From: Pseudobdellovibrio sp.
GTDB lineage: Bacteria; Bdellovibrionota; Bdellovibrionia; Bdellovibrionales; Bdellovibrionaceae
Direction: 5' to 3'
NCBI GenBank assembly: GCA_023701385.1
Contig: JAMPXC010000003.1
Span: forward strand, 1 to 64,000
DNA: 64,000 nucleotides
Positions 1 through 64,000 of this stretch are shown here, in pieces; position 1 is the first letter of the stretch; every line of letters begins with the position of its first letter. The notes under the pieces are model-generated. The model made no database searches. It was given only the letters and a program-made list of their open reading frames with translations, and was not told the origin of the DNA. The position numbers and the translations under genes are program-made.

Positions 1-93
1 GCATAGTATTTTTATAGCCTAAATGGTTCGCATAAACTAGACCTTTTATATATTCTGGTATTCAAAAATTAACTTACTGTTTATGCTATAGGC

Positions 94-591
94 ATGAATA
101 ATACACCGGAAGCATCTTTGAAGAAACCTCTCGGCGTTTACGCCATGGCCATCCTGTTCATCTTAGCCCCTTTAGGAAACATCTTAATCAGCTTTTTAGG
201 CTCGGGCCTGGCAAACTGGTACGAACCACCGATCTTTATGGCTTTGTTAAAAACAATTTCTGTTTTTGATTGGATTTGGTTAGGTCTTCTGATCTTAACT
301 GGGGTTCTATTGTTCATTCAGCACAAACTTTCATGGACTATGGCTATTATGTCTTTAGTCGTGGTGCTTGGTATCAATGCTTTTAGACTTTTTCAGGCAG
401 ATCCGAACTCGATTGAGCCTAACTTTCTTAAAATATTTTCGATTTTAGCGGTGGTAACAACTTTAGGGGTTCTGGTAATCGCATTCTACTTCAAATTTCC
501 ATACATCGACCGCCGCACTAAGTGGACCTCGACTGAACATAATCCAGACCGAAGAATTGAAGAGCGTGATTCTGAACGTCGGAAAAAATAG
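94..591 (+). CDS. Four-helix inner-membrane protein, unknown function
   Basis: The 165-residue product has four hydrophobic segments, at roughly residues 15-37, 55-73, 80-98 and 112-132. They are followed by a short, very charged tail (PYIDRRTKW, then an Arg/Glu-rich end) that should lie in the cytoplasm. There is no cleavable signal peptide and no motif I recognise. It stands alone: the next gene starts 138 bp downstream behind its own promoter-like region. No function is proposed. Confidence is for a real gene, based on coherent membrane topology and codon use like its neighbours. Confidence 0.75.
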   Translation: MNNTPEASLKKPLGVYAMAILFILAPLGNILISFLGSGLANWYEPPIFMALLKTISVFDWIWLGLLILTGVLLFIQHKLSWTMAIMSLVVVLGINAFRLFQADPNSIEPNFLKIFSILAVVTTLGVLVIAFYFKFPYIDRRTKWTSTEHNPDRRIEERDSERRKK

Positions 592-598
592 CCTTAGG

Positions 599-650
599 GT
601 GTCTCATTTTAGATCGTAACATAATGATTTAAGTTATTAAAAAGAGACAC
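599..650. repeat. Inverted repeat GTGTCTC...GAGACAC upstream of the Cys-rich paralogue operon
   Basis: Seven-base arms at 599-605 and 644-650 are exact reverse complements. They lie 80-131 bases upstream of the start at 730. TGAGAC/GTCTCA words also occur in pairs upstream of two other exported-protein genes (30771-30785 and 42077-42117). A regulator site is an inference. Confidence 0.4.
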
Positions 651-656
651 CGATAA
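629..656 (+). promoter_or_regulatory. Possible sigma-28 (FliA-type) promoter
   Basis: TTAAGTTA at 629-636 and ACCGATAA at 649-656 resemble the FliA consensus TAAAGTTT-N11-GCCGATAA, with a 12-base gap here. The -10-like part matches 7 of 8 and the -35-like part 6 of 8. It would start transcription near 663, ahead of the operon beginning at 730. This is a by-eye match and needs a transcription start map. Confidence 0.35.
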
Positions 657-729
657 GGGACTGTATTTGTATAGAAATTAAAACGGATTTTTTTGAGATA
701 CATTTTAAGGATTAAGACAGGAGACAGTC

Positions 730-2880
730 ATGAGCTTAAGGCTTTCTATGAGAAATGTTTTTAAATCACTAGCTGCAACAGGCTCGGTTTTAACGATGGT
801 TTTTGCACCAGTGGCTCACGGGTATCAAGCTGAAGATACTTTTAAAAAACAAATCGAATCTTTCATGACAGAGACTCAACTTAGTAAGCGTATTACTTAT
901 AAAGAGTTCTGGAATAAAACTAAACACTTATACTCAGGCCAAGTTTACGCTGATGTTGAGCGCTACTTAATGTCTTCTCCGAATGAATTAATGCCTGAGT
1001 TTACTTTAAAAGAATCAGTAAGCTCTACAGGAGAAAAAATCCCAACTCTTACGATCAGCGAAAAAGGTAAATCATACCAAATGCAAATCTTTGGTGAAAA
1101 AACCAAGTTTGCTAAGTTTAACAATGTTGTTTTAACTGAAAATGACTTGATGTTAATTACGCCGGCGATGAAACGTATTATGGCGTCTGACATCAAAATC
1201 AAAAAAGCCCACGATAAAAATTTAATTAAAGCTAACTCTGAAAAATTCTCTGGCACGCCAAAAATCACTCGTGAAATGTGGAAAAAACTAAGCCCTATGC
1301 AGCGCGCTCAGTTTATGCTGAATTTAAGACTTCTTTATTCAGGTGCTGCAGATGTTATGAATGCTAAAGAAACTTTAGATCTTAAAAAGAGCGTAGATCC
1401 TAAAAAAGGTAAAAAAACTTCTTCACTAGAAGGTGGAACGGCTTCGCCATTACAAAAATGGAACAACTTCTTTGCTTTATTAAATGGTGAAGTCGAAGCT
1501 TTCGGTGTTGGTTCTGATTGCGTAGTTGCCGGTTACATCGGTAAATACGGCCCTGATAAAAAATGTAAATACCCTTCAGAAGCGCTTTCTGCGGCAAAAT
1601 CACAAAACTGTTCGATGCCATGTAATCCGACTATCTATGGTTACAATAATGGCGGCTTATTTTGTTTAACAAACAGTGCTGAATTGCAAACGGCTACTCA
1701 TCGTAACCAAGGTTGTGACATTAAAATGCCGTTAACTGCTGTAGTAGATGCATTGCCAAAATCAAATGATCCAACTCATGGATCTAAGCGTTACGAAGGT
1801 GTGGCTGAAAGAAATAAAAGCGAAGCGAAAGCTGAATTTGAAAAAAACAAGAAAGTTCAAGAGCTTTCACAAAACTACTTAGCGAGTATGCTTAAAGAAC
1901 CACAAAAAACGGCTTTCATGAGTGGTAATATTGATGATGCTCTTTTAGCTGAACTTCAAAAAATTCAAAAAAACTTTGATGATACTATTGGCGCTGCACG
2001 TACAGCTTGTGCTGCTGCAGCTGATAACAAAGAACAATATGATAAAAATTTTGAAGGGGCTTGTGATCAGCTACACAGACGTTTCTTATTTGTAGCTGAG
2101 TCGTTAGCAGTTAAACCAGGTTGTCCAGGTAGCAAAGCTATTAATCCAGAAACATTAAAATGTTCTTGTGAGGGTGGTGAAGTTCTTCCTGGTACACCAT
2201 CTTGTCCTGTAGTTTCTTCTCCGACTGAACAAGAAGTCGTAGCAAGTGGTACAACTGAAGTTATTGAAGAAAAATTACAGTGTACGAACGGAACTGTTGA
2301 AAAAGAAGGTTCATGCGTTTGTGAAGACGGTAAAGAGCCATCGGGTAAAGATAAAAAATGTGGATCTGGATTTAACTGGAAACCATGGTTGATCGGTGCT
2401 GGTGTCATCGGTGGTGCAGCTTTACTTTACTTCTTATTTAAGAAAAAGAAAAAAGATAAGCCAGATACTCCCGTAGTGACGCCTCCACAAGGTTGTACAA
2501 ATGTTTGTGCGGCTAACACAACTTTAAATCCTACAACATGTGCTTGTGATCCTATCGTTCAACAGCCAACATGTCAGGCGCCACAAGTGTTAACAAATGG
2601 CGCGTGTGCGTGCCCTGCGGTGAATGCATGTACTCCGGGTCAGCAAGTGTATAACTTAAGTACTTGCCAATGTGATACTGTAGTTCAGCAAGGAATTTGT
2701 CCGGATGGAGTAACTCAATACTTCACACCTCCGGGACCAGCAACTTGCCCTGCGCCGACTCAATGCCAAAACGGAACGCAAGTTTATCCACCTAATGTTT
2801 GTCCGCCAGTTACTGAAGGTGGAAGTGGCAATAACTGCCCAAGCGGAAACTGCAGCGGCGGCGTACCGAGCGCGAACTAA
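730..2880 (+). CDS. Exported, membrane-anchored Cys-rich protein, paralogue A
   Basis: The 716-residue product has a signal peptide ending near AHG (about residue 31) and a long Lys-rich middle. A Cys-containing core includes GYIGKYG, MPCNPTIYG and LQTATHRNQGC. One membrane helix at about residues 551-570 is followed by a run of five lysines, and the tail has 16 cysteines in about 120 residues in CxC and CxxC-like spacings. The start has a good ribosome site (AGGAG at 720-724). The next gene is a full-length paralogue, and a 45-base block (1243-1287) is identical to 3472-3516 in it. Family unknown. By the positive-inside rule the Lys run would put the Cys-rich tail in the cytoplasm, which is odd for a disulphide-like pattern. 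Confidence 0.85.
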   Translation: MSLRLSMRNVFKSLAATGSVLTMVFAPVAHGYQAEDTFKKQIESFMTETQLSKRITYKEFWNKTKHLYSGQVYADVERYLMSSPNELMPEFTLKESVSSTGEKIPTLTISEKGKSYQMQIFGEKTKFAKFNNVVLTENDLMLITPAMKRIMASDIKIKKAHDKNLIKANSEKFSGTPKITREMWKKLSPMQRAQFMLNLRLLYSGAADVMNAKETLDLKKSVDPKKGKKTSSLEGGTASPLQKWNNFFALLNGEVEAFGVGSDCVVAGYIGKYGPDKKCKYPSEALSAAKSQNCSMPCNPTIYGYNNGGLFCLTNSAELQTATHRNQGCDIKMPLTAVVDALPKSNDPTHGSKRYEGVAERNKSEAKAEFEKNKKVQELSQNYLASMLKEPQKTAFMSGNIDDALLAELQKIQKNFDDTIGAARTACAAAADNKEQYDKNFEGACDQLHRRFLFVAESLAVKPGCPGSKAINPETLKCSCEGGEVLPGTPSCPVVSSPTEQEVVASGTTEVIEEKLQCTNGTVEKEGSCVCEDGKEPSGKDKKCGSGFNWKPWLIGAGVIGGAALLYFLFKKKKKDKPDTPVVTPPQGCTNVCAANTTLNPTTCACDPIVQQPTCQAPQVLTNGACACPAVNACTPGQQVYNLSTCQCDTVVQQGICPDGVTQYFTPPGPATCPAPTQCQNGTQVYPPNVCPPVTEGGSGNNCPSGNCSGGVPSAN

Positions 2881-2910
2881 AATTTTTAGTTGGATTTTTA
2901 AAGGATAATT

Positions 2911-5016
2911 ATGATGAACACGATCTTAAAAAAAATTAACGGTTTGTTGGTAACAGTTTCAATGGCTACCATGGTTTTCAGCCCGGTAGCTATGGGTAAA
3001 CAAGCTCAAGCTGAAGCTGAAAAAATCTCTAAAGCGCAACTGGAACAGTTCGTGCAAGAGTTCGGTTTAAATAAGTCAATGACAGTGGGTGAGTTCTATA
3101 AAAAGAACAAAGATCAATTTCCTCCACGTATTCAAAAAATGATCGAGCCGTTAATGACTCAATTTAAAAACGAAGCGATGCCGCAATTTGAAGTAACACA
3201 AGCGAAGAACTCGCAAGGTGAAATGGTTGCGACTCTTCGTATTACTGGTAAAGATCAGCTATCAAGTATCCAATTCTTAGGTGAAAAAGGTAAATTTGTA
3301 AAATTTGATAATACGAATTTAACTTTGGAAGACGTTGCAAACTTTGATGATATGTTTGCAAAACTTTATTTCGGAGATGCTTCTCACCGTAAAGGAATGG
3401 GCGATGCCTATACGTCTCCGAAAACAATGAAAAAACAAACTAAAACAACGGCTAAAGCTGTTGTTCCGGCTAAATTCTCTGGCACGCCAAAAATCACTCG
3501 TGAAATGTGGAAAAAAATGACGCCAATGGAGCGTGCCCAATTCATGATGAATATGAGAATGCTTTGGTCGGGCGCTCAAGATGTTCTTGATGCTAAAGAA
3601 CTGCGTAAAAAAGGTAAAAAGACTTCTTCATTAGACAAATGGAATAATTTCTTTTCTATGCTTGATGAAGCACAAGCGGCTGATACGAAGTGCGTAGTAG
3701 CAGGTTATATCGGTACTTACGGTACTGGCAAACGTTGTAATTACCCAGCTGGTGCGAAAACTGGTGGTTGTAACTTCCCATGTAATCCAACGATCTACGG
3801 TTTTGATTCAAGCGGTAAACAATTTTGCTTATCGAGCTCAAACGAATTGCAAACAGCTACTCACTATAATAAAGGTTGTGATGCAAAAATGCCTTTAACA
3901 TCGGTTGAGCTACCTTTGCCAGCGCAAGCTGCCGGTAAAGATGCTTCTCGTTACCAAGGTATTTTAGAAGCGAATAAAGCTCAGGCTTTAAAAGATCCAG
4001 CAGCTCTTGCGAACACAAAAAAATACTTAGAAAGTATGTTAAATGGTTCGTCTCCAGAATTAAAAGATGCTTTTGCAAAAGGTAATATCACAGCAGAACT
4101 TTTAGCTAAGCTTCAAGAGATTCAAACTAACTTTGATTCTACAATCACAGCGGCCCGTAATGATTGTGCGGCAGCGGCTGGTGAAACTCAGTATGACCGC
4201 GAATTCTGGGGTGCTTGTGACCAATTACACAAACGTTTCTTATTTGTTGCTGCTTACTTAGAAAAAAATCCTGGTTGTAAAGACGGCGGTAAAGTTGATG
4301 AATCAACATTAACTTGTTCTTGTGTAAGTGGTCCAGCAGTAGCTCCGGGTGCGGTTTGCGCAACTCTTCCTACACCAACACCTGAACCTCCGACGTCTGG
4401 AACTCCAGTGGTTGAACCTCCATCTGATGGTGGTGGTCAATGTGATCCAAAATGTTCTGGCGGTGAAGTTTGTCAAAAAACAGCTTCAGCAGGTGATAAT
4501 GATGTTTGGGAATGTGTAAAACCTGGTGGCGATAAACCAGATAAAGATAAAAAAGGTGGCTTCTGGTCGGGCTTATGGAATGGCGTTAAAAAAGTAGCTC
4601 CATGGGTTATCGGTGGTGCGGCTTTATGGTTGTTATATAGCAAGTTCTTAAAACCGAAAAAGCCTGCATTAAAATCAGCAGGCGATGCATGTCCTAACGG
4701 AACAATTCCTCCATGTGGTCAAACATGTACAGCACCTCAAGCCATGCTTTCAAGCGGTGTTTGCGGATGTCCAGCGTGCCCTCCAGGCCAAACTATGACA
4801 AATGCTTCTTCGTGTTTATGTGAAAACACAACAGTAACAACGACACTTTATGTTTGTGCTGATGGTGTTACACAAGTCAGTGATTTAGCAAACTGTCCGG
4901 CGACACAACTTCTTTGTCCGGGTACAACAGACACGTATGTGACGAATTTACTGAATTGTCCAGAGACGACAACGACGACTCCGACAACAACTAAACCAGT
5001 GGATTCTACGCGCTAA
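2911..5016 (+). CDS. Exported, membrane-anchored Cys-rich protein, paralogue B
   Basis: This 701-residue tandem paralogue of the preceding gene has the same order: signal peptide (to about residue 29), Lys-rich segment, KFSGTPKITREMWKK block, Cys core (GYIGTYG, FPCNPTIYGF, LQTATHYNKGC), single membrane helix at about 562-578 with Lys on its C-terminal side, and a Cys-rich tail with 12 cysteines ending in a Thr-rich stretch. It starts 30 bp after paralogue A and its stop overlaps the start of the RDD gene by one base, so the three form an operon. Conservation is strongest in the middle and weaker in the tails. No catalytic motif was recognised. A surface or periplasmic structural or adhesive role is only a guess. 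Confidence 0.85.
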   Translation: MMNTILKKINGLLVTVSMATMVFSPVAMGKQAQAEAEKISKAQLEQFVQEFGLNKSMTVGEFYKKNKDQFPPRIQKMIEPLMTQFKNEAMPQFEVTQAKNSQGEMVATLRITGKDQLSSIQFLGEKGKFVKFDNTNLTLEDVANFDDMFAKLYFGDASHRKGMGDAYTSPKTMKKQTKTTAKAVVPAKFSGTPKITREMWKKMTPMERAQFMMNMRMLWSGAQDVLDAKELRKKGKKTSSLDKWNNFFSMLDEAQAADTKCVVAGYIGTYGTGKRCNYPAGAKTGGCNFPCNPTIYGFDSSGKQFCLSSSNELQTATHYNKGCDAKMPLTSVELPLPAQAAGKDASRYQGILEANKAQALKDPAALANTKKYLESMLNGSSPELKDAFAKGNITAELLAKLQEIQTNFDSTITAARNDCAAAAGETQYDREFWGACDQLHKRFLFVAAYLEKNPGCKDGGKVDESTLTCSCVSGPAVAPGAVCATLPTPTPEPPTSGTPVVEPPSDGGGQCDPKCSGGEVCQKTASAGDNDVWECVKPGGDKPDKDKKGGFWSGLWNGVKKVAPWVIGGAALWLLYSKFLKPKKPALKSAGDACPNGTIPPCGQTCTAPQAMLSSGVCGCPACPPGQTMTNASSCLCENTTVTTTLYVCADGVTQVSDLANCPATQLLCPGTTDTYVTNLLNCPETTTTTPTTTKPVDSTR

Positions 5017-5600
5017 TGATTATTGAAAAAAATCAATCGCATAACGAAATCGAAAAAACCAGAGTTCCTAAAAAAGACTCTGGCCGCGGAGCTGACTTAA
5101 CCAAGTCAGCTCTTTTTCGTGATCAGCATATTGATTTTGATCTTGGTTTTTTAGGTGGTCCGCAAAAACGTACAGGGTTTAGATTGTCAATCTGGATGTG
5201 GTTAGCAGCTACGATTGATACTTTAGTTGTTTTATCTGTTAGTTGTTTTTTTATGTTATGTTACTCGTTAATGATGAAGCTAGGTCTTCGTTCCGCACTT
5301 GGTTTTACTTTGTCACATGAAAATGTTGTTATGACTTTTTCAGTTTTCTTTTTATTCAGTGGCTGGATGTATTTCATCGCCATGCGCGCCTTAACCGGAT
5401 CTTCAATCGGTGAAAAAACGTGTTCGTTGCGCTTAGGGCAGCCTCATGAACGCGTAAAAAGATCTTATCTTGCACGCGTTGTAATTCGCACCACGTTGAC
5501 TTTGTTTACAGGTATTATCACACTTCCGTTATTATCATTGGCTTTTAAGACGGATATCGTAGGCCATATTACAGGCTTAAATATTTATTCTCTCAAATAA
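5016..5600 (+). CDS. RDD family integral membrane protein
   Basis: The 194-residue protein has a charged N-terminal 55 residues followed by an RDD-type membrane domain. WMWLAATIDTLVVL is the first helix with the family Asp, and MRALTGSSIGEKTCSLRLG matches the usual loop before the last segment. A third hydrophobic stretch is at about 155-180. RDD proteins are small membrane proteins of mostly unknown, possibly transport-related, function. Its ATG overlaps the stop of the Cys-rich paralogue B, which implies translational coupling. The 3' end overlaps the convergent methyltransferase gene by 24 bp. Confidence 0.8.
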   Translation: MIIEKNQSHNEIEKTRVPKKDSGRGADLTKSALFRDQHIDFDLGFLGGPQKRTGFRLSIWMWLAATIDTLVVLSVSCFFMLCYSLMMKLGLRSALGFTLSHENVVMTFSVFFLFSGWMYFIAMRALTGSSIGEKTCSLRLGQPHERVKRSYLARVVIRTTLTLFTGIITLPLLSLAFKTDIVGHITGLNIYSLK

Positions 5601-6716
5601 CATCACAACTTCAAAATGACTCGTTTGCGGAAACTGATCCACGATGTGGGTTTTGGTAATCTTGTAGTTATGTTGCAAGAAAATTTCGCTATCAGCTCGA
5701 AGTGATTCTGGATAGCAAGAAACATAAATAATTTTATTAGGATTGGCTGCAATCACATTTTGCGTAAAACTTTTTAATCCTGACTTAGGTGGGTTTACCA
5801 GAACTGTATCAGGGGTAGTCTGTGTAATTGTTTGTGGTCTTTGAAAGTCGCCGGCGTTGATCGTAAGATTTTCTGTTAAGTTATTTTCTTTGGCCGTAAT
5901 TTTTACGCTTTCAAGAGCGAAGTCATCGTTTTCAAATACACTGACTTTGTGGCCAAGGCTTAAAAGCGGAAAAGTGTATTGCCCAATGCCACAGCCAAAT
6001 TCCCAGATGTTTTCAGTTTTGCCAGACATCCATTCGGCAATAATATCAGTCATAAGTTTTGCTGTAGCAGCAGAAGGTTGTGTGAAGCTGCTAACTGCGC
6101 AGTTTAGATTTAGTGGAGTGTTTGTTTTGTAGTTGCAGGTATGAAACCAGTGCTGCATTTTGGGACCAGCTAATTTGATTTGTTCTTTATCAAAACTAGC
6201 TTCATCCAAGCATTTTTTCTTTTGCCCAACTTCGATAAAAAAATCTTTTGAAAGTTTTTGTAAAACAGTTTTTTCGACAAGCAAGTTTTTAATATCGTTA
6301 TTAGCAAAATCTAACCAGAGGCCATATTTAGAGATCTGATTACGGCTAGAAACACGCAGCCTGATCGTACCAATACGAATATTGAACTTAGTCTGTGTGA
6401 GTAAATCAAAAGCCTCTTGAAGCTTTGGTGTAAGTTGTAGGCATTTATTGATCGGAATAAAATTTCGTTCTTTATCTATAAGACCTATTTTATTTTCTTT
6501 AATGATAAAATCAAAACGCTCGCGAAGACCATATTCACCGGCTGAATGAGAGCGAGACCTGTTAGGCGCAAGATGGCCTTGGAATAATTGCTCCAAACGT
6601 TTTGTTTTTTCAAGAAGTTGATCGTTATAAGAAACTCCCCATAACGAGCACCCCGGGCATGTCGTGGCTAGCTCACAAACTTTCATTAAAGTAGATGTTG
6701 TAGTTTTTGCGGACAA
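5577..6716 (-). CDS. SAM-dependent RNA m5U methyltransferase-like protein (TrmA/RlmC/RlmD family)
   Basis: The 379-residue product begins with a Cx5CxxC cluster (C13, C19, C22) as in the Fe-S-containing members. Then come a Rossmann SAM motif EFGCGIGQYTFPL, the NPPKSGL motif that replaces DPPR.G, and YVSCYPESL with the family catalytic Cys near residue 335, before a typical end (HFEVVMLFE). There is no N-terminal TRAM domain. The expected reaction is methylation of uridine C5 in rRNA or tRNA; the exact target cannot be told. The gene overlaps the upstream 2H phosphoesterase-like gene by 31 bp and the convergent RDD gene by 24 bp. Confidence 0.85.
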   Translation of the reverse strand: MSAKTTTSTLMKVCELATTCPGCSLWGVSYNDQLLEKTKRLEQLFQGHLAPNRSRSHSAGEYGLRERFDFIIKENKIGLIDKERNFIPINKCLQLTPKLQEAFDLLTQTKFNIRIGTIRLRVSSRNQISKYGLWLDFANNDIKNLLVEKTVLQKLSKDFFIEVGQKKKCLDEASFDKEQIKLAGPKMQHWFHTCNYKTNTPLNLNCAVSSFTQPSAATAKLMTDIIAEWMSGKTENIWEFGCGIGQYTFPLLSLGHKVSVFENDDFALESVKITAKENNLTENLTINAGDFQRPQTITQTTPDTVLVNPPKSGLKSFTQNVIAANPNKIIYVSCYPESLRADSEIFLQHNYKITKTHIVDQFPQTSHFEVVMLFERINI

Positions 6717-7231
6717 GATTTTGGATCTTTAACTACGCCTTGTTCAAAGTGTAAATCTTTTTCAGTAAATCCTAAAGTAATGTGCGGGTAAAACAGCTCT
6801 GAGTTAAAATTATCTACGCCGTATTTGTTCTTTAAAAACATGCGAAAGCCTTTAATTTCAGGTGCATGCACTACGATGTAGTAAGTTTTAAAAACTTTAT
6901 TTTTCTCTTTTAACGAACCTTCGCCAAGACATACTTTATCAAATATTTTTGCAGACCAGTTTTCCCATTCTTGATGAATTACTTCTGGAGAAATTTTTTC
7001 TGATAAAGTTTTAAACTCAGGCGGGGTTATGACTGTAATATGGGCTTCACCACGGTTAACAAGCTTTATGCTTAAAAATGTATCAAGTCTATCTAGTGTG
7101 GCTTTGTATTCAGGGTATTCTAGATCAAGAGAGACGTAGTTCTTAATTGAAGCTGGTTTTTTATCACTCGCCACTGGCTGATTTTTGCAGCCCGCAGCGA
7201 AAAGCAAAGCATAAAGTAATACCCATTTCAT
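6686..7231 (-). CDS. Exported 2H phosphoesterase-like lipoprotein
   Basis: Two HxT motifs (AHITVIT, His 64, and YPHITLGF, His 150, counted from the chosen start) are spaced as in the 2H phosphoesterase / 2',5'-RNA ligase superfamily. The N-terminus is a short signal peptide ending in a lipobox-like FAAGC. The ATG at 7231 was preferred over the one 12 bases upstream because GAGGA sits 5-6 bases before it, and it gives a clean signal peptide. 2H enzymes usually act on RNA ends or cyclic phosphates inside cells, so a lipoprotein form is unusual. It would face the periplasm or cell surface. It overlaps the methyltransferase gene by 31 bp and is divergent from the M28 peptidase. Confidence 0.75.
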   Translation of the reverse strand: MKWVLLYALLFAAGCKNQPVASDKKPASIKNYVSLDLEYPEYKATLDRLDTFLSIKLVNRGEAHITVITPPEFKTLSEKISPEVIHQEWENWSAKIFDKVCLGEGSLKEKNKVFKTYYIVVHAPEIKGFRMFLKNKYGVDNFNSELFYPHITLGFTEKDLHFEQGVVKDPKSCPQKLQHLL

Positions 7232-7276
7232 AAAAATCCTCATACAGTTTTTTATATCTTAAGGACTACAGTTTAT

Positions 7277-10180
7277 ATGAAGAATTTAAAAAATCTAATC
7301 AGAATTTCAATTTTACCATTGGCAGCGTGTGTTTATTTAGGTGTAGACGCTTTAAGCGAAGATCCAAAACTAATTTCAAACAGTAAACAGATCACCTTTG
7401 TCGGACCTAAATCGGGCGAAGGTTATTTTAGTGCTGATGGTAAGAAGATGGTTTTTCAATCTGAGCGTGAACCGAATAATCCATTTTACCAAATGTTTAT
7501 TCTGGATCTTGAATCAGGAAAAGTTCAGCGTTTATCTCCAGGAGCTGGTAAAACGACATGTGGCTGGGTTCATCCAAATATGCAAAAAGTGATGTGGTCA
7601 TCCACTCACTTAGATAAACAAATTCCGGCTAAAGTGAAAGAAGAATACGCTTTACGCGCTAATCCTGTGAAGGGCCGTTATTCTTGGAGCTTTGATGAGT
7701 ACTTCGATATTTTTGAATCTGATCTTGAGGGTAAAAAAACAAAACGCCTGACTAAAGAAATGGGTTATGATGCTGAAGGTTCATATTCACCTGATGGAAA
7801 ATACATTGCTTTTGCTTCAAACCGCATAGCTTATGATCACAAATTAACACCTGATGAAGAAAAAAAGTTTAAACAAGATCCTTCGCATTTCATGGAAATC
7901 TACATCATGAAAGCCGATGGCACTGATGTTAAACGCTTAACATCAAGTCCTGGTTACGATGGGGGCCCGTTCTTTTCAGCAGATGGTAAAAAGATCACTT
8001 GGCGCAGATTTTCTGAGTCGGGAGCATCGGCAGAAATTTTCACAATGGATGTTGATGGTAAAAACCAAAAACAAATCACGCGTTTAAATTCGATGTCATG
8101 GGCTCCGTTTTTTCATCCGAGCGGGGATTATATCATTTTCAACACGACAGTGGGTGGTTATTCAAACTTTGAATTATTCATCGTTGATAGCGAAGGTTTA
8201 AAAGAACCAAAACGTGTGACATTTGCTGAAGGTTTTGATGGTCTAGCGACCTTCTCGCCGGATGCGAAGAAAATTACTTGGTCACATAAAAATGAAAAAG
8301 GCGAAAGTCAGATTTACATTGGCGACTGGGATGATGCTAAAGCCAGAAAACTTTTAGGTTTACCAGAAGCTAAGCCTGAAGCGAAAGTTCAGTTAACAGA
8401 TCTGGCTTCGCAAATTCGTGAAGAAGATACGAAATCAATCGTTTCTTACTTGGCCAGCGAAGAATTTAAAGGTCGCTTTACGGGGTCTGAAGAAGAAAAA
8501 ATCTACACACAAAAAATTGCTGATCTTTTTAAGTCTTGGGGATTAGTTCCGGCCAATGGAAAAGATTTTATCCAAACTTTTGAATTTGTTTCTGGCGTTG
8601 TGGCCGGTGAAAAAAATAAAGCTGAGTTTAAAGGCCGCCTTGGGCAAGGTTTAAAGTTAGGTGAAGATTATCAGTTAATTTCTTATTCAAAGACTGGTGC
8701 TTTTGCAGCGGCCCCGGTTGTATTTGCCGGGTTTGGTATTAAAGCTCCGGCGCATAGCGAGTTTGCTGGTTTTGATTCTTATAAAGATTTAGATGTTAAA
8801 GGTAAGTGGGTCGTTATCTTAGATGAAGCTCCGAAACCTTCTAAAAAAGAATTTTCTAAACACACGTATTTATTATCTTTCTCTCGCTTGCAACATAAGA
8901 TTACGGTAGCTAAAAATGCCGGTGCGTTTGGTGTTGTCTTAGTTGAAGAAGGAAAAGATAAAAACAAAGTCAGTGATTTAAAATTCGCTGGAAGTCTTTC
9001 TGATTCGCAACTTCCGATCGTTAAAATTTCTGTTGGTGTTTTTGAAAAACTTATTAAAAATACTTCTGATAACAAAGATTTAGCCACTTATGATCAAGTT
9101 AAATCAACCTATGATACTTATGATTCAGTTAAAGGATTTAATCTAACTTCTCAATATTTTACGGCAAATATTGATTTGTTAACTAAAAAATCTGTGGGCC
9201 GCAACGTGATTGCTAAACTTGAACCGACTAAAGCTTCGAAAGCAAAAGCTGTTTTAATCGGGGCCCACGGCGATCATTTAGGTCTTGGTTTAGCCGGTTC
9301 ATCTTTAGCCACTAACAAAGATAAAGATAAAATTCATTACGGTGCTGATGATAATGCCTCAGGTGTAGCTGGAGTTTTAGAGTTAGCTAACTATTATTCT
9401 CAAAGCTCGCAAAGAAAAGAACTAAAGCGTCCGCTTTATTTCGCAGTTTGGTCTGGTGAAGAAATCGGTGTTCTTGGTTCGCATCATTATGTTAATCAGT
9501 TTAAAAAATTAAGTGATGTGTTTGTAGCAGGTCTTAATATGGATATGATTGGCCGTTTACGTGATAGCTTAAATATCCAAGGTGTTGGATCGGCTGAAGG
9601 TTTTAGAGCGTTGGCTGAATCGGCTACAGTTAAAACTGGCGTTCCATTAAATCTAACTTCAGATCCGTATTTACCAACAGATTCAATGTCGATCTACTTA
9701 GCTGGTGTGCCTTCAATTTCTTTCTTTACCGGCGCGCACAGTGAATACCACACGCCAAACGATAAGCCTGAAACGATTAACCACAAAGGTTTAAAAGATA
9801 CAATTCAGGTTGTTCAGTACTTTGCTGACGCGATTGCGATGAATGAAAAAGATGTACTTAAGTACGAAAAAGTTGAAAGCGATCAAGGTAAGCGCCTTGA
9901 AGGTAGAAGCTTTAGAATTTTCTTAGGAACAATTCCTGATTATACGCAAGAAGGTGTGAAAGGCGTTCGCATAACGGGAGTTGCGAAAAATTCACCAGCC
10001 GAAAAAGCAGGTCTAGTTAATGGCGATATTATCACTGAATTCGATCAAACAAAGATCGAAAATATTTACGATTACGTCTACACGCTACAATCTGTTAAGC
10101 CAGACGTAAAAACTAAGATCATGGTTTTACGCAATGGCAAGACTGAAGCGCTAGACATCACACCAACGCTAAAAGACTAA
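7277..10180 (+). CDS. Exported multidomain protein: TolB-like propeller, M28 zinc aminopeptidase with PA insert, PDZ
   Basis: The 967-residue protein has a signal peptide (about 1-26) and then six or so TolB/WD40-like blades with repeated SPDGKYIAF and SADGKKITW motifs to about residue 360. A PA-like insert follows at about 480-620. The M28 peptidase core at about 640-860 has all expected zinc ligands visible: GAHGDH, GADDNASG, SGEEIG, NMDMIG and EYHTPND. A C-terminal PDZ domain (KGVRITGVAKNSPAEKAGL) completes it. M28 enzymes release amino acids from peptide N-termini. In a predator this would fit digestion of prey protein in the periplasm or bdelloplast, which is inference. It is divergent from the 2H lipoprotein with only 45 bp between the chosen starts. 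Confidence 0.9.
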   Translation: MKNLKNLIRISILPLAACVYLGVDALSEDPKLISNSKQITFVGPKSGEGYFSADGKKMVFQSEREPNNPFYQMFILDLESGKVQRLSPGAGKTTCGWVHPNMQKVMWSSTHLDKQIPAKVKEEYALRANPVKGRYSWSFDEYFDIFESDLEGKKTKRLTKEMGYDAEGSYSPDGKYIAFASNRIAYDHKLTPDEEKKFKQDPSHFMEIYIMKADGTDVKRLTSSPGYDGGPFFSADGKKITWRRFSESGASAEIFTMDVDGKNQKQITRLNSMSWAPFFHPSGDYIIFNTTVGGYSNFELFIVDSEGLKEPKRVTFAEGFDGLATFSPDAKKITWSHKNEKGESQIYIGDWDDAKARKLLGLPEAKPEAKVQLTDLASQIREEDTKSIVSYLASEEFKGRFTGSEEEKIYTQKIADLFKSWGLVPANGKDFIQTFEFVSGVVAGEKNKAEFKGRLGQGLKLGEDYQLISYSKTGAFAAAPVVFAGFGIKAPAHSEFAGFDSYKDLDVKGKWVVILDEAPKPSKKEFSKHTYLLSFSRLQHKITVAKNAGAFGVVLVEEGKDKNKVSDLKFAGSLSDSQLPIVKISVGVFEKLIKNTSDNKDLATYDQVKSTYDTYDSVKGFNLTSQYFTANIDLLTKKSVGRNVIAKLEPTKASKAKAVLIGAHGDHLGLGLAGSSLATNKDKDKIHYGADDNASGVAGVLELANYYSQSSQRKELKRPLYFAVWSGEEIGVLGSHHYVNQFKKLSDVFVAGLNMDMIGRLRDSLNIQGVGSAEGFRALAESATVKTGVPLNLTSDPYLPTDSMSIYLAGVPSISFFTGAHSEYHTPNDKPETINHKGLKDTIQVVQYFADAIAMNEKDVLKYEKVESDQGKRLEGRSFRIFLGTIPDYTQEGVKGVRITGVAKNSPAEKAGLVNGDIITEFDQTKIENIYDYVYTLQSVKPDVKTKIMVLRNGKTEALDITPTLKD

Positions 10181-10263
10181 CGTCCAGATTAGGGTAGGTC
10201 TAGGGGACGCCTCCGATCATTATTGTTACGATATTAAGTAATCAATTAATGGTTGGAGGATCT

Positions 10264-11652
10264 ATGCACGGATCTTTAAAAGTTGTACAAGGGATTGTCT
10301 TACTTAGTTTCGTAGGATTGATGTTTTCATCCTGCGGCGGCTCGCAAACTACGTTAAGTAGCGAAACGACTTCGGGCACAACAACTGTAAATCCGACACC
10401 GACTTCTTCGGAAAGTGAATCGATTGAAGAAGAAGAAAAAAACGCAACTATTCCATCAGGATATAGCGCTTCAAATATTTTTGTGACTGTTCCGGATACG
10501 GAAGATTATACCACGTTTACAAGCATAACAGGAGCACCCTCTCAGCGCTGTTCAATGACAGCATCGCCAGTACCTAATGATATTACTTGTAATATTGAGA
10601 TTGGCGAATTGGCTTTATTTTATAACGGAATTAAATTTCAGTATAATGTTCCTGCTAACGCATGCAAATACATTCTGACTTATCCTTATTGGTATTATAA
10701 TTACGAAGTTGGGGTTGGACCGGAATCTGTTTCTATGACAGTTGTGAAAAATGCAAGTGGAACCGTAGTTAGTAGTCTTTGTCAGGTAACTAATGCCGGA
10801 GTAAGCAGTTCTGTAGTAGCTTGTGGAAGTTCTACGTCTAATGCTGATTTTAATGACGTGACCTTCGATCTCAGTGATGAACCAACTGTATCGTGTAACT
10901 ATGATACTTCTAACGAAGATGGCGGTAGAAATTGTTGTTTTGGCAAATATGATTTTACAAAAAAAATCATTAATGATGGTGTTGAGACTAACACTTTTGA
11001 GCGTGGTAAAGATTGGGGTGGATCTGTTGCTTCATGTATCGGCGGCCCAGGCGTGACAAGTTGGGAAAAATTTGATCAAAAAGGGTATCCGGTGCCATTA
11101 CTTGAAAAAATGACAACAAACGTGGCGCGCACAAAAATTTACAAGGTGAAAAATGTTGGTGATTCAGTGAATGGAGCTAAGCATAACTTTGTAATTGCCA
11201 ATCATTTTACTCTCGGTGATCACAATCACGTAGGTTATAATACTGCTGCAGCTTCTTCTTCCGTGTTACCTTATTTTGTGCACCCTATTAGCGATCGATC
11301 TGGTACTCCTATCGGTTATGATCCTTATGATCCTATGCCAGGAGGCAATCCTTATTATTATTTTGATTGTTTGGATGAAGCATTTGAAACAAATTTACGT
11401 ATTCGAATGGTTATTCAAGAATGGGATACAGTGGATGCGTTAGCGACTTATATGGCAACAGGTGTGTCTGCTGTAGGCCCTGACGTAAATGGTACGGCGC
11501 CAGCTAACTGTTCAGGACAAACAGGGGAGACCTGCAATCAAGCCGCTGATAGTGATGATTTTGTTTTAAGAAACGGTAATATTCCTACTCAAACTTATAG
11601 TACGGCAGTTCCAGCTCGCAGAAAATACTATTTTCCACGAAGCTCTTACTAG
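10264..11652 (+). CDS. Lipoprotein of unknown function
   Basis: A 462-residue lipoprotein has lipobox FSSC at about residue 24, followed by a Ser/Thr/Glu-rich linker and a Cys-containing globular region with many aromatic residues. The ATG at 10264 is chosen over 10249 because the sequence GGAGGA (10255-10260) lies between them and serves the second one. No known domain is recognised. The gene is flanked by the M28 peptidase upstream and the convergent msrA, four bases beyond its stop. Confidence 0.8.
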   Translation: MHGSLKVVQGIVLLSFVGLMFSSCGGSQTTLSSETTSGTTTVNPTPTSSESESIEEEEKNATIPSGYSASNIFVTVPDTEDYTTFTSITGAPSQRCSMTASPVPNDITCNIEIGELALFYNGIKFQYNVPANACKYILTYPYWYYNYEVGVGPESVSMTVVKNASGTVVSSLCQVTNAGVSSSVVACGSSTSNADFNDVTFDLSDEPTVSCNYDTSNEDGGRNCCFGKYDFTKKIINDGVETNTFERGKDWGGSVASCIGGPGVTSWEKFDQKGYPVPLLEKMTTNVARTKIYKVKNVGDSVNGAKHNFVIANHFTLGDHNHVGYNTAAASSSVLPYFVHPISDRSGTPIGYDPYDPMPGGNPYYYFDCLDEAFETNLRIRMVIQEWDTVDALATYMATGVSAVGPDVNGTAPANCSGQTGETCNQAADSDDFVLRNGNIPTQTYSTAVPARRKYYFPRSSY

Positions 11653-11655
11653 TTC

Positions 11656-12228
11656 TTAAAATTCAATCTTTCGTTCAAAATGGCAGGTATATCCTGCCGG
11701 ATTTTTTACTAAATAATCTTGATGATAATCTTCAGCTTTTGTCCATTTTGAGCTTGGAGTGACCTCGGTTACAATCGGTTTTTTCCACGCTTTAGATTTG
11801 TTCACTTTGGCGATCGTATCTTGTGCAGTGGTGCGCTGTTTATCTGACGTGTAGAAAATCACGCTTCTGTACTGGCGGCCTTTGTCATTACCTTGTTGAT
11901 TCATTGTTGTTGGATCATGAATCTTAAAAAAATAAAGAAGCAGCTTTTCGTAAGATAATTTCTTCGAATCAAAATCAATTTTCACCGTTTCGGCATATTC
12001 AGTTTTGCCAGTTTTAACTAATTCATAATTTGCATTCTTTTCTTCGCCACCCATGTAGCCCACTTCGGTGTGCGTAACTCCTGGGTATTTACGAATTAAA
12101 TCTTGAACGCCCCAAAAACATCCTCCACCTAAGTAGGCGGTTTCTGCCAAAGCTGCCACGCTGAAAAAATTAATAGTTAAAAAACTAACTGCTAAAAAAC
12201 TTAAAGTGAATTTTTGTGTGAACTTCAT
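11656..12228 (-). CDS. msrA: Peptide methionine-S-sulfoxide reductase, exported
   Basis: The 190-residue MsrA has the hallmark GGCFWGVQDL with the catalytic Cys, GYMGG, the NQQGNDKGRQYRS region and YHQDYL. It reduces S-methionine sulfoxide in proteins. Residues 1-28 form a clear signal peptide ending ALA, so the enzyme acts outside the cytoplasm. Most MsrA are cytoplasmic, although exported forms exist in several Gram-negatives. The start overlaps the stop of the HTH gene upstream by four bases, so the two are probably co-transcribed. Confidence 0.93.
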   Translation of the reverse strand: MKFTQKFTLSFLAVSFLTINFFSVAALAETAYLGGGCFWGVQDLIRKYPGVTHTEVGYMGGEEKNANYELVKTGKTEYAETVKIDFDSKKLSYEKLLLYFFKIHDPTTMNQQGNDKGRQYRSVIFYTSDKQRTTAQDTIAKVNKSKAWKKPIVTEVTPSSKWTKAEDYHQDYLVKNPAGYTCHFERKIEF

Positions 12229-12704
12229 AGGTTATTATCCTGTTCCGGCGTGTTTTTAACGGCCGATTTTTGTGAGCTTGTAATATAACGTTTCACTTCT
12301 GATTCGGGGATTCTTCGGTGTCCGCCTTCAGTGGTGTAACAAATGATTTTCCCTCGATTTATCTCTCTTCTTAAAGTGTTTTCGCTGACTGTTATATGTT
12401 TTTGTACGGCACGGCAAAACTCAGGAAGACTATAATCTTTCTCAGGCGTTTTTAGCTGCGTCTTGATTTGCGATGCGTTGGGGATCCATTTTTTTGTTTC
12501 AAGGTGTGAAACCGAATCTCCCAAAACTTCCGCGAAGATTTTCCAGATAATTTCTTTGTTTTGCTCTAAGTTTTTCGTTTTAAAAAAATCATTCGACAGG
12601 GCGACCTTGGCATCAATTCCTAAATCCGGAACGGAAACCGTTAAAAAACCATGTATATGCTTGAAGATGATCGGATAAGTAAAATCAGTGATGTTATTTT
12701 TCAT
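12225..12704 (-). CDS. HicB-like N-domain fused to excisionase/MerR-type helix-turn-helix
   Basis: The 159-residue protein has an N-terminal stretch (YPIIFKHIHGFLTVSVPDLG, ending KKWIPNAS near residue 80) that resembles HicB antitoxins. A C-terminal HTH of the excisionase/MerR kind follows (FCRAVQKHITVSENTLRREINRGKI, then GGHRRIPESEVKRY). There is no hicA-like toxin next to it. It is transcribed away from the winged-helix/recombinase pair and overlaps msrA by four bases. It probably binds DNA and may regulate the divergent pair or itself. The HicB assignment is by eye and weaker than the HTH. Confidence 0.7.
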   Translation of the reverse strand: MKNNITDFTYPIIFKHIHGFLTVSVPDLGIDAKVALSNDFFKTKNLEQNKEIIWKIFAEVLGDSVSHLETKKWIPNASQIKTQLKTPEKDYSLPEFCRAVQKHITVSENTLRREINRGKIICYTTEGGHRRIPESEVKRYITSSQKSAVKNTPEQDNNL

Positions 12705-12770
12705 AGGCCTAATCTTCCAAAACTTCCATCTTTAAATCAAGCTTTAAAACGAAAATTCAAAAACTTTCGA

Positions 12771-12817
12771 GTTAACATAAGTTTAGTTTTGTTAACCTAT
12801 TGCTTTTTATATTATAT
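12771..12817 (+). promoter_or_regulatory. Divergent regulatory region with paired GTTAAC sites and a candidate promoter
   Basis: GTTAAC occurs at 12771-12776 and 12791-12796, about two helical turns apart. The second copy overlaps a plausible -35 (TTGTTA, 12789-12794), followed by a -10 such as TTATAT at 12812-12817. The sites sit between two oppositely transcribed DNA-binding protein genes, which suggests a shared operator. Confidence 0.4.
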
Positions 12818-12834
12818 ATGACAAAATTAAATAT

Positions 12835-13155
12835 ATGAAAAAAATGTTGATTAAGGTCAAGAAAATGCAGGATTTTATCGATTTATTCGCAGGTCTTTCA
12901 AAGCAGCGCCTAGAGCTGCTTTGGCAGATTAAAAGCCTTCGCCCGGGATCAGTTTATGAGCTCGCAAATGCGCTTCAAAAATCTCAACCTTACATCCAAA
13001 AAGAGGTCAATTTTCTTGCTGAAAAGGGGTTGTTGACGCTAAAAAAGACCAAGTCAGACGGGCGCAACCGCGTTAAACCCGAAGTTAATTACCAGGTTCT
13101 GTCATTAGAAATGGATTTTGTCAGTGCTGGAAGTTCTGCCGGAGGTAAAGAATGA
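12835..13155 (+). CDS. Small winged-helix DNA-binding protein
   Basis: The 106-residue protein has a winged-helix core resembling MarR/ArsR-like predicted regulators: LRPGSVYELANALQKSQPYIQ (helix-turn-helix) and then KEVNFLAEKGLLTLKKTKSDGRNRVKP (recognition helix end and wing). Its last four bases overlap the start of the tyrosine recombinase, so the two are translationally coupled. This suggests it controls, or acts with, the recombinase. An alternative start lies three codons downstream (ATG at 12844). Confidence 0.75.
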   Translation: MKKMLIKVKKMQDFIDLFAGLSKQRLELLWQIKSLRPGSVYELANALQKSQPYIQKEVNFLAEKGLLTLKKTKSDGRNRVKPEVNYQVLSLEMDFVSAGSSAGGKE

Positions 13156-14087
13156 GTCGCGATCTAATTATTATTCAAGAGAACAACTTCTTTTCTGATA
13201 AAACTCAGCTATCGACAAACCTTCAGTCAGAAGAATCAATTCAGATTTGGGCTTGGCTTAATCAGGGTCATTTTTCTGACCGCACGAAAAAGACGTATAT
13301 TCGTATCGTAAAAGACTTTTTAACGTTTAACTGGCATTTAGGCTTAAAACAGATCACCCCAGCCTTGGTGACACTATATCTTCGAAAAAAAGATAAGGTG
13401 GCAGCTTCTACGCGAAATTTACATCGCAATTGTTTGTCGTCGCTATTTCAATATTTAGAAAACGTAGGCTACATTCAAAAAAGTCCAGTCAAAGTCGTAA
13501 AACAAGAAAAGGTCACTGAAGCATTTCACTACAAAGTTTTATCGATCGAACAAATTAAACGTATGACTGAAAAAGTAGGAAGCTCGCGCGATCGTTTAAT
13601 TCTGCAAATTCTCTACTTCACAGGTCTTCGTGTCAGCGAGCTATCAACGATTAAAGTAAAAGACTTTTCAGTTTCATCGCAAAAACGTAACACCCAAGGC
13701 GCTTATTTAACAGTGATCGGTAAGGGGAGTAAGATTCGCACAGTTTTAACGGGAACTTATCTGTGGAAAGAGATTAAAAAATATATCAAAAAAACTAATC
13801 TTCAGCCGAACGATTATATTTTTAATTTCGAAGGTGCCCCACTTTCAAGAATCACAATTTTTAAGATTATTAAAAAGGCCACGCAAGTAGCGGGGGTAAA
13901 AGTCCCGGGCGGAAAAACTCCATCTCCTCACTGGTTCAGACATACTTCTGCGATTCATGCCCTTGAAAACGGAGCTGATATTCATGTGGTGCAAACAACC
14001 TTAGGACATGCGTCACTGGCGACAACGGGACAGTATTTAAAATCCCGTCCGGTAAAAAGTAACGCTAGTTATTTGAAAAAGGTTTAA
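13152..14087 (+). CDS. Tyrosine site-specific recombinase (XerC/D-like integrase)
   Basis: The 311-residue protein has an N-terminal SAM-like core-binding domain (to about residue 110) and a C-terminal catalytic domain. Visible catalytic residues are Arg in TGLRVSELS, Lys in VIGKGSKIRT, HxxR in SPHWFRHTSA, His in TLGHAS and Tyr in GQYLK. It overlaps the winged-helix gene by four bases. It could be a chromosomal recombinase, an integrase of a decayed element or a DNA-inversion enzyme. No att repeats, integron array or phage structural genes lie next to it, so its substrate is unknown. Confidence 0.88.
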   Translation: MSRDLIIIQENNFFSDKTQLSTNLQSEESIQIWAWLNQGHFSDRTKKTYIRIVKDFLTFNWHLGLKQITPALVTLYLRKKDKVAASTRNLHRNCLSSLFQYLENVGYIQKSPVKVVKQEKVTEAFHYKVLSIEQIKRMTEKVGSSRDRLILQILYFTGLRVSELSTIKVKDFSVSSQKRNTQGAYLTVIGKGSKIRTVLTGTYLWKEIKKYIKKTNLQPNDYIFNFEGAPLSRITIFKIIKKATQVAGVKVPGGKTPSPHWFRHTSAIHALENGADIHVVQTTLGHASLATTGQYLKSRPVKSNASYLKKV

Positions 14088-14188
14088 AGCGAATATATTG
14101 ACCGGAGATCGACTAAATCCCACTCGAAAATCGGAAATATTTTTGGAACATCATTTGGAACGCTTACAGCAGAAAACACACGTATAAG

Positions 14189-14220
14189 AATTTTGTGTTT
14201 TTTGACAACGACACAAAATT
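14189..14220. promoter_or_regulatory. Inverted repeat in the promoter region of the TIGR02147 gene
   Basis: AATTTTGTGT (14189-14198) and ACACAAAATT (14211-14220) are perfect 10-base inverted arms with a 12-base centre. A TTGACA-like -35 (14202-14207) lies inside it. The repeat ends 40 bases before the start codon of the regulator gene, so autoregulation is plausible but not shown. Confidence 0.45.
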
Positions 14221-14260
14221 TAACTTGTTTGGTCAAATTCTAGTTTAATATAGTTGCTTC

Positions 14261-15040
14261 ATGACAGAAGCCAATTTCGCGACATTTTTAAATAGTGAAC
14301 TTGTAAGAAGACAAACAACGAACACGAGCTATTCATTACGTGCCTTTGCTCGTGACTTGAATATTGAACCGTCGCTGTTATCAAAAATTCTACGTAAAAA
14401 AATTCCTGTAACTTTAAAAATGTTAGAGCGTTTAGCTCCGTCAGCCGGCCTACTTGAACCAGCTTTGGCAGCGTACCGAGAATACGTAAAAAGTGCTGAA
14501 GGTATGAAGCATTTTGATAGTCTTCAAGATAAACAAATCCGTCACGAAGAATTCAAACTAATCCAAGACTGGTATCATATTACAATCGTTGAGCTGACGC
14601 TTCTTTCAGATTTTAAACCAACAGCTGCATGGATTTCAAAGAAACTAGGAATCAGTGAATCGGAAGCCTCAATGGCCGTTGAAAGATTAATTACCTTAGG
14701 ATTTTTAGAAAAAACTGATGATGGAAATTTTAAAAAGTCAGGTCACGGCAGTCCCGGACTAAGAATCGTTTCTGATGATTATCCGTCTTACATCAAAGCC
14801 TTACGTCAATCGATTCACCAGTTTGGCGATAAAGCGATGGAAGCTATGCATGAAATTTCTCCTTCGCATCGGGCAAACACAACACTAACGGTAGCAATTG
14901 ATTCCTCATTAGTGGCTGAGGCAAAAAAGAAAATCATTAATTTCACACGTTCTTTAGTGGATGAGCTAGAAAAGAAAAGCAAAACCAAAAACCATGTGTA
15001 TGAGTTAATGGTTTCGTTCTTTCCTTTAACTAAAGACTAG
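14261..15040 (+). CDS. TIGR02147 / DUF4423 family regulator
   Basis: The 259-residue protein has an N-terminal HTH (SYSLRAFARDLNIEPSLLSKILRKK), a middle second winged helix (ISESEASMAVERLITLGFLEKTDDG) and the family end block (SPSHRANTTLTVAIDSSLVAEAKKKI). This matches the TIGR02147 family, which is expanded in Bdellovibrio, Fibrobacter and some myxobacteria and presumed to act as transcriptional regulators. An inverted repeat lies just upstream. The next gene (SPASM radical SAM) is 194 bp away, so co-transcription is uncertain. Confidence 0.85.
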   Translation: MTEANFATFLNSELVRRQTTNTSYSLRAFARDLNIEPSLLSKILRKKIPVTLKMLERLAPSAGLLEPALAAYREYVKSAEGMKHFDSLQDKQIRHEEFKLIQDWYHITIVELTLLSDFKPTAAWISKKLGISESEASMAVERLITLGFLEKTDDGNFKKSGHGSPGLRIVSDDYPSYIKALRQSIHQFGDKAMEAMHEISPSHRANTTLTVAIDSSLVAEAKKKIINFTRSLVDELEKKSKTKNHVYELMVSFFPLTKD

Positions 15041-15234
15041 ACTCCCTATTTACGACCTTCGCTGATCGTGCAAACTTCTTTTTAAGTAAGTTTGGATGCA
15101 CTTAAAAGAGCATTTACTAGTCCGCAGGCGAGCCAGGGCGATTTAATTAGATGTGAGCATAAGAAAGAGTCTGTATTTCTTAAAACCAAGAATTTTAATA
15201 GAAAATACCGCAAAAAACAGATACTTAAAGCTTT

Positions 15235-16101
15235 ATGTTCGAGCGTATTTATATTGAAATCAGCAATATCTGTAACCTGCAGTGTACGTTTTGCCCTGAG
15301 GTTGTGCGCGACAAAAAAGTGATTTCAGTTGAAGAATTCAGAGCTCACGCAATTCAAGCTAAACCGCTGGCAAAGCAAGTTTGTCTGCATTTAATGGGAG
15401 AGCCATTAGGTCATCCACAGTTTGCTGAAATTGTTAAAATCTGTGACGAGTTAGAGTTGAAAATATTTTTAACAACGAATGGCACTTTAATTAAACGTCA
15501 TTCAGAAACTATTTTAAACTGGAAACATTTAGAACAAATTAATTTTTCAGTTCATTCGTATTTTGCAAATACATCACGTCAGATCTTAGAGCAGTATCTA
15601 AGTCCAATCTTAGATTTCTGCGAGAAATCATTAGAAAAGAAAAATGATTTTTATATCAACCTTCGCCTTTGGAATTTAGCTTCTGTAAACGCACAGTTAG
15701 ATCAAAATCTGCAAGTTTATGATTTAGTCGAGAAGCGCTTTAATGTTTCATTAAATGAAAACGTCGATGTTCGCGTGCAGAAATCGAAGAAGGTTAAAGA
15801 TAAATTGTACTTACACTTTGATACTGAATTTGAATGGCCTACTTTAAAACGAGAAGTGCTTTCAACTAAGGGAACTTGCTACGGTATGCGAAAACAGCTC
15901 GCCATTCATGCCAACGGTGACGTAGTCCCATGCTGTTTAGATAAAGAAGCCGTATTAAAGCTCGGATCAATTAAAAACGGCGATTCACTTCGCGATATTA
16001 TGAAGTCAGACCGCGCCCAGAAAATTAAATCAGGATTTGAGCGCGGTGAGCTTTTAGAAGAGCTTTGTCAGAAGTGCCAGTACGTTGAACGATTTAGTTA
16101 G
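15235..16101 (+). CDS. Radical SAM protein with SPASM-like C-terminal domain
   Basis: The 288-residue protein has the radical SAM cluster motif CNLQCTFC at about residues 13-20, a conserved MGEPLGHP strand and LTTNGT. The Cys-rich C-terminal region (GTCYG, VPCCLDKE, CQKCQY) is typical of SPASM/auxiliary cluster proteins. Such enzymes often modify peptides or proteins or make cofactors. No precursor peptide gene is visible nearby, so the substrate is unknown. The ribosome site is weak. The gene overlaps the convergent membrane-protein gene by four bases. Confidence 0.82.
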   Translation: MFERIYIEISNICNLQCTFCPEVVRDKKVISVEEFRAHAIQAKPLAKQVCLHLMGEPLGHPQFAEIVKICDELELKIFLTTNGTLIKRHSETILNWKHLEQINFSVHSYFANTSRQILEQYLSPILDFCEKSLEKKNDFYINLRLWNLASVNAQLDQNLQVYDLVEKRFNVSLNENVDVRVQKSKKVKDKLYLHFDTEFEWPTLKREVLSTKGTCYGMRKQLAIHANGDVVPCCLDKEAVLKLGSIKNGDSLRDIMKSDRAQKIKSGFERGELLEELCQKCQYVERFS

Positions 16102-16457
16102 AATTTAAGATCAAGTTCTTTTAAAAACGGTGTTCTGACTTCAACATCTAAAAGTGACAAAATACCGATAATCGCCGCTGGAAATGCAAAGCTTGGAAGC
16201 GAGAATAAAAGTACGCTTAATGCTGAAACCCAGGCCCATAGTTTTTGTTTTTTTAAGCCATCGATAATGAATACTGTAAAGATACTGATACCGACTGATA
16301 GAAAAAGTGCTCCAGCTAACACACCGGTTAGATCACTTGTTAAGCTATTAAAGCTTAGTGATGACATAGTAGCTATAGTGTATAGAGCGGCAGCCAATCT
16401 AATACCACACATTGCATATAAGCACAGATTTACACGATTTAATTTTTGCGAGTTCAT
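16098..16457 (-). CDS. Small membrane protein, unknown function
   Basis: The 119-residue product has three or four hydrophobic segments (about 10-30, 38-62, 70-86 and 86-103). A good ribosome site (AAGGGGA) precedes the ATG by about seven bases on the minus strand, which supports expression. No family was recognised. Confidence 0.65.
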   Translation of the reverse strand: MNSQKLNRVNLCLYAMCGIRLAAALYTIATMSSLSFNSLTSDLTGVLAGALFLSVGISIFTVFIIDGLKKQKLWAWVSALSVLLFSLPSFAFPAAIIGILSLLDVEVRTPFLKELDLKF

Positions 16458-16664
16458 TTTGATTCCCCTTTGTTATGTGAATCTGCATTTCACGAACGGG
16501 GCCAGCTTTAAAATTTGATTTTAAGGCGAGAAGTTCGATGTACGGAAGTTCGGACCGGTTTGAAGATAATGCGGTTTCGTAATGTTATGAGATCCTGCGT
16601 GGGAGCAGTTTTTGGAGCATTATGTGATCAATAAGGTAATCTAGAGCTCGTATTACGTCATTAA

Positions 16665-16678
16665 TAGACCATGGTCTA
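16665..16678. promoter_or_regulatory. 14-bp perfect palindrome upstream of the oxoamine synthase operon
   Basis: TAGACCATGGTCTA is a perfect palindrome located 51-64 bases before the ATG at 16729. Its position fits an operator for the three-gene signalling operon. The rest of the 260-bp region upstream shows nothing else I can support. Confidence 0.45.
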
Positions 16679-16728
16679 GTTAACTGAAATTAAGTATATG
16701 TCGAAAACTAAACATAGAGGTGCATCCT

Positions 16729-18420
16729 ATGAGTAGTCTAGATAAGCAAATTCGTTCGCGTCGTTTTAAAGTTAAAAATGATTCAGCTTTAAAGTTAGTT
16801 GTTGATTATATCAACGGTGATCAAGTTGAGTTTTCAGTTGTTGAGTGTTCTCAAACAGGTCTTAAGTGTCACACTACTTATGCATTCTCTGAAGAAGATA
16901 AAAACAATCCTGGGCAAATAGTTTCGGCCTCAAAATTAGTATGGGACTCTAAAGAATACGGATTGGGTCGTATGGTTATTAGACGTATACAGGCAGATGG
17001 TTCTGGCGCTTCTGTAGCGTTTTCAACGATTGATATTAAAGTACCAGTTAACTCACATTTAACTAAAGTTTTAGATATTCGCCTAGAAGTAGAAGACGAT
17101 GCTAAAACAGAAGAATTGAGTTCGGACAAATTTTCGTTAGCTCACTTTGTAGAAAGCGAATATTCGAATGTGGATCTTTTTGATCGAATGAGAAAATTTG
17201 ATGTGTTTCGCGCTGAATGGGAACGCAACAAAAAATATGGTTATAAAACGGTACGTGAATCTTCTAAGGGTGAAAGAGTTAATTTATCACGAGCTAGAAA
17301 AGGCAATCGTAAAGATTATATCGTAATGGGCTCTAATGACTATTTAGGGCTTGGTGCTCATCCTGAGGTTGTTAAGGCAGCCCAAAATGCAATGAATGAA
17401 TATGGATTCGGCTCTACAGGATCGCCAGTTACGACTGGAACAACTGATTTACATCTTGAACTTTGCGATCAAATTGCGAAAATTCACAAAAAAGAAGCTG
17501 CTATTTTATTTAACTCTGGTTACGCAGCAAATATTGGTATTATTTCTGCCGTGACTGCTCCGAATGATTTAATTGTTGCGGACATGTTATGTCATGCATC
17601 TATTCAAGATGCGATGCAAATGTCAAAAGCAACATCACGTTTTTTCAAGCATAATGATGTAGCTCATCTAGAGGCGATTCTTCAAAAAGAAAGACAAAAC
17701 TATAATGGTTGTCTAGTGATTACTGAAGGTGTTTTTTCGATGGATGGAGACACTGCAAAACTAGACGAAATTTTCTATGTAGCGCGCAAGTATAATTGCC
17801 GTATTATGGTAGATCAAGCTCATTGCTTTGGAGTCGTTGGGCCTAACGGTTTCGGAATCTGCGAAAAGTTTAACTTACTTAAAGAGACTGATATTATTAT
17901 GGGAACATTTTCTAAAATTTGCGGGGGTATCGGAGGATTTGCTACTGGTTCAACTGAACTAATAGAATGGCTTCGTGCATTTAGTCGTGCACAAGTTTTC
18001 TCTGTAAGTTTGCCACCGTCAACGGTTGCGGCGGTCAGCAAATCCCTAGACATTTTTGTTAACGATAAAGATCTAGTAAAGCGCCTACACTCAAACATTC
18101 AGCATTTTGTTAAAAATTTAGAATCAATTGGCTACAAATTTAAAGATACTCAAGAAAGCGCAGTAGTTCCAGTAGTTGTTGGAGATGAAAAAAAACTGGG
18201 AGAAATGTATCAAAGTTTATTAGATGACGGCGTACTTTGTATTCCAATTGTCTATCCGGCGGTGAGTAGAAAAAATTGCCGCTTCAGATTTACAGTGATG
18301 GCAACGCATTCGAAATCGGATCTGGACTATGCTACGGCGTGTTTGGAAAAAGCAATGTTAAAGGCTGGTTTTTCGTTCTCTCAAGCAGAGAAAGAAGAGC
18401 CAAAGAAAAAAGCAGCGTAG
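16729..18420 (+). CDS. PilZ-like domain fused to PLP-dependent alpha-oxoamine synthase
   Basis: The 563-residue protein has a PilZ-like N-domain (about 8-122: RSRRF and ECSQTGL, both degenerate forms of RxxxR and D/NxSxxG). A complete alpha-oxoamine synthase follows at about 150-555: GSTGSPVTTGTTDLHLEL, CHASI with His 289, VDQAH (Asp 362, His 365), and MGTFSKICGG with the PLP-binding Lys 396. Family enzymes condense an amino acid with an acyl-CoA; they include KBL, AONS (BioF), serine palmitoyltransferase and CqsA/LqsA autoinducer synthases. The RAQVFSVSLPP region is most like serine palmitoyltransferases, the end like BioF. The ATG at 16729 is chosen over GTG 16720 because AGAGG sits nine bases before it. 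The kinase gene starts three bases after the stop. Confidence 0.88.
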   Translation: MSSLDKQIRSRRFKVKNDSALKLVVDYINGDQVEFSVVECSQTGLKCHTTYAFSEEDKNNPGQIVSASKLVWDSKEYGLGRMVIRRIQADGSGASVAFSTIDIKVPVNSHLTKVLDIRLEVEDDAKTEELSSDKFSLAHFVESEYSNVDLFDRMRKFDVFRAEWERNKKYGYKTVRESSKGERVNLSRARKGNRKDYIVMGSNDYLGLGAHPEVVKAAQNAMNEYGFGSTGSPVTTGTTDLHLELCDQIAKIHKKEAAILFNSGYAANIGIISAVTAPNDLIVADMLCHASIQDAMQMSKATSRFFKHNDVAHLEAILQKERQNYNGCLVITEGVFSMDGDTAKLDEIFYVARKYNCRIMVDQAHCFGVVGPNGFGICEKFNLLKETDIIMGTFSKICGGIGGFATGSTELIEWLRAFSRAQVFSVSLPPSTVAAVSKSLDIFVNDKDLVKRLHSNIQHFVKNLESIGYKFKDTQESAVVPVVVGDEKKLGEMYQSLLDDGVLCIPIVYPAVSRKNCRFRFTVMATHSKSDLDYATACLEKAMLKAGFSFSQAEKEEPKKKAA

Positions 18421-18423
18421 ATA

Positions 18424-20280
18424 ATGCACGAGTTTTTGGTTTCACTTTTACTAAGCTTCTCTAGCTTTTTAGGTATTCAGGCGGTACCCGCGAATACTGA
18501 CGGCTGGAGTATAAGTAAAATGTGGAACCAAGTCGGAGAAAAATGGGAATTTTCAGCTTCTAGCTCTGAAGTAGCTAACGCTTGTGGGGAAGGAAAGTCT
18601 TTAATTTTTCCACAAGTTGTACATGGAATTCATACAATTCACATTAATAACGAATTATTTCTACAAACTGGGGATGATTCGTTTTCTAAAACTTCTGCGT
18701 TTTATTCAAGAGCTGTAGTAGATTGTAAGTATATTAAAAAGAATGCTAAAGTAGATTGGCATGTCATTACGTATTCAAAATACTTTGCAAGAATTGATAA
18801 ATTTCCTTCTGTAGAGAAGACTACGGCTAAATACTATTTTTTCGACGTTATTTTAAATATTTTATCAGCAGGCTGCTTATTAATTTTAGCCATGTTCTCT
18901 CTATTTATTTTTTCTCGTCGCGTAGAGAATAAATATGTTTTAAGTCTCTTTACAGGCTCTGTTTCGTTTGCAGCTTATTCGGTATTAACGACAGCAAATA
19001 TTTTTGATTTTGATATTAGAATGATATATGCGCACAAAGCAGCAGATATATTCGTGTGGATAGGTTCGTTCAGTTACATTTATTTTTTTCATAAATATGG
19101 TTATTTAGGTAAAATTGAGCTTCGATCATTCATAGCTGCCTTCGCCTTGGGTGAATCTTTAATTATTTTCGGTGGAAGCCCAGATGTTGTTCAGCTAGGT
19201 ACAACAATTCCCATTCCATTTGCTTTTATTTGTCTTTCATCTTTTTTAATTCATTCTATAAATGAAGGATTTAAAAAAGGGTTTGATCGAAACATTAAAT
19301 TGGGGATTTTTTCAATTTCTATTTTTGTTTTAGCCGGAATGAATGATTTACTGCATATTACTGGTCTAATTGATTCGTACATGATTATGCCATTAGGATC
19401 AGTTGCCGGAGTTTTCTTCCTTGCGGCTGCGGTAAATCAAAATATCGAAGTAACTTACGTAGAGCGTGATGAGCTTTTAGTTAATCTTGAGAATAAAGTA
19501 GTTGAAAAGACGAAGCATCTAGAAGAGGCATTAACTACTTTAAAATCGACACAAGCAGAGCTTGTGCAGTCAGCTAAATTAGCATCTCTTGGTACGGTTA
19601 GTGCCGGAATAGCCCATGAAATCAATAATTCTATTAATTACGTTAGTGGTGCAATTATTCCGCTCGAGAAAAAAGTTTATGCCATGATACCTGAAACTGC
19701 TGATCGAAAAATGATAGAAAAACTGTTCGGCGCAATTAAAGAAGGCACTTCGTTGACGGTGGATATCGTTAAAAGTTTAAGGAATTTTACAGGTTTAAAT
19801 CAGGCAGAATTTAAAGAAATTAGAATTCAGGATTCGGTTTACTCTATTCAAACCATTTTAAAAAGTAAGCTTAGAGGAATTGATTTTAAATATGAATTTT
19901 CGGCAGATTGTATAATTCATGGGAATTTAGTTGGTCTTAATCAAGTATTTATGAATTTAATTTCTAACGGTCTTGATGCGTTAGATAAAAATGAAAAATT
20001 TATACATATTAAAGGTACTGTTGACGGTAACCAGATTGTTATTTCAGTCAAAGATAATGGTAAAGGCATAAAGCCAGAAATTCTTAATAGAATTTTTGAT
20101 CCGTTTTTTACGACAAAAGATGTTGGTAAAGGAACCGGCCTGGGACTGCATATCGTTTCTAAAGAGATTGAGCGACATGGTGGTCAAATTAAAGTTTTTT
20201 CAGAATTAAACGTGGGAACAGAATTTTTAATTACACTTCCTGCATTAGTCGATTCCAACAAGATAAGGGAGGCCGCATGA
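18424..20280 (+). CDS. 7TM sensor histidine kinase
   Basis: The 618-residue protein has a signal or anchor segment (1-20) and an extracytoplasmic domain of about 115 residues. Seven hydrophobic helices follow at about 137-340 (a 7TMR-DISM-like layout), then a coiled coil (345-385). The kinase core has H-box [13 protein letters not shown] (His 398), N-box [16 protein letters not shown] and GTGLGLHIV. It starts three bases after the oxoamine synthase stop and overlaps the response regulator by four bases (ATGA), so all three should be made together. A likely role is sensing a ligand at the membrane and phosphorylating the neighbouring regulator. That the ligand is the product of the synthase is inference. 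Confidence 0.9.
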
Positions 20281-21479
20281 AGCCCTTAGTAGTGTATGTA
20301 GATGATGAACCTATGAATCTAACAGTTTTCGAAGCTGCAATGCCCGAAGACTGGGAAATACAAGTATTTGATAGTCCACTGAAAGCTCTTGATGCTCTTA
20401 CTAAACTAAATCCTTGTATTGTTGTATCTGATCAAAAAATGCCAGGAATGGTCGGTGTTAATTTTTTAGAAATAGTAAAAAGAACTCACCCGTCAACAAA
20501 AAGAGTAATTGCTACCGGTTATTCAGAAGAAGATTTAGTGGTAGATTCAATCAGAAAGGCCGGAGTACATGATTATATCAAAAAACCGTGGGATGTAGAA
20601 GACCTTCTCCATAGACTAAAATCAGTCATGGAGACGTATAACTTAGAAAAAGAGTTATTCGAGAAAAATAGTTTGTTAGAAAAACAGAATCATGAACTTC
20701 AAAAGATGACTGAAGATTTAAAAAAAGCTAAAGCAATTGAAGAGCAAGCACGTAAAGAACTTGAAGCGTGGGCGCCGCCGTTTGTGCTATCAGCTATCCA
20801 AAGTAATTCTCTAAAGTTTCCAATGAGAAGAGATTTGGCCTTAATATGTTTTGATATTATTAACTCTTCTGAAACTCACGATATCACAATTGATGGGGCA
20901 TCAGTTAGGTCTGTTATCTTAAAAGGATTCTCTGAGTCGGTATTGCGTCAAGGTGGTTGGCGCGAGTCACACGCTGGAGATTCGGCGTATGCTCACTTTG
21001 GATTACTTGAATCAACTTCTAATCCTGTAGAGTCTGCATTAGCTACCGCAACAGAGTTTAGAAGTTTTTTAAGAGCATTAAATTTAAAATATGGTTTAAA
21101 AATTGAATGTGGGATTGGATTACATCTGGCAAAAGACGTATCTATTAACCTGCATGAAATTGAAATTCAAACCCTTCGTGGAACTATCAAGCAGAAGTCA
21201 TTTGACTCAACATCGCCAGATGTTGATCTAGTTCACCGTTTAGAAAGCTTTACTCATCAGTTACCAGGTTCAAATGTTGCGATTTCGGAGTCATTTGCAA
21301 AAGTAATTATTGATAAATTACCACAAGCTAAAGATCTTGGTAATTTTCAGCTAAAAGGTCAAAAAGCACTTACAAAAATTTATTTAAAGCCAAGCGATCA
21401 AGTCACTGAACAGCAAATTATTGAAATTAAGGAAAAGTCTGCAGCAAGTGGTGACTCTCTTGATAAAAAGACCGCATAA
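20277..21479 (+). CDS. Response regulator with class III nucleotide cyclase-like output domain
   Basis: The 400-residue protein has an N-terminal receiver (Asp 10 and 11 acidic pocket, phospho-acceptor Asp 52 in VVSDQKMPG, Lys 102) and a coiled coil of about 45 residues. A class III adenylate/guanylate cyclase homology domain follows at about 184-370: CFDIINSS with metal Asp 193, HAGDSAYAHFG with metal Asp 235, DVDLVHRLES, and the closing LKGQKALTKIYL. The transition-state Asn of the usual VNxAxR motif is Asp 317 here, while Arg 321 is kept, so activity may be low, altered or lost. The output may be a second messenger controlled by the upstream kinase. Confidence 0.85.
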   Translation: MKPLVVYVDDEPMNLTVFEAAMPEDWEIQVFDSPLKALDALTKLNPCIVVSDQKMPGMVGVNFLEIVKRTHPSTKRVIATGYSEEDLVVDSIRKAGVHDYIKKPWDVEDLLHRLKSVMETYNLEKELFEKNSLLEKQNHELQKMTEDLKKAKAIEEQARKELEAWAPPFVLSAIQSNSLKFPMRRDLALICFDIINSSETHDITIDGASVRSVILKGFSESVLRQGGWRESHAGDSAYAHFGLLESTSNPVESALATATEFRSFLRALNLKYGLKIECGIGLHLAKDVSINLHEIEIQTLRGTIKQKSFDSTSPDVDLVHRLESFTHQLPGSNVAISESFAKVIIDKLPQAKDLGNFQLKGQKALTKIYLKPSDQVTEQQIIEIKEKSAASGDSLDKKTA

Positions 21480-21486
21480 TTGTTAA

Positions 21487-22437
21487 ATGACCCAGCACGA
21501 AGCCGAACTAGAAAAATTTAAAACGCTCCATAACCGGTTTCGTGTGCAGCCGGGATATCAGTCTATCGATCTTCACGGCTTTACGATGTCAGAAAAACCA
21601 GACATTCTTTTTACAGCACTTGTTCATGGTAACGAAGTGATCGGTCTTCAAGTGTTAAATCTCTTTTTAGAAAAAACACTTAAATCAAATCACAAAGCAC
21701 CGTATACGTTTGCGGTTCTTTTATGTAACGTTCCGGCTTACGATAAAAATCAACGCTTTATAAATAAAGATTTAAATCGTAGTTTTCAGGCACCTATCGA
21801 TACTCCTAAAATTGAAAAAGGGCAGGAATACTACCGAGCACAACAGGTTGAAGACGTGATACAAAATTTAAAGCCACGTTTTATCATCGATCTTCACCAG
21901 ACTACGGAGCCAACTTTGTCGCCGTTTTTTATGTTACCAGAAGAAGAATCTCTGGTCAGGTCGGCATCAGTGATCAGCAAAGAATGGCCTATTATTACTT
22001 TTGATCCGTCTGGATTTTCGAAAGACGGGAAGACCTTAATGGAATTTGCTAGGGGAGAGAAGATCCCTGCCCTAGTTATTGAGATCAGTCAGAATGGATT
22101 TGATTTAAACCTGGCTAAATTGATCTGTGAACAGCTTTTCTATTTAAATGCTGAACTTATCATAGCCCCACCGAAAAAAGATGACGTAAGCTATTTTAAG
22201 ATCACTCAGCATCTCACTAAATTTATTGTGGGCTCAGAGCTTATGCCTGGTTTTCAAAATCTGCAGTCAGTAAAAGAAAATGATATTTTAGGAATCACTC
22301 CGGCCGGCAATGAATACTTTTGTCCAGCTGACGGCGTATTTATTTTTCCTAAGTACGGCAGTCAGGCCGAAGTGTCGACTGAACTTGGGTTAATTGCGAC
22401 ACCCCGTAATCTTTTACAATTAAAAGCTGATAGTTAG
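21487..22437 (+). CDS. Succinylglutamate desuccinylase/aspartoacylase (AstE/AspA) family zinc hydrolase
   Basis: The 316-residue M14-like hydrolase has zinc-binding HxxE in LVHGNEVIGL, NKDLNRSF, IIDLHQTTEP (third zinc His) and VIEISQNG. Family members cleave N-acyl amino acids or similar amides. The exact substrate is not predictable. It lies seven bases after the cyclase-type regulator, possibly in the same transcript, which hints at hydrolysis of an acyl-amino compound near the oxoamine synthase; that link is speculative. It overlaps the convergent porin-like gene by 18 bp. Confidence 0.8.
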   Translation: MTQHEAELEKFKTLHNRFRVQPGYQSIDLHGFTMSEKPDILFTALVHGNEVIGLQVLNLFLEKTLKSNHKAPYTFAVLLCNVPAYDKNQRFINKDLNRSFQAPIDTPKIEKGQEYYRAQQVEDVIQNLKPRFIIDLHQTTEPTLSPFFMLPEEESLVRSASVISKEWPIITFDPSGFSKDGKTLMEFARGEKIPALVIEISQNGFDLNLAKLICEQLFYLNAELIIAPPKKDDVSYFKITQHLTKFIVGSELMPGFQNLQSVKENDILGITPAGNEYFCPADGVFIFPKYGSQAEVSTELGLIATPRNLLQLKADS

Positions 22438-23586
22438 ATCTAATTGTGAAAGTACAATCTTTGTTGGAAGCGTACTTACAGTTTTTTCTGCATTATAAAC
22501 AGAATAATTTACGACTGCATTTTTATTCATCTTATAACCTGCTTGCAAAATGTGACCGCGGCTATCTGTTTGTCCGTTGGCAAAATCTGAGTTTGTATAG
22601 ATAGCAAGCACCGCATCGCTTTCTACTTTTTGGTTCATATACGCGATACTAAATTTATCATAACCAAGCGCAAGACCTGTTACTGTGGCTTTGTTTGAAT
22701 TATCTGCGGCTGAATTTTCGATAAGTTCAGTAAAAAGTAAAATCTCATAAGGCTTGCTAGCCCATTTTAATTCTAAGAATTTTTGCGAAATTTCGTAGTT
22801 ATAGGCATAGTTTGATAAAAGATCAGAAGTATTACCTTTAAAATCCGGTGCCGACTGAACGGTATAGTCATTCGGTTTTCCATCTTTAATCGCTGTGTAA
22901 CTATATAATCCCAGACCAACATTCGCCGAATAATCTGAATGGAATTTATAATTCACGGCTGCTTGGGCCACATTTAAAAATGAATCAGTTTGGTCTTCGC
23001 CAAAGGTATCGTCATATTTTTCACGAACCCATAAGCTCGCTAAATTGAATGTTCCATCTAAAACTTTTTCAATAAAGACATACTTGTATTGAGCTCCGAA
23101 ACCTTCAGGTGAAATATCGCGGTCTAAGATAATTTGGTTTTTTCCTGCTGACTGAAAAAACTGTGGCATTTTTCCTAAAAATAACGACAAATCTTTTTCT
23201 GGTACATAAGTTACAAACGCGTGATCCACACCAATGCCATAACGGGGAGAGCCCTGTGTTTTTCCCGCTTCAGCGATCGAGGTATTTCCGCCATTGTTTG
23301 CAGTGCCTGTCAATAAACGATAAGTGAATTTTAGATCTGGCTGAATCTGAAATGTTTGGCCGATACGAAGCATAATACGATGAACACGGCGCTTTTCTTT
23401 TTGATTGTCTTTTGTTTCTTGGTGGCGATAACGAAAATCTCCAGAGAACTTGCTTGAAGGACTGAATTCAAGAGTCGGTGTAGTTCCTACAGCTGTCGCT
23501 GATACAACCGCAGTTTCTGAAACCTGTGCGTGAGCGCAAAGACCAGAAAGATTGAGTAAGATAATGATGCTAAGTAAACGTTTCAT
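22420..23586 (-). CDS. Porin-like outer-membrane beta-barrel protein
   Basis: The 388-residue product has a signal peptide ending AHA (about 20), then alternating amphipathic strands throughout (for example KFSGDFRYRH, LSLFLGKMPQFF, NYKFHSDYSANVGLGLYSY). It ends in LDLTISF, a C-terminal Phe typical of outer-membrane barrels. It resembles putative porin families. Substrate unknown. The 500-bp region upstream is gene-free and contains a 19-bp palindrome. Confidence 0.82.
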   Translation of the reverse strand: MKRLLSIIILLNLSGLCAHAQVSETAVVSATAVGTTPTLEFSPSSKFSGDFRYRHQETKDNQKEKRRVHRIMLRIGQTFQIQPDLKFTYRLLTGTANNGGNTSIAEAGKTQGSPRYGIGVDHAFVTYVPEKDLSLFLGKMPQFFQSAGKNQIILDRDISPEGFGAQYKYVFIEKVLDGTFNLASLWVREKYDDTFGEDQTDSFLNVAQAAVNYKFHSDYSANVGLGLYSYTAIKDGKPNDYTVQSAPDFKGNTSDLLSNYAYNYEISQKFLELKWASKPYEILLFTELIENSAADNSNKATVTGLALGYDKFSIAYMNQKVESDAVLAIYTNSDFANGQTDSRGHILQAGYKMNKNAVVNYSVYNAEKTVSTLPTKIVLSQLDLTISF

Positions 23587-24087
23587 AAGAAAACCCCTGT
23601 TACATGTATATGTGGAAATTCAATTCGAATTTCTGTACTGGGTTATTATTTAACATTGAATCATCAGTTTTCGAATAGATTACGCTGAGCAGTCCTTGTG
23701 GGAATAAAAGATACTCGCTTTTCCAGTCCGTAGAGAATCGTTCGTGTTTTTTTAAGGTTAGCCAGGCTAACCTGATGTTTATCATGAATGTAAGAAAATT
23801 CACTTTGTTGAAAGCTGGTCACTTTTATTTTCGCAAAATCCCATCGCTTTGCTGACTATTTAAATGAATTATTATGAGTCAGGGCAGCAGGGGAAGGGTT
23901 CTTGATTATTTACGGTAGTAGCAATTTAATTTTGATTTCGTGCATTTTTTCTGTCAATTTTTTTACGGGGCCGCTTTTTGGGAAGTAAGCATTACGGGAA
24001 AGAGACCATTTTAGAATTCTGATAAGTTATATTATGTTGCATTGGGTTTGTATCACAATACAACAGTCTAGGATTTAAAGTAATATA
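23587..24087. other. Gene-free stretch of about 500 bp
   Basis: This lies between the start of the porin-like gene and the stop of the Fic gene, both on the minus strand. It holds a 19-bp palindrome (23755-23773). A 67-codon open frame on the minus strand has no ribosome site and no protein-like features. Most of the rest (about 23820-24080) is AT-rich with nothing I can identify. It is long enough for a regulated promoter or a small RNA. Confidence 0.6.
23755..23773. promoter_or_regulatory. 19-bp palindrome upstream of the porin-like gene
   Basis: AGGTTAGCCAGGCTAACCT consists of perfect nine-base arms around a single central base. It is 169-187 bases before the start codon of the porin-like gene. 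It could be an operator or a hairpin in a long leader. Confidence 0.45.
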
Positions 24088-25230
24088 TTAGTCGCCGTTA
24101 TGAATTTGTTGTTGCGGATATTCGTTTTCGTCTTCATCAGCAGAAGCTTTATTTAATTCATCGATTGTGCGGCAAGCTCTAGGAATTCTCCAATTATCAC
24201 GCTTTTTGATACACATTTCTAGCTCAGTTAACATCGAATCAAGCTTATTATAGGTATTATCAACGTATTTTTCGACTTCTTCCATGGCATCGTTTTGTAA
24301 ATCACCCGCTGGAACAAATGGTAAACCGAAATTAGCCATAATTAACTCTTGAATACCACGTGAAGTACGACCATTTCCATCAGCGAAAGGATGTGTGCTT
24401 ACAAACCATTTTTGAACAACCGCAGCTAATTCAATCGGTGCTAAAACCGGTGCGCCACGTTGGTAAGCTTCAAGATTCGATTTAATAAAGATACGAATCC
24501 ATTCGATTTGATCGCCCACATGGTTTGATGGGCTATAACCAATAAAAACACCATTTCCATTACGGCAAGTGGCTGATGAAACAAACATCCCCGACTTTAG
24601 GTCGGCGCGACGGGGATTAGGGCCATTTTCTTTTTTTACGATATCTGAAAACTCAACACCTAATAAAGACTCCCAGCGCTTTTGAAAACGCTCCATTGAA
24701 TCTTCAGAGCGTTTGATACCCTGACGATAGTTATTTTCATTTTCATTACCCGCGCAAAATCCTACACCTTTATCGCTATTCGCGCGAAATTCACCAGGCT
24801 TTTTACTTTGATCTGTGATTTTATCTTTAATACTGGTTGCGCCATCAGTTAATAAAACCGTATTAATATGTGCAAAAGTATATTTATCAATCGGTTGGCT
24901 AAATAAGATATTTTGATTCTGTTTATTTCTAAATAAAGAATCAATTCCGCGCTCCCATACGCGCCAAGTCGCCGGAGCTGGATCATAAATTTCTAGGGGA
25001 GCCTTTTTAAATGTTTTGGCTTTTTCCCAAGAGTTACGATCGATAAAACGAAGTACTTTGTACTCCCCGATTTCGTCAACATCGACACCGATTTTAGCGT
25101 ATTCTTCACGAATTTTAGCCATACGATCCTGCATCCAGCAGTCGCGCGAAAACTTTTCGATAACAGCATCACAAGCTAAAGCTTGTTGTGCACTTAAGAA
25201 AATGATGATCGTGGCTAAAAGCTTTTTCAT
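24088..25230 (-). CDS. Exported Fic-domain protein (putative AMPylator)
   Basis: The 380-residue protein has a Sec signal peptide (MKKLLATIIIFLSAQQALA, cleavage before Cys 20) and a Fic core. The active-site loop HPFADGNGRTSR (His 280 to Arg 291) matches HPFx[D/E]GNGRxxR exactly. A PGEFR strand (about 145) and the flap region (GVFIGYSPSNHVGD) are also present. Fic enzymes transfer AMP or other phosphate-containing groups to target proteins. I see no [S/T]xxxE[G/N] inhibitory motif in the protein. Export is the unusual part. It lies 15 bp downstream of another exported protein, so the pair is likely co-expressed. Confidence 0.9.
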   Translation of the reverse strand: MKKLLATIIIFLSAQQALACDAVIEKFSRDCWMQDRMAKIREEYAKIGVDVDEIGEYKVLRFIDRNSWEKAKTFKKAPLEIYDPAPATWRVWERGIDSLFRNKQNQNILFSQPIDKYTFAHINTVLLTDGATSIKDKITDQSKKPGEFRANSDKGVGFCAGNENENNYRQGIKRSEDSMERFQKRWESLLGVEFSDIVKKENGPNPRRADLKSGMFVSSATCRNGNGVFIGYSPSNHVGDQIEWIRIFIKSNLEAYQRGAPVLAPIELAAVVQKWFVSTHPFADGNGRTSRGIQELIMANFGLPFVPAGDLQNDAMEEVEKYVDNTYNKLDSMLTELEMCIKKRDNWRIPRACRTIDELNKASADEDENEYPQQQIHNGD

Positions 25231-25245
25231 AAAAAATCCTTACTA

Positions 25246-26262
25246 CTATTTAATGCAGTCGAAAGTTTTTGAACGAAGATCTAATAATTCATTTTGGTCT
25301 ACATATGTGCTGTTAATAACATTTTTGATTTCAGAGTAAGTTGATTTCATCAATGTTTTGTCTTTTGAATTGTAAGCTGTTTGATATTGTTTTTCTAATG
25401 GACGTAATGGTTGTAAAATACTAACTAATTTTCTATTACGAGATAAAGCTTCTGTTTCTTGGGCGTCGAACTCAACACCAGCGGCATCGTTCCAGTAAAC
25501 CATAGTAACTGATTTGATTGCCGTCGTTGTTTGCGCGCCACCTACATAAACTAAAGCCGAGTGGTGAATTTTACCACCGTTAGTAGCTGTATTACAGAAC
25601 ATTGAAGTCCCCGCTTGCCAGCCATATTCAGTCATCGCGATACCTTGTTGATTAAAGATATTGTGAACGATCTTTCTAAAAGCTGTGTTTTGCGCTTCGG
25701 CCATATATTGTAAAGTGTCGCGCCAGAAACCCTTTTTCTTAGCTTGAAATAATTTAGCTACATCAGCCTGTTTCATTCCTGTTTCAGAAATAATGGTTTG
25801 TAATGTTTCAGGGCGTAACGTTACCGAATCAATTAAATCTAAATAGCGAGTACCTGCATTGAAAGTCACTTCAATCATCGTTGAGCCAAAGTTAGCGCCA
25901 GTATCAGCGGCAGCGGCCGGAGATGAAGCAAATGGATCAACCGCGAAATACACACCAAGACCTGCGTTAGCTAAGTATGTTGTATTATTTTTTAAATCCC
26001 AAAAGCTTGCGGCCATTTGTTTTACGCGGTTATTAACCATGTCGTAACGAGCGGCAGATTTTTTTAAAGATGTATTTTTAAGTTGGTTACCATTTAAATT
26101 GATACCGAAATAATGATAAAGACGCGTTTCGCGCGGAAGAGTTTTAATAGCTGGCTGTAGATCTTCAGTTAATAATTGCTGAGCCGAAGCCGCAAAAGCA
26201 TTTGATGACAGCGTTAAAGCAAAACCTAGGGTAAAGGCCTTTAATAGACGTGAAGATGACAT
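25246..26262 (-). CDS. Exported protein, possible ADP-ribosyltransferase-like fold
   Basis: The 338-residue protein has a signal peptide ending NAFA (about 24). The ATG at 26262 is used: AGAGGAG sits about five bases before it and the signal peptide then begins at once, while the longer frame adds 28 residues without a ribosome site. RLYHYFG, then LGVYFAVDPFASS and FGSTMIEVTFNAGTRYLDL, recall the first strands and the YFA motif of ART/PARP-like folds, but no catalytic Glu can be placed with confidence. It precedes the exported Fic gene by 15 bp. The function call is tentative. Confidence 0.7.
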   Translation of the reverse strand: MSSSRLLKAFTLGFALTLSSNAFAASAQQLLTEDLQPAIKTLPRETRLYHYFGINLNGNQLKNTSLKKSAARYDMVNNRVKQMAASFWDLKNNTTYLANAGLGVYFAVDPFASSPAAAADTGANFGSTMIEVTFNAGTRYLDLIDSVTLRPETLQTIISETGMKQADVAKLFQAKKKGFWRDTLQYMAEAQNTAFRKIVHNIFNQQGIAMTEYGWQAGTSMFCNTATNGGKIHHSALVYVGGAQTTTAIKSVTMVYWNDAAGVEFDAQETEALSRNRKLVSILQPLRPLEKQYQTAYNSKDKTLMKSTYSEIKNVINSTYVDQNELLDLRSKTFDCIK

Positions 26263-26416
26263 AATAGCTCCTCTTGGTTTTTGTAACCAAGAGGCTATTT
26301 TGCGATACCAAGGCCAAGCTAAAAACCACCCTATTTGAGCTGGCAAACAAGACCTGTATAACTGTTTTACAATGAAACGTTCTAGGCTGGCAGGGTGACT
26401 TCCCCGCCTTTAAGGA

Positions 26417-26830
26417 TTAGTTATTCTTCCACTTTTTAAAGCCAAGTTTCTCGGCTTTTGCGAAATCAGATTCGTTGATTTCAAAGACATTGCAGTTACC
26501 TGTAGGCGCTCCGCAAACTTGAATACGGATTAAACCATCGTGTTTATTTTCAGCCGAATAAACCTTGATATCACCCAGTTGTTTTTGCATTTCTTCTGGC
26601 TTAGTTCCCGTGCCTTGTTCGCACTGAACAGAGCCATCAGCTTTATAAACTTTAATTTTTTTAATCTGGTTTGTCATATTAGTCGTTGGAGAAATTGTTG
26701 TCTCGCCAGCAACAGGCTGACTAACTTTAGCCGTATTATCTTGCGAAGAGATTGTTTCGTTGGGTTTACATGTTCTTGTCGAACAAGAGGATAAAATTCC
26801 AAAAAATGCTAATGCTAAAATCAATTTCAT
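26417..26830 (-). CDS. Small lipoprotein
   Basis: The 137-residue protein has a signal peptide and lipobox ILSSC (Cys 16), a Thr/Ser/Asn-rich linker and a compact C-terminal domain with three cysteines (SVQCEQG, IQVCGAPTGNCNVF). It lies 12 bp after the BamB-like gene and probably belongs to that operon. Family not recognised. Confidence 0.72.
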   Translation of the reverse strand: MKLILALAFFGILSSCSTRTCKPNETISSQDNTAKVSQPVAGETTISPTTNMTNQIKKIKVYKADGSVQCEQGTGTKPEEMQKQLGDIKVYSAENKHDGLIRIQVCGAPTGNCNVFEINESDFAKAEKLGFKKWKNN

Positions 26831-26841
26831 AAATAATTTAC

Positions 26842-27984
26842 CTATTCAATGAACGAAAAATTAGAATTTTTATTCGTGTATTCAACCATTAAGCCGTACA
26901 CATTGGCCTCGCCAGAAATAAAATAAACACGTTTGTTTTTATCTGTCGTTAAACGACCTAAAACCCCACGTCCTGGATCAAAAGTCGACTTTAATTGGCC
27001 ATTCATCAAATCATAAAATAAAACTGCTCCTTGCGATTCACCCACAACGATTAAACCTTTGTGCGCAATCGGTTCAGTGCTGATACCTTGAAGATTTGAA
27101 ACTTTCCAAATTAATTCACCAGCTTTTTTAGTCACAACCATTAAGTGACCTTTTGAAGAGGAATAAACTAAACGATCAGAGAAAACTAGCGGCGGAGTGG
27201 CTCCCCCGAAATCAGATTTCCATAAAATCGACCCTGTCGATTTTGAAACCGCATATAATTTATCATCGTAACTATTGATATAGATTGTATCGCCATCAAT
27301 AACAGCTGACGCATCAATATCTTTAAATTTTGTATTACGATTTAATAAAACTTCCCAATTAGGAGTTCCCGTTTTTGCGTTTAACGAAACTAAAGAACCG
27401 TCGCTAAAGCCTTGATAAATTTGCCCAGCTGAATACGAAGGTTTCGCTCCCCCACGAATTGTCATTTGAGCTGATGTATCTTGGCGGTTGTAAACCCAGA
27501 TTTGACGGCCGTTAGTGGCATCTAAGCAGTATAAAATATTAGAACCACTTACAAAGAAAACATGACCGTCCTGAATTAACGGTTCAGCTACAACTTCAGA
27601 TCGAGTGTCAAATTCCCAAACGATTTTTGCCGTATCTAAATCAATTGAATAGAATACGCCGTTTAATCCACCAATAAATAAACGTGAGTTAATCACAGCG
27701 CCCGGAGCTTCTACCCCTTTAGGAATCGCAATAGACCATTTTTTTGATTTATCGAGAATATCGTAGGCCACTAAGCCTTCAAGACCATTGGCGACGATGA
27801 TCAGGTCTTTATAAAGAATAGGAGCAAACCGATTAATCTTACGATAACCTACGTTCGGCTCTTTTAAAGTGTCCTGAATCCAGAAGGCACTTACCTTTAG
27901 ATCCTTTTTTTCACCGTTGTTTTTTTCAAGATGTTGGCAACTGGTTAGACCCAGTACTAAAAAGATAAGTGCAGATTTTAACAT
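26842..27984 (-). CDS. bamB: BamB-like PQQ-repeat beta-propeller lipoprotein
   Basis: The 380-residue lipoprotein (lipobox GLTSC) is followed by PQQ-type propeller repeats such as KSKKWSIAIPKG, TAKIVWEFDTRSE, NGRQIWVYNRQ, TGTPNWEVLLNR, TGSILWKSDFGG and AGELIWKVSN. BamB is the propeller subunit of the Bam outer-membrane assembly machine. It sits directly after a YfgM-like gene, as in the E. coli yfgM-bamB-der order, although der is absent here. ATG 27984 was chosen over TTG 28002 because it begins the signal peptide and clears the upstream stop. Other PQQ-propeller lipoproteins remain possible. Confidence 0.75.
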   Translation of the reverse strand: MLKSALIFLVLGLTSCQHLEKNNGEKKDLKVSAFWIQDTLKEPNVGYRKINRFAPILYKDLIIVANGLEGLVAYDILDKSKKWSIAIPKGVEAPGAVINSRLFIGGLNGVFYSIDLDTAKIVWEFDTRSEVVAEPLIQDGHVFFVSGSNILYCLDATNGRQIWVYNRQDTSAQMTIRGGAKPSYSAGQIYQGFSDGSLVSLNAKTGTPNWEVLLNRNTKFKDIDASAVIDGDTIYINSYDDKLYAVSKSTGSILWKSDFGGATPPLVFSDRLVYSSSKGHLMVVTKKAGELIWKVSNLQGISTEPIAHKGLIVVGESQGAVLFYDLMNGQLKSTFDPGRGVLGRLTTDKNKRVYFISGEANVYGLMVEYTNKNSNFSFIE

Positions 27985-27991
27985 ACAAATA

Positions 27992-28675
27992 TTATGTTCC
28001 AAAAGATTTGTTAAATTGAATTACGCGCAAGATTCTTTCAGCTTCACGATTTGATTGACCAGTTTCATCCGCTTTATCGTTTTTAACTTGGTTTAAAATC
28101 TCTTCAGCTTTAGCTAGATCATTCATTTTTTTGTAGCAAAGAGCTTGGTTAATTTTTGCCTCTGCATGTAAGTAAGAAGTTGCTTTTGAACCTAAAACTT
28201 TACCCCAGATGATTAAAGCATCAGAACATCTGTCTTGATCAGCAAAGCTTTGAGCGATTTTCATGCGCACTAAAACGTTAGATAATAAGTCAGACTTAGT
28301 TTCTACTTTTTGAAGCAATGCTAAAGCGTCTGTGCCTTTATTTTCTGATGTTAAGATATCAGCTAATTCAAGACCTGCGATTTGCGCGGCTACTGTGCCA
28401 GTGTTTTCATTAACGAAAGCTTCAAGCTCGGCTTTTAAAGCGTTTACCTCAACAGGAACAGAAGCCACTTCTTTTTTTTCAGCCGATTTATCAGCGGCTT
28501 TAAATTTATCTTCTTTATATTTTTTAACTTTAGCATCGATCGCAAAGAATTTTTCCTGAGTGGCTTTTTCTTTTCTGATCGAGTTCTGAGTTACAAGTGT
28601 ACCGATAAGGCCAGCAACTACTACAAGCCCTGCAATACCTAAAATTCCTTTTGCGTTTTTCTCTAAAAATTCCAT
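27992..28675 (-). CDS. YfgM-like membrane-anchored TPR protein
   Basis: The 227-residue protein has one N-terminal membrane helix (GILGIAGLVVVAGLIGTLV), a Lys-rich stalk and TPR-like helical repeats (LLQKVETKSDLLSNVLVRMKIA, YLHAEAKINQALCYKKMNDL), as in YfgM, an ancillary SecYEG translocon subunit. The ATG at 28675 is preferred to TTG 28705. The gene is followed closely by the BamB-like lipoprotein, the conserved neighbour of yfgM. Confidence 0.75.
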   Translation of the reverse strand: MEFLEKNAKGILGIAGLVVVAGLIGTLVTQNSIRKEKATQEKFFAIDAKVKKYKEDKFKAADKSAEKKEVASVPVEVNALKAELEAFVNENTGTVAAQIAGLELADILTSENKGTDALALLQKVETKSDLLSNVLVRMKIAQSFADQDRCSDALIIWGKVLGSKATSYLHAEAKINQALCYKKMNDLAKAEEILNQVKNDKADETGQSNREAERILRVIQFNKSFGT

Positions 28676-28708
28676 TTTAATTTCTCTTTCTTTCTCAAGA
28701 TGCAATAA

Positions 28709-29824
28709 TTATCTGTTGTTAACTTCTTTTAATGTCGTAAATGCACGGAACGATTTACCAGGGTGACGCTGTTTAAGTTTACCAATTGTATTAATACGTT
28801 CTTCAGCCATACGATCAGCCGCAGTGTGAGTTCCGATATTGTCGCGTTTTGCGATTTCAAATACTTTTTTAACATTGTCATAAACTTTACGAGTTTTTTC
28901 AAACGCGCGGTCTGGAGAATAGCCTTCAAGTTCTACGAATACGTTCATTAAACCACCGGCATTAACCACGTAATCTGGAGCGTATAAAATACCTAACTCA
29001 CGTAAGTGATCACCGTGACGGGCTTCAGCTAATTGATTGTTAGCTCCACCAGCAATAACTTTACATTTAAATTTAGAGATTGTTTGGTCATTAACCACAG
29101 CGCCTAAAGCACATGGAGCCTGAATATCACAATCAACCGCTAAGATTTCATCAACAGCGACAGCTTTTACGCCGTATTGGTTAACGATTTTAGCCACGCG
29201 GGCTTGATCGATATCAGCTACAGTAATGTGAGCGCCTTCTTCAGTTAAGTATTTAACTAAGTTAGAACCAACATTTCCAAGACCTTGAACCGCAACGCGC
29301 ATTCCTTTTAAAGCATCAGTGCCGAACTTTTCATGAGCGGCTGCTTTGATACCCATTAATACACCGTGAGCTGTATATGGAGATGGATCGCCTGAGCCAC
29401 CGAAATCTTTAGGAATACCAGTTACCCATGGAGTTTCCATGTAGATGTATTCCATATCTTTTTCGCCAGTACCAACGTCTTCAGCTGTGATGTATTTACC
29501 ATTTAAAGAATTTACGAAGTGACCAAAAGCACGGAATAAACCTTCAGTTTTTTGTGTTTTAGGGTCACCGATAATAACCGCTTTACCGCCACCTAAGTTA
29601 AGGCCAGCAGCTGAAGCTTTGTAAGTCATACCTTTAGATAAACGTAATACGTCAGTTAAGGCTTCGTCTTCGTTTTTGTAGTTCCACATACGTGTACCGC
29701 CAAGAGCCGGGCCTAACGCCGTGTTATGGATAGCGATGATAGCTTTAAGACCAACATCTTTATCGTGGCAAAATAAAATCTCTTCGTGTTCACCGTGTTT
29801 TGCGATCATTTCAAAAGTACCCAA
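28709..29824 (-). CDS. Leucine dehydrogenase (Glu/Leu/Phe/Val dehydrogenase family)
   Basis: The 371-residue enzyme has family motifs GPALGGTRMW, GMTYKASAAGLNLGGGKAVI (substrate-binding and catalytic lysines), GGSGDPSPYTAHGV and the NAD-binding VAVQGLGNVGSNL. It oxidatively deaminates branched-chain amino acids to keto acids, useful to an organism living on protein. The start is TTG at 29824: AAGGAG lies six bases before it, and homologues begin at this point. The longer frame to 29932 is probably untranslated. Confidence 0.88.
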   Translation of the reverse strand: MGTFEMIAKHGEHEEILFCHDKDVGLKAIIAIHNTALGPALGGTRMWNYKNEDEALTDVLRLSKGMTYKASAAGLNLGGGKAVIIGDPKTQKTEGLFRAFGHFVNSLNGKYITAEDVGTGEKDMEYIYMETPWVTGIPKDFGGSGDPSPYTAHGVLMGIKAAAHEKFGTDALKGMRVAVQGLGNVGSNLVKYLTEEGAHITVADIDQARVAKIVNQYGVKAVAVDEILAVDCDIQAPCALGAVVNDQTISKFKCKVIAGGANNQLAEARHGDHLRELGILYAPDYVVNAGGLMNVFVELEGYSPDRAFEKTRKVYDNVKKVFEIAKRDNIGTHTAADRMAEERINTIGKLKQRHPGKSFRAFTTLKEVNNR

Positions 29825-29932
29825 ACGAAACTCCTTCGATATCTTGGTATATGTCCAATTTATGTGAAGTAGTTTTGCCATTTTAGACTCAAATGACAAC
29901 CGATAATCGCTGCGCCTATCGCTTAGCGCCAA

Positions 29933-30379
29933 TTACAGACTAAGTTCTTTAATTTTAAGCACTGCTTGAGGCTGATCTTTGTGAAGAAAAATGACTTTGA
30001 AAAACGACTGATAATCTTTAACGGGAATTAAAATACGGCCGATTTTAGATTTAATTTTTTGATCGTTTTGGCCACTATTTGAGCTACAGTTAAACTCAAG
30101 AAAAGCAGCAATATATTGCTTTACGCCAAGAGTGAGAACTTCGAATTGCCCAGAACATTCACATTTAAAATCTGTGGAATTCTTAACATCACCAGATAGC
30201 AAAGTTTTCTGCTCGCCATCAAATGATACGGTATTTAAAAGTTCTTTATTTTTGCCGAGGGTTTCAAAAGAAACAGCCAGATTTACTGGCTGCCTTTGGG
30301 TCTGTTTTTTAGCTGTGTTAGCTGCAAAACTAGATAGTGAAAATGTTAAAATAAAGGCGAACAGTTTATGAGTTTGCAC
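29933..30379 (-). CDS. Small exported protein, unknown function
   Basis: The 148-residue product has a signal peptide (about 1-19, SFA), a Lys/Gln-rich stretch and three cysteines (FKCECSGQ, EFNCSSN) in a likely beta-rich domain. It lies seven bases after the stop of the small exported gene upstream. No family recognised. Confidence 0.65.
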   Translation of the reverse strand: MQTHKLFAFILTFSLSSFAANTAKKQTQRQPVNLAVSFETLGKNKELLNTVSFDGEQKTLLSGDVKNSTDFKCECSGQFEVLTLGVKQYIAAFLEFNCSSNSGQNDQKIKSKIGRILIPVKDYQSFFKVIFLHKDQPQAVLKIKELSL

Positions 30380-30386
30380 CCATTTA

Positions 30387-30719
30387 TTATTCTAAATCTT
30401 TGAACTCTTGCGCAAGTCTTTTATCGTTTTGTTGCTGAGAAGCTGCACTGTGCTTTTTCTCTTTAGCAAAAGTTAACATGTCTTTTTTAGTTCTAACATG
30501 AACTGTTTGTGCGTTATCAGCGATAACTTGTGAACCGGTATCCGGCGTTTGAGCTGCAATACGGCTTGTTTCAACAGTTTCTTTGATTTGCTTATGTAAT
30601 TGAGTTTGAGCTTGTGAGTTTTCTTTAATGATTGCATCGAAATCTACTGAGTCAGCAGCATAAGCTTGTGAGCCTAAAACTAACATAGATACTAAAGCTA
30701 AAGATTTTAATGTTTTCAT
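30387..30719 (-). CDS. Small exported periplasmic protein
   Basis: The 110-residue protein has a clear signal peptide ending AYA (21), followed by a polar, largely helical, Gln/Lys/Glu-rich body without cysteines. AAGGAG lies in front of the ATG, and a 15-bp palindrome (30771-30785) is upstream. Probably co-transcribed with the next minus-strand gene. Function unknown. Confidence 0.72.
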   Translation of the reverse strand: MKTLKSLALVSMLVLGSQAYAADSVDFDAIIKENSQAQTQLHKQIKETVETSRIAAQTPDTGSQVIADNAQTVHVRTKKDMLTFAKEKKHSAASQQQNDKRLAQEFKDLE

Positions 30720-30770
30720 ATAAACTCCTTATTTACAGGTTGTTATTGCAACCGTTGGACCCATTCTCAG

Positions 30771-30785
30771 GTCTCAACTTGAGAC
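30771..30785. promoter_or_regulatory. 15-bp palindrome GTCTCAACTTGAGAC
   Basis: It has perfect seven-base arms around one base, 52-66 bases upstream of the small exported protein gene on the minus strand. It shares GTCTCA/TGAGAC words with 599-650 and 42077-42117. Confidence 0.45.
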
Positions 30786-30833
30786 AACTTAAGGGTTCAG
30801 ATCGGTTAAAACCAATTAGGAATTTTTATGAGC

Positions 30834-30850
30834 TGTAAAATAATTTTACA
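30834..30850. promoter_or_regulatory. 17-bp palindrome TGTAAAATAATTTTACA
   Basis: It has perfect eight-base arms around one base, 54-70 bases before the oxygenase gene. It fits the general TGTNA-N7-TNACA form seen in some Gram-positive regulators, which need not apply here. A plausible operator. Confidence 0.45.
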
Positions 30851-30903
30851 TAGGCCAAAAAGCGCTTACATATTAGGGGCTTATACCGTAAATATGACTT
30901 TCT

Positions 30904-31524
30904 ATGATACAAGCCTTCGTAACTCAAATTTACAATAAACCCTTGGCTGCGCCCAAAATCCTCCGTCCTTTAAGTAACAAATTACTCGAAGACGTGGAAA
31001 ACCTATTAGCGTCGGACGAAGTCGGTCATAAATGGTCAGATAAAAATTATGTTTCAGGGTATACAAGTTACGGGTCGGTCGATAAGCTTCATTTAGTATT
31101 ACCGAACTTCAAAAAACTAGAGCAAACCCTTGAAATTCATCTGAAAAATTACTTAAGCTCGCTTGAATATGACATTAAAGCTTCAGATCTATATTTAAGT
31201 CATTGCTGGGTGAATGTTATGCCAGAAGGGGCACAGCATTCAGCCCATATCCACCCGCTTTCTGTGATTAGCGGAACGGTTTATCTTCAATTACCTAAAG
31301 GTTCTAGCCCGATTAAATTTGAAGATCCGCGTTTGGGGTTCTTTATGAACTCACCGCTGCCAAAGGAAAGCGCTAAAATGGCCAACAAACGCTTTTTATC
31401 TTTAAAACCTAAAGAAGGTGACGTGGTGCTATTTGAAAGCTGGTTACGCCACGAAGTGCCTCAAAACACCACGCAAGAACCGCGCATCAGCGTAAGTTTC
31501 AATTACGGCTGGAAAAAAGACTAA
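30904..31524 (+). CDS. TIGR02466 family putative 2OG-Fe(II) oxygenase
   Basis: The 206-residue protein matches the TIGR02466 pattern: WVNVMPEGAQHSAHIHPLSVISGTVYL carries the first iron ligands (HxH instead of HxD). GDVVLFESWLRHEVPQNTTQEPRISVSFN carries the distal His and the 2-oxoglutarate Arg. Function in the family is uncharacterised. It starts the block that leads into yceD-rpmF-fab and is followed by yceD after 23 bp. Confidence 0.8.
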   Translation: MIQAFVTQIYNKPLAAPKILRPLSNKLLEDVENLLASDEVGHKWSDKNYVSGYTSYGSVDKLHLVLPNFKKLEQTLEIHLKNYLSSLEYDIKASDLYLSHCWVNVMPEGAQHSAHIHPLSVISGTVYLQLPKGSSPIKFEDPRLGFFMNSPLPKESAKMANKRFLSLKPKEGDVVLFESWLRHEVPQNTTQEPRISVSFNYGWKKD

Positions 31525-31547
31525 ATTAGCTATATAAGGACATCGCT

Positions 31548-32099
31548 ATGAAAATCAAATTACATGAAATCCCAGAAGAAGGCCGCGAATATATTTACAA
31601 CCGCAATACAGGCGAACTAAACGCCGTATTAGCTGATTTAATCCAGGATGCGCCCTACGAAGCTAAAATCTTTATCCGCCCGTTAAATACAAAGAATTAC
31701 GACGTTGCGGGCTATATTAAAAGCGAAACACCCGAGTTATGTTCTCAGTGCGGAGAAAACTTTAAATATAAAGCTGAAGCGAAAATCCATGAGATCTTAA
31801 TTCCAGGCGCTGAAGAAATTAAAAACAGCCAATTTGCTAAATCAAACCATGTTTCAGAACTTAATGAAGATGGTCCTGGGGTGTCAGAATACTTTGGCGA
31901 CCAATTCGATATGGGCGAGTTCTTACACGAAGCTATTGCGTTTTCTATTCCTTTTAACCCACGCCATGAAGCTGGCGATCCTGCTTGCAAAACAAGCTTT
32001 AAATCAGCTGACGGTGATGCTTTTATTTATGATGAAAAAATGGGCGAAGAGAAAAAGAATAATGCCTTTAATGTACTCAAAGGGCTTAAGTTAAATTAA
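31548..32099 (+). CDS. yceD: YceD / DUF177 family protein
   Basis: The 183-residue protein has the DUF177 signature: a CSQCGENF pair followed by a beta-rich segment, a Glu/Asp-rich middle, then FDMGEFLHEAIAFSIPFNPRHE. YceD proteins are linked to 23S rRNA in some lineages and are almost always encoded next to rpmF, as here. AAGGA lies upstream of the ATG. Confidence 0.85.
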   Translation: MKIKLHEIPEEGREYIYNRNTGELNAVLADLIQDAPYEAKIFIRPLNTKNYDVAGYIKSETPELCSQCGENFKYKAEAKIHEILIPGAEEIKNSQFAKSNHVSELNEDGPGVSEYFGDQFDMGEFLHEAIAFSIPFNPRHEAGDPACKTSFKSADGDAFIYDEKMGEEKKNNAFNVLKGLKLN

Positions 32100-32205
32100 T
32101 TGGCTTAAAGCTTGCCTTTTGCGCCGCTATCGTACATAAATTAAAACCTTATTTTATTAATCCTCGTATATACGGAAACGAAATACGAGTTACTAGGAGT
32201 TAGAA

Positions 32206-32400
32206 ATGCCTACACCGAAGAAGAAAACGTCGAAATCACGCCGTGATATGAGAAGATCGCACGATGCTTTAGAAGCACCTGCAATGGCAATTGATAAAAA
32301 ATCTGGAGAGTTAGTACGTCCTCACCGCGCTTTTAAAGCTGCTGACGGCGCTTTTTACTACAAAGGTAAACAAATCAGCGCTCCTAAAGCTAAGAAGTAG
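32206..32400 (+). CDS. rpmF: 50S ribosomal protein L32
   Basis: The 64-residue protein starts [19 protein letters not shown], the L32 signature, and ends in a YYKGKQI segment. It lacks the zinc-ribbon cysteines, so it is the C-minus form. A TAGGAG ribosome site precedes it, and fabH follows after 15 bases. Confidence 0.96.
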
Positions 32401-32415
32401 TTTTTAGCCACTACT

Positions 32416-33417
32416 ATGTCTACAACCAGTCAGTTTAAAACAAGAATTGCAGGGGTAGGTTCTTACCTACCTGAACAAGTTTTAACAAATTACGACCTTG
32501 AAAAAATGGTCGAAACTTCGCACGACTGGATCGTTCAAAGAACAGGCATCGTTCACCGTCACAAGGTCGCCGAAGGCGAAAGTACGTCAGATTTAGTTGT
32601 TAAAGCTGCTGAACGTGCATTGAAAGATGCCAATCTTACCGCTCAAGATTTAGATTTAATTATCGTAGCTACTGTTTCTGGCGACTACCGTATGCCTGCA
32701 ACAGCTTGTCTTGTTCAGACAAAACTAGGCGCTAAAAACGTTATGGCTTTTGACTTAGCTGCAGCCTGCACGGGCTTTGTTTACGCCCTTAATGTAGCTG
32801 ATCAATTTATTAAAACTGGCGTTTATAAAAATATCTTAATTGCTGGCGCCGAAAATCTAACTAAATTAGTTAACTATAAAGACCGCGAAACTTGCATTCT
32901 GTTCGGCGATGGCGCCGGAGCCATGGTTTTATCACGCGCAAGCAACAATGATGAAAACACGCTGATCTCAACACATTGTCATGCAGAAGGTGCTCACGCT
33001 GAATTACTATGGTTCGAAGCTGGTGGAACGAAAACTCCATTCAGCCAAGAAGTTTTAGATTCAGGAAAACACTTCATGAAAATGAAGGGGAAAGAAATCT
33101 TCAAACATGCAACACGCACAATGGCTGCCGCTTGTTATGAAGCTTTAGATGCTGGTGGTAAAACTCCGGCAGATCTAGACTGGATTGTTCCTCACCAAGC
33201 AAATCAACGCATTACTGAAGCTGTGGCGAACCAATTCGAATTCCCGATGGAAAAAATTGTTTCTACAGTTCACGAAACAGGAAACACATCTGCGGCTTCT
33301 ATTCCGATTGCCTTTGATATGGCTTATCGTGATGGAAGAATTAAACGCGGACAGTTAATCCTTCTCACCGCCTTTGGATCTGGTTTAACTTCAGGTTCAG
33401 CACTATTAAGATTTTAA
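32416..33417 (+). CDS. fabH: Beta-ketoacyl-ACP synthase III
   Basis: The 333-residue FabH has catalytic Cys in DLAAACTGFVYAL, His in IVPHQANQRI and Asn in HETGNTSAASIP. It condenses acetyl-CoA with malonyl-ACP to start fatty acid synthesis. It is first of the fab genes here and directly after rpmF; plsX, which often sits between them, is missing. Confidence 0.96.
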   Translation: MSTTSQFKTRIAGVGSYLPEQVLTNYDLEKMVETSHDWIVQRTGIVHRHKVAEGESTSDLVVKAAERALKDANLTAQDLDLIIVATVSGDYRMPATACLVQTKLGAKNVMAFDLAAACTGFVYALNVADQFIKTGVYKNILIAGAENLTKLVNYKDRETCILFGDGAGAMVLSRASNNDENTLISTHCHAEGAHAELLWFEAGGTKTPFSQEVLDSGKHFMKMKGKEIFKHATRTMAAACYEALDAGGKTPADLDWIVPHQANQRITEAVANQFEFPMEKIVSTVHETGNTSAASIPIAFDMAYRDGRIKRGQLILLTAFGSGLTSGSALLRF

Positions 33418-33466
33418 TCTTAAATTTTAAATATTTTATTTATTAAAAGTAACAAGGAGAATTGTT

Positions 33467-34438
33467 ATGTCGTTTTCTTTTATTTATCCAGGTCAAGGAA
33501 GTCAAAGCCCAGGAATGGGAAAATTCTTATTCGACGAATTCCAAGTCGCGCGTACAACTTACGAAGAAGCTTCTGACGCTTTATCGATTGATCTTAAAAA
33601 ATTATGTTTTTCAGGAACTGAGCAAGAACTTGCGTTAACTGAAAACACACAGCCAGCATTACTTACTACATCTGTTGCCACAGCCCGTGTTTTAAATACA
33701 ACTTTTGGAATTAAACCTACAGCAACGGCGGGGCATTCAATTGGCGAATACTCGTCATTTGTTGCAGGCGGCGTTTTTAAATTCGCTGATGCGGTTCGCG
33801 CTGTGCGCTCTCGTGGTCAATACATGCAGTCAGCAGTTCCTGTTGGTGAAGGTGGAATGACCGCCACTTTAGGTCTGGATGAAGCACAAGCTTTGTTTCT
33901 ATGTAAATGGACTGAAGAACAATCTGGCTTCAAACCAGTTAATCCAGCGAATTTTAACTGCGACGGACAAATTGTTATCAGCGGAAGTTTAAAAGCTTTA
34001 AACTGGTTAAAAGATAATTTTAAATCAGAAATCTTCACACAAAACGGCTTGCCTGAACCACGCAGAGCGAAATTAATTCCGTTAGCGGTATCAGCTCCAT
34101 TTCACTGTGATTTAATGAAACCCGCTGAAGAGAAAATGCGTGCGTTTTTAAACGGCATTGAATTCAAAAACTCATCACTTCCTATTTTTCAAAACTTTCA
34201 CGCTAAAGCTGAAACAGATGCTGCAGTGTTAAAAGAAAACCTAATCAAACAAGTTTCGGGATCAGTCAAATGGACACAAAGTATGCTGGCTATGAAGCAA
34301 GCCGGAGCTAAGCGTTTTATCGAATGCGGCCATGGAACTGTTTTAAAGGGATTATTAAAGAAAATTGACGCTGAATTCGAAGTGTTTTCTACACAAAATT
34401 TAGACGATTTAAAGCTTATTGAAGCAGCGCAAAAGTAA
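33467..34438 (+). CDS. fabD: Malonyl-CoA:ACP acyltransferase
   Basis: The 323-residue protein has YPGQGSQSPGMGK at the N-terminus, the nucleophile in GHSIGEYSSF, and the catalytic His in APFHCDLM. It loads malonate on ACP. An AAGGAGA site precedes the start. Part of the fab operon. Confidence 0.95.
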   Translation: MSFSFIYPGQGSQSPGMGKFLFDEFQVARTTYEEASDALSIDLKKLCFSGTEQELALTENTQPALLTTSVATARVLNTTFGIKPTATAGHSIGEYSSFVAGGVFKFADAVRAVRSRGQYMQSAVPVGEGGMTATLGLDEAQALFLCKWTEEQSGFKPVNPANFNCDGQIVISGSLKALNWLKDNFKSEIFTQNGLPEPRRAKLIPLAVSAPFHCDLMKPAEEKMRAFLNGIEFKNSSLPIFQNFHAKAETDAAVLKENLIKQVSGSVKWTQSMLAMKQAGAKRFIECGHGTVLKGLLKKIDAEFEVFSTQNLDDLKLIEAAQK

Positions 34439-34498
34439 CCTAAAAAAGTCCTTGAGCAATAGCTCTAGTTCGGTCAGGTTATACATCAGGAGTCACAA

Positions 34499-35239
34499 GT
34501 GGATTTAAAAGGTAAAAATATTTTTATCACTGGCGGAAGCCGTGGTATCGGAGCCGGTATCGCAAAAAAATGTGCTGAGTTAGGTGCGCGTGTTGCATTT
34601 ACTTATTCAAGCGCAGAGGCTCAAGCCCAAGCGGTTTTGGCATCATTACCAGGCCAAGGCCACTTAACTTTTAAAATGAATGTAACTTCAAAAGAAGAAG
34701 TTGATTCTGTTTGTGGAAGAGTGATTGAGGCCTTCGGTGAAGTTCACGGCGTTGTTAACAACGCCGGTATCACAAAAGATCAATTGATCCTTCGTATGAA
34801 AGATGAAGACTTTGACGCTGTTTTAAAGGCGAATCTTTACGGTCCATATTATGTCAGTAAAGCGTTTGCAAAAAACTTGTTAAGAACTAAAAACGCATCT
34901 GTTGTAAATATCTCATCTGTGATTGGCTCTAGCGGTAATGCTGGCCAAGCTAACTACGCAGCGTCTAAAGCCGGTATCGAAGGTTTTACTCGTTCATTAG
35001 CACTTGAATTAGGCTCTAGAAACGTCCGTTTTAACGCTGTAGCACCGGGCTATATCAAATCAGATATGACAGATGCTTTAGGAGAAGATCAGCTTAAGTT
35101 TTTCTCTGAGAAAATTCCATTAGGCAGAGCTGGTGAAGCTCATGAAGTGGCGCAAACAGTTGCTTTCTTATTAAGCGATGCTTCTTCATACATCACGGGT
35201 CAAACCATTCACGTAAATGGTGGACTTTATTTAAACTAG
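34499..35239 (+). CDS. fabG: 3-oxoacyl-ACP reductase
   Basis: The 246-residue SDR enzyme has [12 protein letters not shown] (NADP binding), NNAGIT, and the catalytic Ser/Tyr/Lys in [22 protein letters not shown]. It starts with GTG behind CAGGAG. It reduces the beta-keto group during chain elongation. Confidence 0.95.
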
Positions 35240-35311
35240 AATTTAGATTTAATTTTTAAATTTAATATAATTTAAAACGACTGAAAAAAAGAACTACAAG
35301 GAGATTCCCAC

Positions 35312-35548
35312 ATGTCAGTACAAGCTAAAGTAAAAGATATCATCGTTGACCAATTAGGCGTTGATCCAGAGAAAGTAAAACTTGAATCAAAATTCATTGA
35401 AGACTTAGGCGCTGACAGCTTAGATATCGTTGAATTAGTTATGGCAATGGAAGAAGAATTCGACATCGAAATTCCAGACGAAGATGCTGAAAAATTAAAA
35501 ACAGTTAACGACGTTCAAAGCTACCTAGTTTCTAAAGGTAAAGCTTAG
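35312..35548 (+). CDS. acpP: Acyl carrier protein
   Basis: The 78-residue acidic protein has the [18 protein letters not shown] motif, whose Ser carries phosphopantetheine. AAGGAGA site; fabF begins seven bases after the stop. Confidence 0.97.
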
Positions 35549-35555
35549 TCTTAAT

Positions 35556-36824
35556 ATGTCTATTTCTTTCACTCGCAAAGGCGGACAGCAAAGAGTTGTA
35601 GTAACAGGCATGGGAGTTGTCTCCCCGCTTGGTAATTCACTAACTGACACTTGGAATAACGCTTTAAACGGCGTTTCAGGTATCGCTAACATCACAAAGT
35701 TTGATGCTAGTAAATTTGATGTTCGTTTTGCCGGTGAAGTAAAAAACTTTAATCCAGATACGTACGTTGATAAAAAAGAGCAAAAGAAGATGGATACTTT
35801 TATCCAGTACGCGATTGCTTGTGCAAAAATGGCGTTTGATCAATCTGGATTAGTTGTATCTGATGAAATGGCTCCACGAGTTGGCGCCATTATCGGATCT
35901 GGTATGGGTGGTCTTCCGGTTATCGAAGAACAACATACAAAAGTTATGGAGCGCGGTCCTTCGCGTGTGTCTCCATTCTTTATCCCTGCAGCCATTACAA
36001 ATTTAGCGGCTGGCTGGGTAACTATGAATCACAACCTAAAAGGTCCAAGCTACAGTTTAGCGTCTGCTTGTGCTTCTGGGGTGCATTCATTAGGCGAAGC
36101 TTACAATTACATTCGCTTTGGAATGGCCGATGCCATGGTTGCTGGGGGAACTGAATCTACAGTTTGTCCGCTGGCAATCGCTGGTTTTGGCAACATGCGA
36201 GCCTTATCGACTCGTAATGATGATCCAACTAAAGCCTCTCGTCCGTGGGATAAAGACCGTGATGGTTTTGTTCTTGGCGAAGGTTGTGCGATTTTCGTTG
36301 TTGAATCTTTAGAATCAGCCATGAAACGTAATGCGAATATTCTTTGCGAAATCACAGGTTACGGCGCAAGCTCAGATGCCTACCACATCACTTCACCAGA
36401 TCCTAACGGCTCAGGTTTTGTTTTAGCGATGAATAACGCTTTAAATGACGCTGGCATTGCAAAAGATAAAGTAAATTATATTAACGCTCACGGAACATCG
36501 ACTCCGATGGGTGATCCAATTGAATCTAACGCAGTAAAAACTGTTCTTGGCGAACATGCTAAAAAAGTTTGGGTTTCTTCAACGAAATCTATGACTGGCC
36601 ACTTATTAGGGGCTGCAGGCGCTTTGGAATCTGCTTTATGTATTCAGTCTATCGTTTCACAAACAGTTGCTCCTACGATCAATTTAGAGAACGTAAGCCC
36701 TGATTGTGACCTTGATTATGTTCCAAACACGGCGCGCAAAGGAGTTATTAATCACGTGATGAATAATTCTTTTGGATTCGGTGGGACAAACAGCTGTTTA
36801 GTTTTCTCAAAATTCGAAAAATAA
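35556..36824 (+). CDS. fabF: Beta-ketoacyl-ACP synthase II
   Basis: The 422-residue enzyme has catalytic Cys in SACASGVHSLG and the two histidines in INAHGTSTPMGD and TGHLLGAAGALE. It elongates acyl-ACP. A final NNSFGFGGTNS motif is typical of KAS I/II. Confidence 0.96.
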   Translation: MSISFTRKGGQQRVVVTGMGVVSPLGNSLTDTWNNALNGVSGIANITKFDASKFDVRFAGEVKNFNPDTYVDKKEQKKMDTFIQYAIACAKMAFDQSGLVVSDEMAPRVGAIIGSGMGGLPVIEEQHTKVMERGPSRVSPFFIPAAITNLAAGWVTMNHNLKGPSYSLASACASGVHSLGEAYNYIRFGMADAMVAGGTESTVCPLAIAGFGNMRALSTRNDDPTKASRPWDKDRDGFVLGEGCAIFVVESLESAMKRNANILCEITGYGASSDAYHITSPDPNGSGFVLAMNNALNDAGIAKDKVNYINAHGTSTPMGDPIESNAVKTVLGEHAKKVWVSSTKSMTGHLLGAAGALESALCIQSIVSQTVAPTINLENVSPDCDLDYVPNTARKGVINHVMNNSFGFGGTNSCLVFSKFEK

Positions 36825-36826
36825 CG

Positions 36827-36840
36827 TACCGTATACGGTA
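36827..36840. promoter_or_regulatory. 14-bp palindrome at the rpiB start codon
   Basis: TACCGTATACGGTA is a perfect palindrome whose last base is the A of the rpiB ATG. It occupies the place of a Shine-Dalgarno sequence, and none is seen. A regulatory role is possible but unproven. Confidence 0.35.
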
Positions 36841-37289
36841 TGAAGAAGATTTTAATTGCTGGCGACCACGCTGCGGTCGACCTAAAAGCGGCTATTGTTA
36901 CAAATTTAAAAGCACAAGGTTTTACAGTTGAAGACTTCGGTCCATTCACGACTGAGTCTGTAGACTTTCCTGATTTCGCCAACAAGGTCTGCGAAAAGTT
37001 AAAACCTGAAGATCCTGATACTGTGGGTATTTTGGTTTGCGGTTCTGGCCAAGGTATGGCTATGCGTGCGAATAAGTTCAAACACATCCGCGCAGCTTTG
37101 GTTTATTCAGATGAAATCGCCAAACTTGCCAAAGAACATAACAATGCTAACGTAATTTGCATGGGCTCAAGATTTGCGACTACTGAACAAGCTAACAAAT
37201 GGATCAAAATCTTTATGGATGCGAAATTCAGCGAAGGCCGTCACACCGCGCGTGTTGCAAAAATCGGTGAAAATCCGTCATACTGCTAA
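36840..37289 (+). CDS. rpiB: Ribose-5-phosphate isomerase B
   Basis: The 149-residue RpiB/LacB-type isomerase begins with the KILIAGDHAAVDLK motif. It has the VCGSGQGMAMRANK loop with the active-site Cys, and the NNANVICMGSRF segment. It interconverts ribose-5-P and ribulose-5-P. It starts 15 bases after fabF, without a visible ribosome site, and is followed by glyA. Confidence 0.94.
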   Translation: MKKILIAGDHAAVDLKAAIVTNLKAQGFTVEDFGPFTTESVDFPDFANKVCEKLKPEDPDTVGILVCGSGQGMAMRANKFKHIRAALVYSDEIAKLAKEHNNANVICMGSRFATTEQANKWIKIFMDAKFSEGRHTARVAKIGENPSYC

Positions 37290-37329
37290 TACAGCAACGC
37301 GCTAACGAAAAAACCGAGGTCACATCATA

Positions 37330-38586
37330 ATGAGCACAAATGTTTTTCCTAATTTTAATGATTCAGAAGTTTTTAACTTAATCGAACAAGAATCAACTCG
37401 CCAAAAATTTGGTTTAGAGATGATTGCTTCTGAAAACTATACCTCGCCGCAAGTTATGAAAGCGCAAGGTTCAATTCTTACTAACAAATACGCTGAAGGC
37501 TACCCTGGTAAACGCTATTACGGCGGCTGCCAATTCGTTGATGGTGTTGAATCTATCGCGATCGAACGCGCTAAAAAACTTTTCAACGTTAAATTTGCCA
37601 ACGTACAACCACACGCGGGCTCACAAGCGAACATGGCTGTGTATTTAGCGGCTTGTAAAGCTGGTGATACAATCTTAGGTATGGATTTATCTCATGGCGG
37701 CCATTTAACTCACGGATCGCCGGTTAACTTTTCGGGTTTATTATTTAAAGCCGCTAGCTACAAACTTGATCCAACAACTGGATTAATTAACTACGATACA
37801 ATCAGAAACACCGCTCGCGAAGTAAAACCAAGAATGATTATCGCAGGTTATTCGGCTTATTCTCGTCATTTAGATTTTGCTAAATTTCGTGAAATCGCGA
37901 GTGAAGTTGGCGCTGATTTAATGGTGGATATGGCTCACTTTGCGGGTCTTGTGGCTTCTGGCCATCACCAGTCTCCTTCGGAGTATGCAGATTTTATCAC
38001 TTCAACAACACACAAAACATTACGTGGTCCGCGCGGTGGTATTATTTTAACTAACAACGAAGAAAAGGCTAAAGCTTTAAATTCAAGAATCTTTCCTGGT
38101 ATTCAAGGTGGACCTCTTGAGCATATTATCGCAGCCAAAGCTGTAGCTTTCGGTGAAGCTCTTCAACCAGAGTTTAAAACATACATTGATCAGGTTTTAA
38201 AAAACGCTAAAGTTCTAGCTGAAGAAATGAAATCTCAAGACTTTAACTTAGTTACAGGTGGAACTGATAACCACTTAATCTTAGTCGATTTAAAACAATC
38301 ACAAGTGGCTGACACTGTGACTGGAAAAATCGCCGAAAGCATTTTAGATCATGCAGGCATTACTGTGAATAAAAATACAGTACCAAACGAAACTCGTTCT
38401 CCTTTTGTAACAAGTGGTATCCGCATCGGAACGCCGGCTCTTACAACTCGTGGAATGAAAGAAAAAGAAATGAAAGTCATTGCTAACTGGATTTCTCAAG
38501 TTTTAAAAAATCCAGAAAACACAGATTTGCACCAAAGAATACACAACGAAGTGAAAGAGCTATGCAAAAATTTTCCAATTTACTAA
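37330..38586 (+). CDS. glyA: Serine hydroxymethyltransferase
   Basis: The 418-residue PLP enzyme has [22 protein letters not shown] and the Schiff-base Lys in [14 protein letters not shown]. It makes glycine and methylene-THF from serine. The 3' end overlaps the start of the M23 peptidase gene by 25 bp. Confidence 0.97.
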
Positions 38587-39176
38587 TTTTACCGCTTTTA
38601 TTAACAACATTACTTTTTGAATCAGGCTGCGTGAGTCATCAGACGGCCCCATCAACTAATCACGAAAATGGCGATGAAGTAAAAGTTGAAATTGATAAAG
38701 GTACAAACTCGTTCAAAAAAAGCAGACCATCGCGTATGAAAGAAAAACCTTTTTTTGACTGGCCAGTGGTTGAAGCGCGTATGTCGCGTGGCTTTTTACC
38801 TAAAGTGACGCGCAAGCGTAAGCGTCCACATAAAGGGATTGATTTAGCCGCCCAACGTGGAACAGCTGTTATGGCTTCACACGATGGTATGGTGATTTAT
38901 ACGGGTAAAGAGTTTAAAGGTTACGGCAAAATGCTGATGATTGAAAAAGATGGCTGGGCCACGTTGTATGGCCACTTAGATAAAATTATCGTTTACGAAG
39001 GTCAAAAAGTAAAACAAGGTGATGTGGTAGGTGCTCTAGGCAACACGGGAAGATCATCAGGGCCGCACTTACATTTTGAAATCAGAAAAGCTGACGGACC
39101 AATTGATCCCCTACCGTATTTACCTGCCGGCGAAGCTCTTACAAATGACGTAGATAACGGAGCTGAGGAGTACTAG
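38562..39176 (+). CDS. M23 (LytM-type) peptidase, probable lipoprotein
   Basis: The 204-residue protein has a signal peptide with a lipobox-like ESGC (Glu at -3 is unusual). The LytM/M23 domain has all zinc ligands visible: PHKGIDLA (His, Asp), LYGHL and GPHLHFE. It may cut or activate cutting of peptidoglycan in self or prey wall. It overlaps glyA by 25 bp and so depends on that transcript. Confidence 0.88.
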
Positions 39177-39188
39177 TTACTTCTCGCT

Positions 39189-39500
39189 CTAATCAATTTC
39201 TTCAAGATTTAAAATATCTTTACAGATCTGCATTTGGCGATCGATCTCTCGTAAAGCATTACGAAGCTTTAAGCGTTCACGATCGTCCAAATCGGCCTCC
39301 ATAGCTTGCTTTACAAAGTTATGCTTCTTAAGCCACTGGCCGTAGCGGCCAGCATAGGTTTCAGGAATACCGACCCTTAAGGCTGCACCTCTAGCGCTTC
39401 CGTCTTCCATGAATTCAGAGATAAATTTTAATGTTTCTAAAGTTAAAAGATGCTTGTGGGCTTTAAGCTTCGATGAAAATCCCATTTGTCTGATACGCAT
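39189..39500 (-). CDS. Small DNA-binding protein resembling phage terminase small subunit N-domain
   Basis: The 103-residue protein has LTLETLKFISEFMEDGSARGAALRVGI, similar to the HTH-like first part of terminase small subunits, then a Leu/Arg/Glu-rich helical tail. No large subunit or other phage gene is near. Its start lies only 18 bases after a strong terminator stem on the minus strand, so it needs its own promoter. Confidence 0.6.
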   Translation of the reverse strand: MRIRQMGFSSKLKAHKHLLTLETLKFISEFMEDGSARGAALRVGIPETYAGRYGQWLKKHNFVKQAMEADLDDRERLKLRNALREIDRQMQICKDILNLEEID

Positions 39501-39517
39501 AGATATATCAGAAACGC

Positions 39518-39545
39518 AAAAAGCCGGTTTTTCAACCGGCTTTTT
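39518..39545. terminator. Rho-independent terminator
   Basis: AAAAAGCCGGTT (39518-39529), loop TTTC, then AACCGGCTTTTT (39534-39545). It is a perfect 12-bp stem with A and T runs, able to work both ways. It ends the outer-membrane barrel gene on the minus strand. Confidence 0.9.
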
Positions 39546-39570
39546 GTTAATTGTAGTACTAAAACTAAAA

Positions 39571-40626
39571 TTATAAAGAAATAGCTGTTACGAAAGCGTA
39601 GTAGATATTTTCTTTGTTGTATAATTTTTGGCTTTTTGCAGCTACGCCACCAGATTTTAATGGAGTCGTGACGCTAACTTCTGGATTTAAGTTTAATTTA
39701 CCACCGAAGAAGCTGAATGAAGCACCAGCCGCTGATAAGTAAGAATCACTTGTAGAAGTTAGGTTACCAGTAGTCATTTTGTGGTCAAAACCTACGTTAG
39801 CGTATAATTGAGTAGCATCAGAAACATTGTAGTATACGTATCCGTAGTGGATTAAGCGAGAAGTCGCTTCGAAAGTTGATTCTTTACCGCTAGCTGTCGT
39901 GTAAGTCTCTTTAGAACCTAAAGTTTGACGTGGATTCATGTAGTAAGAAACAGACCATTTTGGATTTAATGTCCAAGCGATTTCAGCATCAGCACGTAGG
40001 ATACCAGCAAAACCATCTAAGTCTGCACCGAAGTTTGTTTCTTCAGCTGTATGACCTGGCATATAGTACCATAATACTGGAGCGATATCTTCAGAACCTA
40101 AGATACCTTTCGCTTTAGTAGAGATTGTCGCTACTGTGAAAGATTGGTTGATGTCTGAAGTTTCAAATTCTTTTTCAGATTTTGGATCATAATCGTAAGT
40201 GTAGTATTGACGTAAACCAACTTTTTCAGTGCCAGTGATTTTGTAAGAAGCGCCGATGTAGTTGATTGTTTCAAGAACTGAATTACCTAAATCTTTACCA
40301 GCTTGGTAAGAAGCATCGATTTCATTAAGTAATGTTACGCCCCATTTTTTAGCTGGAGCTTGAGCTGCAGGAGCTGCTGCTGTTGATGTAGCTGCTGCTG
40401 GAGCTACTTGAGCTGCAGGAGCTGTTGTAGCTGGAGCTACTTGAGCGCTATCTTTTTTCTCTTCTTTTTTAGCTGCTGCTTTTTTCTTAGCTTTTTTTAC
40501 TGCTTTTGTTGCAGTAGCTTCAGTAGGAGCCGCTGTAGTTGTTGTTGTTGTCGTTGTCGTTGTTTCTGAAGCCGCAGTAGCTACAGATGCGCATAATAAT
40601 AATGCCGCGATGATATTTAGTTTCAC
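39571..40626 (-). CDS. Outer-membrane beta-barrel protein with Thr/Ala/Pro/Lys-rich N-terminal linker
   Basis: The 351-residue protein has a signal peptide (to about residue 19), then a run of ten threonines and an Ala/Pro/Lys-rich linker to about residue 95. Aromatic-rich alternating strands follow (YIGASYKI, KVGLRQYYTYDY, KWSVSYYMNP, GYVYYNVSDATQLYANVGF) with end AFVTAISL, typical of a barrel. The start is GTG behind AAGGGGG. The linker suggests the N-terminus spans the periplasm or binds peptidoglycan. Confidence 0.82.
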   Translation of the reverse strand: MKLNIIAALLLCASVATAASETTTTTTTTTTAAPTEATATKAVKKAKKKAAAKKEEKKDSAQVAPATTAPAAQVAPAAATSTAAAPAAQAPAKKWGVTLLNEIDASYQAGKDLGNSVLETINYIGASYKITGTEKVGLRQYYTYDYDPKSEKEFETSDINQSFTVATISTKAKGILGSEDIAPVLWYYMPGHTAEETNFGADLDGFAGILRADAEIAWTLNPKWSVSYYMNPRQTLGSKETYTTASGKESTFEATSRLIHYGYVYYNVSDATQLYANVGFDHKMTTGNLTSTSDSYLSAAGASFSFFGGKLNLNPEVSVTTPLKSGGVAAKSQKLYNKENIYYAFVTAISL

Positions 40627-40762
40627 TTAATTCCCCCTTAAGTATTGTTTGCTAAACTTTAAAAAACCTAGCCTTTTGAACAGGTTTCATCGCAAACATA
40701 GTGCCATTAATTGGAGTCAATTCAACCCTAATTTAGTGTAAAAACCTTAAATTGTGCTTAGT

Positions 40763-41410
40763 TTATAAACTTTTCACGAATGTTTTCTTAATTAGACCCA
40801 ATAAAAATGGGGCCAAAGAAAGCCCAACGATGGCCATAACTAATACCGTGAAGTTCTTCTGAACAAAGGGAATTTGGCCAAAAAGATAGCCCGCGGTTGT
40901 AAAAATAGAAACCCAGGCCACAGAGCCTAATAAAGACATCCTAAAGAACATCTTATAAGACATTCTAGTAAGCCCCGCTACGAAGGGAGCAAAAGTTCTG
41001 ATAATTGGGAAAAAGCGAGCCAAAGACACAGCCCATAGTCCCTTCTTATTATAGAATTCCTCAGTGGCTTTAAGGTATTTGGGTGAAAACATAAAGCTTA
41101 ACTTATGCTTAGTTTCAAAAGCTTTACGCCCAAACCTAAGACCTACATAATAGTTCAAACTATCCCCGATCAGCGAAGCACAAATTAACAGGGGAATTAA
41201 AAGTTCAATGCGTAAATCGACAGGATTAATCGCGCACAAAGCCCCGGCAGCGAATAATAAAGAATCGCCCGGTAAAAACGGCATAATCACTAAGCCCGTT
41301 TCAGCAAAGATAATCAAAAAAAGCACCAGGTAAACACCTGGGCCGTACATTTGAAGCCAAAGATTTAGAGTTTGATCAAGATGCAAAATGGAATGGATTA
41401 GTTCAGCCAT
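40763..41410 (-). CDS. DedA family membrane protein
   Basis: The 215-residue protein has multiple membrane helices and family motifs ETGLVIMPFLPGDSLLF, SLNYYVGLRFGRKAF and RFFPIIRTFAPFVAG. DedA proteins act as phospholipid flippases or support envelope homeostasis. Stands alone. Confidence 0.92.
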   Translation of the reverse strand: MAELIHSILHLDQTLNLWLQMYGPGVYLVLFLIIFAETGLVIMPFLPGDSLLFAAGALCAINPVDLRIELLIPLLICASLIGDSLNYYVGLRFGRKAFETKHKLSFMFSPKYLKATEEFYNKKGLWAVSLARFFPIIRTFAPFVAGLTRMSYKMFFRMSLLGSVAWVSIFTTAGYLFGQIPFVQKNFTVLVMAIVGLSLAPFLLGLIKKTFVKSL

Positions 41411-41445
41411 TCCACAAGCTTATAGATTTATTTTAAATTCGACAA

Positions 41446-42012
41446 TTAATTTGAAGGTTGTAAATCAGCGTGTTGCGCTAAAACCTCATCAACATTTCTA
41501 TACATTGTAGCTACACGGTAATTTCTTTGTTCAGAGTAGAAAAAATCATCATTTGCAAAAGAAATCGCCGCCATCTGATGATAAGCATAGCCATTTTTTA
41601 CGACAGTGATTAATAAAACATACTTTTCACAACCTTCGCCAATACAACGAGCACGAATGTCTAATTTAGTACCTTGAGTTGGATCATCATAAACACCGTA
41701 TGTGTCTTGATTTAAAGAGTGAGTTGTATCAATCGGAATATAGTTTACTGCGCGGCTGATGATTTCAGAAGTCACTGTGTTTGTGCCGTTGCCGTTATCT
41801 TGCGGAGTACTTACTGAGTTTAATGAGTAACTGATATTATCTTGTGTATCAGCTTGTTGAATCGACTGATTTGTGATTTGTGGGTTCATCACTTGTTGAC
41901 TTGTTTTTGCGCCGCGAATTTTAGATTGTTTCTTAGCGCAAGACAGACCCGAAAAAGCTAATGCAGCCATCGCTAATACTAAGATCATTTTTTTAGATTT
42001 TAAGTTTTTCAT
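41446..42012 (-). CDS. Lipoprotein of unknown function
   Basis: The 188-residue lipoprotein has lipobox GLSC (about residue 25), a Gln/Asn/Ser-rich linker, then a compact domain with two cysteines (RARCIGEGCEKY). A ribosome site AGCGAGG precedes the ATG. A TGAGACA...TGTCTCA repeat lies 65-105 bases upstream. Confidence 0.75.
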   Translation of the reverse strand: MKNLKSKKMILVLAMAALAFSGLSCAKKQSKIRGAKTSQQVMNPQITNQSIQQADTQDNISYSLNSVSTPQDNGNGTNTVTSEIISRAVNYIPIDTTHSLNQDTYGVYDDPTQGTKLDIRARCIGEGCEKYVLLITVVKNGYAYHQMAAISFANDDFFYSEQRNYRVATMYRNVDEVLAQHADLQPSN

Positions 42013-42076
42013 AAAAACCTCGCTTTTTCTTTTTAAACTTAGAGTTCAACAAAGGTGCCAGATTTCTCTCTTAAAA

Positions 42077-42117
42077 TGAGACAGTTTCTGTATCACGCTG
42101 AGGCTTTTTCTGTCTCA
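42077..42117. repeat. TGAGACA...TGTCTCA inverted repeat
   Basis: Seven-base perfect arms at 42077-42083 and 42111-42117 lie between the divergent lipoprotein and patatin genes. Read on the minus strand, GTCTCATTTTA matches the sequence at 601-611 before the Cys-rich operon. Confidence 0.4.
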
Positions 42118-42217
42118 CAGTGAGAGCGGTGACAACCACCGCTTTACGGGTCCGAAGTCTAGTCAATAAAACGCGCTACTGACAAAGGGCTTAGGAACTT
42201 GCGACACTATATTTAGT

Positions 42218-43372
42218 ATGAATAAGAACACAGCTTTAGTTTTATCTGGCGGCGGTGCCAGAGGTGCCTACCAAGTCGGAGTTTTACAAGGACTCTCTGA
42301 AATTTTAAAAAAAGAAAAAATCGAGCCGCCCTTTCGCATTTTATCTGGCACAAGTGCCGGGGCGATTAATACAGCAAAGTTAGCATCAACAAACGGTGAT
42401 TTTCATACGGCTGTAAATGAACTTGTTCAGCTTTGGTCGAAAATTAAAACCGATCAGGTTTTTAAAGCGGATATTATTTCTTTAAACACTTTGGGATTAG
42501 GTGCACTTTTAGGCGGAAAACAAAAAAAATTTAATTCTATCTTGGACACGGAGCCTCTTAAAAATTTAATCGATAAAAACTGTGATTTTAAAAACGTTCA
42601 AAACAATCTTGAAAAAGGTTTGTTTGATAGCGTAATCATCACAGCGAATAACTATTCTCGTAATAGCGCCGTAAGCTTTATTCAGACAGCGTCTCGTGTA
42701 AACGAAAAGCTTTTAAAATGGAAAGAATTAAGAAGAAAAGCCGTTCACGCCCAGCTTCAGTCAGAACATATTTTAGCTTCGTCAGCGATTCCGATGTTGT
42801 TTCCCCCGATTCAAATTACCGGTGAACCTTATGGTGACGGTTGTGTTCGCAATAACACCCCTTGTAGCCCTTCTATCCGTATGGGAGCTAACAAGCTCCT
42901 TGTGATCGGCGTAAGATCAGCCAATAGCACTGGTGGAGCTCCGCTAAAAGAAGATTCAAGAGCTATTCACGAAGCTTCGATGGTTAGAATTTTAAATACT
43001 TTGTTAAACGCTGTAATGCTTGATTCTGTTGAGCAAGATGTTCATCGCATTCAAAGATTAAATGCGCTTTATGATGAAGCAACTACTCACAATATGCACT
43101 TCAAAGCCACTTCACTTAAAAAACTACCGGCAATTTGTATTTCTCCAAGCCAAGATATCGGAGAATTAGCGCGCACTAAAGCCCATCACGTGCCACGTAT
43201 TTTACGCATGACAATCAGTGCATTTGGTGAATTAGATGAAGCCAGCGAAATTTTAAGTTACCTTTTATTTGATAGCGATTTTTGCAAAAGTTTAATTGAT
43301 ATGGGTCACAAAGACTGCTTGAACCAGAAAAAAGAAATTCTTAATTTTTTAAACGAGGAAGCTTATGACTAA
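42218..43372 (+). CDS. Patatin-like phospholipase
   Basis: The 384-residue protein has the patatin oxyanion motif GGGARGAYQVG, the nucleophile in SGTSAGAIN (GxSxG) and the catalytic Asp in YGDGCVRNNTP. There is no signal peptide. It is expected to hydrolyse acyl lipids, either own or prey. It overlaps the GYF_2-PilZ gene by eight bases, so the two are co-translated. Confidence 0.9.
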   Translation: MNKNTALVLSGGGARGAYQVGVLQGLSEILKKEKIEPPFRILSGTSAGAINTAKLASTNGDFHTAVNELVQLWSKIKTDQVFKADIISLNTLGLGALLGGKQKKFNSILDTEPLKNLIDKNCDFKNVQNNLEKGLFDSVIITANNYSRNSAVSFIQTASRVNEKLLKWKELRRKAVHAQLQSEHILASSAIPMLFPPIQITGEPYGDGCVRNNTPCSPSIRMGANKLLVIGVRSANSTGGAPLKEDSRAIHEASMVRILNTLLNAVMLDSVEQDVHRIQRLNALYDEATTHNMHFKATSLKKLPAICISPSQDIGELARTKAHHVPRILRMTISAFGELDEASEILSYLLFDSDFCKSLIDMGHKDCLNQKKEILNFLNEEAYD

Positions 43373-44174
43373 ATGGTTTGTAAATTCAAATAACTACATC
43401 AGAGGTCCTTTTTCAACTGAAGAAGTTAAAGAACAAATGGCTGGGTTTAGCGATCAAATGCACACGACTTTTTTATGGTCACGCGGCCATGCTGAGTGGA
43501 TCAGAGCTGACAAATGGAACCCAGAAGCCAACATACAGCAATTTCAACCGACTATGACTCAGTCGATGGCTGAAGAAAAAACATTCACGCCACAGGCGAA
43601 AAATATTTTTGAAAAGCCAACAAACCGTGCTTCAAAAGCTGAGGTGATTGAAGACATCAAATCTTCAATGGTTGAAAAATTCCGTGTTCAGTATGACTTT
43701 GTTGATAAAGGCGAAATGACTAAAGAAGAATTAATCGCTTTTACGGCGAAACAAGAAGACGTTTCAAAAATTTCGATCTTTGATAAAAAAGACCGCGAAT
43801 GGAAAGAAATCTATTCAATGCCAGATATCGTTCAACGCCTTGGCATTTCGCGCAGAGAAAATCAACGCGTGCCGATCTTAGCGCAATTTTCAGGTACCCA
43901 CTTAGGAACGAACGAACGATTTAATGGCCGAGTTATTACCATCAGCGAAGGTGGCATCGGCATTACGGATAATTTCGATTTAAAGTTGGGGGAAACTATT
44001 CAGGGTCAACTAACAAGCCCCCATTTTTACTCTCCCGTGAATATGACAGCTGAAGTAACTTACTCAGGCCTTGATGGTTATGTAGGTTTAAAATTCGTGA
44101 ATATGAATGATGAAACAAAAGCTTTAGTGATGGATTATATTAAACGCTTTGGAAAAGATAGCGAAGAGCAATAA
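43365..44174 (+). CDS. GYF_2-PilZ domain protein
   Basis: The 269-residue protein has an N-terminal GYF_2 domain (WFVNSNNYIRGPFSTEEV, then TTFLWSRGHAEW). A helical linker and a C-terminal PilZ domain (RRENQRVPILAQF, TISEGGIGI, DGYVGLKFVNM) follow. It is a predicted c-di-GMP receptor. Its coupling to the patatin suggests control of that lipase. It overlaps the convergent MnmC-like gene by 35 bp. Confidence 0.85.
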   Translation: MTKWFVNSNNYIRGPFSTEEVKEQMAGFSDQMHTTFLWSRGHAEWIRADKWNPEANIQQFQPTMTQSMAEEKTFTPQAKNIFEKPTNRASKAEVIEDIKSSMVEKFRVQYDFVDKGEMTKEELIAFTAKQEDVSKISIFDKKDREWKEIYSMPDIVQRLGISRRENQRVPILAQFSGTHLGTNERFNGRVITISEGGIGITDNFDLKLGETIQGQLTSPHFYSPVNMTAEVTYSGLDGYVGLKFVNMNDETKALVMDYIKRFGKDSEEQ

Positions 44175-44886
44175 ATTCTCCGCGCAGAGCTAACGTGGCA
44201 TCTCTTTTTCCGCTAAATCCCGGGCGCTTAATGAATAAAAAACCATTTCTTTGAAGCGCTCTTTTTAAATTTCCCGTACAAGCGTAAGTGGCAAACACAC
44301 AATCTTTAGCGCATAACTGAGTTAAAAAGAAATCTAAAAATTCATCGGTCCATAAAGGACCATCGGTAAACTGGCTAAAAGCATCGTAAGCGATAAAATG
44401 AAATGGTTGTAAAATGGAAGTTTCGGCAGTTAATTCACCTAACTTTTTCCAATCTAACAAACGGGAATAATTTTGAATCTTGTTTTTATCGGCAGATAGC
44501 TTTTCGCAAATCAAATCGTAGGTTTTATTTTCTTTTCCATTTAACCAGGCTGTAAAAGCTTCGACTAATTCGGCTTCTTTTTCAAAACTAGTCAGATTGG
44601 CAGAAATGGCAGGATTTGCTGCCAGATTTTGTAAAACAGAAAGTTCGATATAGCCTAAACCAAGCCCTACAACGCCCACAGAGAGCTGATTTTGTTTAAG
44701 CTCTGATAACGCCTGCAAAGTATTTTTAAACGGCCCTGTGTAGATATAAAGAGTTTCAGCCGCAGCTCCGCCGGAATGATGCATAGATTCTGGCATTTTT
44801 TCGGGATGTAAAGCATTTGAACTTTTAAGCCGTAGTGTAGGACTTCCATCGGCGGTTAATTCAATGACAAAAGATTTTAAGTCCAC
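44140..44886 (-). CDS. MnmC-type tRNA methyltransferase domain protein
   Basis: The 248-residue protein is a stand-alone methyltransferase half of MnmC: SAM motif VGVVGLGLGYIELSVL, the family YDAFSQFTDGPLWTDEFLDFF, ATYACTGNLKRALQRNGF and PGFSGKRDATLA. It should methylate nm5U to mnm5U at tRNA position 34. The oxidase half of E. coli MnmC is absent. Confidence 0.85.
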   Translation of the reverse strand: MDLKSFVIELTADGSPTLRLKSSNALHPEKMPESMHHSGGAAAETLYIYTGPFKNTLQALSELKQNQLSVGVVGLGLGYIELSVLQNLAANPAISANLTSFEKEAELVEAFTAWLNGKENKTYDLICEKLSADKNKIQNYSRLLDWKKLGELTAETSILQPFHFIAYDAFSQFTDGPLWTDEFLDFFLTQLCAKDCVFATYACTGNLKRALQRNGFLFIKRPGFSGKRDATLALRGEFIALRYLFQSV

Positions 44887-44898
44887 TATAAATCCCCT

Positions 44899-45891
44899 AT
44901 GGAAAAAGGCTGGCGGGGCTTACCCTATCACAGTATTGCAGAACACTACAAAAGAATCTTCGGCGAGAAGGTTTACAAGATTCCTGTCACTGTAGTGGAT
45001 GATTGCCCGAATCGTATGGGTTTAAAAGGCATGAAAACCTGCAGCTTTTGCGACGTTTGGGGATCAGCCGCCCGCGAAGAATCTTTTCAAATGGGCTTAC
45101 GCGAACAGATTGAAAAATACCAAGTTCAAATAGGTGAAGAGTATAATTCTAAAAAATTCTTAGTTTATTTCCAGGCTTATACAAATACCTTCACAAAAGT
45201 TTCAGCTTTACGTGAAAATTTCGATACGGCTTTGTCGTACCCGTTTGTTAAAGGCTTTGTTGTCGGCACCCGTCCTGATTGTTTATCTCCGGCCGTATTA
45301 AACCTTTGGCAAGAATACTATCAAAAATCATTCGTGGCTGTAGAACTTGGGGTTCAAAGCTTTTTTGACCATCATTTAGAATTCATGCAACGGGGCCACA
45401 CAGGCACTGATTCACTTAAAGCGATTGATAAAATCGCTAACTCTACAGCGGTGGACTTAGGAATTCATTTAATCATTGGCTCTCCGAATGAAACTGAAGA
45501 AGAAATTAAGCAGCAAGCTTTAATCTGCAACGACTTACCAATCACCAATGTGAAACTTCACAACCTGCATGTTCTAACGAATACCGAACTTGCTAAGTGG
45601 TACGCCGAAGGCAAATTCACGCCGATTGAACGTGAACAGTACACTGAGCGCGTAAAACTGTTTATGTCGTACCTTCATCCGCGCATTGCGGTTCACAGAT
45701 TAGCCGCTTTTGCGTCTCGCTGGGATGAATTGATCGCGCCGAAGTGGACTTCTGATAAAATGGGAACTCATCAATACATTGTCGATCGTTTTCGTGAATC
45801 GAAAACCTACCAGGGATGCTGCCTTATCAATCAAAACGAAAATGACAACGTTTTATTTGAAAACATGCGGCTAAGAGTTGAGCGAATTTAG
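44899..45891 (+). CDS. TIGR01212 family radical SAM protein (YhcC-like)
   Basis: The 330-residue protein has the family Cys arrangement DDCPNRMGLKGMKTCSFCDVWG, YFQAYTNTF, GTRPDCLS, and ELGVQSFFDHHLEFMQRGHT. YhcC-like proteins are proposed to act on tRNA or RNA, but the reaction is not settled. Starts 12 bases from the divergent MnmC-like gene. Confidence 0.9.
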   Translation: MEKGWRGLPYHSIAEHYKRIFGEKVYKIPVTVVDDCPNRMGLKGMKTCSFCDVWGSAAREESFQMGLREQIEKYQVQIGEEYNSKKFLVYFQAYTNTFTKVSALRENFDTALSYPFVKGFVVGTRPDCLSPAVLNLWQEYYQKSFVAVELGVQSFFDHHLEFMQRGHTGTDSLKAIDKIANSTAVDLGIHLIIGSPNETEEEIKQQALICNDLPITNVKLHNLHVLTNTELAKWYAEGKFTPIEREQYTERVKLFMSYLHPRIAVHRLAAFASRWDELIAPKWTSDKMGTHQYIVDRFRESKTYQGCCLINQNENDNVLFENMRLRVERI

Positions 45892-46124
45892 ATCATTTCA
45901 GAATCTTAAATTTTATCGTTACACAAACTCCAAAAAAAAGACGAAAATTTACTATTGACACCATTTCTCGAGAGAGAAAACCTTTGAAGTTTAGTTTTAT
46001 ACAGCTTCACTTTTCGCATAGCGCATGCCCAAAAGTCCAGCAAGACCTTTAAAAATAATTTAAAAAATCGAAGAATTTTATTTGCAATCGATTCAAATTT
46101 AATTGAACCTTATTTTAAGAACAA

Positions 46125-46173
46125 ACACAGCTTATAGGATATGAGCTGGCATTCGCACCACTAGATATAGTGA
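46125..46173. promoter_or_regulatory. Tandem NrdR-box-like sites
   Basis: CCACTAGATATAGTGA (46158-46173) matches 13 of 16 positions of the NrdR consensus acaCwAtATaTwGtgt. A weaker copy, ACACAGCTTATAGGAT (46125-46140), matches 11 of 16, 33 bases upstream. Paired boxes about three helical turns apart are the hallmark of NrdR control of ribonucleotide reductase operons. Confidence 0.65.
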
Positions 46174-46213
46174 TTTGGCAGTTATGTTGAATCCATACTC
46201 GAAGGGCCTGCGA

Positions 46214-46339
46214 GTTGACCATGAACGGTCAACAAAAAATTTGATTGATACATTTTTACTAGACTAATTTAATCGTTGTTTTTCCGAGGGGGAAAAACAA
46301 AGGGTGCTTTTTACTGTCTTTCGGATGGGGATCTGAAAG
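46214..46339 (+). other. Three consecutive hairpins in the nrdA leader
   Basis: Hairpin 1: GTTGACC/GGTCAAC at 46214-46233. Hairpin 2: 10-bp perfect stem TTGTTTTTCC/GGAAAAACAA at 46276-46300. Hairpin 3: nine-base stem with one G-U pair at 46318-46339, directly before the ribosome site AGGGG (46351-46355). None has a T run, so translational rather than terminator control would fit. Confidence 0.5.
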
Positions 46340-46362
46340 ATTTAAGAACGAGGGGTATTGTC

Positions 46363-48801
46363 ATGACGACAACTAATACAATGACAGCAGGAACATCTAA
46401 CAACAGCTCATCACACATGATGAGAGTTAAAAAACGTGACGGCACTTTAGAGCCAGTTGACGTGACTAAAATCGTAGAGCGCGTAAACCGTAACGCTCAA
46501 GGTTTACAACAAATCGATCCATTACGTGTAGCTACGAAAGCAATTTCTGGCTTATACGATGGCGCTACAACTAAAGAATTAGATAATTTATGTATTCAAA
46601 CAGCTTCATTGTTAATTGGTGAAGATCCAGAATACTCTCGTTTAGCAGCTCGTTTATTATCTACATATATTGATGAAGAAGTTAAATCGCAAAAAATCGG
46701 CTCTTTCGCTGATTCAGTAGCGTTTGGCTTTAACAACGGATTATTATCTGAAGACACCTACAAATTCGTTATGGCTCACAAAGCTGAATTATGTGCCGCA
46801 ATCGAACACTACAAAACAGATCGTTTTGAGTACTTCGGATTACGTACAGTTTATGACCGTTACTTATTAAAAAACCCAACTTCACGCCAAGTTTTCGAAA
46901 CTCCTCAGTACTTCTTTATGCGTGTAGCTTGCGGTCTTTCAACTAACCCGGTTGAAGCTATTGAATTTTACAAATTAATCTCATCTCACGATTATATGCC
47001 GTCAACTCCGACGTTATTTAACTCTGGAACTATGCGCCCTCAAATGAGTTCTTGTTACTTATTAGATTCTCCAGATGATGATTTAAAAGCTATTTACCAA
47101 AAATACGCAGACATCGCTATGTTATCTAAATTTGCAGGCGGTATCGGTGTATCTTACTCACGTGTTCGTAGCCGTGGTTCCTTAATCAAAGGAACAAACG
47201 GTCACTCTAACGGTATCATCCCATGGTTAAAAACTATGGATTCATCTGTAGCGGCTGTTAACCAAGGTGGTAAACGTAAAGGTGCTGCGTGTGTGTACTT
47301 AGAGACATGGCATGCTGACGTTGAAGAATTCCTTGAGTTACGTGACAACACGGGTGATGACCAAAAACGTACTCACAACTTAAACATGGCTAACTGGGTT
47401 CCAGATTTATTCATGAAACGTGTTGAAGCTGATGCTATGTGGTCTTTATTTGACCCACGCGTGGTTCCTCACTTCGTAGACACTTATGGTCCTGAATTCG
47501 AAAAAGCTTATGCTGAAGCTGAAGAGAAAAAATTATTCGTTAAACAATTAAAAGCTCGTGATCTTTACGCTCGCATGATGAAGACATTAGCTCAAACTGG
47601 CAACGGTTGGATGACTTTCAAAGATGCTTCAAACATGAAAGCGAATCAAACTGGTAAACCTGAAAATGTGATTCACTTATCAAATCTTTGCACAGAGATT
47701 TTAGAAGTGACTTCAAACAAAGAAACAGCCGTTTGTAACTTAGGTTCTGTGAACTTAGGCCGTCACATTGTTAATGGCCAATTTGATTTCGAAAAATTAG
47801 CTAAAACTGTTCAAACAGCAGTTAAATACTTAGACCGCGTAGTTGATATCAACTTCTACCCGATCGATACAGCTAAAGATTCAAATCACAAATGGCGTCC
47901 AGTTGGTTTAGGTATCATGGGTCTTCAAGATGCTTTCTTCCAATTAAAATATGCTTTCGACTCTGAAGCGGCTCAAAAATTATCGGCTCGCATTCAAGAA
48001 GAAATCTACTTCCATGCTTTAACAGCTTCGGCTGAATTAGCTGAGAAGCACGGCGCGCACACAGCATTTGCTGATACAAAAGCAGCATCTGGTTTATTAC
48101 AATTCGACCTTTGGGGTGTAAAACCAACTGACGAAACTCGCTGGAATGCTTTAAAAGCAAAAATTAAAAAAACTGGTTTACGTAACTCATTAATGATCGC
48201 GATTGCACCAACTGCAACTATTGCATCTATCGTTGGCTGTTACGAAGCCACTGAACCACAAGTTTCTAACTTATTTAAACGTGAAACACTTTCTGGTGAA
48301 TTCATGCAAGTTAACCGTTACTTAGTAGCTGATTTAAAACAACGTGGTCTTTGGAATGAAGAATTACGTAACGAAATCAAATTAAGTGAAGGTTCGATCC
48401 AAGGCCTAGCCTCAATTCCTGCTGACGTTCAAGAACTTTACCGCACAGTTTGGGAAGTTCCAATGAAAGCGTTAATTGATATGGGTGCTGATCGTGGTGC
48501 GTTTATCGACCAATCACAATCATTAAATTTATTCTCTGAATCGCCAACGATCGGAAAATTATCTTCAATGTACATGTACGCTTGGAAACGCGGAATCAAA
48601 ACGACTTACTATTTACGCTCTCGTCCAGCGACTTCAATCGCTAAAACGACTGTGACTAAGTCTTCATCTAGCAAAACTGAAACTTCTGTAATTCCAGCAA
48701 TGGATGCGGCATCTGCAGCTCCAGCTAAAAAAGAATACACAGAATCAGAAGTGATTGCTTGTAGTTTAGAAAACCCAGAAGCATGCGAAGCGTGCCAATA
48801 G
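46363..48801 (+). CDS. nrdA: Ribonucleoside-diphosphate reductase, large subunit (class I)
   Basis: The 812-residue enzyme has an N-terminal ATP-cone (KKRDGTLEPVDVTKIVERV, about 20-105) and the redox Cys in QMSSCYLLDS. The substrate site HLSNLCTEIL, CNLGSVNLG, the paired tyrosines in GIKTTYYLRSRP and a C-terminal CEACQ pair are also present. It makes deoxyribonucleotides, with nrdB 21 bases downstream. ATG 46363 was chosen over 46276 because AGGGGT lies six bases before it and the ATP-cone follows. Confidence 0.95.
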   Translation: MTTTNTMTAGTSNNSSSHMMRVKKRDGTLEPVDVTKIVERVNRNAQGLQQIDPLRVATKAISGLYDGATTKELDNLCIQTASLLIGEDPEYSRLAARLLSTYIDEEVKSQKIGSFADSVAFGFNNGLLSEDTYKFVMAHKAELCAAIEHYKTDRFEYFGLRTVYDRYLLKNPTSRQVFETPQYFFMRVACGLSTNPVEAIEFYKLISSHDYMPSTPTLFNSGTMRPQMSSCYLLDSPDDDLKAIYQKYADIAMLSKFAGGIGVSYSRVRSRGSLIKGTNGHSNGIIPWLKTMDSSVAAVNQGGKRKGAACVYLETWHADVEEFLELRDNTGDDQKRTHNLNMANWVPDLFMKRVEADAMWSLFDPRVVPHFVDTYGPEFEKAYAEAEEKKLFVKQLKARDLYARMMKTLAQTGNGWMTFKDASNMKANQTGKPENVIHLSNLCTEILEVTSNKETAVCNLGSVNLGRHIVNGQFDFEKLAKTVQTAVKYLDRVVDINFYPIDTAKDSNHKWRPVGLGIMGLQDAFFQLKYAFDSEAAQKLSARIQEEIYFHALTASAELAEKHGAHTAFADTKAASGLLQFDLWGVKPTDETRWNALKAKIKKTGLRNSLMIAIAPTATIASIVGCYEATEPQVSNLFKRETLSGEFMQVNRYLVADLKQRGLWNEELRNEIKLSEGSIQGLASIPADVQELYRTVWEVPMKALIDMGADRGAFIDQSQSLNLFSESPTIGKLSSMYMYAWKRGIKTTYYLRSRPATSIAKTTVTKSSSSKTETSVIPAMDAASAAPAKKEYTESEVIACSLENPEACEACQ

Positions 48802-48822
48802 AGAATAGATAAGGATAATTTT

Positions 48823-49821
48823 ATGATTTTAGACCCAGGTTTTGATTTAAATTTACGCCCAATGAAATACCCGCTTTTCTACGAAATGTACAAAAACGGT
48901 ATTAAAAACACTTGGACTGTTGAAGAAGTTGATTTTTCAACTGACTTAGTTGATTTACACTCGAAAATGACAGCTTCAGAAAAGCACTTAATCCACAGAT
49001 TAGTAGCTTTCTTTGCAACTGGCGACTCTATCGTTGGTAACAACTTAGTATTAAACCTTTACAAACACATCAACTCTCCTGAAGCGCGTTTATACTTATC
49101 ACGCCAACTTTATGAAGAGGCTTTACATGTACAATTCTATCTAACTTTATTAGATAATTACATCCCACATCCGGATGAGCGTGCGAAAGCATTTGCTGCG
49201 GTTGAAAACATTCCATCTATCAAAAAGAAAGCTGAATTTGCTTTCAAATGGATTGATTCAATCAATGATTTAGATAAATTAGAGACAACTGAAGATCGTA
49301 GAAAATTCGTAATGAACCTAATCTGCTTTGCAACTTGCATCGAAGGTCTATTCTTCTTCGCAGCTTTTGCTTACGTTTACTTCTTACGTTCTAAAGGTTT
49401 ATTAGCAGGTCTTGCTTCTGGAACTAACTGGGTATTCCGTGACGAGAGCATGCACATGGCTTTTGCGATGGAAGTTATCAATACAGTTCGTAAAGAAGAT
49501 CCAGGTTTATTCAATGAACAAATGCAAGAGATGGTTGTTCAAATGTTAGAAGATGCTATCGAATGCGAGATGACTTTCGCTGAAGATCTTTTAACTCACG
49601 GTATTGCAGGCTTATCAGTCACTGATATGCGCCAGTACTTAGAGTACATCGCTGACCAACGTTTAGAGATGTTAAGCATTCCTAAACGTTACAACGCCAA
49701 AAATCCATTCTCTTTCATGGAATTACAAGACATGCAAGAACTTGCAAACTTCTTCGAGCGCCGTGTATCGGCTTATCAAATGGGAGTTTCTGGGCAAGTT
49801 GCTTTTGATGAGACTTTCTAG
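48823..49821 (+). CDS. nrdB: Ribonucleoside-diphosphate reductase, small subunit (class I)
   Basis: The 332-residue di-iron protein has iron ligands Asp (FATGDSIVGN), Glu and His in EEALHVQFY, Glu in CIEGLFFF, and Glu and His in RDESMHMAF. The radical Tyr is present (EALHVQFY), so this is a Tyr-radical enzyme. It ends FDETF, the tail that docks on NrdA. Confidence 0.95.
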   Translation: MILDPGFDLNLRPMKYPLFYEMYKNGIKNTWTVEEVDFSTDLVDLHSKMTASEKHLIHRLVAFFATGDSIVGNNLVLNLYKHINSPEARLYLSRQLYEEALHVQFYLTLLDNYIPHPDERAKAFAAVENIPSIKKKAEFAFKWIDSINDLDKLETTEDRRKFVMNLICFATCIEGLFFFAAFAYVYFLRSKGLLAGLASGTNWVFRDESMHMAFAMEVINTVRKEDPGLFNEQMQEMVVQMLEDAIECEMTFAEDLLTHGIAGLSVTDMRQYLEYIADQRLEMLSIPKRYNAKNPFSFMELQDMQELANFFERRVSAYQMGVSGQVAFDETF

Positions 49822-49888
49822 TTAGGCGACGAACACTGTTCTTATCGCCTCTTGTTTTGATCTGTCTCCGACAGACCTTATTCTAAAG

Positions 49889-49906
49889 GGAGTGCTAGCG
49901 CACTCC
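49889..49906. repeat. Hairpin after nrdB
   Basis: GGAGTGC-TAGC-GCACTCC is a perfect seven-base stem, 68 bases after the nrdB stop. A further short CTGTC...GACAG stem precedes it at 49862-49874. It may protect the 3' end or help termination. Confidence 0.5.
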
Positions 49907-49914
49907 TGATAAAT

Positions 49915-49948
49915 AAAAAAGGCTTACTGTTTTAAGTAAGCCTTTTTT
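49915..49948. terminator. Bidirectional terminator between nrdB and the large lipoprotein gene
   Basis: AAAAAAGGCTTACT (49915-49928), loop GTTTTA, then AGTAAGCCTTTTTT (49935-49948). Perfect eight-base GC-containing stem flanked by A and T runs. It serves both convergent operons. Confidence 0.92.
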
Positions 49949-49974
49949 ATTTTGAGCATTTATATTTTTAACTG

Positions 49975-51489
49975 CTATTGCACTGGGAATGTGTTGAATC
50001 TGCAAACATGATTGTAATCCTCTGTACCCGTAGCTTTTGTATCCGGAGACCAATCGCCGGCTAACTGATCTATACCTGGATCATACTGACTGTTGCCGTT
50101 ACTATCTCTGTAGTGGCGAGCTGCAAAGTAATATTGAACATTCGGTTTAAATGATTGCGTAACGCCTGCGGCATCAATATATGTGGTCGCCGATGACGAG
50201 CCCGCAAAGGTCGCTGGATCACGATCGCCATGCACAACACATGTTGAAAGTCCGCGGCAGTTTGTAAACGAATCCGCACCCACAGAAACTAAAAAACCAG
50301 AATTTGGATTTGTAATCATCCATGTTGGAGATGTATCTGATACACGCCATTCAAGGCTATAACCACGCGTATTGTAACCCGCAAGTTCAAGAGTACATGA
50401 ATTTGGAGTACCATTTCCACCGTTATTCAGAGTGCGCTTAGCTATATAAGCCGGCGACATCGTACAAGAAATGTCACCAGACATCGGACTAAGTTCATTA
50501 ATACCCGCGCCGAATTGAGTTTCATAATCTGTGGTCGTAGGGGCTGCTGTATTCTTAAACGATGTGTCTGTAGTTTGCATACGGTACGTGTAAGTCACCC
50601 CTGGCATCAGGCCAATCAATGGATCAAGAGGTTCTCCGAAGTGATAAAATTTCTCAATCGTAGTTCCATCACCTAGAGGTGGAAACGTGGGTGATTTATC
50701 AACATACACAGGCCCTGACACCACATTTGTCATAGAGCCTGAAGCAGCCCAAGTTGGGCCAGTCCATGTTGTGTAAAGCGAATATTTAATGTCGCGAAAC
50801 TTTGAAGGGTTAAAGTTAATTTCACAACGATCGCTATCTTTGTTTGGTGTGACTGAAAATGTCGGCGTTGCTAAAGCACGGTTAACGTACATGCTTGTAG
50901 CACCAGAATCAGCTGTTACACCGTCTGTTGTACGTAGCTTTAATTTTACTAAATAACGAACTTTTGGATTTGTATCATTTGACTGGTCAGTTGTTACCAG
51001 ATCACGACGAATGATACGACCCATGCGTAATTGAAAACTAAAGCGGCCGTTAAAGCATTGTGGAAACTGTGATGTTGTACCGCCAGAATCCGCTAAACCA
51101 ATACCCTGAGAAATTAATAAACATGTTGTGCCACCACGAAGTGATGTTGTTGTGATGTCTTCTTGGCAATTAACTCCGATAGAGTTATCGATGATCGGCA
51201 TTACCGCATCGTTTTCGCCTTCGTAAACCTGCACCAGAATGCGGTTAGCTTTACGGCCTAAATCTTTACAAGTTCCTGCGATTTCAACTAAATCAGAACC
51301 TTCTGGAGAAGCGAAAATTTCTCCTTCATCCGGAAGAATTGTTAAATCACCAGAGATTGTACCTGGTGTACTTGTTGAACAGTTTTCAGTGCAAGGTGTA
51401 TTTTCAGACAGAAGTGATTTGGCATTCATAGCGCCAGTACAACTGTACAAAACAAACATAGAAATTAAAGCCAATAAACGAAGAAGCAT
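49975..51489 (-). CDS. Large lipoprotein, unknown function
   Basis: The 504-residue lipoprotein has lipobox LYSC (Cys 17), then Thr/Ser-rich beta-type sequence with many cysteines in spaced pairs (TCKDLG, SCTLELAGYNTRGYSLEWRV). A late segment, FAARHYRDSNGNSQYDPG, has a calcium-type Asp/Asn-rich loop. Several segments (TYTWTG, YTYRMQTTD) recall fibronectin-III-like folds. Possibly a surface protein; no known function. Confidence 0.78.
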   Translation of the reverse strand: MLLRLLALISMFVLYSCTGAMNAKSLLSENTPCTENCSTSTPGTISGDLTILPDEGEIFASPEGSDLVEIAGTCKDLGRKANRILVQVYEGENDAVMPIIDNSIGVNCQEDITTTSLRGGTTCLLISQGIGLADSGGTTSQFPQCFNGRFSFQLRMGRIIRRDLVTTDQSNDTNPKVRYLVKLKLRTTDGVTADSGATSMYVNRALATPTFSVTPNKDSDRCEINFNPSKFRDIKYSLYTTWTGPTWAASGSMTNVVSGPVYVDKSPTFPPLGDGTTIEKFYHFGEPLDPLIGLMPGVTYTYRMQTTDTSFKNTAAPTTTDYETQFGAGINELSPMSGDISCTMSPAYIAKRTLNNGGNGTPNSCTLELAGYNTRGYSLEWRVSDTSPTWMITNPNSGFLVSVGADSFTNCRGLSTCVVHGDRDPATFAGSSSATTYIDAAGVTQSFKPNVQYYFAARHYRDSNGNSQYDPGIDQLAGDWSPDTKATGTEDYNHVCRFNTFPVQ

Positions 51490-51531
51490 ACCCTTTATTT
51501 ATCGGAAATTTTTGGAAAATTCTTAAGGGTT

Positions 51532-52479
51532 CTAAAGACTTATAAGCTTTTGGAAGCGCACTGGAAGCGCTTTTTCCATGAACTGTCTCAGATTGGTACG
51601 ATAGCTGAATAAAACGTAAGTCGAGATCATTACAAGCGAGAACGACATAAGTCCTAAAAGCACGCCAATCATCAAATGAAAAAGAACTCCTAAACACAGC
51701 CATAGAAAACGTGTGCGTTTGATTGAAACCATTACCCAAAAATAAACTTCAAAAATAATCGTAACAAAAGTTCCAATCGCGAAAAAAGTAGGAAAGTTTT
51801 TTAAAAACAATAAATCAAACGAAGTGAATTGGGGATTTACTAAAACCGTCCAAAGAGCAGTTCCATCCCACCAAGTTTGGCCCTTTAGTTTTTCAAAACC
51901 TGTATAGGCGTAAATTGTAAAAAGCTGTAATTGTAAAAGTCTGAAAAACACTGTGCTTAACTGATCTGACCAAGAGTTTTGATTATAAACGACTTTCTTT
52001 TTGCGAAAAAATCCACGCAAAGAAAAATACTCATTACAGCGAGTAAAGCTTAAGAAAAATAAAAATAACGTACCAATAACATCAGCACCGAACAGGACGG
52101 AAAAGTTTCTTTGAATAAAACCTTGAGCAATCACCCACGTTAAAATCATCAATACCCGATTTGACAAACCCACTGTGGCTAAACCTAACAGGCCGATATA
52201 AATCCAGTGCACTGTTGAAGCTAACGTGTCTGGCCAGAAAAATAATTTTAAGTACGGTTTGTAAAATTCACTAAAAACATCAAACGCATTAGCTGCAGGA
52301 ATTAAAGAATTAGGGCCATACTGATCAACATTCAGTTGGCGCCAGCAAGCGATGTAAAACATCACTCCGCAAAGTAAAAAACGAAACACACCAAGACGTT
52401 CAAAATGACCTTCGCCAAAAAGAAAATCGTTCACCAATTTTTGAAAGTTTTTAACTTGGTTTTTGGCAGCTATAAACAT
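51532..52479 (-). CDS. HTTM-domain membrane protein
   Basis: The 315-residue protein has about six membrane helices and HTTM features (RLGVFRFLLCGVMFYIACW, LFGADVIGTLFLFFLSF, QLQLFTIYAYTGFEKLKGQTWWDGTALW). HTTM relatives include vitamin K-dependent gamma-carboxylase, but bacterial members are uncharacterised. Its start overlaps the upstream small gene by 29 bp. Confidence 0.82.
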   Translation of the reverse strand: MFIAAKNQVKNFQKLVNDFLFGEGHFERLGVFRFLLCGVMFYIACWRQLNVDQYGPNSLIPAANAFDVFSEFYKPYLKLFFWPDTLASTVHWIYIGLLGLATVGLSNRVLMILTWVIAQGFIQRNFSVLFGADVIGTLFLFFLSFTRCNEYFSLRGFFRKKKVVYNQNSWSDQLSTVFFRLLQLQLFTIYAYTGFEKLKGQTWWDGTALWTVLVNPQFTSFDLLFLKNFPTFFAIGTFVTIIFEVYFWVMVSIKRTRFLWLCLGVLFHLMIGVLLGLMSFSLVMISTYVLFSYRTNLRQFMEKALPVRFQKLISL

Positions 52480-52930
52480 TTTGATTTAACTCTTCAGTGG
52501 TTAATAGATCACTATAAGGTGTATCTTTAAGAGTAATAACCTTATCTAAACTTGGAATACGATTTAAAATTAAAGCAAACTGAACCTTAGTAGATCCAGG
52601 ATTTTGTTTACAAACCCAGGGCACAAAAAACTGCGCCACACGTGTCGGATCAATAATCATAAAGCGCATCATATAATTATGACGACGCACATTCATCGCA
52701 AAGTTAGATCCATCTTTTTGTTCAGGATAGAAATACTCTTTAGGGTCTTTGCTTGGATTTCCGTAATCGTCTTCAAAATGCACAATGTAGTGAACATACA
52801 TTATGTGAGCTGGATCCGGAGAAAAGAAATTCCAAGTCGTATTTACTCCCGTAGTATTGGCTACGGGAAAATAATACTGGCCTAAATAGCGGCCTAAAAA
52901 CGAGGAGCCGTTCCCCATGACAATCATCAT
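52451..52930 (-). CDS. Membrane-anchored partner of the HTTM protein; start uncertain
   Basis: The 159-residue frame begins inside a hydrophobic segment: the same frame continues upstream as ISISRAILTGVFLYFVSM, which completes a membrane helix, but no ATG, GTG or TTG occurs before the scpB stop. The real start is probably a rare codon (ATT or ATA) near 52945-52980, or the first helix is shorter. The body has NTTWNFFSPDPAHIMYVHY and a C-terminal Cys. It overlaps the HTTM gene, so they probably form a pair. Confidence 0.65.
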   Translation of the reverse strand: MMIVMGNGSSFLGRYLGQYYFPVANTTGVNTTWNFFSPDPAHIMYVHYIVHFEDDYGNPSKDPKEYFYPEQKDGSNFAMNVRRHNYMMRFMIIDPTRVAQFFVPWVCKQNPGSTKVQFALILNRIPSLDKVITLKDTPYSDLLTTEELNQNVYSCQKPS

Positions 52931-52971
52931 AGAAACAAAATAAAGAAAGACTCCGGTTAAAATTGCACGGC

Positions 52972-54366
52972 TTATACTAATTCTCCGTCGATCGAACCTT
53001 CGCCGTCGTCATCAGCTTCTTCAAACATTGGAAGTTCATCTGACATTTCATCATCTTCAGAGTCTTCAACGTCTTCAGAAGCAAGCATTGCTCCCTCACC
53101 CGCTTCGATTTGATCGATGTTTTGTTCAGTCACTTGCAAATCTTCAGCGTTTTGCGCATCTTCTACGAAATCAGCAGGCACATTGGCACCTTGTTCAGCT
53201 AAAGCTAAAGCTTCTTCGTATTTTTTTAACCAGTTAACATCACGACGAGGAACATCTTCACCCATCACCATAGCATCACGGATGTCTTGAGCTTTTTCAG
53301 CATCACGTTTTTGCTTTTGGCGAATTTTTTCTTGTTCAAAGAAATCCGAAGACGTCGTAATAGTTTCTAAATCAGCTTCGATTAAACCTAATTCTTCTTC
53401 ACCTTGAGAGTAAGAAACTTCTTTAACTTCAGTCGACATTGAATCTGTCACCATAGATAAAGTTGGTTTTTCTTCTTCCTCTTCACCGATACCTTCAGGT
53501 AATAATTCGTCGATTTGAGAAAGTGTTGGAAGTTCTTTTAAGTTACGAAGACCGAAGATCTCTAAGAATCTTCTTGTTGTTCCATATTGCATTGGACGGC
53601 CCGGTAAGTTTTCTGCCTTACCTTCGAAATTACATAGACCTTTTTCCATTAAAGCGCGCAATAAGTGACCTGATTCAACGCCACGGATTTGATCGATTTC
53701 ATTTTTAACAACCGGCTGCTTGTAAGCCACGATTGCTAAGGTTTCTAAAGCTGGACCTGACAATTTAAACGAACGAGCTTTGATCGTACGTCTGATGAAA
53801 TTCATATTATCGATTTTAGTACGTAATTGGTAACCAGCAGTGATTTCTTCTAAAGTGACTCCACGAGCTCCACTTGCGTATTCTACAGCTAAATTATCTA
53901 AGATACGTTTGATTTTGTCTTTACGTACGTTTGTTCCTTTAAATACTTCTCTGATTGAAGCTAAAGAAACCGGACGGTCAGACGCAAATAAAATACTTTC
54001 AACGATACTTTGCGCTTGTTCGTCTTCAACGAATTCAACTTCGTCGATTTGTGCTGATTCAAAACCATCAAGCTCTGAACCTTCTAAATCTACATCAGAA
54101 CCTTCAGCCATCATTTCATCAGCTTCGGTTTCTTCTTCATCAGAAGCTTCTGGTAAAAAACCTTCAGCTTCGGCTTCTTCTGACTGAAATAAGTTTGTAG
54201 AAATTTCGATGTCACCGCCCAAATCTGCAGATAAATCTTCGGCTAAAGCTTCAGCTTCGTTTGAGGCTGCTTCAAGAGCAGTAGCTTCTTGGTTGGCTGT
54301 TTCTTCGTTTTGAATTTCTAAGTTTTGTTCTTCAACTTTTTTAGACTTTTTAGATTTTTTAGCCAT
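52972..54366 (-). CDS. scpB: Segregation and condensation protein B with acidic extensions
   Basis: The 464-residue protein has a ScpB winged-helix core at about 110-290 (SIVESILFASDRPVSLASI, LSGPALETLAIVAYKQPVVKNEIDQIRG, LPGRPMQYGTTRRFLEIFGL). The core is flanked by an N-terminal acidic segment of about 100 residues and a C-terminal acidic segment of about 170. Usual ScpB is about 200 residues. It acts with Smc and ScpA in chromosome condensation. Two bases separate it from scpA. Confidence 0.92.
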   Translation of the reverse strand: MAKKSKKSKKVEEQNLEIQNEETANQEATALEAASNEAEALAEDLSADLGGDIEISTNLFQSEEAEAEGFLPEASDEEETEADEMMAEGSDVDLEGSELDGFESAQIDEVEFVEDEQAQSIVESILFASDRPVSLASIREVFKGTNVRKDKIKRILDNLAVEYASGARGVTLEEITAGYQLRTKIDNMNFIRRTIKARSFKLSGPALETLAIVAYKQPVVKNEIDQIRGVESGHLLRALMEKGLCNFEGKAENLPGRPMQYGTTRRFLEIFGLRNLKELPTLSQIDELLPEGIGEEEEEKPTLSMVTDSMSTEVKEVSYSQGEEELGLIEADLETITTSSDFFEQEKIRQKQKRDAEKAQDIRDAMVMGEDVPRRDVNWLKKYEEALALAEQGANVPADFVEDAQNAEDLQVTEQNIDQIEAGEGAMLASEDVEDSEDDEMSDELPMFEEADDDGEGSIDGELV

Positions 54367-54368
54367 AA

Positions 54369-55757
54369 CTACACTTGCCCTTCTGGTTCACGATTAAATT
54401 CAGAAAATTTCTCTACAACTTCTTGTTGTTGTGCTTCTGTGATTGGTTCTTGAGGTTCTTCATTAAATGATTCGAAAGCTTGAATAGCATTAGCTACCAG
54501 ACTTTCTGCTACAGAAGATTCTGGTTGTTCTAAAATCACAACCGGCTCTTCTGTTAACTGTTCTTCAGCTTGCGTTTCAACTACTGGTTCATTTTCAGCG
54601 ATTTGCTCAGTCGTATTTTCAAAATCTTCAGCAAATTGAACTGATTCTTCGATTTGTGGTTCAAACGATAATTCGTTAGTTGTTAAAGATTCTTCTGTAG
54701 TAAAATTAACAGCATTTAAATCTAGCGCGATTTCAGCAGAATCGATTTCCATTTCAGCTGCTAAAATCTCGTCATCCGAAGCCATATCTTCAGATAAAGA
54801 TAAGTTTTCGCCTTCAGTTAAGTTAGCTGCAAAAGTTTGCTCAAACGATAATTGCTCAGTTTGTGCATTGACGTCGCCATCTTGTAAAACGAAGTTCGAT
54901 GGCTCTTGATCGATATTTTCAAGTTCTTCTTCAGTAATAACGTTTGTTTTTTGGAATAAATTATCAGCCACTTGGTCAGCGTTGATATTACCGTACTCTT
55001 CAACTTTAGATAAAACGTCACCTTCAATAGATTTTTTAGGATTTACATAAATATCGCCGTAGTTTTCTGTTTGATAAACAGAAACATAACCGATTTTACC
55101 AAGCTCTAATAAAGATAAGAAAGTGATTAGTTTATTACGTGAACGTTCTTTTAAATCTTCAATTGAGTGATTTAAAAGTTCGAACATCGTGATTTGACGA
55201 CCAGGGATTAGCATATCTTTCATTTCTAAGATACGGCTACCGATCGATTGAAGCTTAACTGTCACCTTATGAATACGTTTAAGCGATGCTTTAACCATCT
55301 TACGGTATGAACCGATAAGAGAGAATAAAGCATTATCTTCTAATTCAATTTCGTCTTCTTTTTCATCCATTTTTTCACGGAAACCACGAGGCCATTGGTC
55401 GCGGTTTAATAATGGACGTTCATATAAAGCTTTCGCAGCTTCTTTGAATTTTTCGTACTCTAATAATTTTTGAACTAATTCTTTACGCGGATCTTCTGCA
55501 CCCTCAACGATTTCACCGTTTTCGTCGTACTGAGGTAAAAGCATGCGTGACTTGATTTGAATTAACGTTGAAGCCATAGCGATAAAATCGCCGGCCACTT
55601 CGATGTCAAATTCTTTCATTAATTTAATGAATTCAAGATATTGCTTCGTGATCTCAGTAACATTGATATTAAAAATATCCATCTCGTCTTTGCGGATAAG
55701 ATATAATAATAAATCTAAGGGTCCTTCAAACTGTTGAAGCTGAACGCGTATACTCAT
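54369..55757 (-). CDS. scpA: Segregation and condensation protein A with long acidic tail
   Basis: The 462-residue protein starts with the ScpA signature FEGPLDLLLYLIRKDEMDIFNINVTEITKQY and the EFDIEVAGDFIAMASTLIQIKSRMLLP block. The winged-helix end with TFLSLLELGKIGYVSVYQ follows to about residue 240. The remaining 220 residues are Glu/Asp/Gln-rich and probably disordered. Usual ScpA ends near 250. It bridges Smc heads and pairs with scpB downstream. Confidence 0.93.
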   Translation of the reverse strand: MSIRVQLQQFEGPLDLLLYLIRKDEMDIFNINVTEITKQYLEFIKLMKEFDIEVAGDFIAMASTLIQIKSRMLLPQYDENGEIVEGAEDPRKELVQKLLEYEKFKEAAKALYERPLLNRDQWPRGFREKMDEKEDEIELEDNALFSLIGSYRKMVKASLKRIHKVTVKLQSIGSRILEMKDMLIPGRQITMFELLNHSIEDLKERSRNKLITFLSLLELGKIGYVSVYQTENYGDIYVNPKKSIEGDVLSKVEEYGNINADQVADNLFQKTNVITEEELENIDQEPSNFVLQDGDVNAQTEQLSFEQTFAANLTEGENLSLSEDMASDDEILAAEMEIDSAEIALDLNAVNFTTEESLTTNELSFEPQIEESVQFAEDFENTTEQIAENEPVVETQAEEQLTEEPVVILEQPESSVAESLVANAIQAFESFNEEPQEPITEAQQQEVVEKFSEFNREPEGQV

Positions 55758-55934
55758 GCTGCATTAAACCTTATTAGGTAAGTTCGTCTTCGACGAAACA
55801 ATTTAATTAAAACTTATTTTTCTCGCATCCTACGAGGTATTACGCATCCAGCACTGATAATTGAAGCAAGCGTTTTTGGGTTATTCAACAACTTTCTTAT
55901 GAATTGCCCAAAGATTAACGCAATAAAAATCTGA

Positions 55935-56603
55935 TTAGAAAATGGACATTACTGACGTCACAATCAGACGATATAAGAAATCCATGGGAATATAAAGAAT
56001 CTTCATCAACACGCCTGAAAATAAAAGACCTAACAAAATAATGCCTGAGATTTGCTCGTGCTGCTCAAGTTTGTAGTTAAGTGAGGCAGGTAAAAAACGA
56101 GCCAAAACTTTTCCACCATCCAAGGGATGCAGTGGCACCATATTAAAAACAGCTAATAAAATATTAGTGCCGATAAATGTCGTCGCAAACATTTGAATAC
56201 CTTGCGAATATTCAGCAAATAGCTGGAACTTTAAAATCAAAGCCCAAATAAATGTCGTCACGATTGCTAAAAAAATATTCGAAAGTGGCCCAGCTAGCGC
56301 AATCCAAAACATATCGGTGCGCACATTTTTTAAATTTCTAGATTCAACGGGAACTGGTTTTGCCCAACCAAAAATAATCGGCGAAGCCATTCCACTTGTC
56401 ATAAGAATTGAGACGATCGGAAACACGAATGTTCCCATCAGATCGGCGTGGGCCATTGGATTCATCGTTAAACGCCCCATGCGTTCAGCTGTGTTATCAC
56501 CGCGCCATTTAGCAACTAATCCGTGAGCAAACTCGTGAAAACAAAGAGCAAATAATAAAGGACCAAAGAAAATAACCAATTTTTGAACAATAGTAGAATC
56601 CAT
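55935..56603 (-). CDS. Site-2 protease family (M50) membrane metalloprotease
   Basis: The 222-residue membrane protein has the zinc motif FHEFAHG (HExxH) in the first helix region, FGWAKPVPV, ALAGPLSN and NMVPLHPLDGGKVL with the third ligand Asp. Such proteases cut other proteins within the membrane; the target is unknown. ATG 56603 is chosen over TTG 56651. Divergent from the acyl-CoA dehydrogenase. Confidence 0.88.
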   Translation of the reverse strand: MDSTIVQKLVIFFGPLLFALCFHEFAHGLVAKWRGDNTAERMGRLTMNPMAHADLMGTFVFPIVSILMTSGMASPIIFGWAKPVPVESRNLKNVRTDMFWIALAGPLSNIFLAIVTTFIWALILKFQLFAEYSQGIQMFATTFIGTNILLAVFNMVPLHPLDGGKVLARFLPASLNYKLEQHEQISGIILLGLLFSGVLMKILYIPMDFLYRLIVTSVMSIF

Positions 56604-56730
56604 TTCTTTATCGTCTGCTTTACAGGAACAAAAAACACTATCTGACACCAAGTGTTACTTGCCTAGATCGATATTAGACAATAAGTTAATGAGCGAAATT
56701 TAAATTACCTTATCTCTCAAGGAGTACACG

Positions 56731-57894
56731 ATGATTGAAAATGCACGTCCCGCTTTAACTATGTGGTCAGAAGATGAAGTTGCTTTCCGCGAAGCTGTTA
56801 GATCTTTTGCTGAATCTGAAATTAAACCACATGTCACGCAAATGGACGAACAAGCTCAAATGAAACCAGAAATCGTTTCTAAACTTTTTGAAATGGGTTT
56901 AATGGGCATCGAATCTCCTGAGCAATACGGCGGCGCAGGCTCATCAATCACTATGGCTTGTATCGCGATTGAAGAATTAGGCCGTATTGATGGTTCTGTG
57001 TCAGTTCTTTGCGACGTACAAAATACATTAGTAACAAATGCAATTATCCGTTACGGATCTCCTGGCTTAAAAGAAAAATATTTACCTAAATTAGCTCGTG
57101 AATGGGTTGGTGCTTACTGCTTATCTGAATCATCGTCTGGTTCTGATGCGTTTGCTTTAAAATGCCGTGCTGAGAAAAAAGATGGCAAATGGGTTTTAAA
57201 CGGCCACAAACTTTGGATCACAAATGGTAAAGAAGCTTCTTTCTTTATCGTATTTGCTAACATGGACCCATCAAAAGGTTACAAAGGCATTACAGCGTTT
57301 ATCGTTGAAAAAGGTTTCAAAGGTTTCACTGTTGGTAAAAAAGAAGATAAACTTGGTATCCGCGCATCATCTACTTGTGAATTAGTTTTTGAAAACTGCG
57401 AGGTTCCTGAAGAAAACGTATTAGGCGAAGTTGGTAAAGGTTATAAAATCGCCATCGAAACTTTAAATGAAGGCCGCATCGGTATCGGCGCTCAAATGGT
57501 GGGTATCGCTCAAGGTGCTTACGAAGCCACACTTAATTACATCAAAGGCCGTGAACAATTCGGTAAAGCGATTGGCCAATTCCAAGGTGTTCAATTTCAA
57601 TTAGCGCAAATGCGTATCGAACTAGAAGCTTCTCGTTTAATGGTTTACAATGCCGCTCGTTTAAAAGACGCTGGTCAGGATTTTATTGAATCCGCAGCTA
57701 TGGCAAAATATTACTCTTCTAAAGTAGCTGAGAAAGTAACTTCTATGGCTATCGATTTATTCGGTGGTAACGGCTTTACTAAAGAATACCCTGTAGAAAA
57801 ATTCTGGCGCGATGCTAAAATCGGCCAAATCTATGAAGGTACTTCAAATATGCAATTACAAACAATTGCAAAAATTGAAATGGACAAAGCATAG
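56731..57894 (+). CDS. Acyl-CoA dehydrogenase
   Basis: The 387-residue flavoprotein has family motifs YCLSESSSGSDA, WITNG and, at the end, IYEGTSNMQ, whose Glu is the catalytic base. It starts fatty acid beta-oxidation of acyl-CoA; chain-length preference is not predictable. AAGGAG precedes the start, and the SDR gene begins at the next base after the stop. Confidence 0.94.
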   Translation: MIENARPALTMWSEDEVAFREAVRSFAESEIKPHVTQMDEQAQMKPEIVSKLFEMGLMGIESPEQYGGAGSSITMACIAIEELGRIDGSVSVLCDVQNTLVTNAIIRYGSPGLKEKYLPKLAREWVGAYCLSESSSGSDAFALKCRAEKKDGKWVLNGHKLWITNGKEASFFIVFANMDPSKGYKGITAFIVEKGFKGFTVGKKEDKLGIRASSTCELVFENCEVPEENVLGEVGKGYKIAIETLNEGRIGIGAQMVGIAQGAYEATLNYIKGREQFGKAIGQFQGVQFQLAQMRIELEASRLMVYNAARLKDAGQDFIESAAMAKYYSSKVAEKVTSMAIDLFGGNGFTKEYPVEKFWRDAKIGQIYEGTSNMQLQTIAKIEMDKA

Positions 57895-58647
57895 ATGCAA
57901 GAAGCTGTAGTTATCACTGGCGCAAGTAGCGGAATCGGCGAAGCTGCAGCTTACAAGTTCGCAAGCGAAGGCTTTGACTTACTTTTAATCGGAAGATCTT
58001 CTGAAAAATTAGAAAAAGTTAAAGCCCAAGCACAATCTCGTAATATCAATGTTAAAATCGAAACACTAGCGATGGATTTAAAAAACTTCGACAGCGTTAA
58101 ACTTCAAAATTCTTTATCAAAAATTTCTAAGCCGACAATTCTAGTTAATAACGCCGGTGTTTATACACAAAACAAACCTGACGATGCGACTTTGGATGTC
58201 TGGAAAGAAATGTTTGAAGTTAATCTTTTTGGTTCAGTAAAAATCACCCAGGCTTTATGGCCGATCTTTAAAGCTAACAAACGCGGTTCAATTGTTAACG
58301 TAGCATCGACAACAGCTGTAAAGCCTACACCAAATACATCAGCATACTCAGCATCAAAGGCCGCGATGGTGAACTGGACAATTTGCTTAGCACAAGAAGG
58401 CGGAGAATTTAATATCCGTGCAAATGCAGTTTGCCCTGGAATTGTCGAAACTCCACTTCATGGTTTTTATAATGCTCCGGCTAGCGCAAAAGATAAAATT
58501 CACAGCGGCATTACAGATCTACAATTGCTTAAAAAAATTGGTCGCCCTGAATATATCGCCGAGAGCATTTTCTTTATTGGCTCAGAACAATCAACATGGA
58601 CCACCGGCGCGGTTCATAATATCGACGGCGGGATAAATATCAAATAA
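57895..58647 (+). CDS. Short-chain dehydrogenase/reductase
   Basis: The 250-residue SDR has [18 protein letters not shown] and the active-site Ser and YSASK. It ends in a GGINIK type tail. It follows the acyl-CoA dehydrogenase without a gap and its stop overlaps the next gene by one base. The substrate is unknown; it may act on a 3-hydroxyacyl or related compound. Confidence 0.88.
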
Positions 58648-59399
58648 TGGCTGATCCTATTAGACTCTCTAAATTAATGTCTGAACGCGGCATCTGCTCT
58701 CGCAGAGAAGCTGATGATTATATTGCCAAAGGTTATGTTTCTGTTAACGGACAAGTTGTTAAAGAACTTGGAACTAAAGTTTTACCTGATGTGAAAATCA
58801 CGCTTTCAGCTGAAGCGATGAAAAACCAAAATAACTTAATAACTATTATGTTAAATAAGCCAATTGGTTACGTATCCGCACAACCTGAGCCTGGCTACGA
58901 ACCAGCGATCAGGCTGATCACTTCAGAAAATCAGTTTAAAGATCATCCAACTTACAAACAACGTTTGAAAATGGGTGATTTAAAAAACATCGCAGTGACT
59001 GGTCGTTTAGATATCGACTCGCAAGGATTATTACTTTTCACACAAGATGGCCGTATTGCTAAAAAAATTATCGGTGAAAATTCATCGATTGAAAAAGAAT
59101 ATATCGTGCGTGTGAAATATCTGGGCTCAGAAGGAAAACTTCCAGCTGCTAAATTAAAACTATTAAACCATGGCCTTGAACTTGATGGTGAAAAATTAAA
59201 GCCAGCCAAAGTTGAATGGATCAATGAAGATCAATTACGTTTTATCTTAACTGAAGGCAAAAAACGCCAAATCAGAAGAATGTGCGAGCTAGTTAACTTA
59301 AAAGTTAATGGTTTAAAGCGCGTTCGCACAGGCAAATTAATGTTAGGCGATCTGCCTGAAGGCCAATGGCGTTTTGTGACTGATAAAGAACAAATTTAA
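58647..59399 (+). CDS. RsuA/RluB-type pseudouridine synthase
   Basis: The 250-residue protein has an N-terminal S4 RNA-binding domain ([21 protein letters not shown]) and the catalytic [17 protein letters not shown], whose Asp forms the enzyme-RNA adduct. It also has IEKEYIV and [12 protein letters not shown]. It makes pseudouridine in rRNA; whether it corresponds to RluB, RluF or RsuA is not clear. Confidence 0.92.
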
Positions 59400-59414
59400 A
59401 CTTCATTTTCCGAC

Positions 59415-59493
59415 ACTCGTGTTTTCGGTTTACACTTTAGCTCTGAAGTTAGCGTCATCCACGCGGTTTAAAGTGTAAACCAAAAACACGAGT
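59415..59493. repeat. Large inverted repeat between convergent genes
   Basis: Arms of 25 bases (59415-59439 and 59469-59493) match with a single mismatch, around a 29-base centre. It lies between the stops of the pseudouridine synthase and the DUF455 gene. It could be a bidirectional terminator, an RNA structure or a mobile miniature element; the right-hand arm is followed by CAAATAAAA rather than a pure T run. Confidence 0.6.
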
Positions 59494-59504
59494 CAAATAA
59501 AAGC

Positions 59505-60296
59505 TTAAGGCTTAACAGGCTTTGAGTGTTTCTCTAAAAAAGACTCGCGCAGATCTTGTAAATACTTAAGCTCTAAATCCGTAAAACCTGCTTTTTTACG
59601 AAGGTCGATATTAATCGGCTCCATGCGTTTTGGTAGCGACCAACGAAGATCACGCATACGTGTTGGATAATCTTTTTCTGGATCAAGCTCTTCTAAACCA
59701 CAGACTTTAACGTACCACTCAGAACCGAACAGCACATGACCGACTTCTTCTCTGTTGATTCTTTCAACCGCCATTAAAACTGTTTTTGCGCCAACGCCTT
59801 TTAATCTGCGAATTAAAGTATCTCCGGCATCAAGGCCTGAGCCTTCAAGATAGCGATGCACAATCAGAATTCGGTCTAACAATGAATCTTTACTGCTTGT
59901 ACAATCCCATAACGCTGTATGTGCTGGCCAATCGCCCCACTTAAAACCCAATTTTTCGATTTCAATTAAACACATTTCCAAATGGTCAGCTTCAGATTGA
60001 GTAACCGCGAACAATTCCTCTTTAAAAGTCTGTGGAGCGTCTTTAAAATCGCAAAGTGTGCGAAGCCCCAGCTCCATAGCCTGAAGTTCAATGTTGGCTA
60101 AATCATGAAGCATACGGGCCTGGCCTTCGTTTGTTGATAGCCCTTTTTTATCAGGATGAAATCGTAAAGGCATTACGGGAACATCACGGGCCGGAGCCAT
60201 ACCTTCAGTTGATAACTGAACAATATTCTCTAAGTTGGTCATATTTCTGACCATTTCAATTTTCTTAAAGATGTTTTTTTCAGCAAATGCCCACAT
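59505..60296 (-). CDS. DUF455 ferritin-like protein
   Basis: The 263-residue product matches DUF455 throughout: ARDVPVMPLRFHPDKKG, LHDLANIELQAMELGLRTL, SEADHLEMCLIEIEKLG, HTALWDCTSSKDSLLDRIL and INREEVGHVLFGSEWY. The Glu/His pairs of a ferritin-like di-metal site are visible. Biochemical role unknown. ATG 60296 is preferred (GGTGGG about six bases before it, length like the family) over 60386; the longer starts have no good site. Confidence 0.82.
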   Translation of the reverse strand: MWAFAEKNIFKKIEMVRNMTNLENIVQLSTEGMAPARDVPVMPLRFHPDKKGLSTNEGQARMLHDLANIELQAMELGLRTLCDFKDAPQTFKEELFAVTQSEADHLEMCLIEIEKLGFKWGDWPAHTALWDCTSSKDSLLDRILIVHRYLEGSGLDAGDTLIRRLKGVGAKTVLMAVERINREEVGHVLFGSEWYVKVCGLEELDPEKDYPTRMRDLRWSLPKRMEPINIDLRKKAGFTDLELKYLQDLRESFLEKHSKPVKP

Positions 60297-60443
60297 ACCA
60301 ACCCACCAGATACCCATTGAAATAGTCCAAATTCGCCTCTTGCGCAAGTCCATCTCTAGACAAACCCCCAACCCCAGATCTAACATAGTCTCTTAAATTA
60401 CTTTCTATAGAAGTCGTGTTAAAAACACGCAAGGGATAGCAAC

Positions 60444-61145
60444 ATGGGAAAAGGTTGGAAAGCCGCCGGCAAATCAGAAAACGCTCAGAAAAAAGGGCAA
60501 ATGTTCACTAAAGCTGCGAGAGAGATCGCGGTAGCTGCAAAAGCTGGTGGCCCTAACCCCGACATGAATGCCCGCCTTCGTTTAGCGATTGATATGGCTA
60601 AAAAAATCTCTTGCCCGAATGATACGATTGATCGCGCGATCAAAAAAGGCGCTGGTCTTTTAGATGACGGTAAAATTATCGAAGAATTAACATACGAAGG
60701 CTATGCCCCCCACGGTGTCGGCGTTATCGTTGAATGCCAAACGGATAACAAACACAGAACAGCCCCTGAAATGCGTGCCGTATTTAAAAAGCACGATGGT
60801 AACCTAGGCGAATCTGGATCAGTAGCTTGGATGTTTACTCACTGCGGATTTATCGTAGCTTCAAAAGCCGGCGCTTTTGATATCGATGAAGAAGCAATTG
60901 AATCAGGTGCTGATGATGTTTCTAAAAATGATGATGGCTCGTATGAATTTATCACATCAACTGACAACTTAGCGGCGGTTGGCGACACACTAAAAGGTCG
61001 CGGCTGGACAATCACTGAGTCTTATTTAGGTTACAAATCTAACAACACAACTGAGTTATCAGACGATCAACGCAAAGAAGTTCAAGAGTTCTTAGAAGCT
61101 GTTGACGATCTTGACGACACCCATAAAGTGTACGCAACTATCTAG
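60444..61145 (+). CDS. yebC: YebC/PmpR family protein
   Basis: The 233-residue protein starts MGKGWKAAGKSENAQKKGQ and has the family blocks NARLRLAIDMAKKISCPNDTIDRAIKKG and YEGYAPHGVGVIVECQTDN. YebC proteins were long called regulators and are now linked to ribosome stalling relief (TACO1-like). The 3' end overlaps the next GTG start by one base. Confidence 0.95.
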   Translation: MGKGWKAAGKSENAQKKGQMFTKAAREIAVAAKAGGPNPDMNARLRLAIDMAKKISCPNDTIDRAIKKGAGLLDDGKIIEELTYEGYAPHGVGVIVECQTDNKHRTAPEMRAVFKKHDGNLGESGSVAWMFTHCGFIVASKAGAFDIDEEAIESGADDVSKNDDGSYEFITSTDNLAAVGDTLKGRGWTITESYLGYKSNNTTELSDDQRKEVQEFLEAVDDLDDTHKVYATI

Positions 61146-61930
61146 TGAAAATACGGATTGTCGCCACCTTTTGTTTGTTTTTTTCTTTAAATCAAAACTG
61201 CGTAAGCGCTTCGACTCCTCTTGAAAAAAAACCTTTGATTGTAAAAGTTGGCGTAGTTCATTTTCCGCCCTATATTGAACTTGAAGACAATGGTAAAATA
61301 GGCGGCATCGTCATGGAGCTTCTAGACTATATGAACTCTATTCAGAGCTCATATAAATTCAAGCCGGTTCATACATCGAGTATGCGAAAAATCCGCGACT
61401 TTAATAATCACTCTTTTGATGTGGGTTTTTTCGACAATCTAAAATGGGGTTGGGATAAAACCGCTGTGGACGCTTCTCAAGTTTATATGCGAGGAAAAGA
61501 AATCTACATCGCCAAAAAAAAGCAAGGGCGCAACGAACACTACTTTGATGATTTCACGGGCAAGTCCATGGTTGGAATGTTAGGCTACCATTACAGCTTT
61601 GCAAACTTCAATTCAGATGCCGCTTACTTGCGAAAAAACTATAACATGCAGACCTCAACCAGTAATGAGGGAAGCATTAAAATGATTCTTCATGGTCGTG
61701 GGGATATCGCCATCGTGTCGGATGCATTTTTACATCGTTACTTCACTATGCATCCTGAAACTCGGGCTAAAATTTTGATCTCAAACAAAGTCGATCAACA
61801 TTACTTACTCTCTGCGATTGTGAGAAAAAATATTCGGCCTTCAGTGCAAGAAATCAATGATTTGCTCGCCAAATTCAAACAATCAGAGCAATTCAAATCT
61901 ATGCAAAAACGCTACGGCATTACTCCCTGA
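61145..61930 (+). CDS. Periplasmic solute-binding-like protein (SBP_bac_3 type)
   Basis: The 261-residue protein has a GTG start, a signal peptide (about 1-22) and then KVGVVHFPPYIELEDNGKIGGIVMELLDYM, the usual opening of family 3 binding proteins. No transporter genes follow, so it may work as a sensor partner, for example for the adjacent kinase, or a lone binding protein. It overlaps the convergent kinase gene by 11 bp. Confidence 0.8.
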   Translation: MKIRIVATFCLFFSLNQNCVSASTPLEKKPLIVKVGVVHFPPYIELEDNGKIGGIVMELLDYMNSIQSSYKFKPVHTSSMRKIRDFNNHSFDVGFFDNLKWGWDKTAVDASQVYMRGKEIYIAKKKQGRNEHYFDDFTGKSMVGMLGYHYSFANFNSDAAYLRKNYNMQTSTSNEGSIKMILHGRGDIAIVSDAFLHRYFTMHPETRAKILISNKVDQHYLLSAIVRKNIRPSVQEINDLLAKFKQSEQFKSMQKRYGITP

Positions 61931-63311
61931 GACGTGGTAAGTCGAAATAAAAAGTACTTCCATGACCTTCTTCGCTGCTTAGGCCTATGGCCCCGCCGTG
62001 CATTTCAATGATTGTACGACTGATGTAAAGACCTAATCCAAGTCCTGGATGAATGGCTGACTCGCTTGAGACAACCCTGAAAAAGCGTGTGAATAATTTG
62101 TTTTGAAGTTGCTTTGAAATCCCCGGCCCGTAATCCTTGATAGACACTCTGACCATTGCGGGAGTTGCCGCAATCGATACTTCTATCGGACTTCCTGCCG
62201 GTGAATAGTGAATAGCGTTATTTAAAAGATTTCCAAGCACTTGATTAATTCTTTCAGGGTCACAATCAAGAATAATTTCAGCGTCAGGTTTTGTAAAAAT
62301 AAAAGCGCGGGAAGGCACCTGGTTTCTGTAATCATCCACACTTTCACTGACTAAAGCTAATATATCAGTGCGAACCGGCCGCACCACAAGAAAACCTCTT
62401 TCCATTCGCGACACATCTAAAAGATCTTCCAGAAGAGTTTTAAGACGATTTGTCTGTTTTTTAATTTTCTCAAGCTCTGTCTTACCAAGTGGCATGCCTT
62501 TACTCACGTAAACATTGGCCATATCAATCAATAGGGTAAGGGCTGTAACTGGAGTCTTCAGTTCATGAGCGGCAATATCCAAAAATTGGCTTTTAATATT
62601 ACCTGTCAGTTCTGCATCTGATTTGGCTTTAATCAATTGGGTCACCATATCCTCGATAGAAACTGAAAGACTTCGAAATTCAGTTAAAAAATACCCGTCC
62701 ATTTGCAACTGAGGAACTGCTCCAGCAGAACTCACCGCCACCGCATAGCGCTCGATTTCGGTTAATGGCTTCAGCACATTACGGCTTAAAAGAAAGTAAA
62801 GAAGTAGAACGAGAACCAAATCAAGAACGAACGTAAAGAATACGATTCTAATAACAATTCCCATGAGTTCTTGTTGTATAAACTTTGAGGTAACATAGAC
62901 CTGAACAGAACCAATAACTTCGTTTTTAAAAACAATCTCTTTCTCTTCTTTAAATTCTGAGGTCATCGGTGGAACTGTTTTACTCGTTACAATCTGCCAA
63001 TTAGAGTCTCGAATTCGAATACTCTTTTCTTCATCACCAACATCAACAACAACAGCACTGATGTTATTATCTAATAAAAAGCTATCGATAATTCTGTCTA
63101 CTCCGTAATTATCAAGATTCCAGCCTGGTAGTGCCAGCGCAATCGATAGCTGACTTGTTTGGATTGAAAGATTTTTTTTCAGACTATCAATACGACTATT
63201 TTTGATTTCTGAATAATTAAGAAAACCATATACGCCTAGAGCTAGCGTCACAGTAACCACGAGTAGCGTACTAACGTAAAATACTATTGACCTGACAACT
63301 GGCAATTTCAT
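61920..63311 (-). CDS. Sensor histidine kinase
   Basis: The 463-residue protein has two membrane helices (about 9-31 and 150-174) enclosing a periplasmic sensor domain of about 120 residues, and a HAMP-like linker. The kinase core has AAHELKTPVTAL (His), NQVLGNLLNNAIHYS, DYGPGIS and LGLGLYISRTIIE. The response regulator gene lies just upstream in the same direction, ten bases apart, so the pair is an operon. Confidence 0.92.
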   Translation of the reverse strand: MKLPVVRSIVFYVSTLLVVTVTLALGVYGFLNYSEIKNSRIDSLKKNLSIQTSQLSIALALPGWNLDNYGVDRIIDSFLLDNNISAVVVDVGDEEKSIRIRDSNWQIVTSKTVPPMTSEFKEEKEIVFKNEVIGSVQVYVTSKFIQQELMGIVIRIVFFTFVLDLVLVLLLYFLLSRNVLKPLTEIERYAVAVSSAGAVPQLQMDGYFLTEFRSLSVSIEDMVTQLIKAKSDAELTGNIKSQFLDIAAHELKTPVTALTLLIDMANVYVSKGMPLGKTELEKIKKQTNRLKTLLEDLLDVSRMERGFLVVRPVRTDILALVSESVDDYRNQVPSRAFIFTKPDAEIILDCDPERINQVLGNLLNNAIHYSPAGSPIEVSIAATPAMVRVSIKDYGPGISKQLQNKLFTRFFRVVSSESAIHPGLGLGLYISRTIIEMHGGAIGLSSEEGHGSTFYFDLPRLRE

Positions 63312-63321
63312 ACACGCTCAT

Positions 63322-63696
63322 TTATATGGGAAGATATTTTTTAACCATGGCTTGAAACTCTGTGATTTCAAAGGGCTTAGCCAGGCAGTCATTAGCCTTA
63401 ACTTCTTTTGCTCTTTGCTTACTGTCAGCCGCAGCTGTCATAACGACGATTGGTACAGTATGTCCATATAAGGAATAAAATGTTTCAGCAAAGCTCCAAC
63501 CATTCATAACAGGCATCTGCATATCGAGAAATATCAATTGAAAAGGACCTTCACTTTTAATCAAATCAAGTGCAACTTGGCCGTTTTCTGCAGTCAACAC
63601 AACATAACCATCCAACTCGATCATTGTTTTTAATACAAATGCGATATCACTATCGTCCTCTATGATTAAAATTTTTCCTGAAGCTTTTGATATCAT
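63322..63696 (-). CDS. Single-domain response regulator
   Basis: The 124-residue receiver has the acidic pair IIEDDSD, the phospho-acceptor Asp in LIFLDMQMP and Lys in CLAKPFE. No output domain is present. It probably passes the signal to a partner. ATG 63696 is taken (GGGTG seven bases before); GTG 63705 is possible. Confidence 0.9.
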   Translation of the reverse strand: MISKASGKILIIEDDSDIAFVLKTMIELDGYVVLTAENGQVALDLIKSEGPFQLIFLDMQMPVMNGWSFAETFYSLYGHTVPIVVMTAAADSKQRAKEVKANDCLAKPFEITEFQAMVKKYLPI

Positions 63697-63903
63697 GGTC
63701 ATCACCCAAAATATGACTTTATGTCACAAAACAGCCTCGCATCAATATTTATTGTTTAAAAAAGAAAAAACAAAAAAACCTACACTGACGTTCGGTTAAA
63801 AGTCTGTGAAATTGCAGAAAGATCGGGGCAATTTGCCCAGCCATTGCGCAATACTCAATTTGCGAAAATAGTAAATCATGGAAGACTAGTTTATATTCTC
63901 AAC

Positions 63904-64000
63904 GTGAAAACATTTTTTACTTTCATAATTTTCATTTACGTTCTGGCCCCCCACTTAATTGCGGACGCACGCACTGCCAATATCAAATTCGGAATTGATG
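63904..64000 (+). CDS. 5' end of an exported protein, cut by the window
   Basis: A GTG-started frame encodes KTFFTFIIFIYVLAPHLIADA, a clear signal peptide, then RTANIKFGID before the window stops. The opening (NIKFGID) is like the start of solute-binding proteins. Start and function are tentative. Confidence 0.5.
   Translation, partial: MKTFFTFIIFIYVLAPHLIADARTANIKFGID

Follow-up and report, generated by a model that had tools for sequence, protein, structure and literature searches.

A conserved three-gene operon of Pseudobdellovibrio: a possible new chemical signalling circuit built on a PilZ-like/α-oxoamine synthase fusion

The locus described here raises the question of what a small-molecule synthase, a membrane histidine kinase and a response regulator do side by side, and whether they act together. 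The evidence set out below suggests a circuit for chemical signalling that has not been described before. Positions 16729–21479 of the window (the whole stretch of DNA that was analysed, 64 000 nucleotides) hold an intact three-gene operon; all three reading frames are open, and all features given below lie on the forward strand. Gene 1 (16729..18420, 563 residues) encodes a fusion of a PilZ-like domain with an α-oxoamine synthase (AOS), as judged from the reading frame, domain searches and a structural model; gene 2 (18424..20280, 618 residues) encodes a membrane histidine kinase and gene 3 (20277..21479, 400 residues) a response regulator, both assigned from the reading frame, domain searches and alignments. 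A 3-base gap separates the end of the synthase stop codon (18420) from the kinase ATG (18424); the kinase stop codon ends at 20280 and overlaps the regulator ATG at 20277 as ATGA. A likely ribosome-binding site, AGAGG (16716..16720, read directly from the sequence), lies 8 bases 5' of the ATG at 16729, and because it precedes this codon, ATG 16729 is a better synthase start than GTG 16720. A promoter scan gave a result no better than shuffled sequence. The tight packing and the domain composition of all three genes had been proposed in a first-pass annotation, and both were borne out, the latter by domain and profile searches. An AstE/aspartoacylase-like gene at 21487 and a radical-SAM gene at 15235 stand beside the trio in an operon-like arrangement; they were placed outside the module because the sister species (G013) is the only other genome to share them.

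The catalytic domain of gene 1 (17314..18417) was identified by domain search (PF00155, E = 1e-55), alignment and structure comparison. It carries H289, D362, H365, the PLP lysine K396 (codon 17914–17916) and R520; all of the active-site residues are kept among the members aligned and K396 is invariant. Judged by its sequence, gene 1 thus encodes an intact PLP-dependent α-oxoamine synthase. Enzymes of this family condense an amino acid with an acyl thioester, releasing CO2 and yielding an acyl amino-ketone, and by analogy the product of gene 1 should be of this type. The fusion synthases formed a clade of their own (SH-aLRT 92) in a tree with BioF, Kbl and the CerR-linked enzymes of serine palmitoyltransferase (SPT) type.

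A conserved linker (residues 119–195, SLAHFVESEYSNVDLFDRMRKF..; 17083..17313, from the alignment) connects the synthase to the N-terminal domain (residues 1–118; 16729..17082). The Pfam PilZ model matched none of 11 members. A PDB profile search with this domain returned only PilZ proteins at E < 0.01, with alignments to the PilZ domains of YcgR and MrkH (5kgo, 5ejl; E = 0.0016–0.006), and hhalign paired it with PilZ domains from the same genome. The model shows a β-barrel plus a helix, a topology fitting PilZ that was seen in the full-length gene 1 model only; the structure comparison likewise used the full-length protein, and its matches were filled by the AOS domain. Conserved positions in the alignment comprise R9 and R12 (both invariant), (D/N/E)39-x-S41-x-x-G44, E76, G80, R81, D102 and P106. 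The second PilZ motif, (D/N)xSxxG, is thus present, as in YcgR and MrkH, with S41 invariant, G44 nearly invariant and position 39 mostly Asp or Asn (Glu in the window). The canonical first PilZ motif for c-di-GMP is RxxxR; here, unlike in YcgR and MrkH, RxxR is found instead, the first Arg being replaced by a hydrophobic residue (Ile, Ala or Met), and the domain is joined to a metabolic synthase. The evidence for a PilZ-like identity is weak but convergent, and binding of c-di-GMP by this domain is a tentative proposal, somewhat short of an even chance. Among the papers searched, none links PilZ to an oxoamine synthase.

Gene 2 is predicted by hydropathy to encode a signal peptide, a periplasmic stretch of about 120 residues and seven transmembrane helices. 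The periplasmic domain (approximately residues 21–143; 18484..18852, from alignment and hydropathy) has invariant W28, W34, C54 and C101. The helices (18853..19458, from hydropathy on the alignment) may be of 7TMR-DISM type: the topology fits this class, and PF07695 was matched in one of 16 members (E = 1.4e-4). Domain search and alignment place a coiled coil, the phospho-acceptor H398 (AHEINN, codon 19615–19617) and the N, G1 and G2 boxes at 19459..20277; HATPase_c was found at E = 2e-24, and the catalytic residues are all kept.

The receiver domain of gene 3 (20277..20636; domain search, E = 3e-18, and alignment) has all of its catalytic residues, with D9, D10, the phospho-acceptor D52, T80 and K103 invariant. 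It is followed in the AlphaFold model by a signalling coiled-coil helix (about residues 107–163; 20637..20765) and by an output domain (20808..21401; model, structure comparison and alignment) with the fold of a class III cyclase, which superposes on CyaC (1wc1) and CyaB (3r5g) across about 181 residues with Z = 21. Gene 3 has the two metal aspartates (D193 and D235), the adenine-site Asp (D310) and the Arg (R321) of these cyclases. It differs from them in having Ser for the catalytic Lys (S231) and Asp for the catalytic Asn (D317), and its output is governed by a receiver and encoded in the same operon as an AOS. All 14 regulators that stand with synthase and kinase retain the metal aspartates; at the base and transition-state sites the Asp is present in 13 of 14 and the Arg is kept, while Lys is replaced by Ser, His or Asn, and Asn by Asp in all sequences. 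The only complete regulator found apart from synthase and kinase (in G322) has lost both metal aspartates (to G and R). Because the Lys and Asn positions are changed, catalysis by the output domain is uncertain despite the clear fold and metal sites; the substitutions may mean that it does not catalyse at all, and we regard enzymatic activity as evenly balanced.

The complete trio was found in 14 further Bdellovibrionota genomes from at least eight families, with the regulator inverted in one; the carriers are mostly uncultured kin of the predatory bacterium Bdellovibrio. Since the nearest sister species alone has flanking genes in common with this locus, this recurrence takes the grouping beyond chance, and the conservation of the three genes, named as a check by the first-pass annotation, is confirmed. 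The synthase occurs in 17 of 369 genomes of the phylum, patchily (5/14 genomes of the genus), and the kinase sensor is present in 16 of these 17 (hypergeometric P = 2e-23 over the 369 genomes, relatedness ignored). Where dS could be estimated, dN was low against a high dS. The AOS domain of gene 1 has hardly changed (93% identity to that of L040), whereas the sensor regions, the kinase core and the output domain have diverged (46–61%). That the trio is kept without shared flanks in the 14 other genomes, that synthase and kinase co-occur across the 369 genomes and that active sites are retained all argue that the three genes form one functional module. The same reading is supported by G102, in which synthase and kinase stay paired, in two copies, with the cyclase-type regulator absent, and by the metal aspartates, constant in trio regulators and lost in the lone one; it is weakened by G261, the sole genome with a synthase and no kinase. 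On balance, a single module is very probable.

A module of this kind could also be a regulated lipid-biosynthesis operon, in which the synthase product is a structural membrane aminolipid (sphingoid-, capnine- or 1-deoxysphingoid-like) rather than a signal, with the kinase monitoring the state of the envelope and the regulator tuning the physiology of the cell. Serine palmitoyltransferases are the closest solved structures by rank (E = 5e-71, Z = 46), and that of Sphingobacterium multivorum (3a2b) has the AOS fold, 34% identity and all PLP and carboxylate residues in common with gene 1. The periplasmic domain of the 7TM kinase would suit envelope sensing, and a nearly frozen AOS domain beside a diverged sensor and output is as expected of a fixed-product enzyme. 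Against this, gene 1 falls under every SPT cut-off (330.2 of 640, 319.3 of 500 and 251.8 of 670 bits), it differs from 3a2b in the PilZ-like fusion and in having GSTGSP for CAGSR, and a FemAB-like ceramide synthase, the one type searched for, was found in none of the 14 trio genomes tested, this one included, with a positive Caulobacter control. The trio contains no lipid gene and none is shared in its flanks. In relatives an SPT-like gene that falls outside the trio clade stands elsewhere, grouped with genes for an epimerase and for a lipid kinase. An SPT/ceramide role was rejected on these grounds, and the sphingoid-base pathway suggested at first pass found no support; the lipid operon as a whole is unlikely, at perhaps one chance in a few.

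The trio might instead be a diverged member of the CqsA/LqsA α-hydroxyketone quorum-sensing systems, which have the same three-component logic. We know of no report of a PilZ-like domain on LqsA. In species possessing LqsR, lqsA, lqsS and lqsR cluster (PMC3376566), as do the AOS-fold PLP synthase, membrane kinase and regulator here; the clustering is conserved across genomes, so that the comparison with synthase/kinase/regulator circuits drawn by the first-pass annotation holds. The cyclase-like output, which it did not know from these systems, is less foreign than it supposed: the output of LqsR is itself described as a degenerate GGDEF-like fold (PMC10653808), of palm type and loosely similar to the one here. 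The motifs here are those of class III cyclases and not GGDEF. CqsA and CqsS of Vibrio likewise pair an AOS-fold signal synthase with a membrane histidine kinase; the PLP lysine and fold are common to both families, and CqsA structures align to the gene 1 model at Z = 39–40. Membership itself was rejected on model score and identity: gene 1 reaches 209.3 bits with the CqsA/LqsA equivalog NF005526 (cut-off 428) and is about 22% identical to CqsA structures against 32–35% to SPT/Kbl structures. CqsS is of a 6TM design (PMC4821796), and its cluster has no cyclase-type regulator, whereas the kinase here has seven helices and a periplasmic domain; because CqsS and LqsS have no such domain, the kinase may sense something other than the product of gene 1. 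Since the synthase lies in its own clade apart from BioF, Kbl and the SPT-type enzymes, and under every curated AOS cut-off, that for CqsA/LqsA included, the circuit appears to work like Lqs/Cqs yet to stand outside that family, and a diverged member of it is improbable.

That a housekeeping BioF, Kbl or 5-aminolevulinate synthase stands beside a two-component system by chance is largely refuted, although gene 1 is the only AOS of the genome at E ≤ 1e-20 and the BioF and Kbl models score well: it is below all curated cut-offs (BioF TIGR00858, 372.5 against 426.45 bits; Kbl, 339.4/460 and 294.6/493; 5-aminolevulinate synthase TIGR01821, 262.5 against 338.55), its distribution is patchy, the genome has no bioB, no Tdh (threonine dehydrogenase) over the cut-off and a full-length hemL (glutamate pathway), and in G071 BioF stands beside BioB and Kbl beside Tdh with the trio synthase as an extra gene. 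Biotin, Kbl and 5-aminolevulinate synthase roles were rejected on these pathway genes and scores; the 7-keto-8-aminopelargonate synthase that the first-pass annotation had named as its refuting case fails with them, and a housekeeping role in this genome is unlikely.

We therefore return to the reading of the operon as a dedicated chemical signalling module running from synthase to kinase to cyclase-like regulator, to which we assign a probability of about 60%. Gene 1 would make an acyl amino-ketone from an amino acid and an acyl thioester, with the PilZ-like barrel probably acting as an allosteric input for which c-di-GMP is the first candidate ligand. Co-occurrence and operon structure suggest that the kinase most likely reads the gene 1 product, or an envelope state altered by it, and phosphorylates gene 3; that the product itself is the ligand has slightly less than an even chance. 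Phosphorylation of D52 would act through the coiled coil on the metal–nucleotide site of the class III cyclase-like dimer, which, from its fold and metal sites, may make or bind a cyclic nucleotide. Bd1971 is a cAMP-controlled c-di-GMP phosphodiesterase (PMC6717892), and its orthologue in this genome (E = 5e-123) carries cNMP and EAL domains and is not operon-linked to the trio. Speculatively, this orthologue could respond to a cyclic nucleotide supplied by gene 3, lower c-di-GMP and so feed back on the PilZ-like domain. The full circuit, which would be a new class of bacterial signalling with a diffusible acyl amino-ketone whose synthase is gated by the PilZ-like domain, a 7TM kinase reading it, a regulator that makes or binds a further cyclic nucleotide and closure through a Bd1971-type phosphodiesterase, is a long shot.

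To our knowledge, no earlier AOS enzyme has a built-in regulatory domain of second-messenger type; if the PilZ-like domain is regulatory, (di)nucleotides would control small-molecule synthesis directly. In this compact, conserved operon, the product, ligand, phosphotransfer and nucleotide steps are each accessible with purified proteins. If the product is a signal, predatory bacteria and their relatives would have a chemical language that lies outside the known autoinducer families.

The synthase, kinase and regulator genes were read directly in the sequence; all three are intact, lie on the plus strand and are tightly packed, with a 3-base gap between synthase and kinase and an ATGA overlap at the kinase/regulator junction, as the first-pass annotation had described. 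The synthase gene spans 16729–18420 (+), with AGAGG ahead of the ATG at 16729. The source is a 3.18 Mb draft genome from the phylum Bdellovibrionota, with the window as its contig 79. A secreted-looking Fic-domain protein is encoded near the operon [24088–25230 (−), motif HPFADGNGR, Pfam Fic E = 9e-8]; a Pfam search with the adjoining gene [25246–26346 (−)] returned no match.

Residues 196–545 of the synthase were assigned to the alpha-oxoamine synthase (AOS) family (PF00155, E = 1e-55). The top solved relatives are serine palmitoyltransferase (SPT) 3a2b and Kbl, and structure comparison with 3a2b gave Z = 46.5 and an rmsd of 1.8 over 355 residues at 34% identity. The PLP lysine K396, the stacking H289, D362, H365 and the carboxylate-binding R520 are retained and do not vary in an alignment of twelve members. 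The protein scored below every curated AOS cut-off (bits/cut-off: BioF 372/426, Kbl 339/460, SPT 330/640, ALAS 263/339, alpha-hydroxyketone synthase 209/428). A tree built from 76 AOS domains, CqsA/LqsA not among them, placed all 21 fusion proteins on one side of a single branch (SH-aLRT 92), separate from BioF, Kbl and the epimerase-linked SPT-type group; the long-branch row L031 also grouped on the fusion-protein side. A 933-aa ORF of genome G021 [L058 9343–12144 (−)], in which an FAD-dependent monooxygenase-like domain is fused to an AOS domain, sits next to the PilZ–AOS clade on a very long branch.

R9, R12 and a (D/N/E)xSxxG motif mark the N-terminal domain (residues 1–118) and recur in nearly all of 19 homologues. 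Pfam PilZ gave no match to this domain; a profile of the 19 sequences searched against all PDB chains retrieved solely PilZ proteins (YcgR, MrkH) at E < 0.01, and profile–profile comparison with the PilZ domains of the same genome gave E = 7e-5 (probability 63%). The AlphaFold model of the fusion protein shows this domain as a beta barrel with a helix behind it. Judged from profiles and model, the domain is PilZ-like. Its first motif reads RxxR instead of RxxxR, so that c-di-GMP is no more than a candidate ligand. No report of PilZ joined to an oxoamine synthase was found in the literature searched, subscription papers being outside its scope.

Gene 2 is predicted to begin with a signal peptide, followed by a periplasmic stretch, in which two cysteines and two tryptophans are invariant, and by seven hydrophobic helices. 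A coiled coil then leads into a canonical kinase core containing H398 and the N, G1 and G2 boxes. By sequence this architecture is 7TMR-DISM-like, and one of 16 members matched 7TMR-DISM_7TM (E = 1.4e-4).

The gene 3 receiver domain has the full set of catalytic residues and is followed by a long signalling helix. The output superposes on the class III adenylyl cyclases CyaC and CyaB (Z = 21, ∼181 residues; Foldseek match to class III cyclases, E = 2e-13). Sites were assigned according to the established class III sextet in mycobacterial numbering. The metal aspartates D193 and D235 and the arginine R321 are kept in 14/14 trio regulators and the adenine-site D310 in 13/14; the lysine site is Ser (His in one member, Asn in another) and the asparagine site is Asp throughout. 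A complete regulator of the same family occurs in G322 (L207 8711–9940), a genome with neither synthase nor kinase sensor, and has lost both metal aspartates. On this one case, the metal site may be read as being under selection in the trio context alone.

Conservation of the trio in related genomes, raised by the first-pass annotation as a check, was borne out in 14 others. Twelve carry it complete (G003, G004, G008, G013, G020, G072, G085, G096, G262, G276, G318 and G347; two of these trios are cut by contig ends), as do an Oligoflexales record (L060) and G071, the latter with the regulator convergent. Flanking genes are common only to the window and its sister species G013, and to both copies in G102; elsewhere the flanks have no more in common than scattered paralogues, other kinases for example. 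Among 369 genomes of the phylum, the synthase fusion was found in 17 (plus one weak match), the kinase sensor in 20 and the regulator output in 16. Synthase and kinase co-occur in 16, synthase and regulator in 14, and regulator and kinase in 15, with hypergeometric values of ∼1e-20 to 1e-23 that ignore relatedness; the joint occurrences cover eight or more family codes. In G261 the synthase stands alone, and in G259 it lies close to kinase pieces; G021 (a kinase-sensor fragment) and G323 carry kinase fragments or kinases that sit at contig ends, and G103 and G086 have distant sensor relatives only. G102 keeps synthase and kinase twice, in mutually divergent copies (L049 8549–13789, L050 139–5397); in each, the place of the cyclase-type regulator is taken by a convergent 230-aa receiver protein and a 315-aa gene, both of them conserved. 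Outside the phylum, synthase and kinase lie at a contig end of one Zetaproteobacteria bin (L065), which may be a misbinning.

The closest working analogue is Lqs, in which lqsA, lqsS and lqsR form a cluster (PMC3376566) and the LqsR output is reported to have a degenerate GGDEF-like fold with no activity detected (PMC10653808). The comparison with CqsA/LqsA-type circuits holds for the common logic of synthase, kinase and regulator and fails on the features tested for membership of the alpha-hydroxyketone family: the synthase scored below that cut-off, and gene 2 has seven predicted helices and a predicted periplasmic domain, unlike the 6TM design of CqsS. Another AOS gene adjoining a two-component system was seen in Kiritimatiellia (L067 7935–13049: AOS, FemAB-like acyltransferase, histidine kinase and receiver-PAS protein).

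Roles in ceramide, haem, threonine or biotin synthesis are unlikely in the window genome, since no FemAB-like ceramide synthase was found in any of 14 trio genomes searched (Caulobacter control positive), full-length hemL is present, no Tdh exceeded the cut-off and bioB is absent, and since in G071, a natural control where BioF adjoins BioB and Kbl adjoins Tdh, the trio synthase is additional. This also argues against a mere housekeeping product such as 7-keto-8-aminopelargonate, an outcome considered earlier. Trio genomes may hold a ceramide synthase of another type. Full-length hemL is present in G013 and was not found in the near-complete genus-mates G003, G004 and G008. A likely sphingolipid cluster, separate from the trio, occurs in the family relative G044 [L055 7054–10859 (−): SPT-like AOS, NAD-dependent epimerase and YegS-type lipid kinase]. 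In several Bdellovibrionota genomes, SPT-like AOS genes lie between a GNAT protein and a ∼245-aa protein with neither an NCBIfam nor a Pfam match [L045 3190–6531, L051 6904–10341 (−)].

Between the window and locus L040, the catalytic domain has hardly changed (93% identity), whereas drift is seen in the PilZ-like domain (58%), the periplasmic domain of the kinase (48%) and the regulator output (46%). Such a pattern is consistent with one fixed product and with inputs and outputs that adapt. Beyond the fold assignments, we infer the functional steps of the whole module as follows. By family chemistry the synthase would produce an acyl amino-ketone; the kinase, as its most faithfully kept partner, would sense this product or its effect, and the regulator would afterwards set the metal–nucleotide site. 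The window genome encodes a CRP-type regulator, at least 14 PilZ domains and an orthologue (E = 5e-123) of Bd1971, a c-di-GMP phosphodiesterase under cAMP control in Bdellovibrio (PMC6717892). On these grounds one may speculate about a loop in which the regulator acts, by way of cAMP and then c-di-GMP, on the PilZ-like domain of the synthase.
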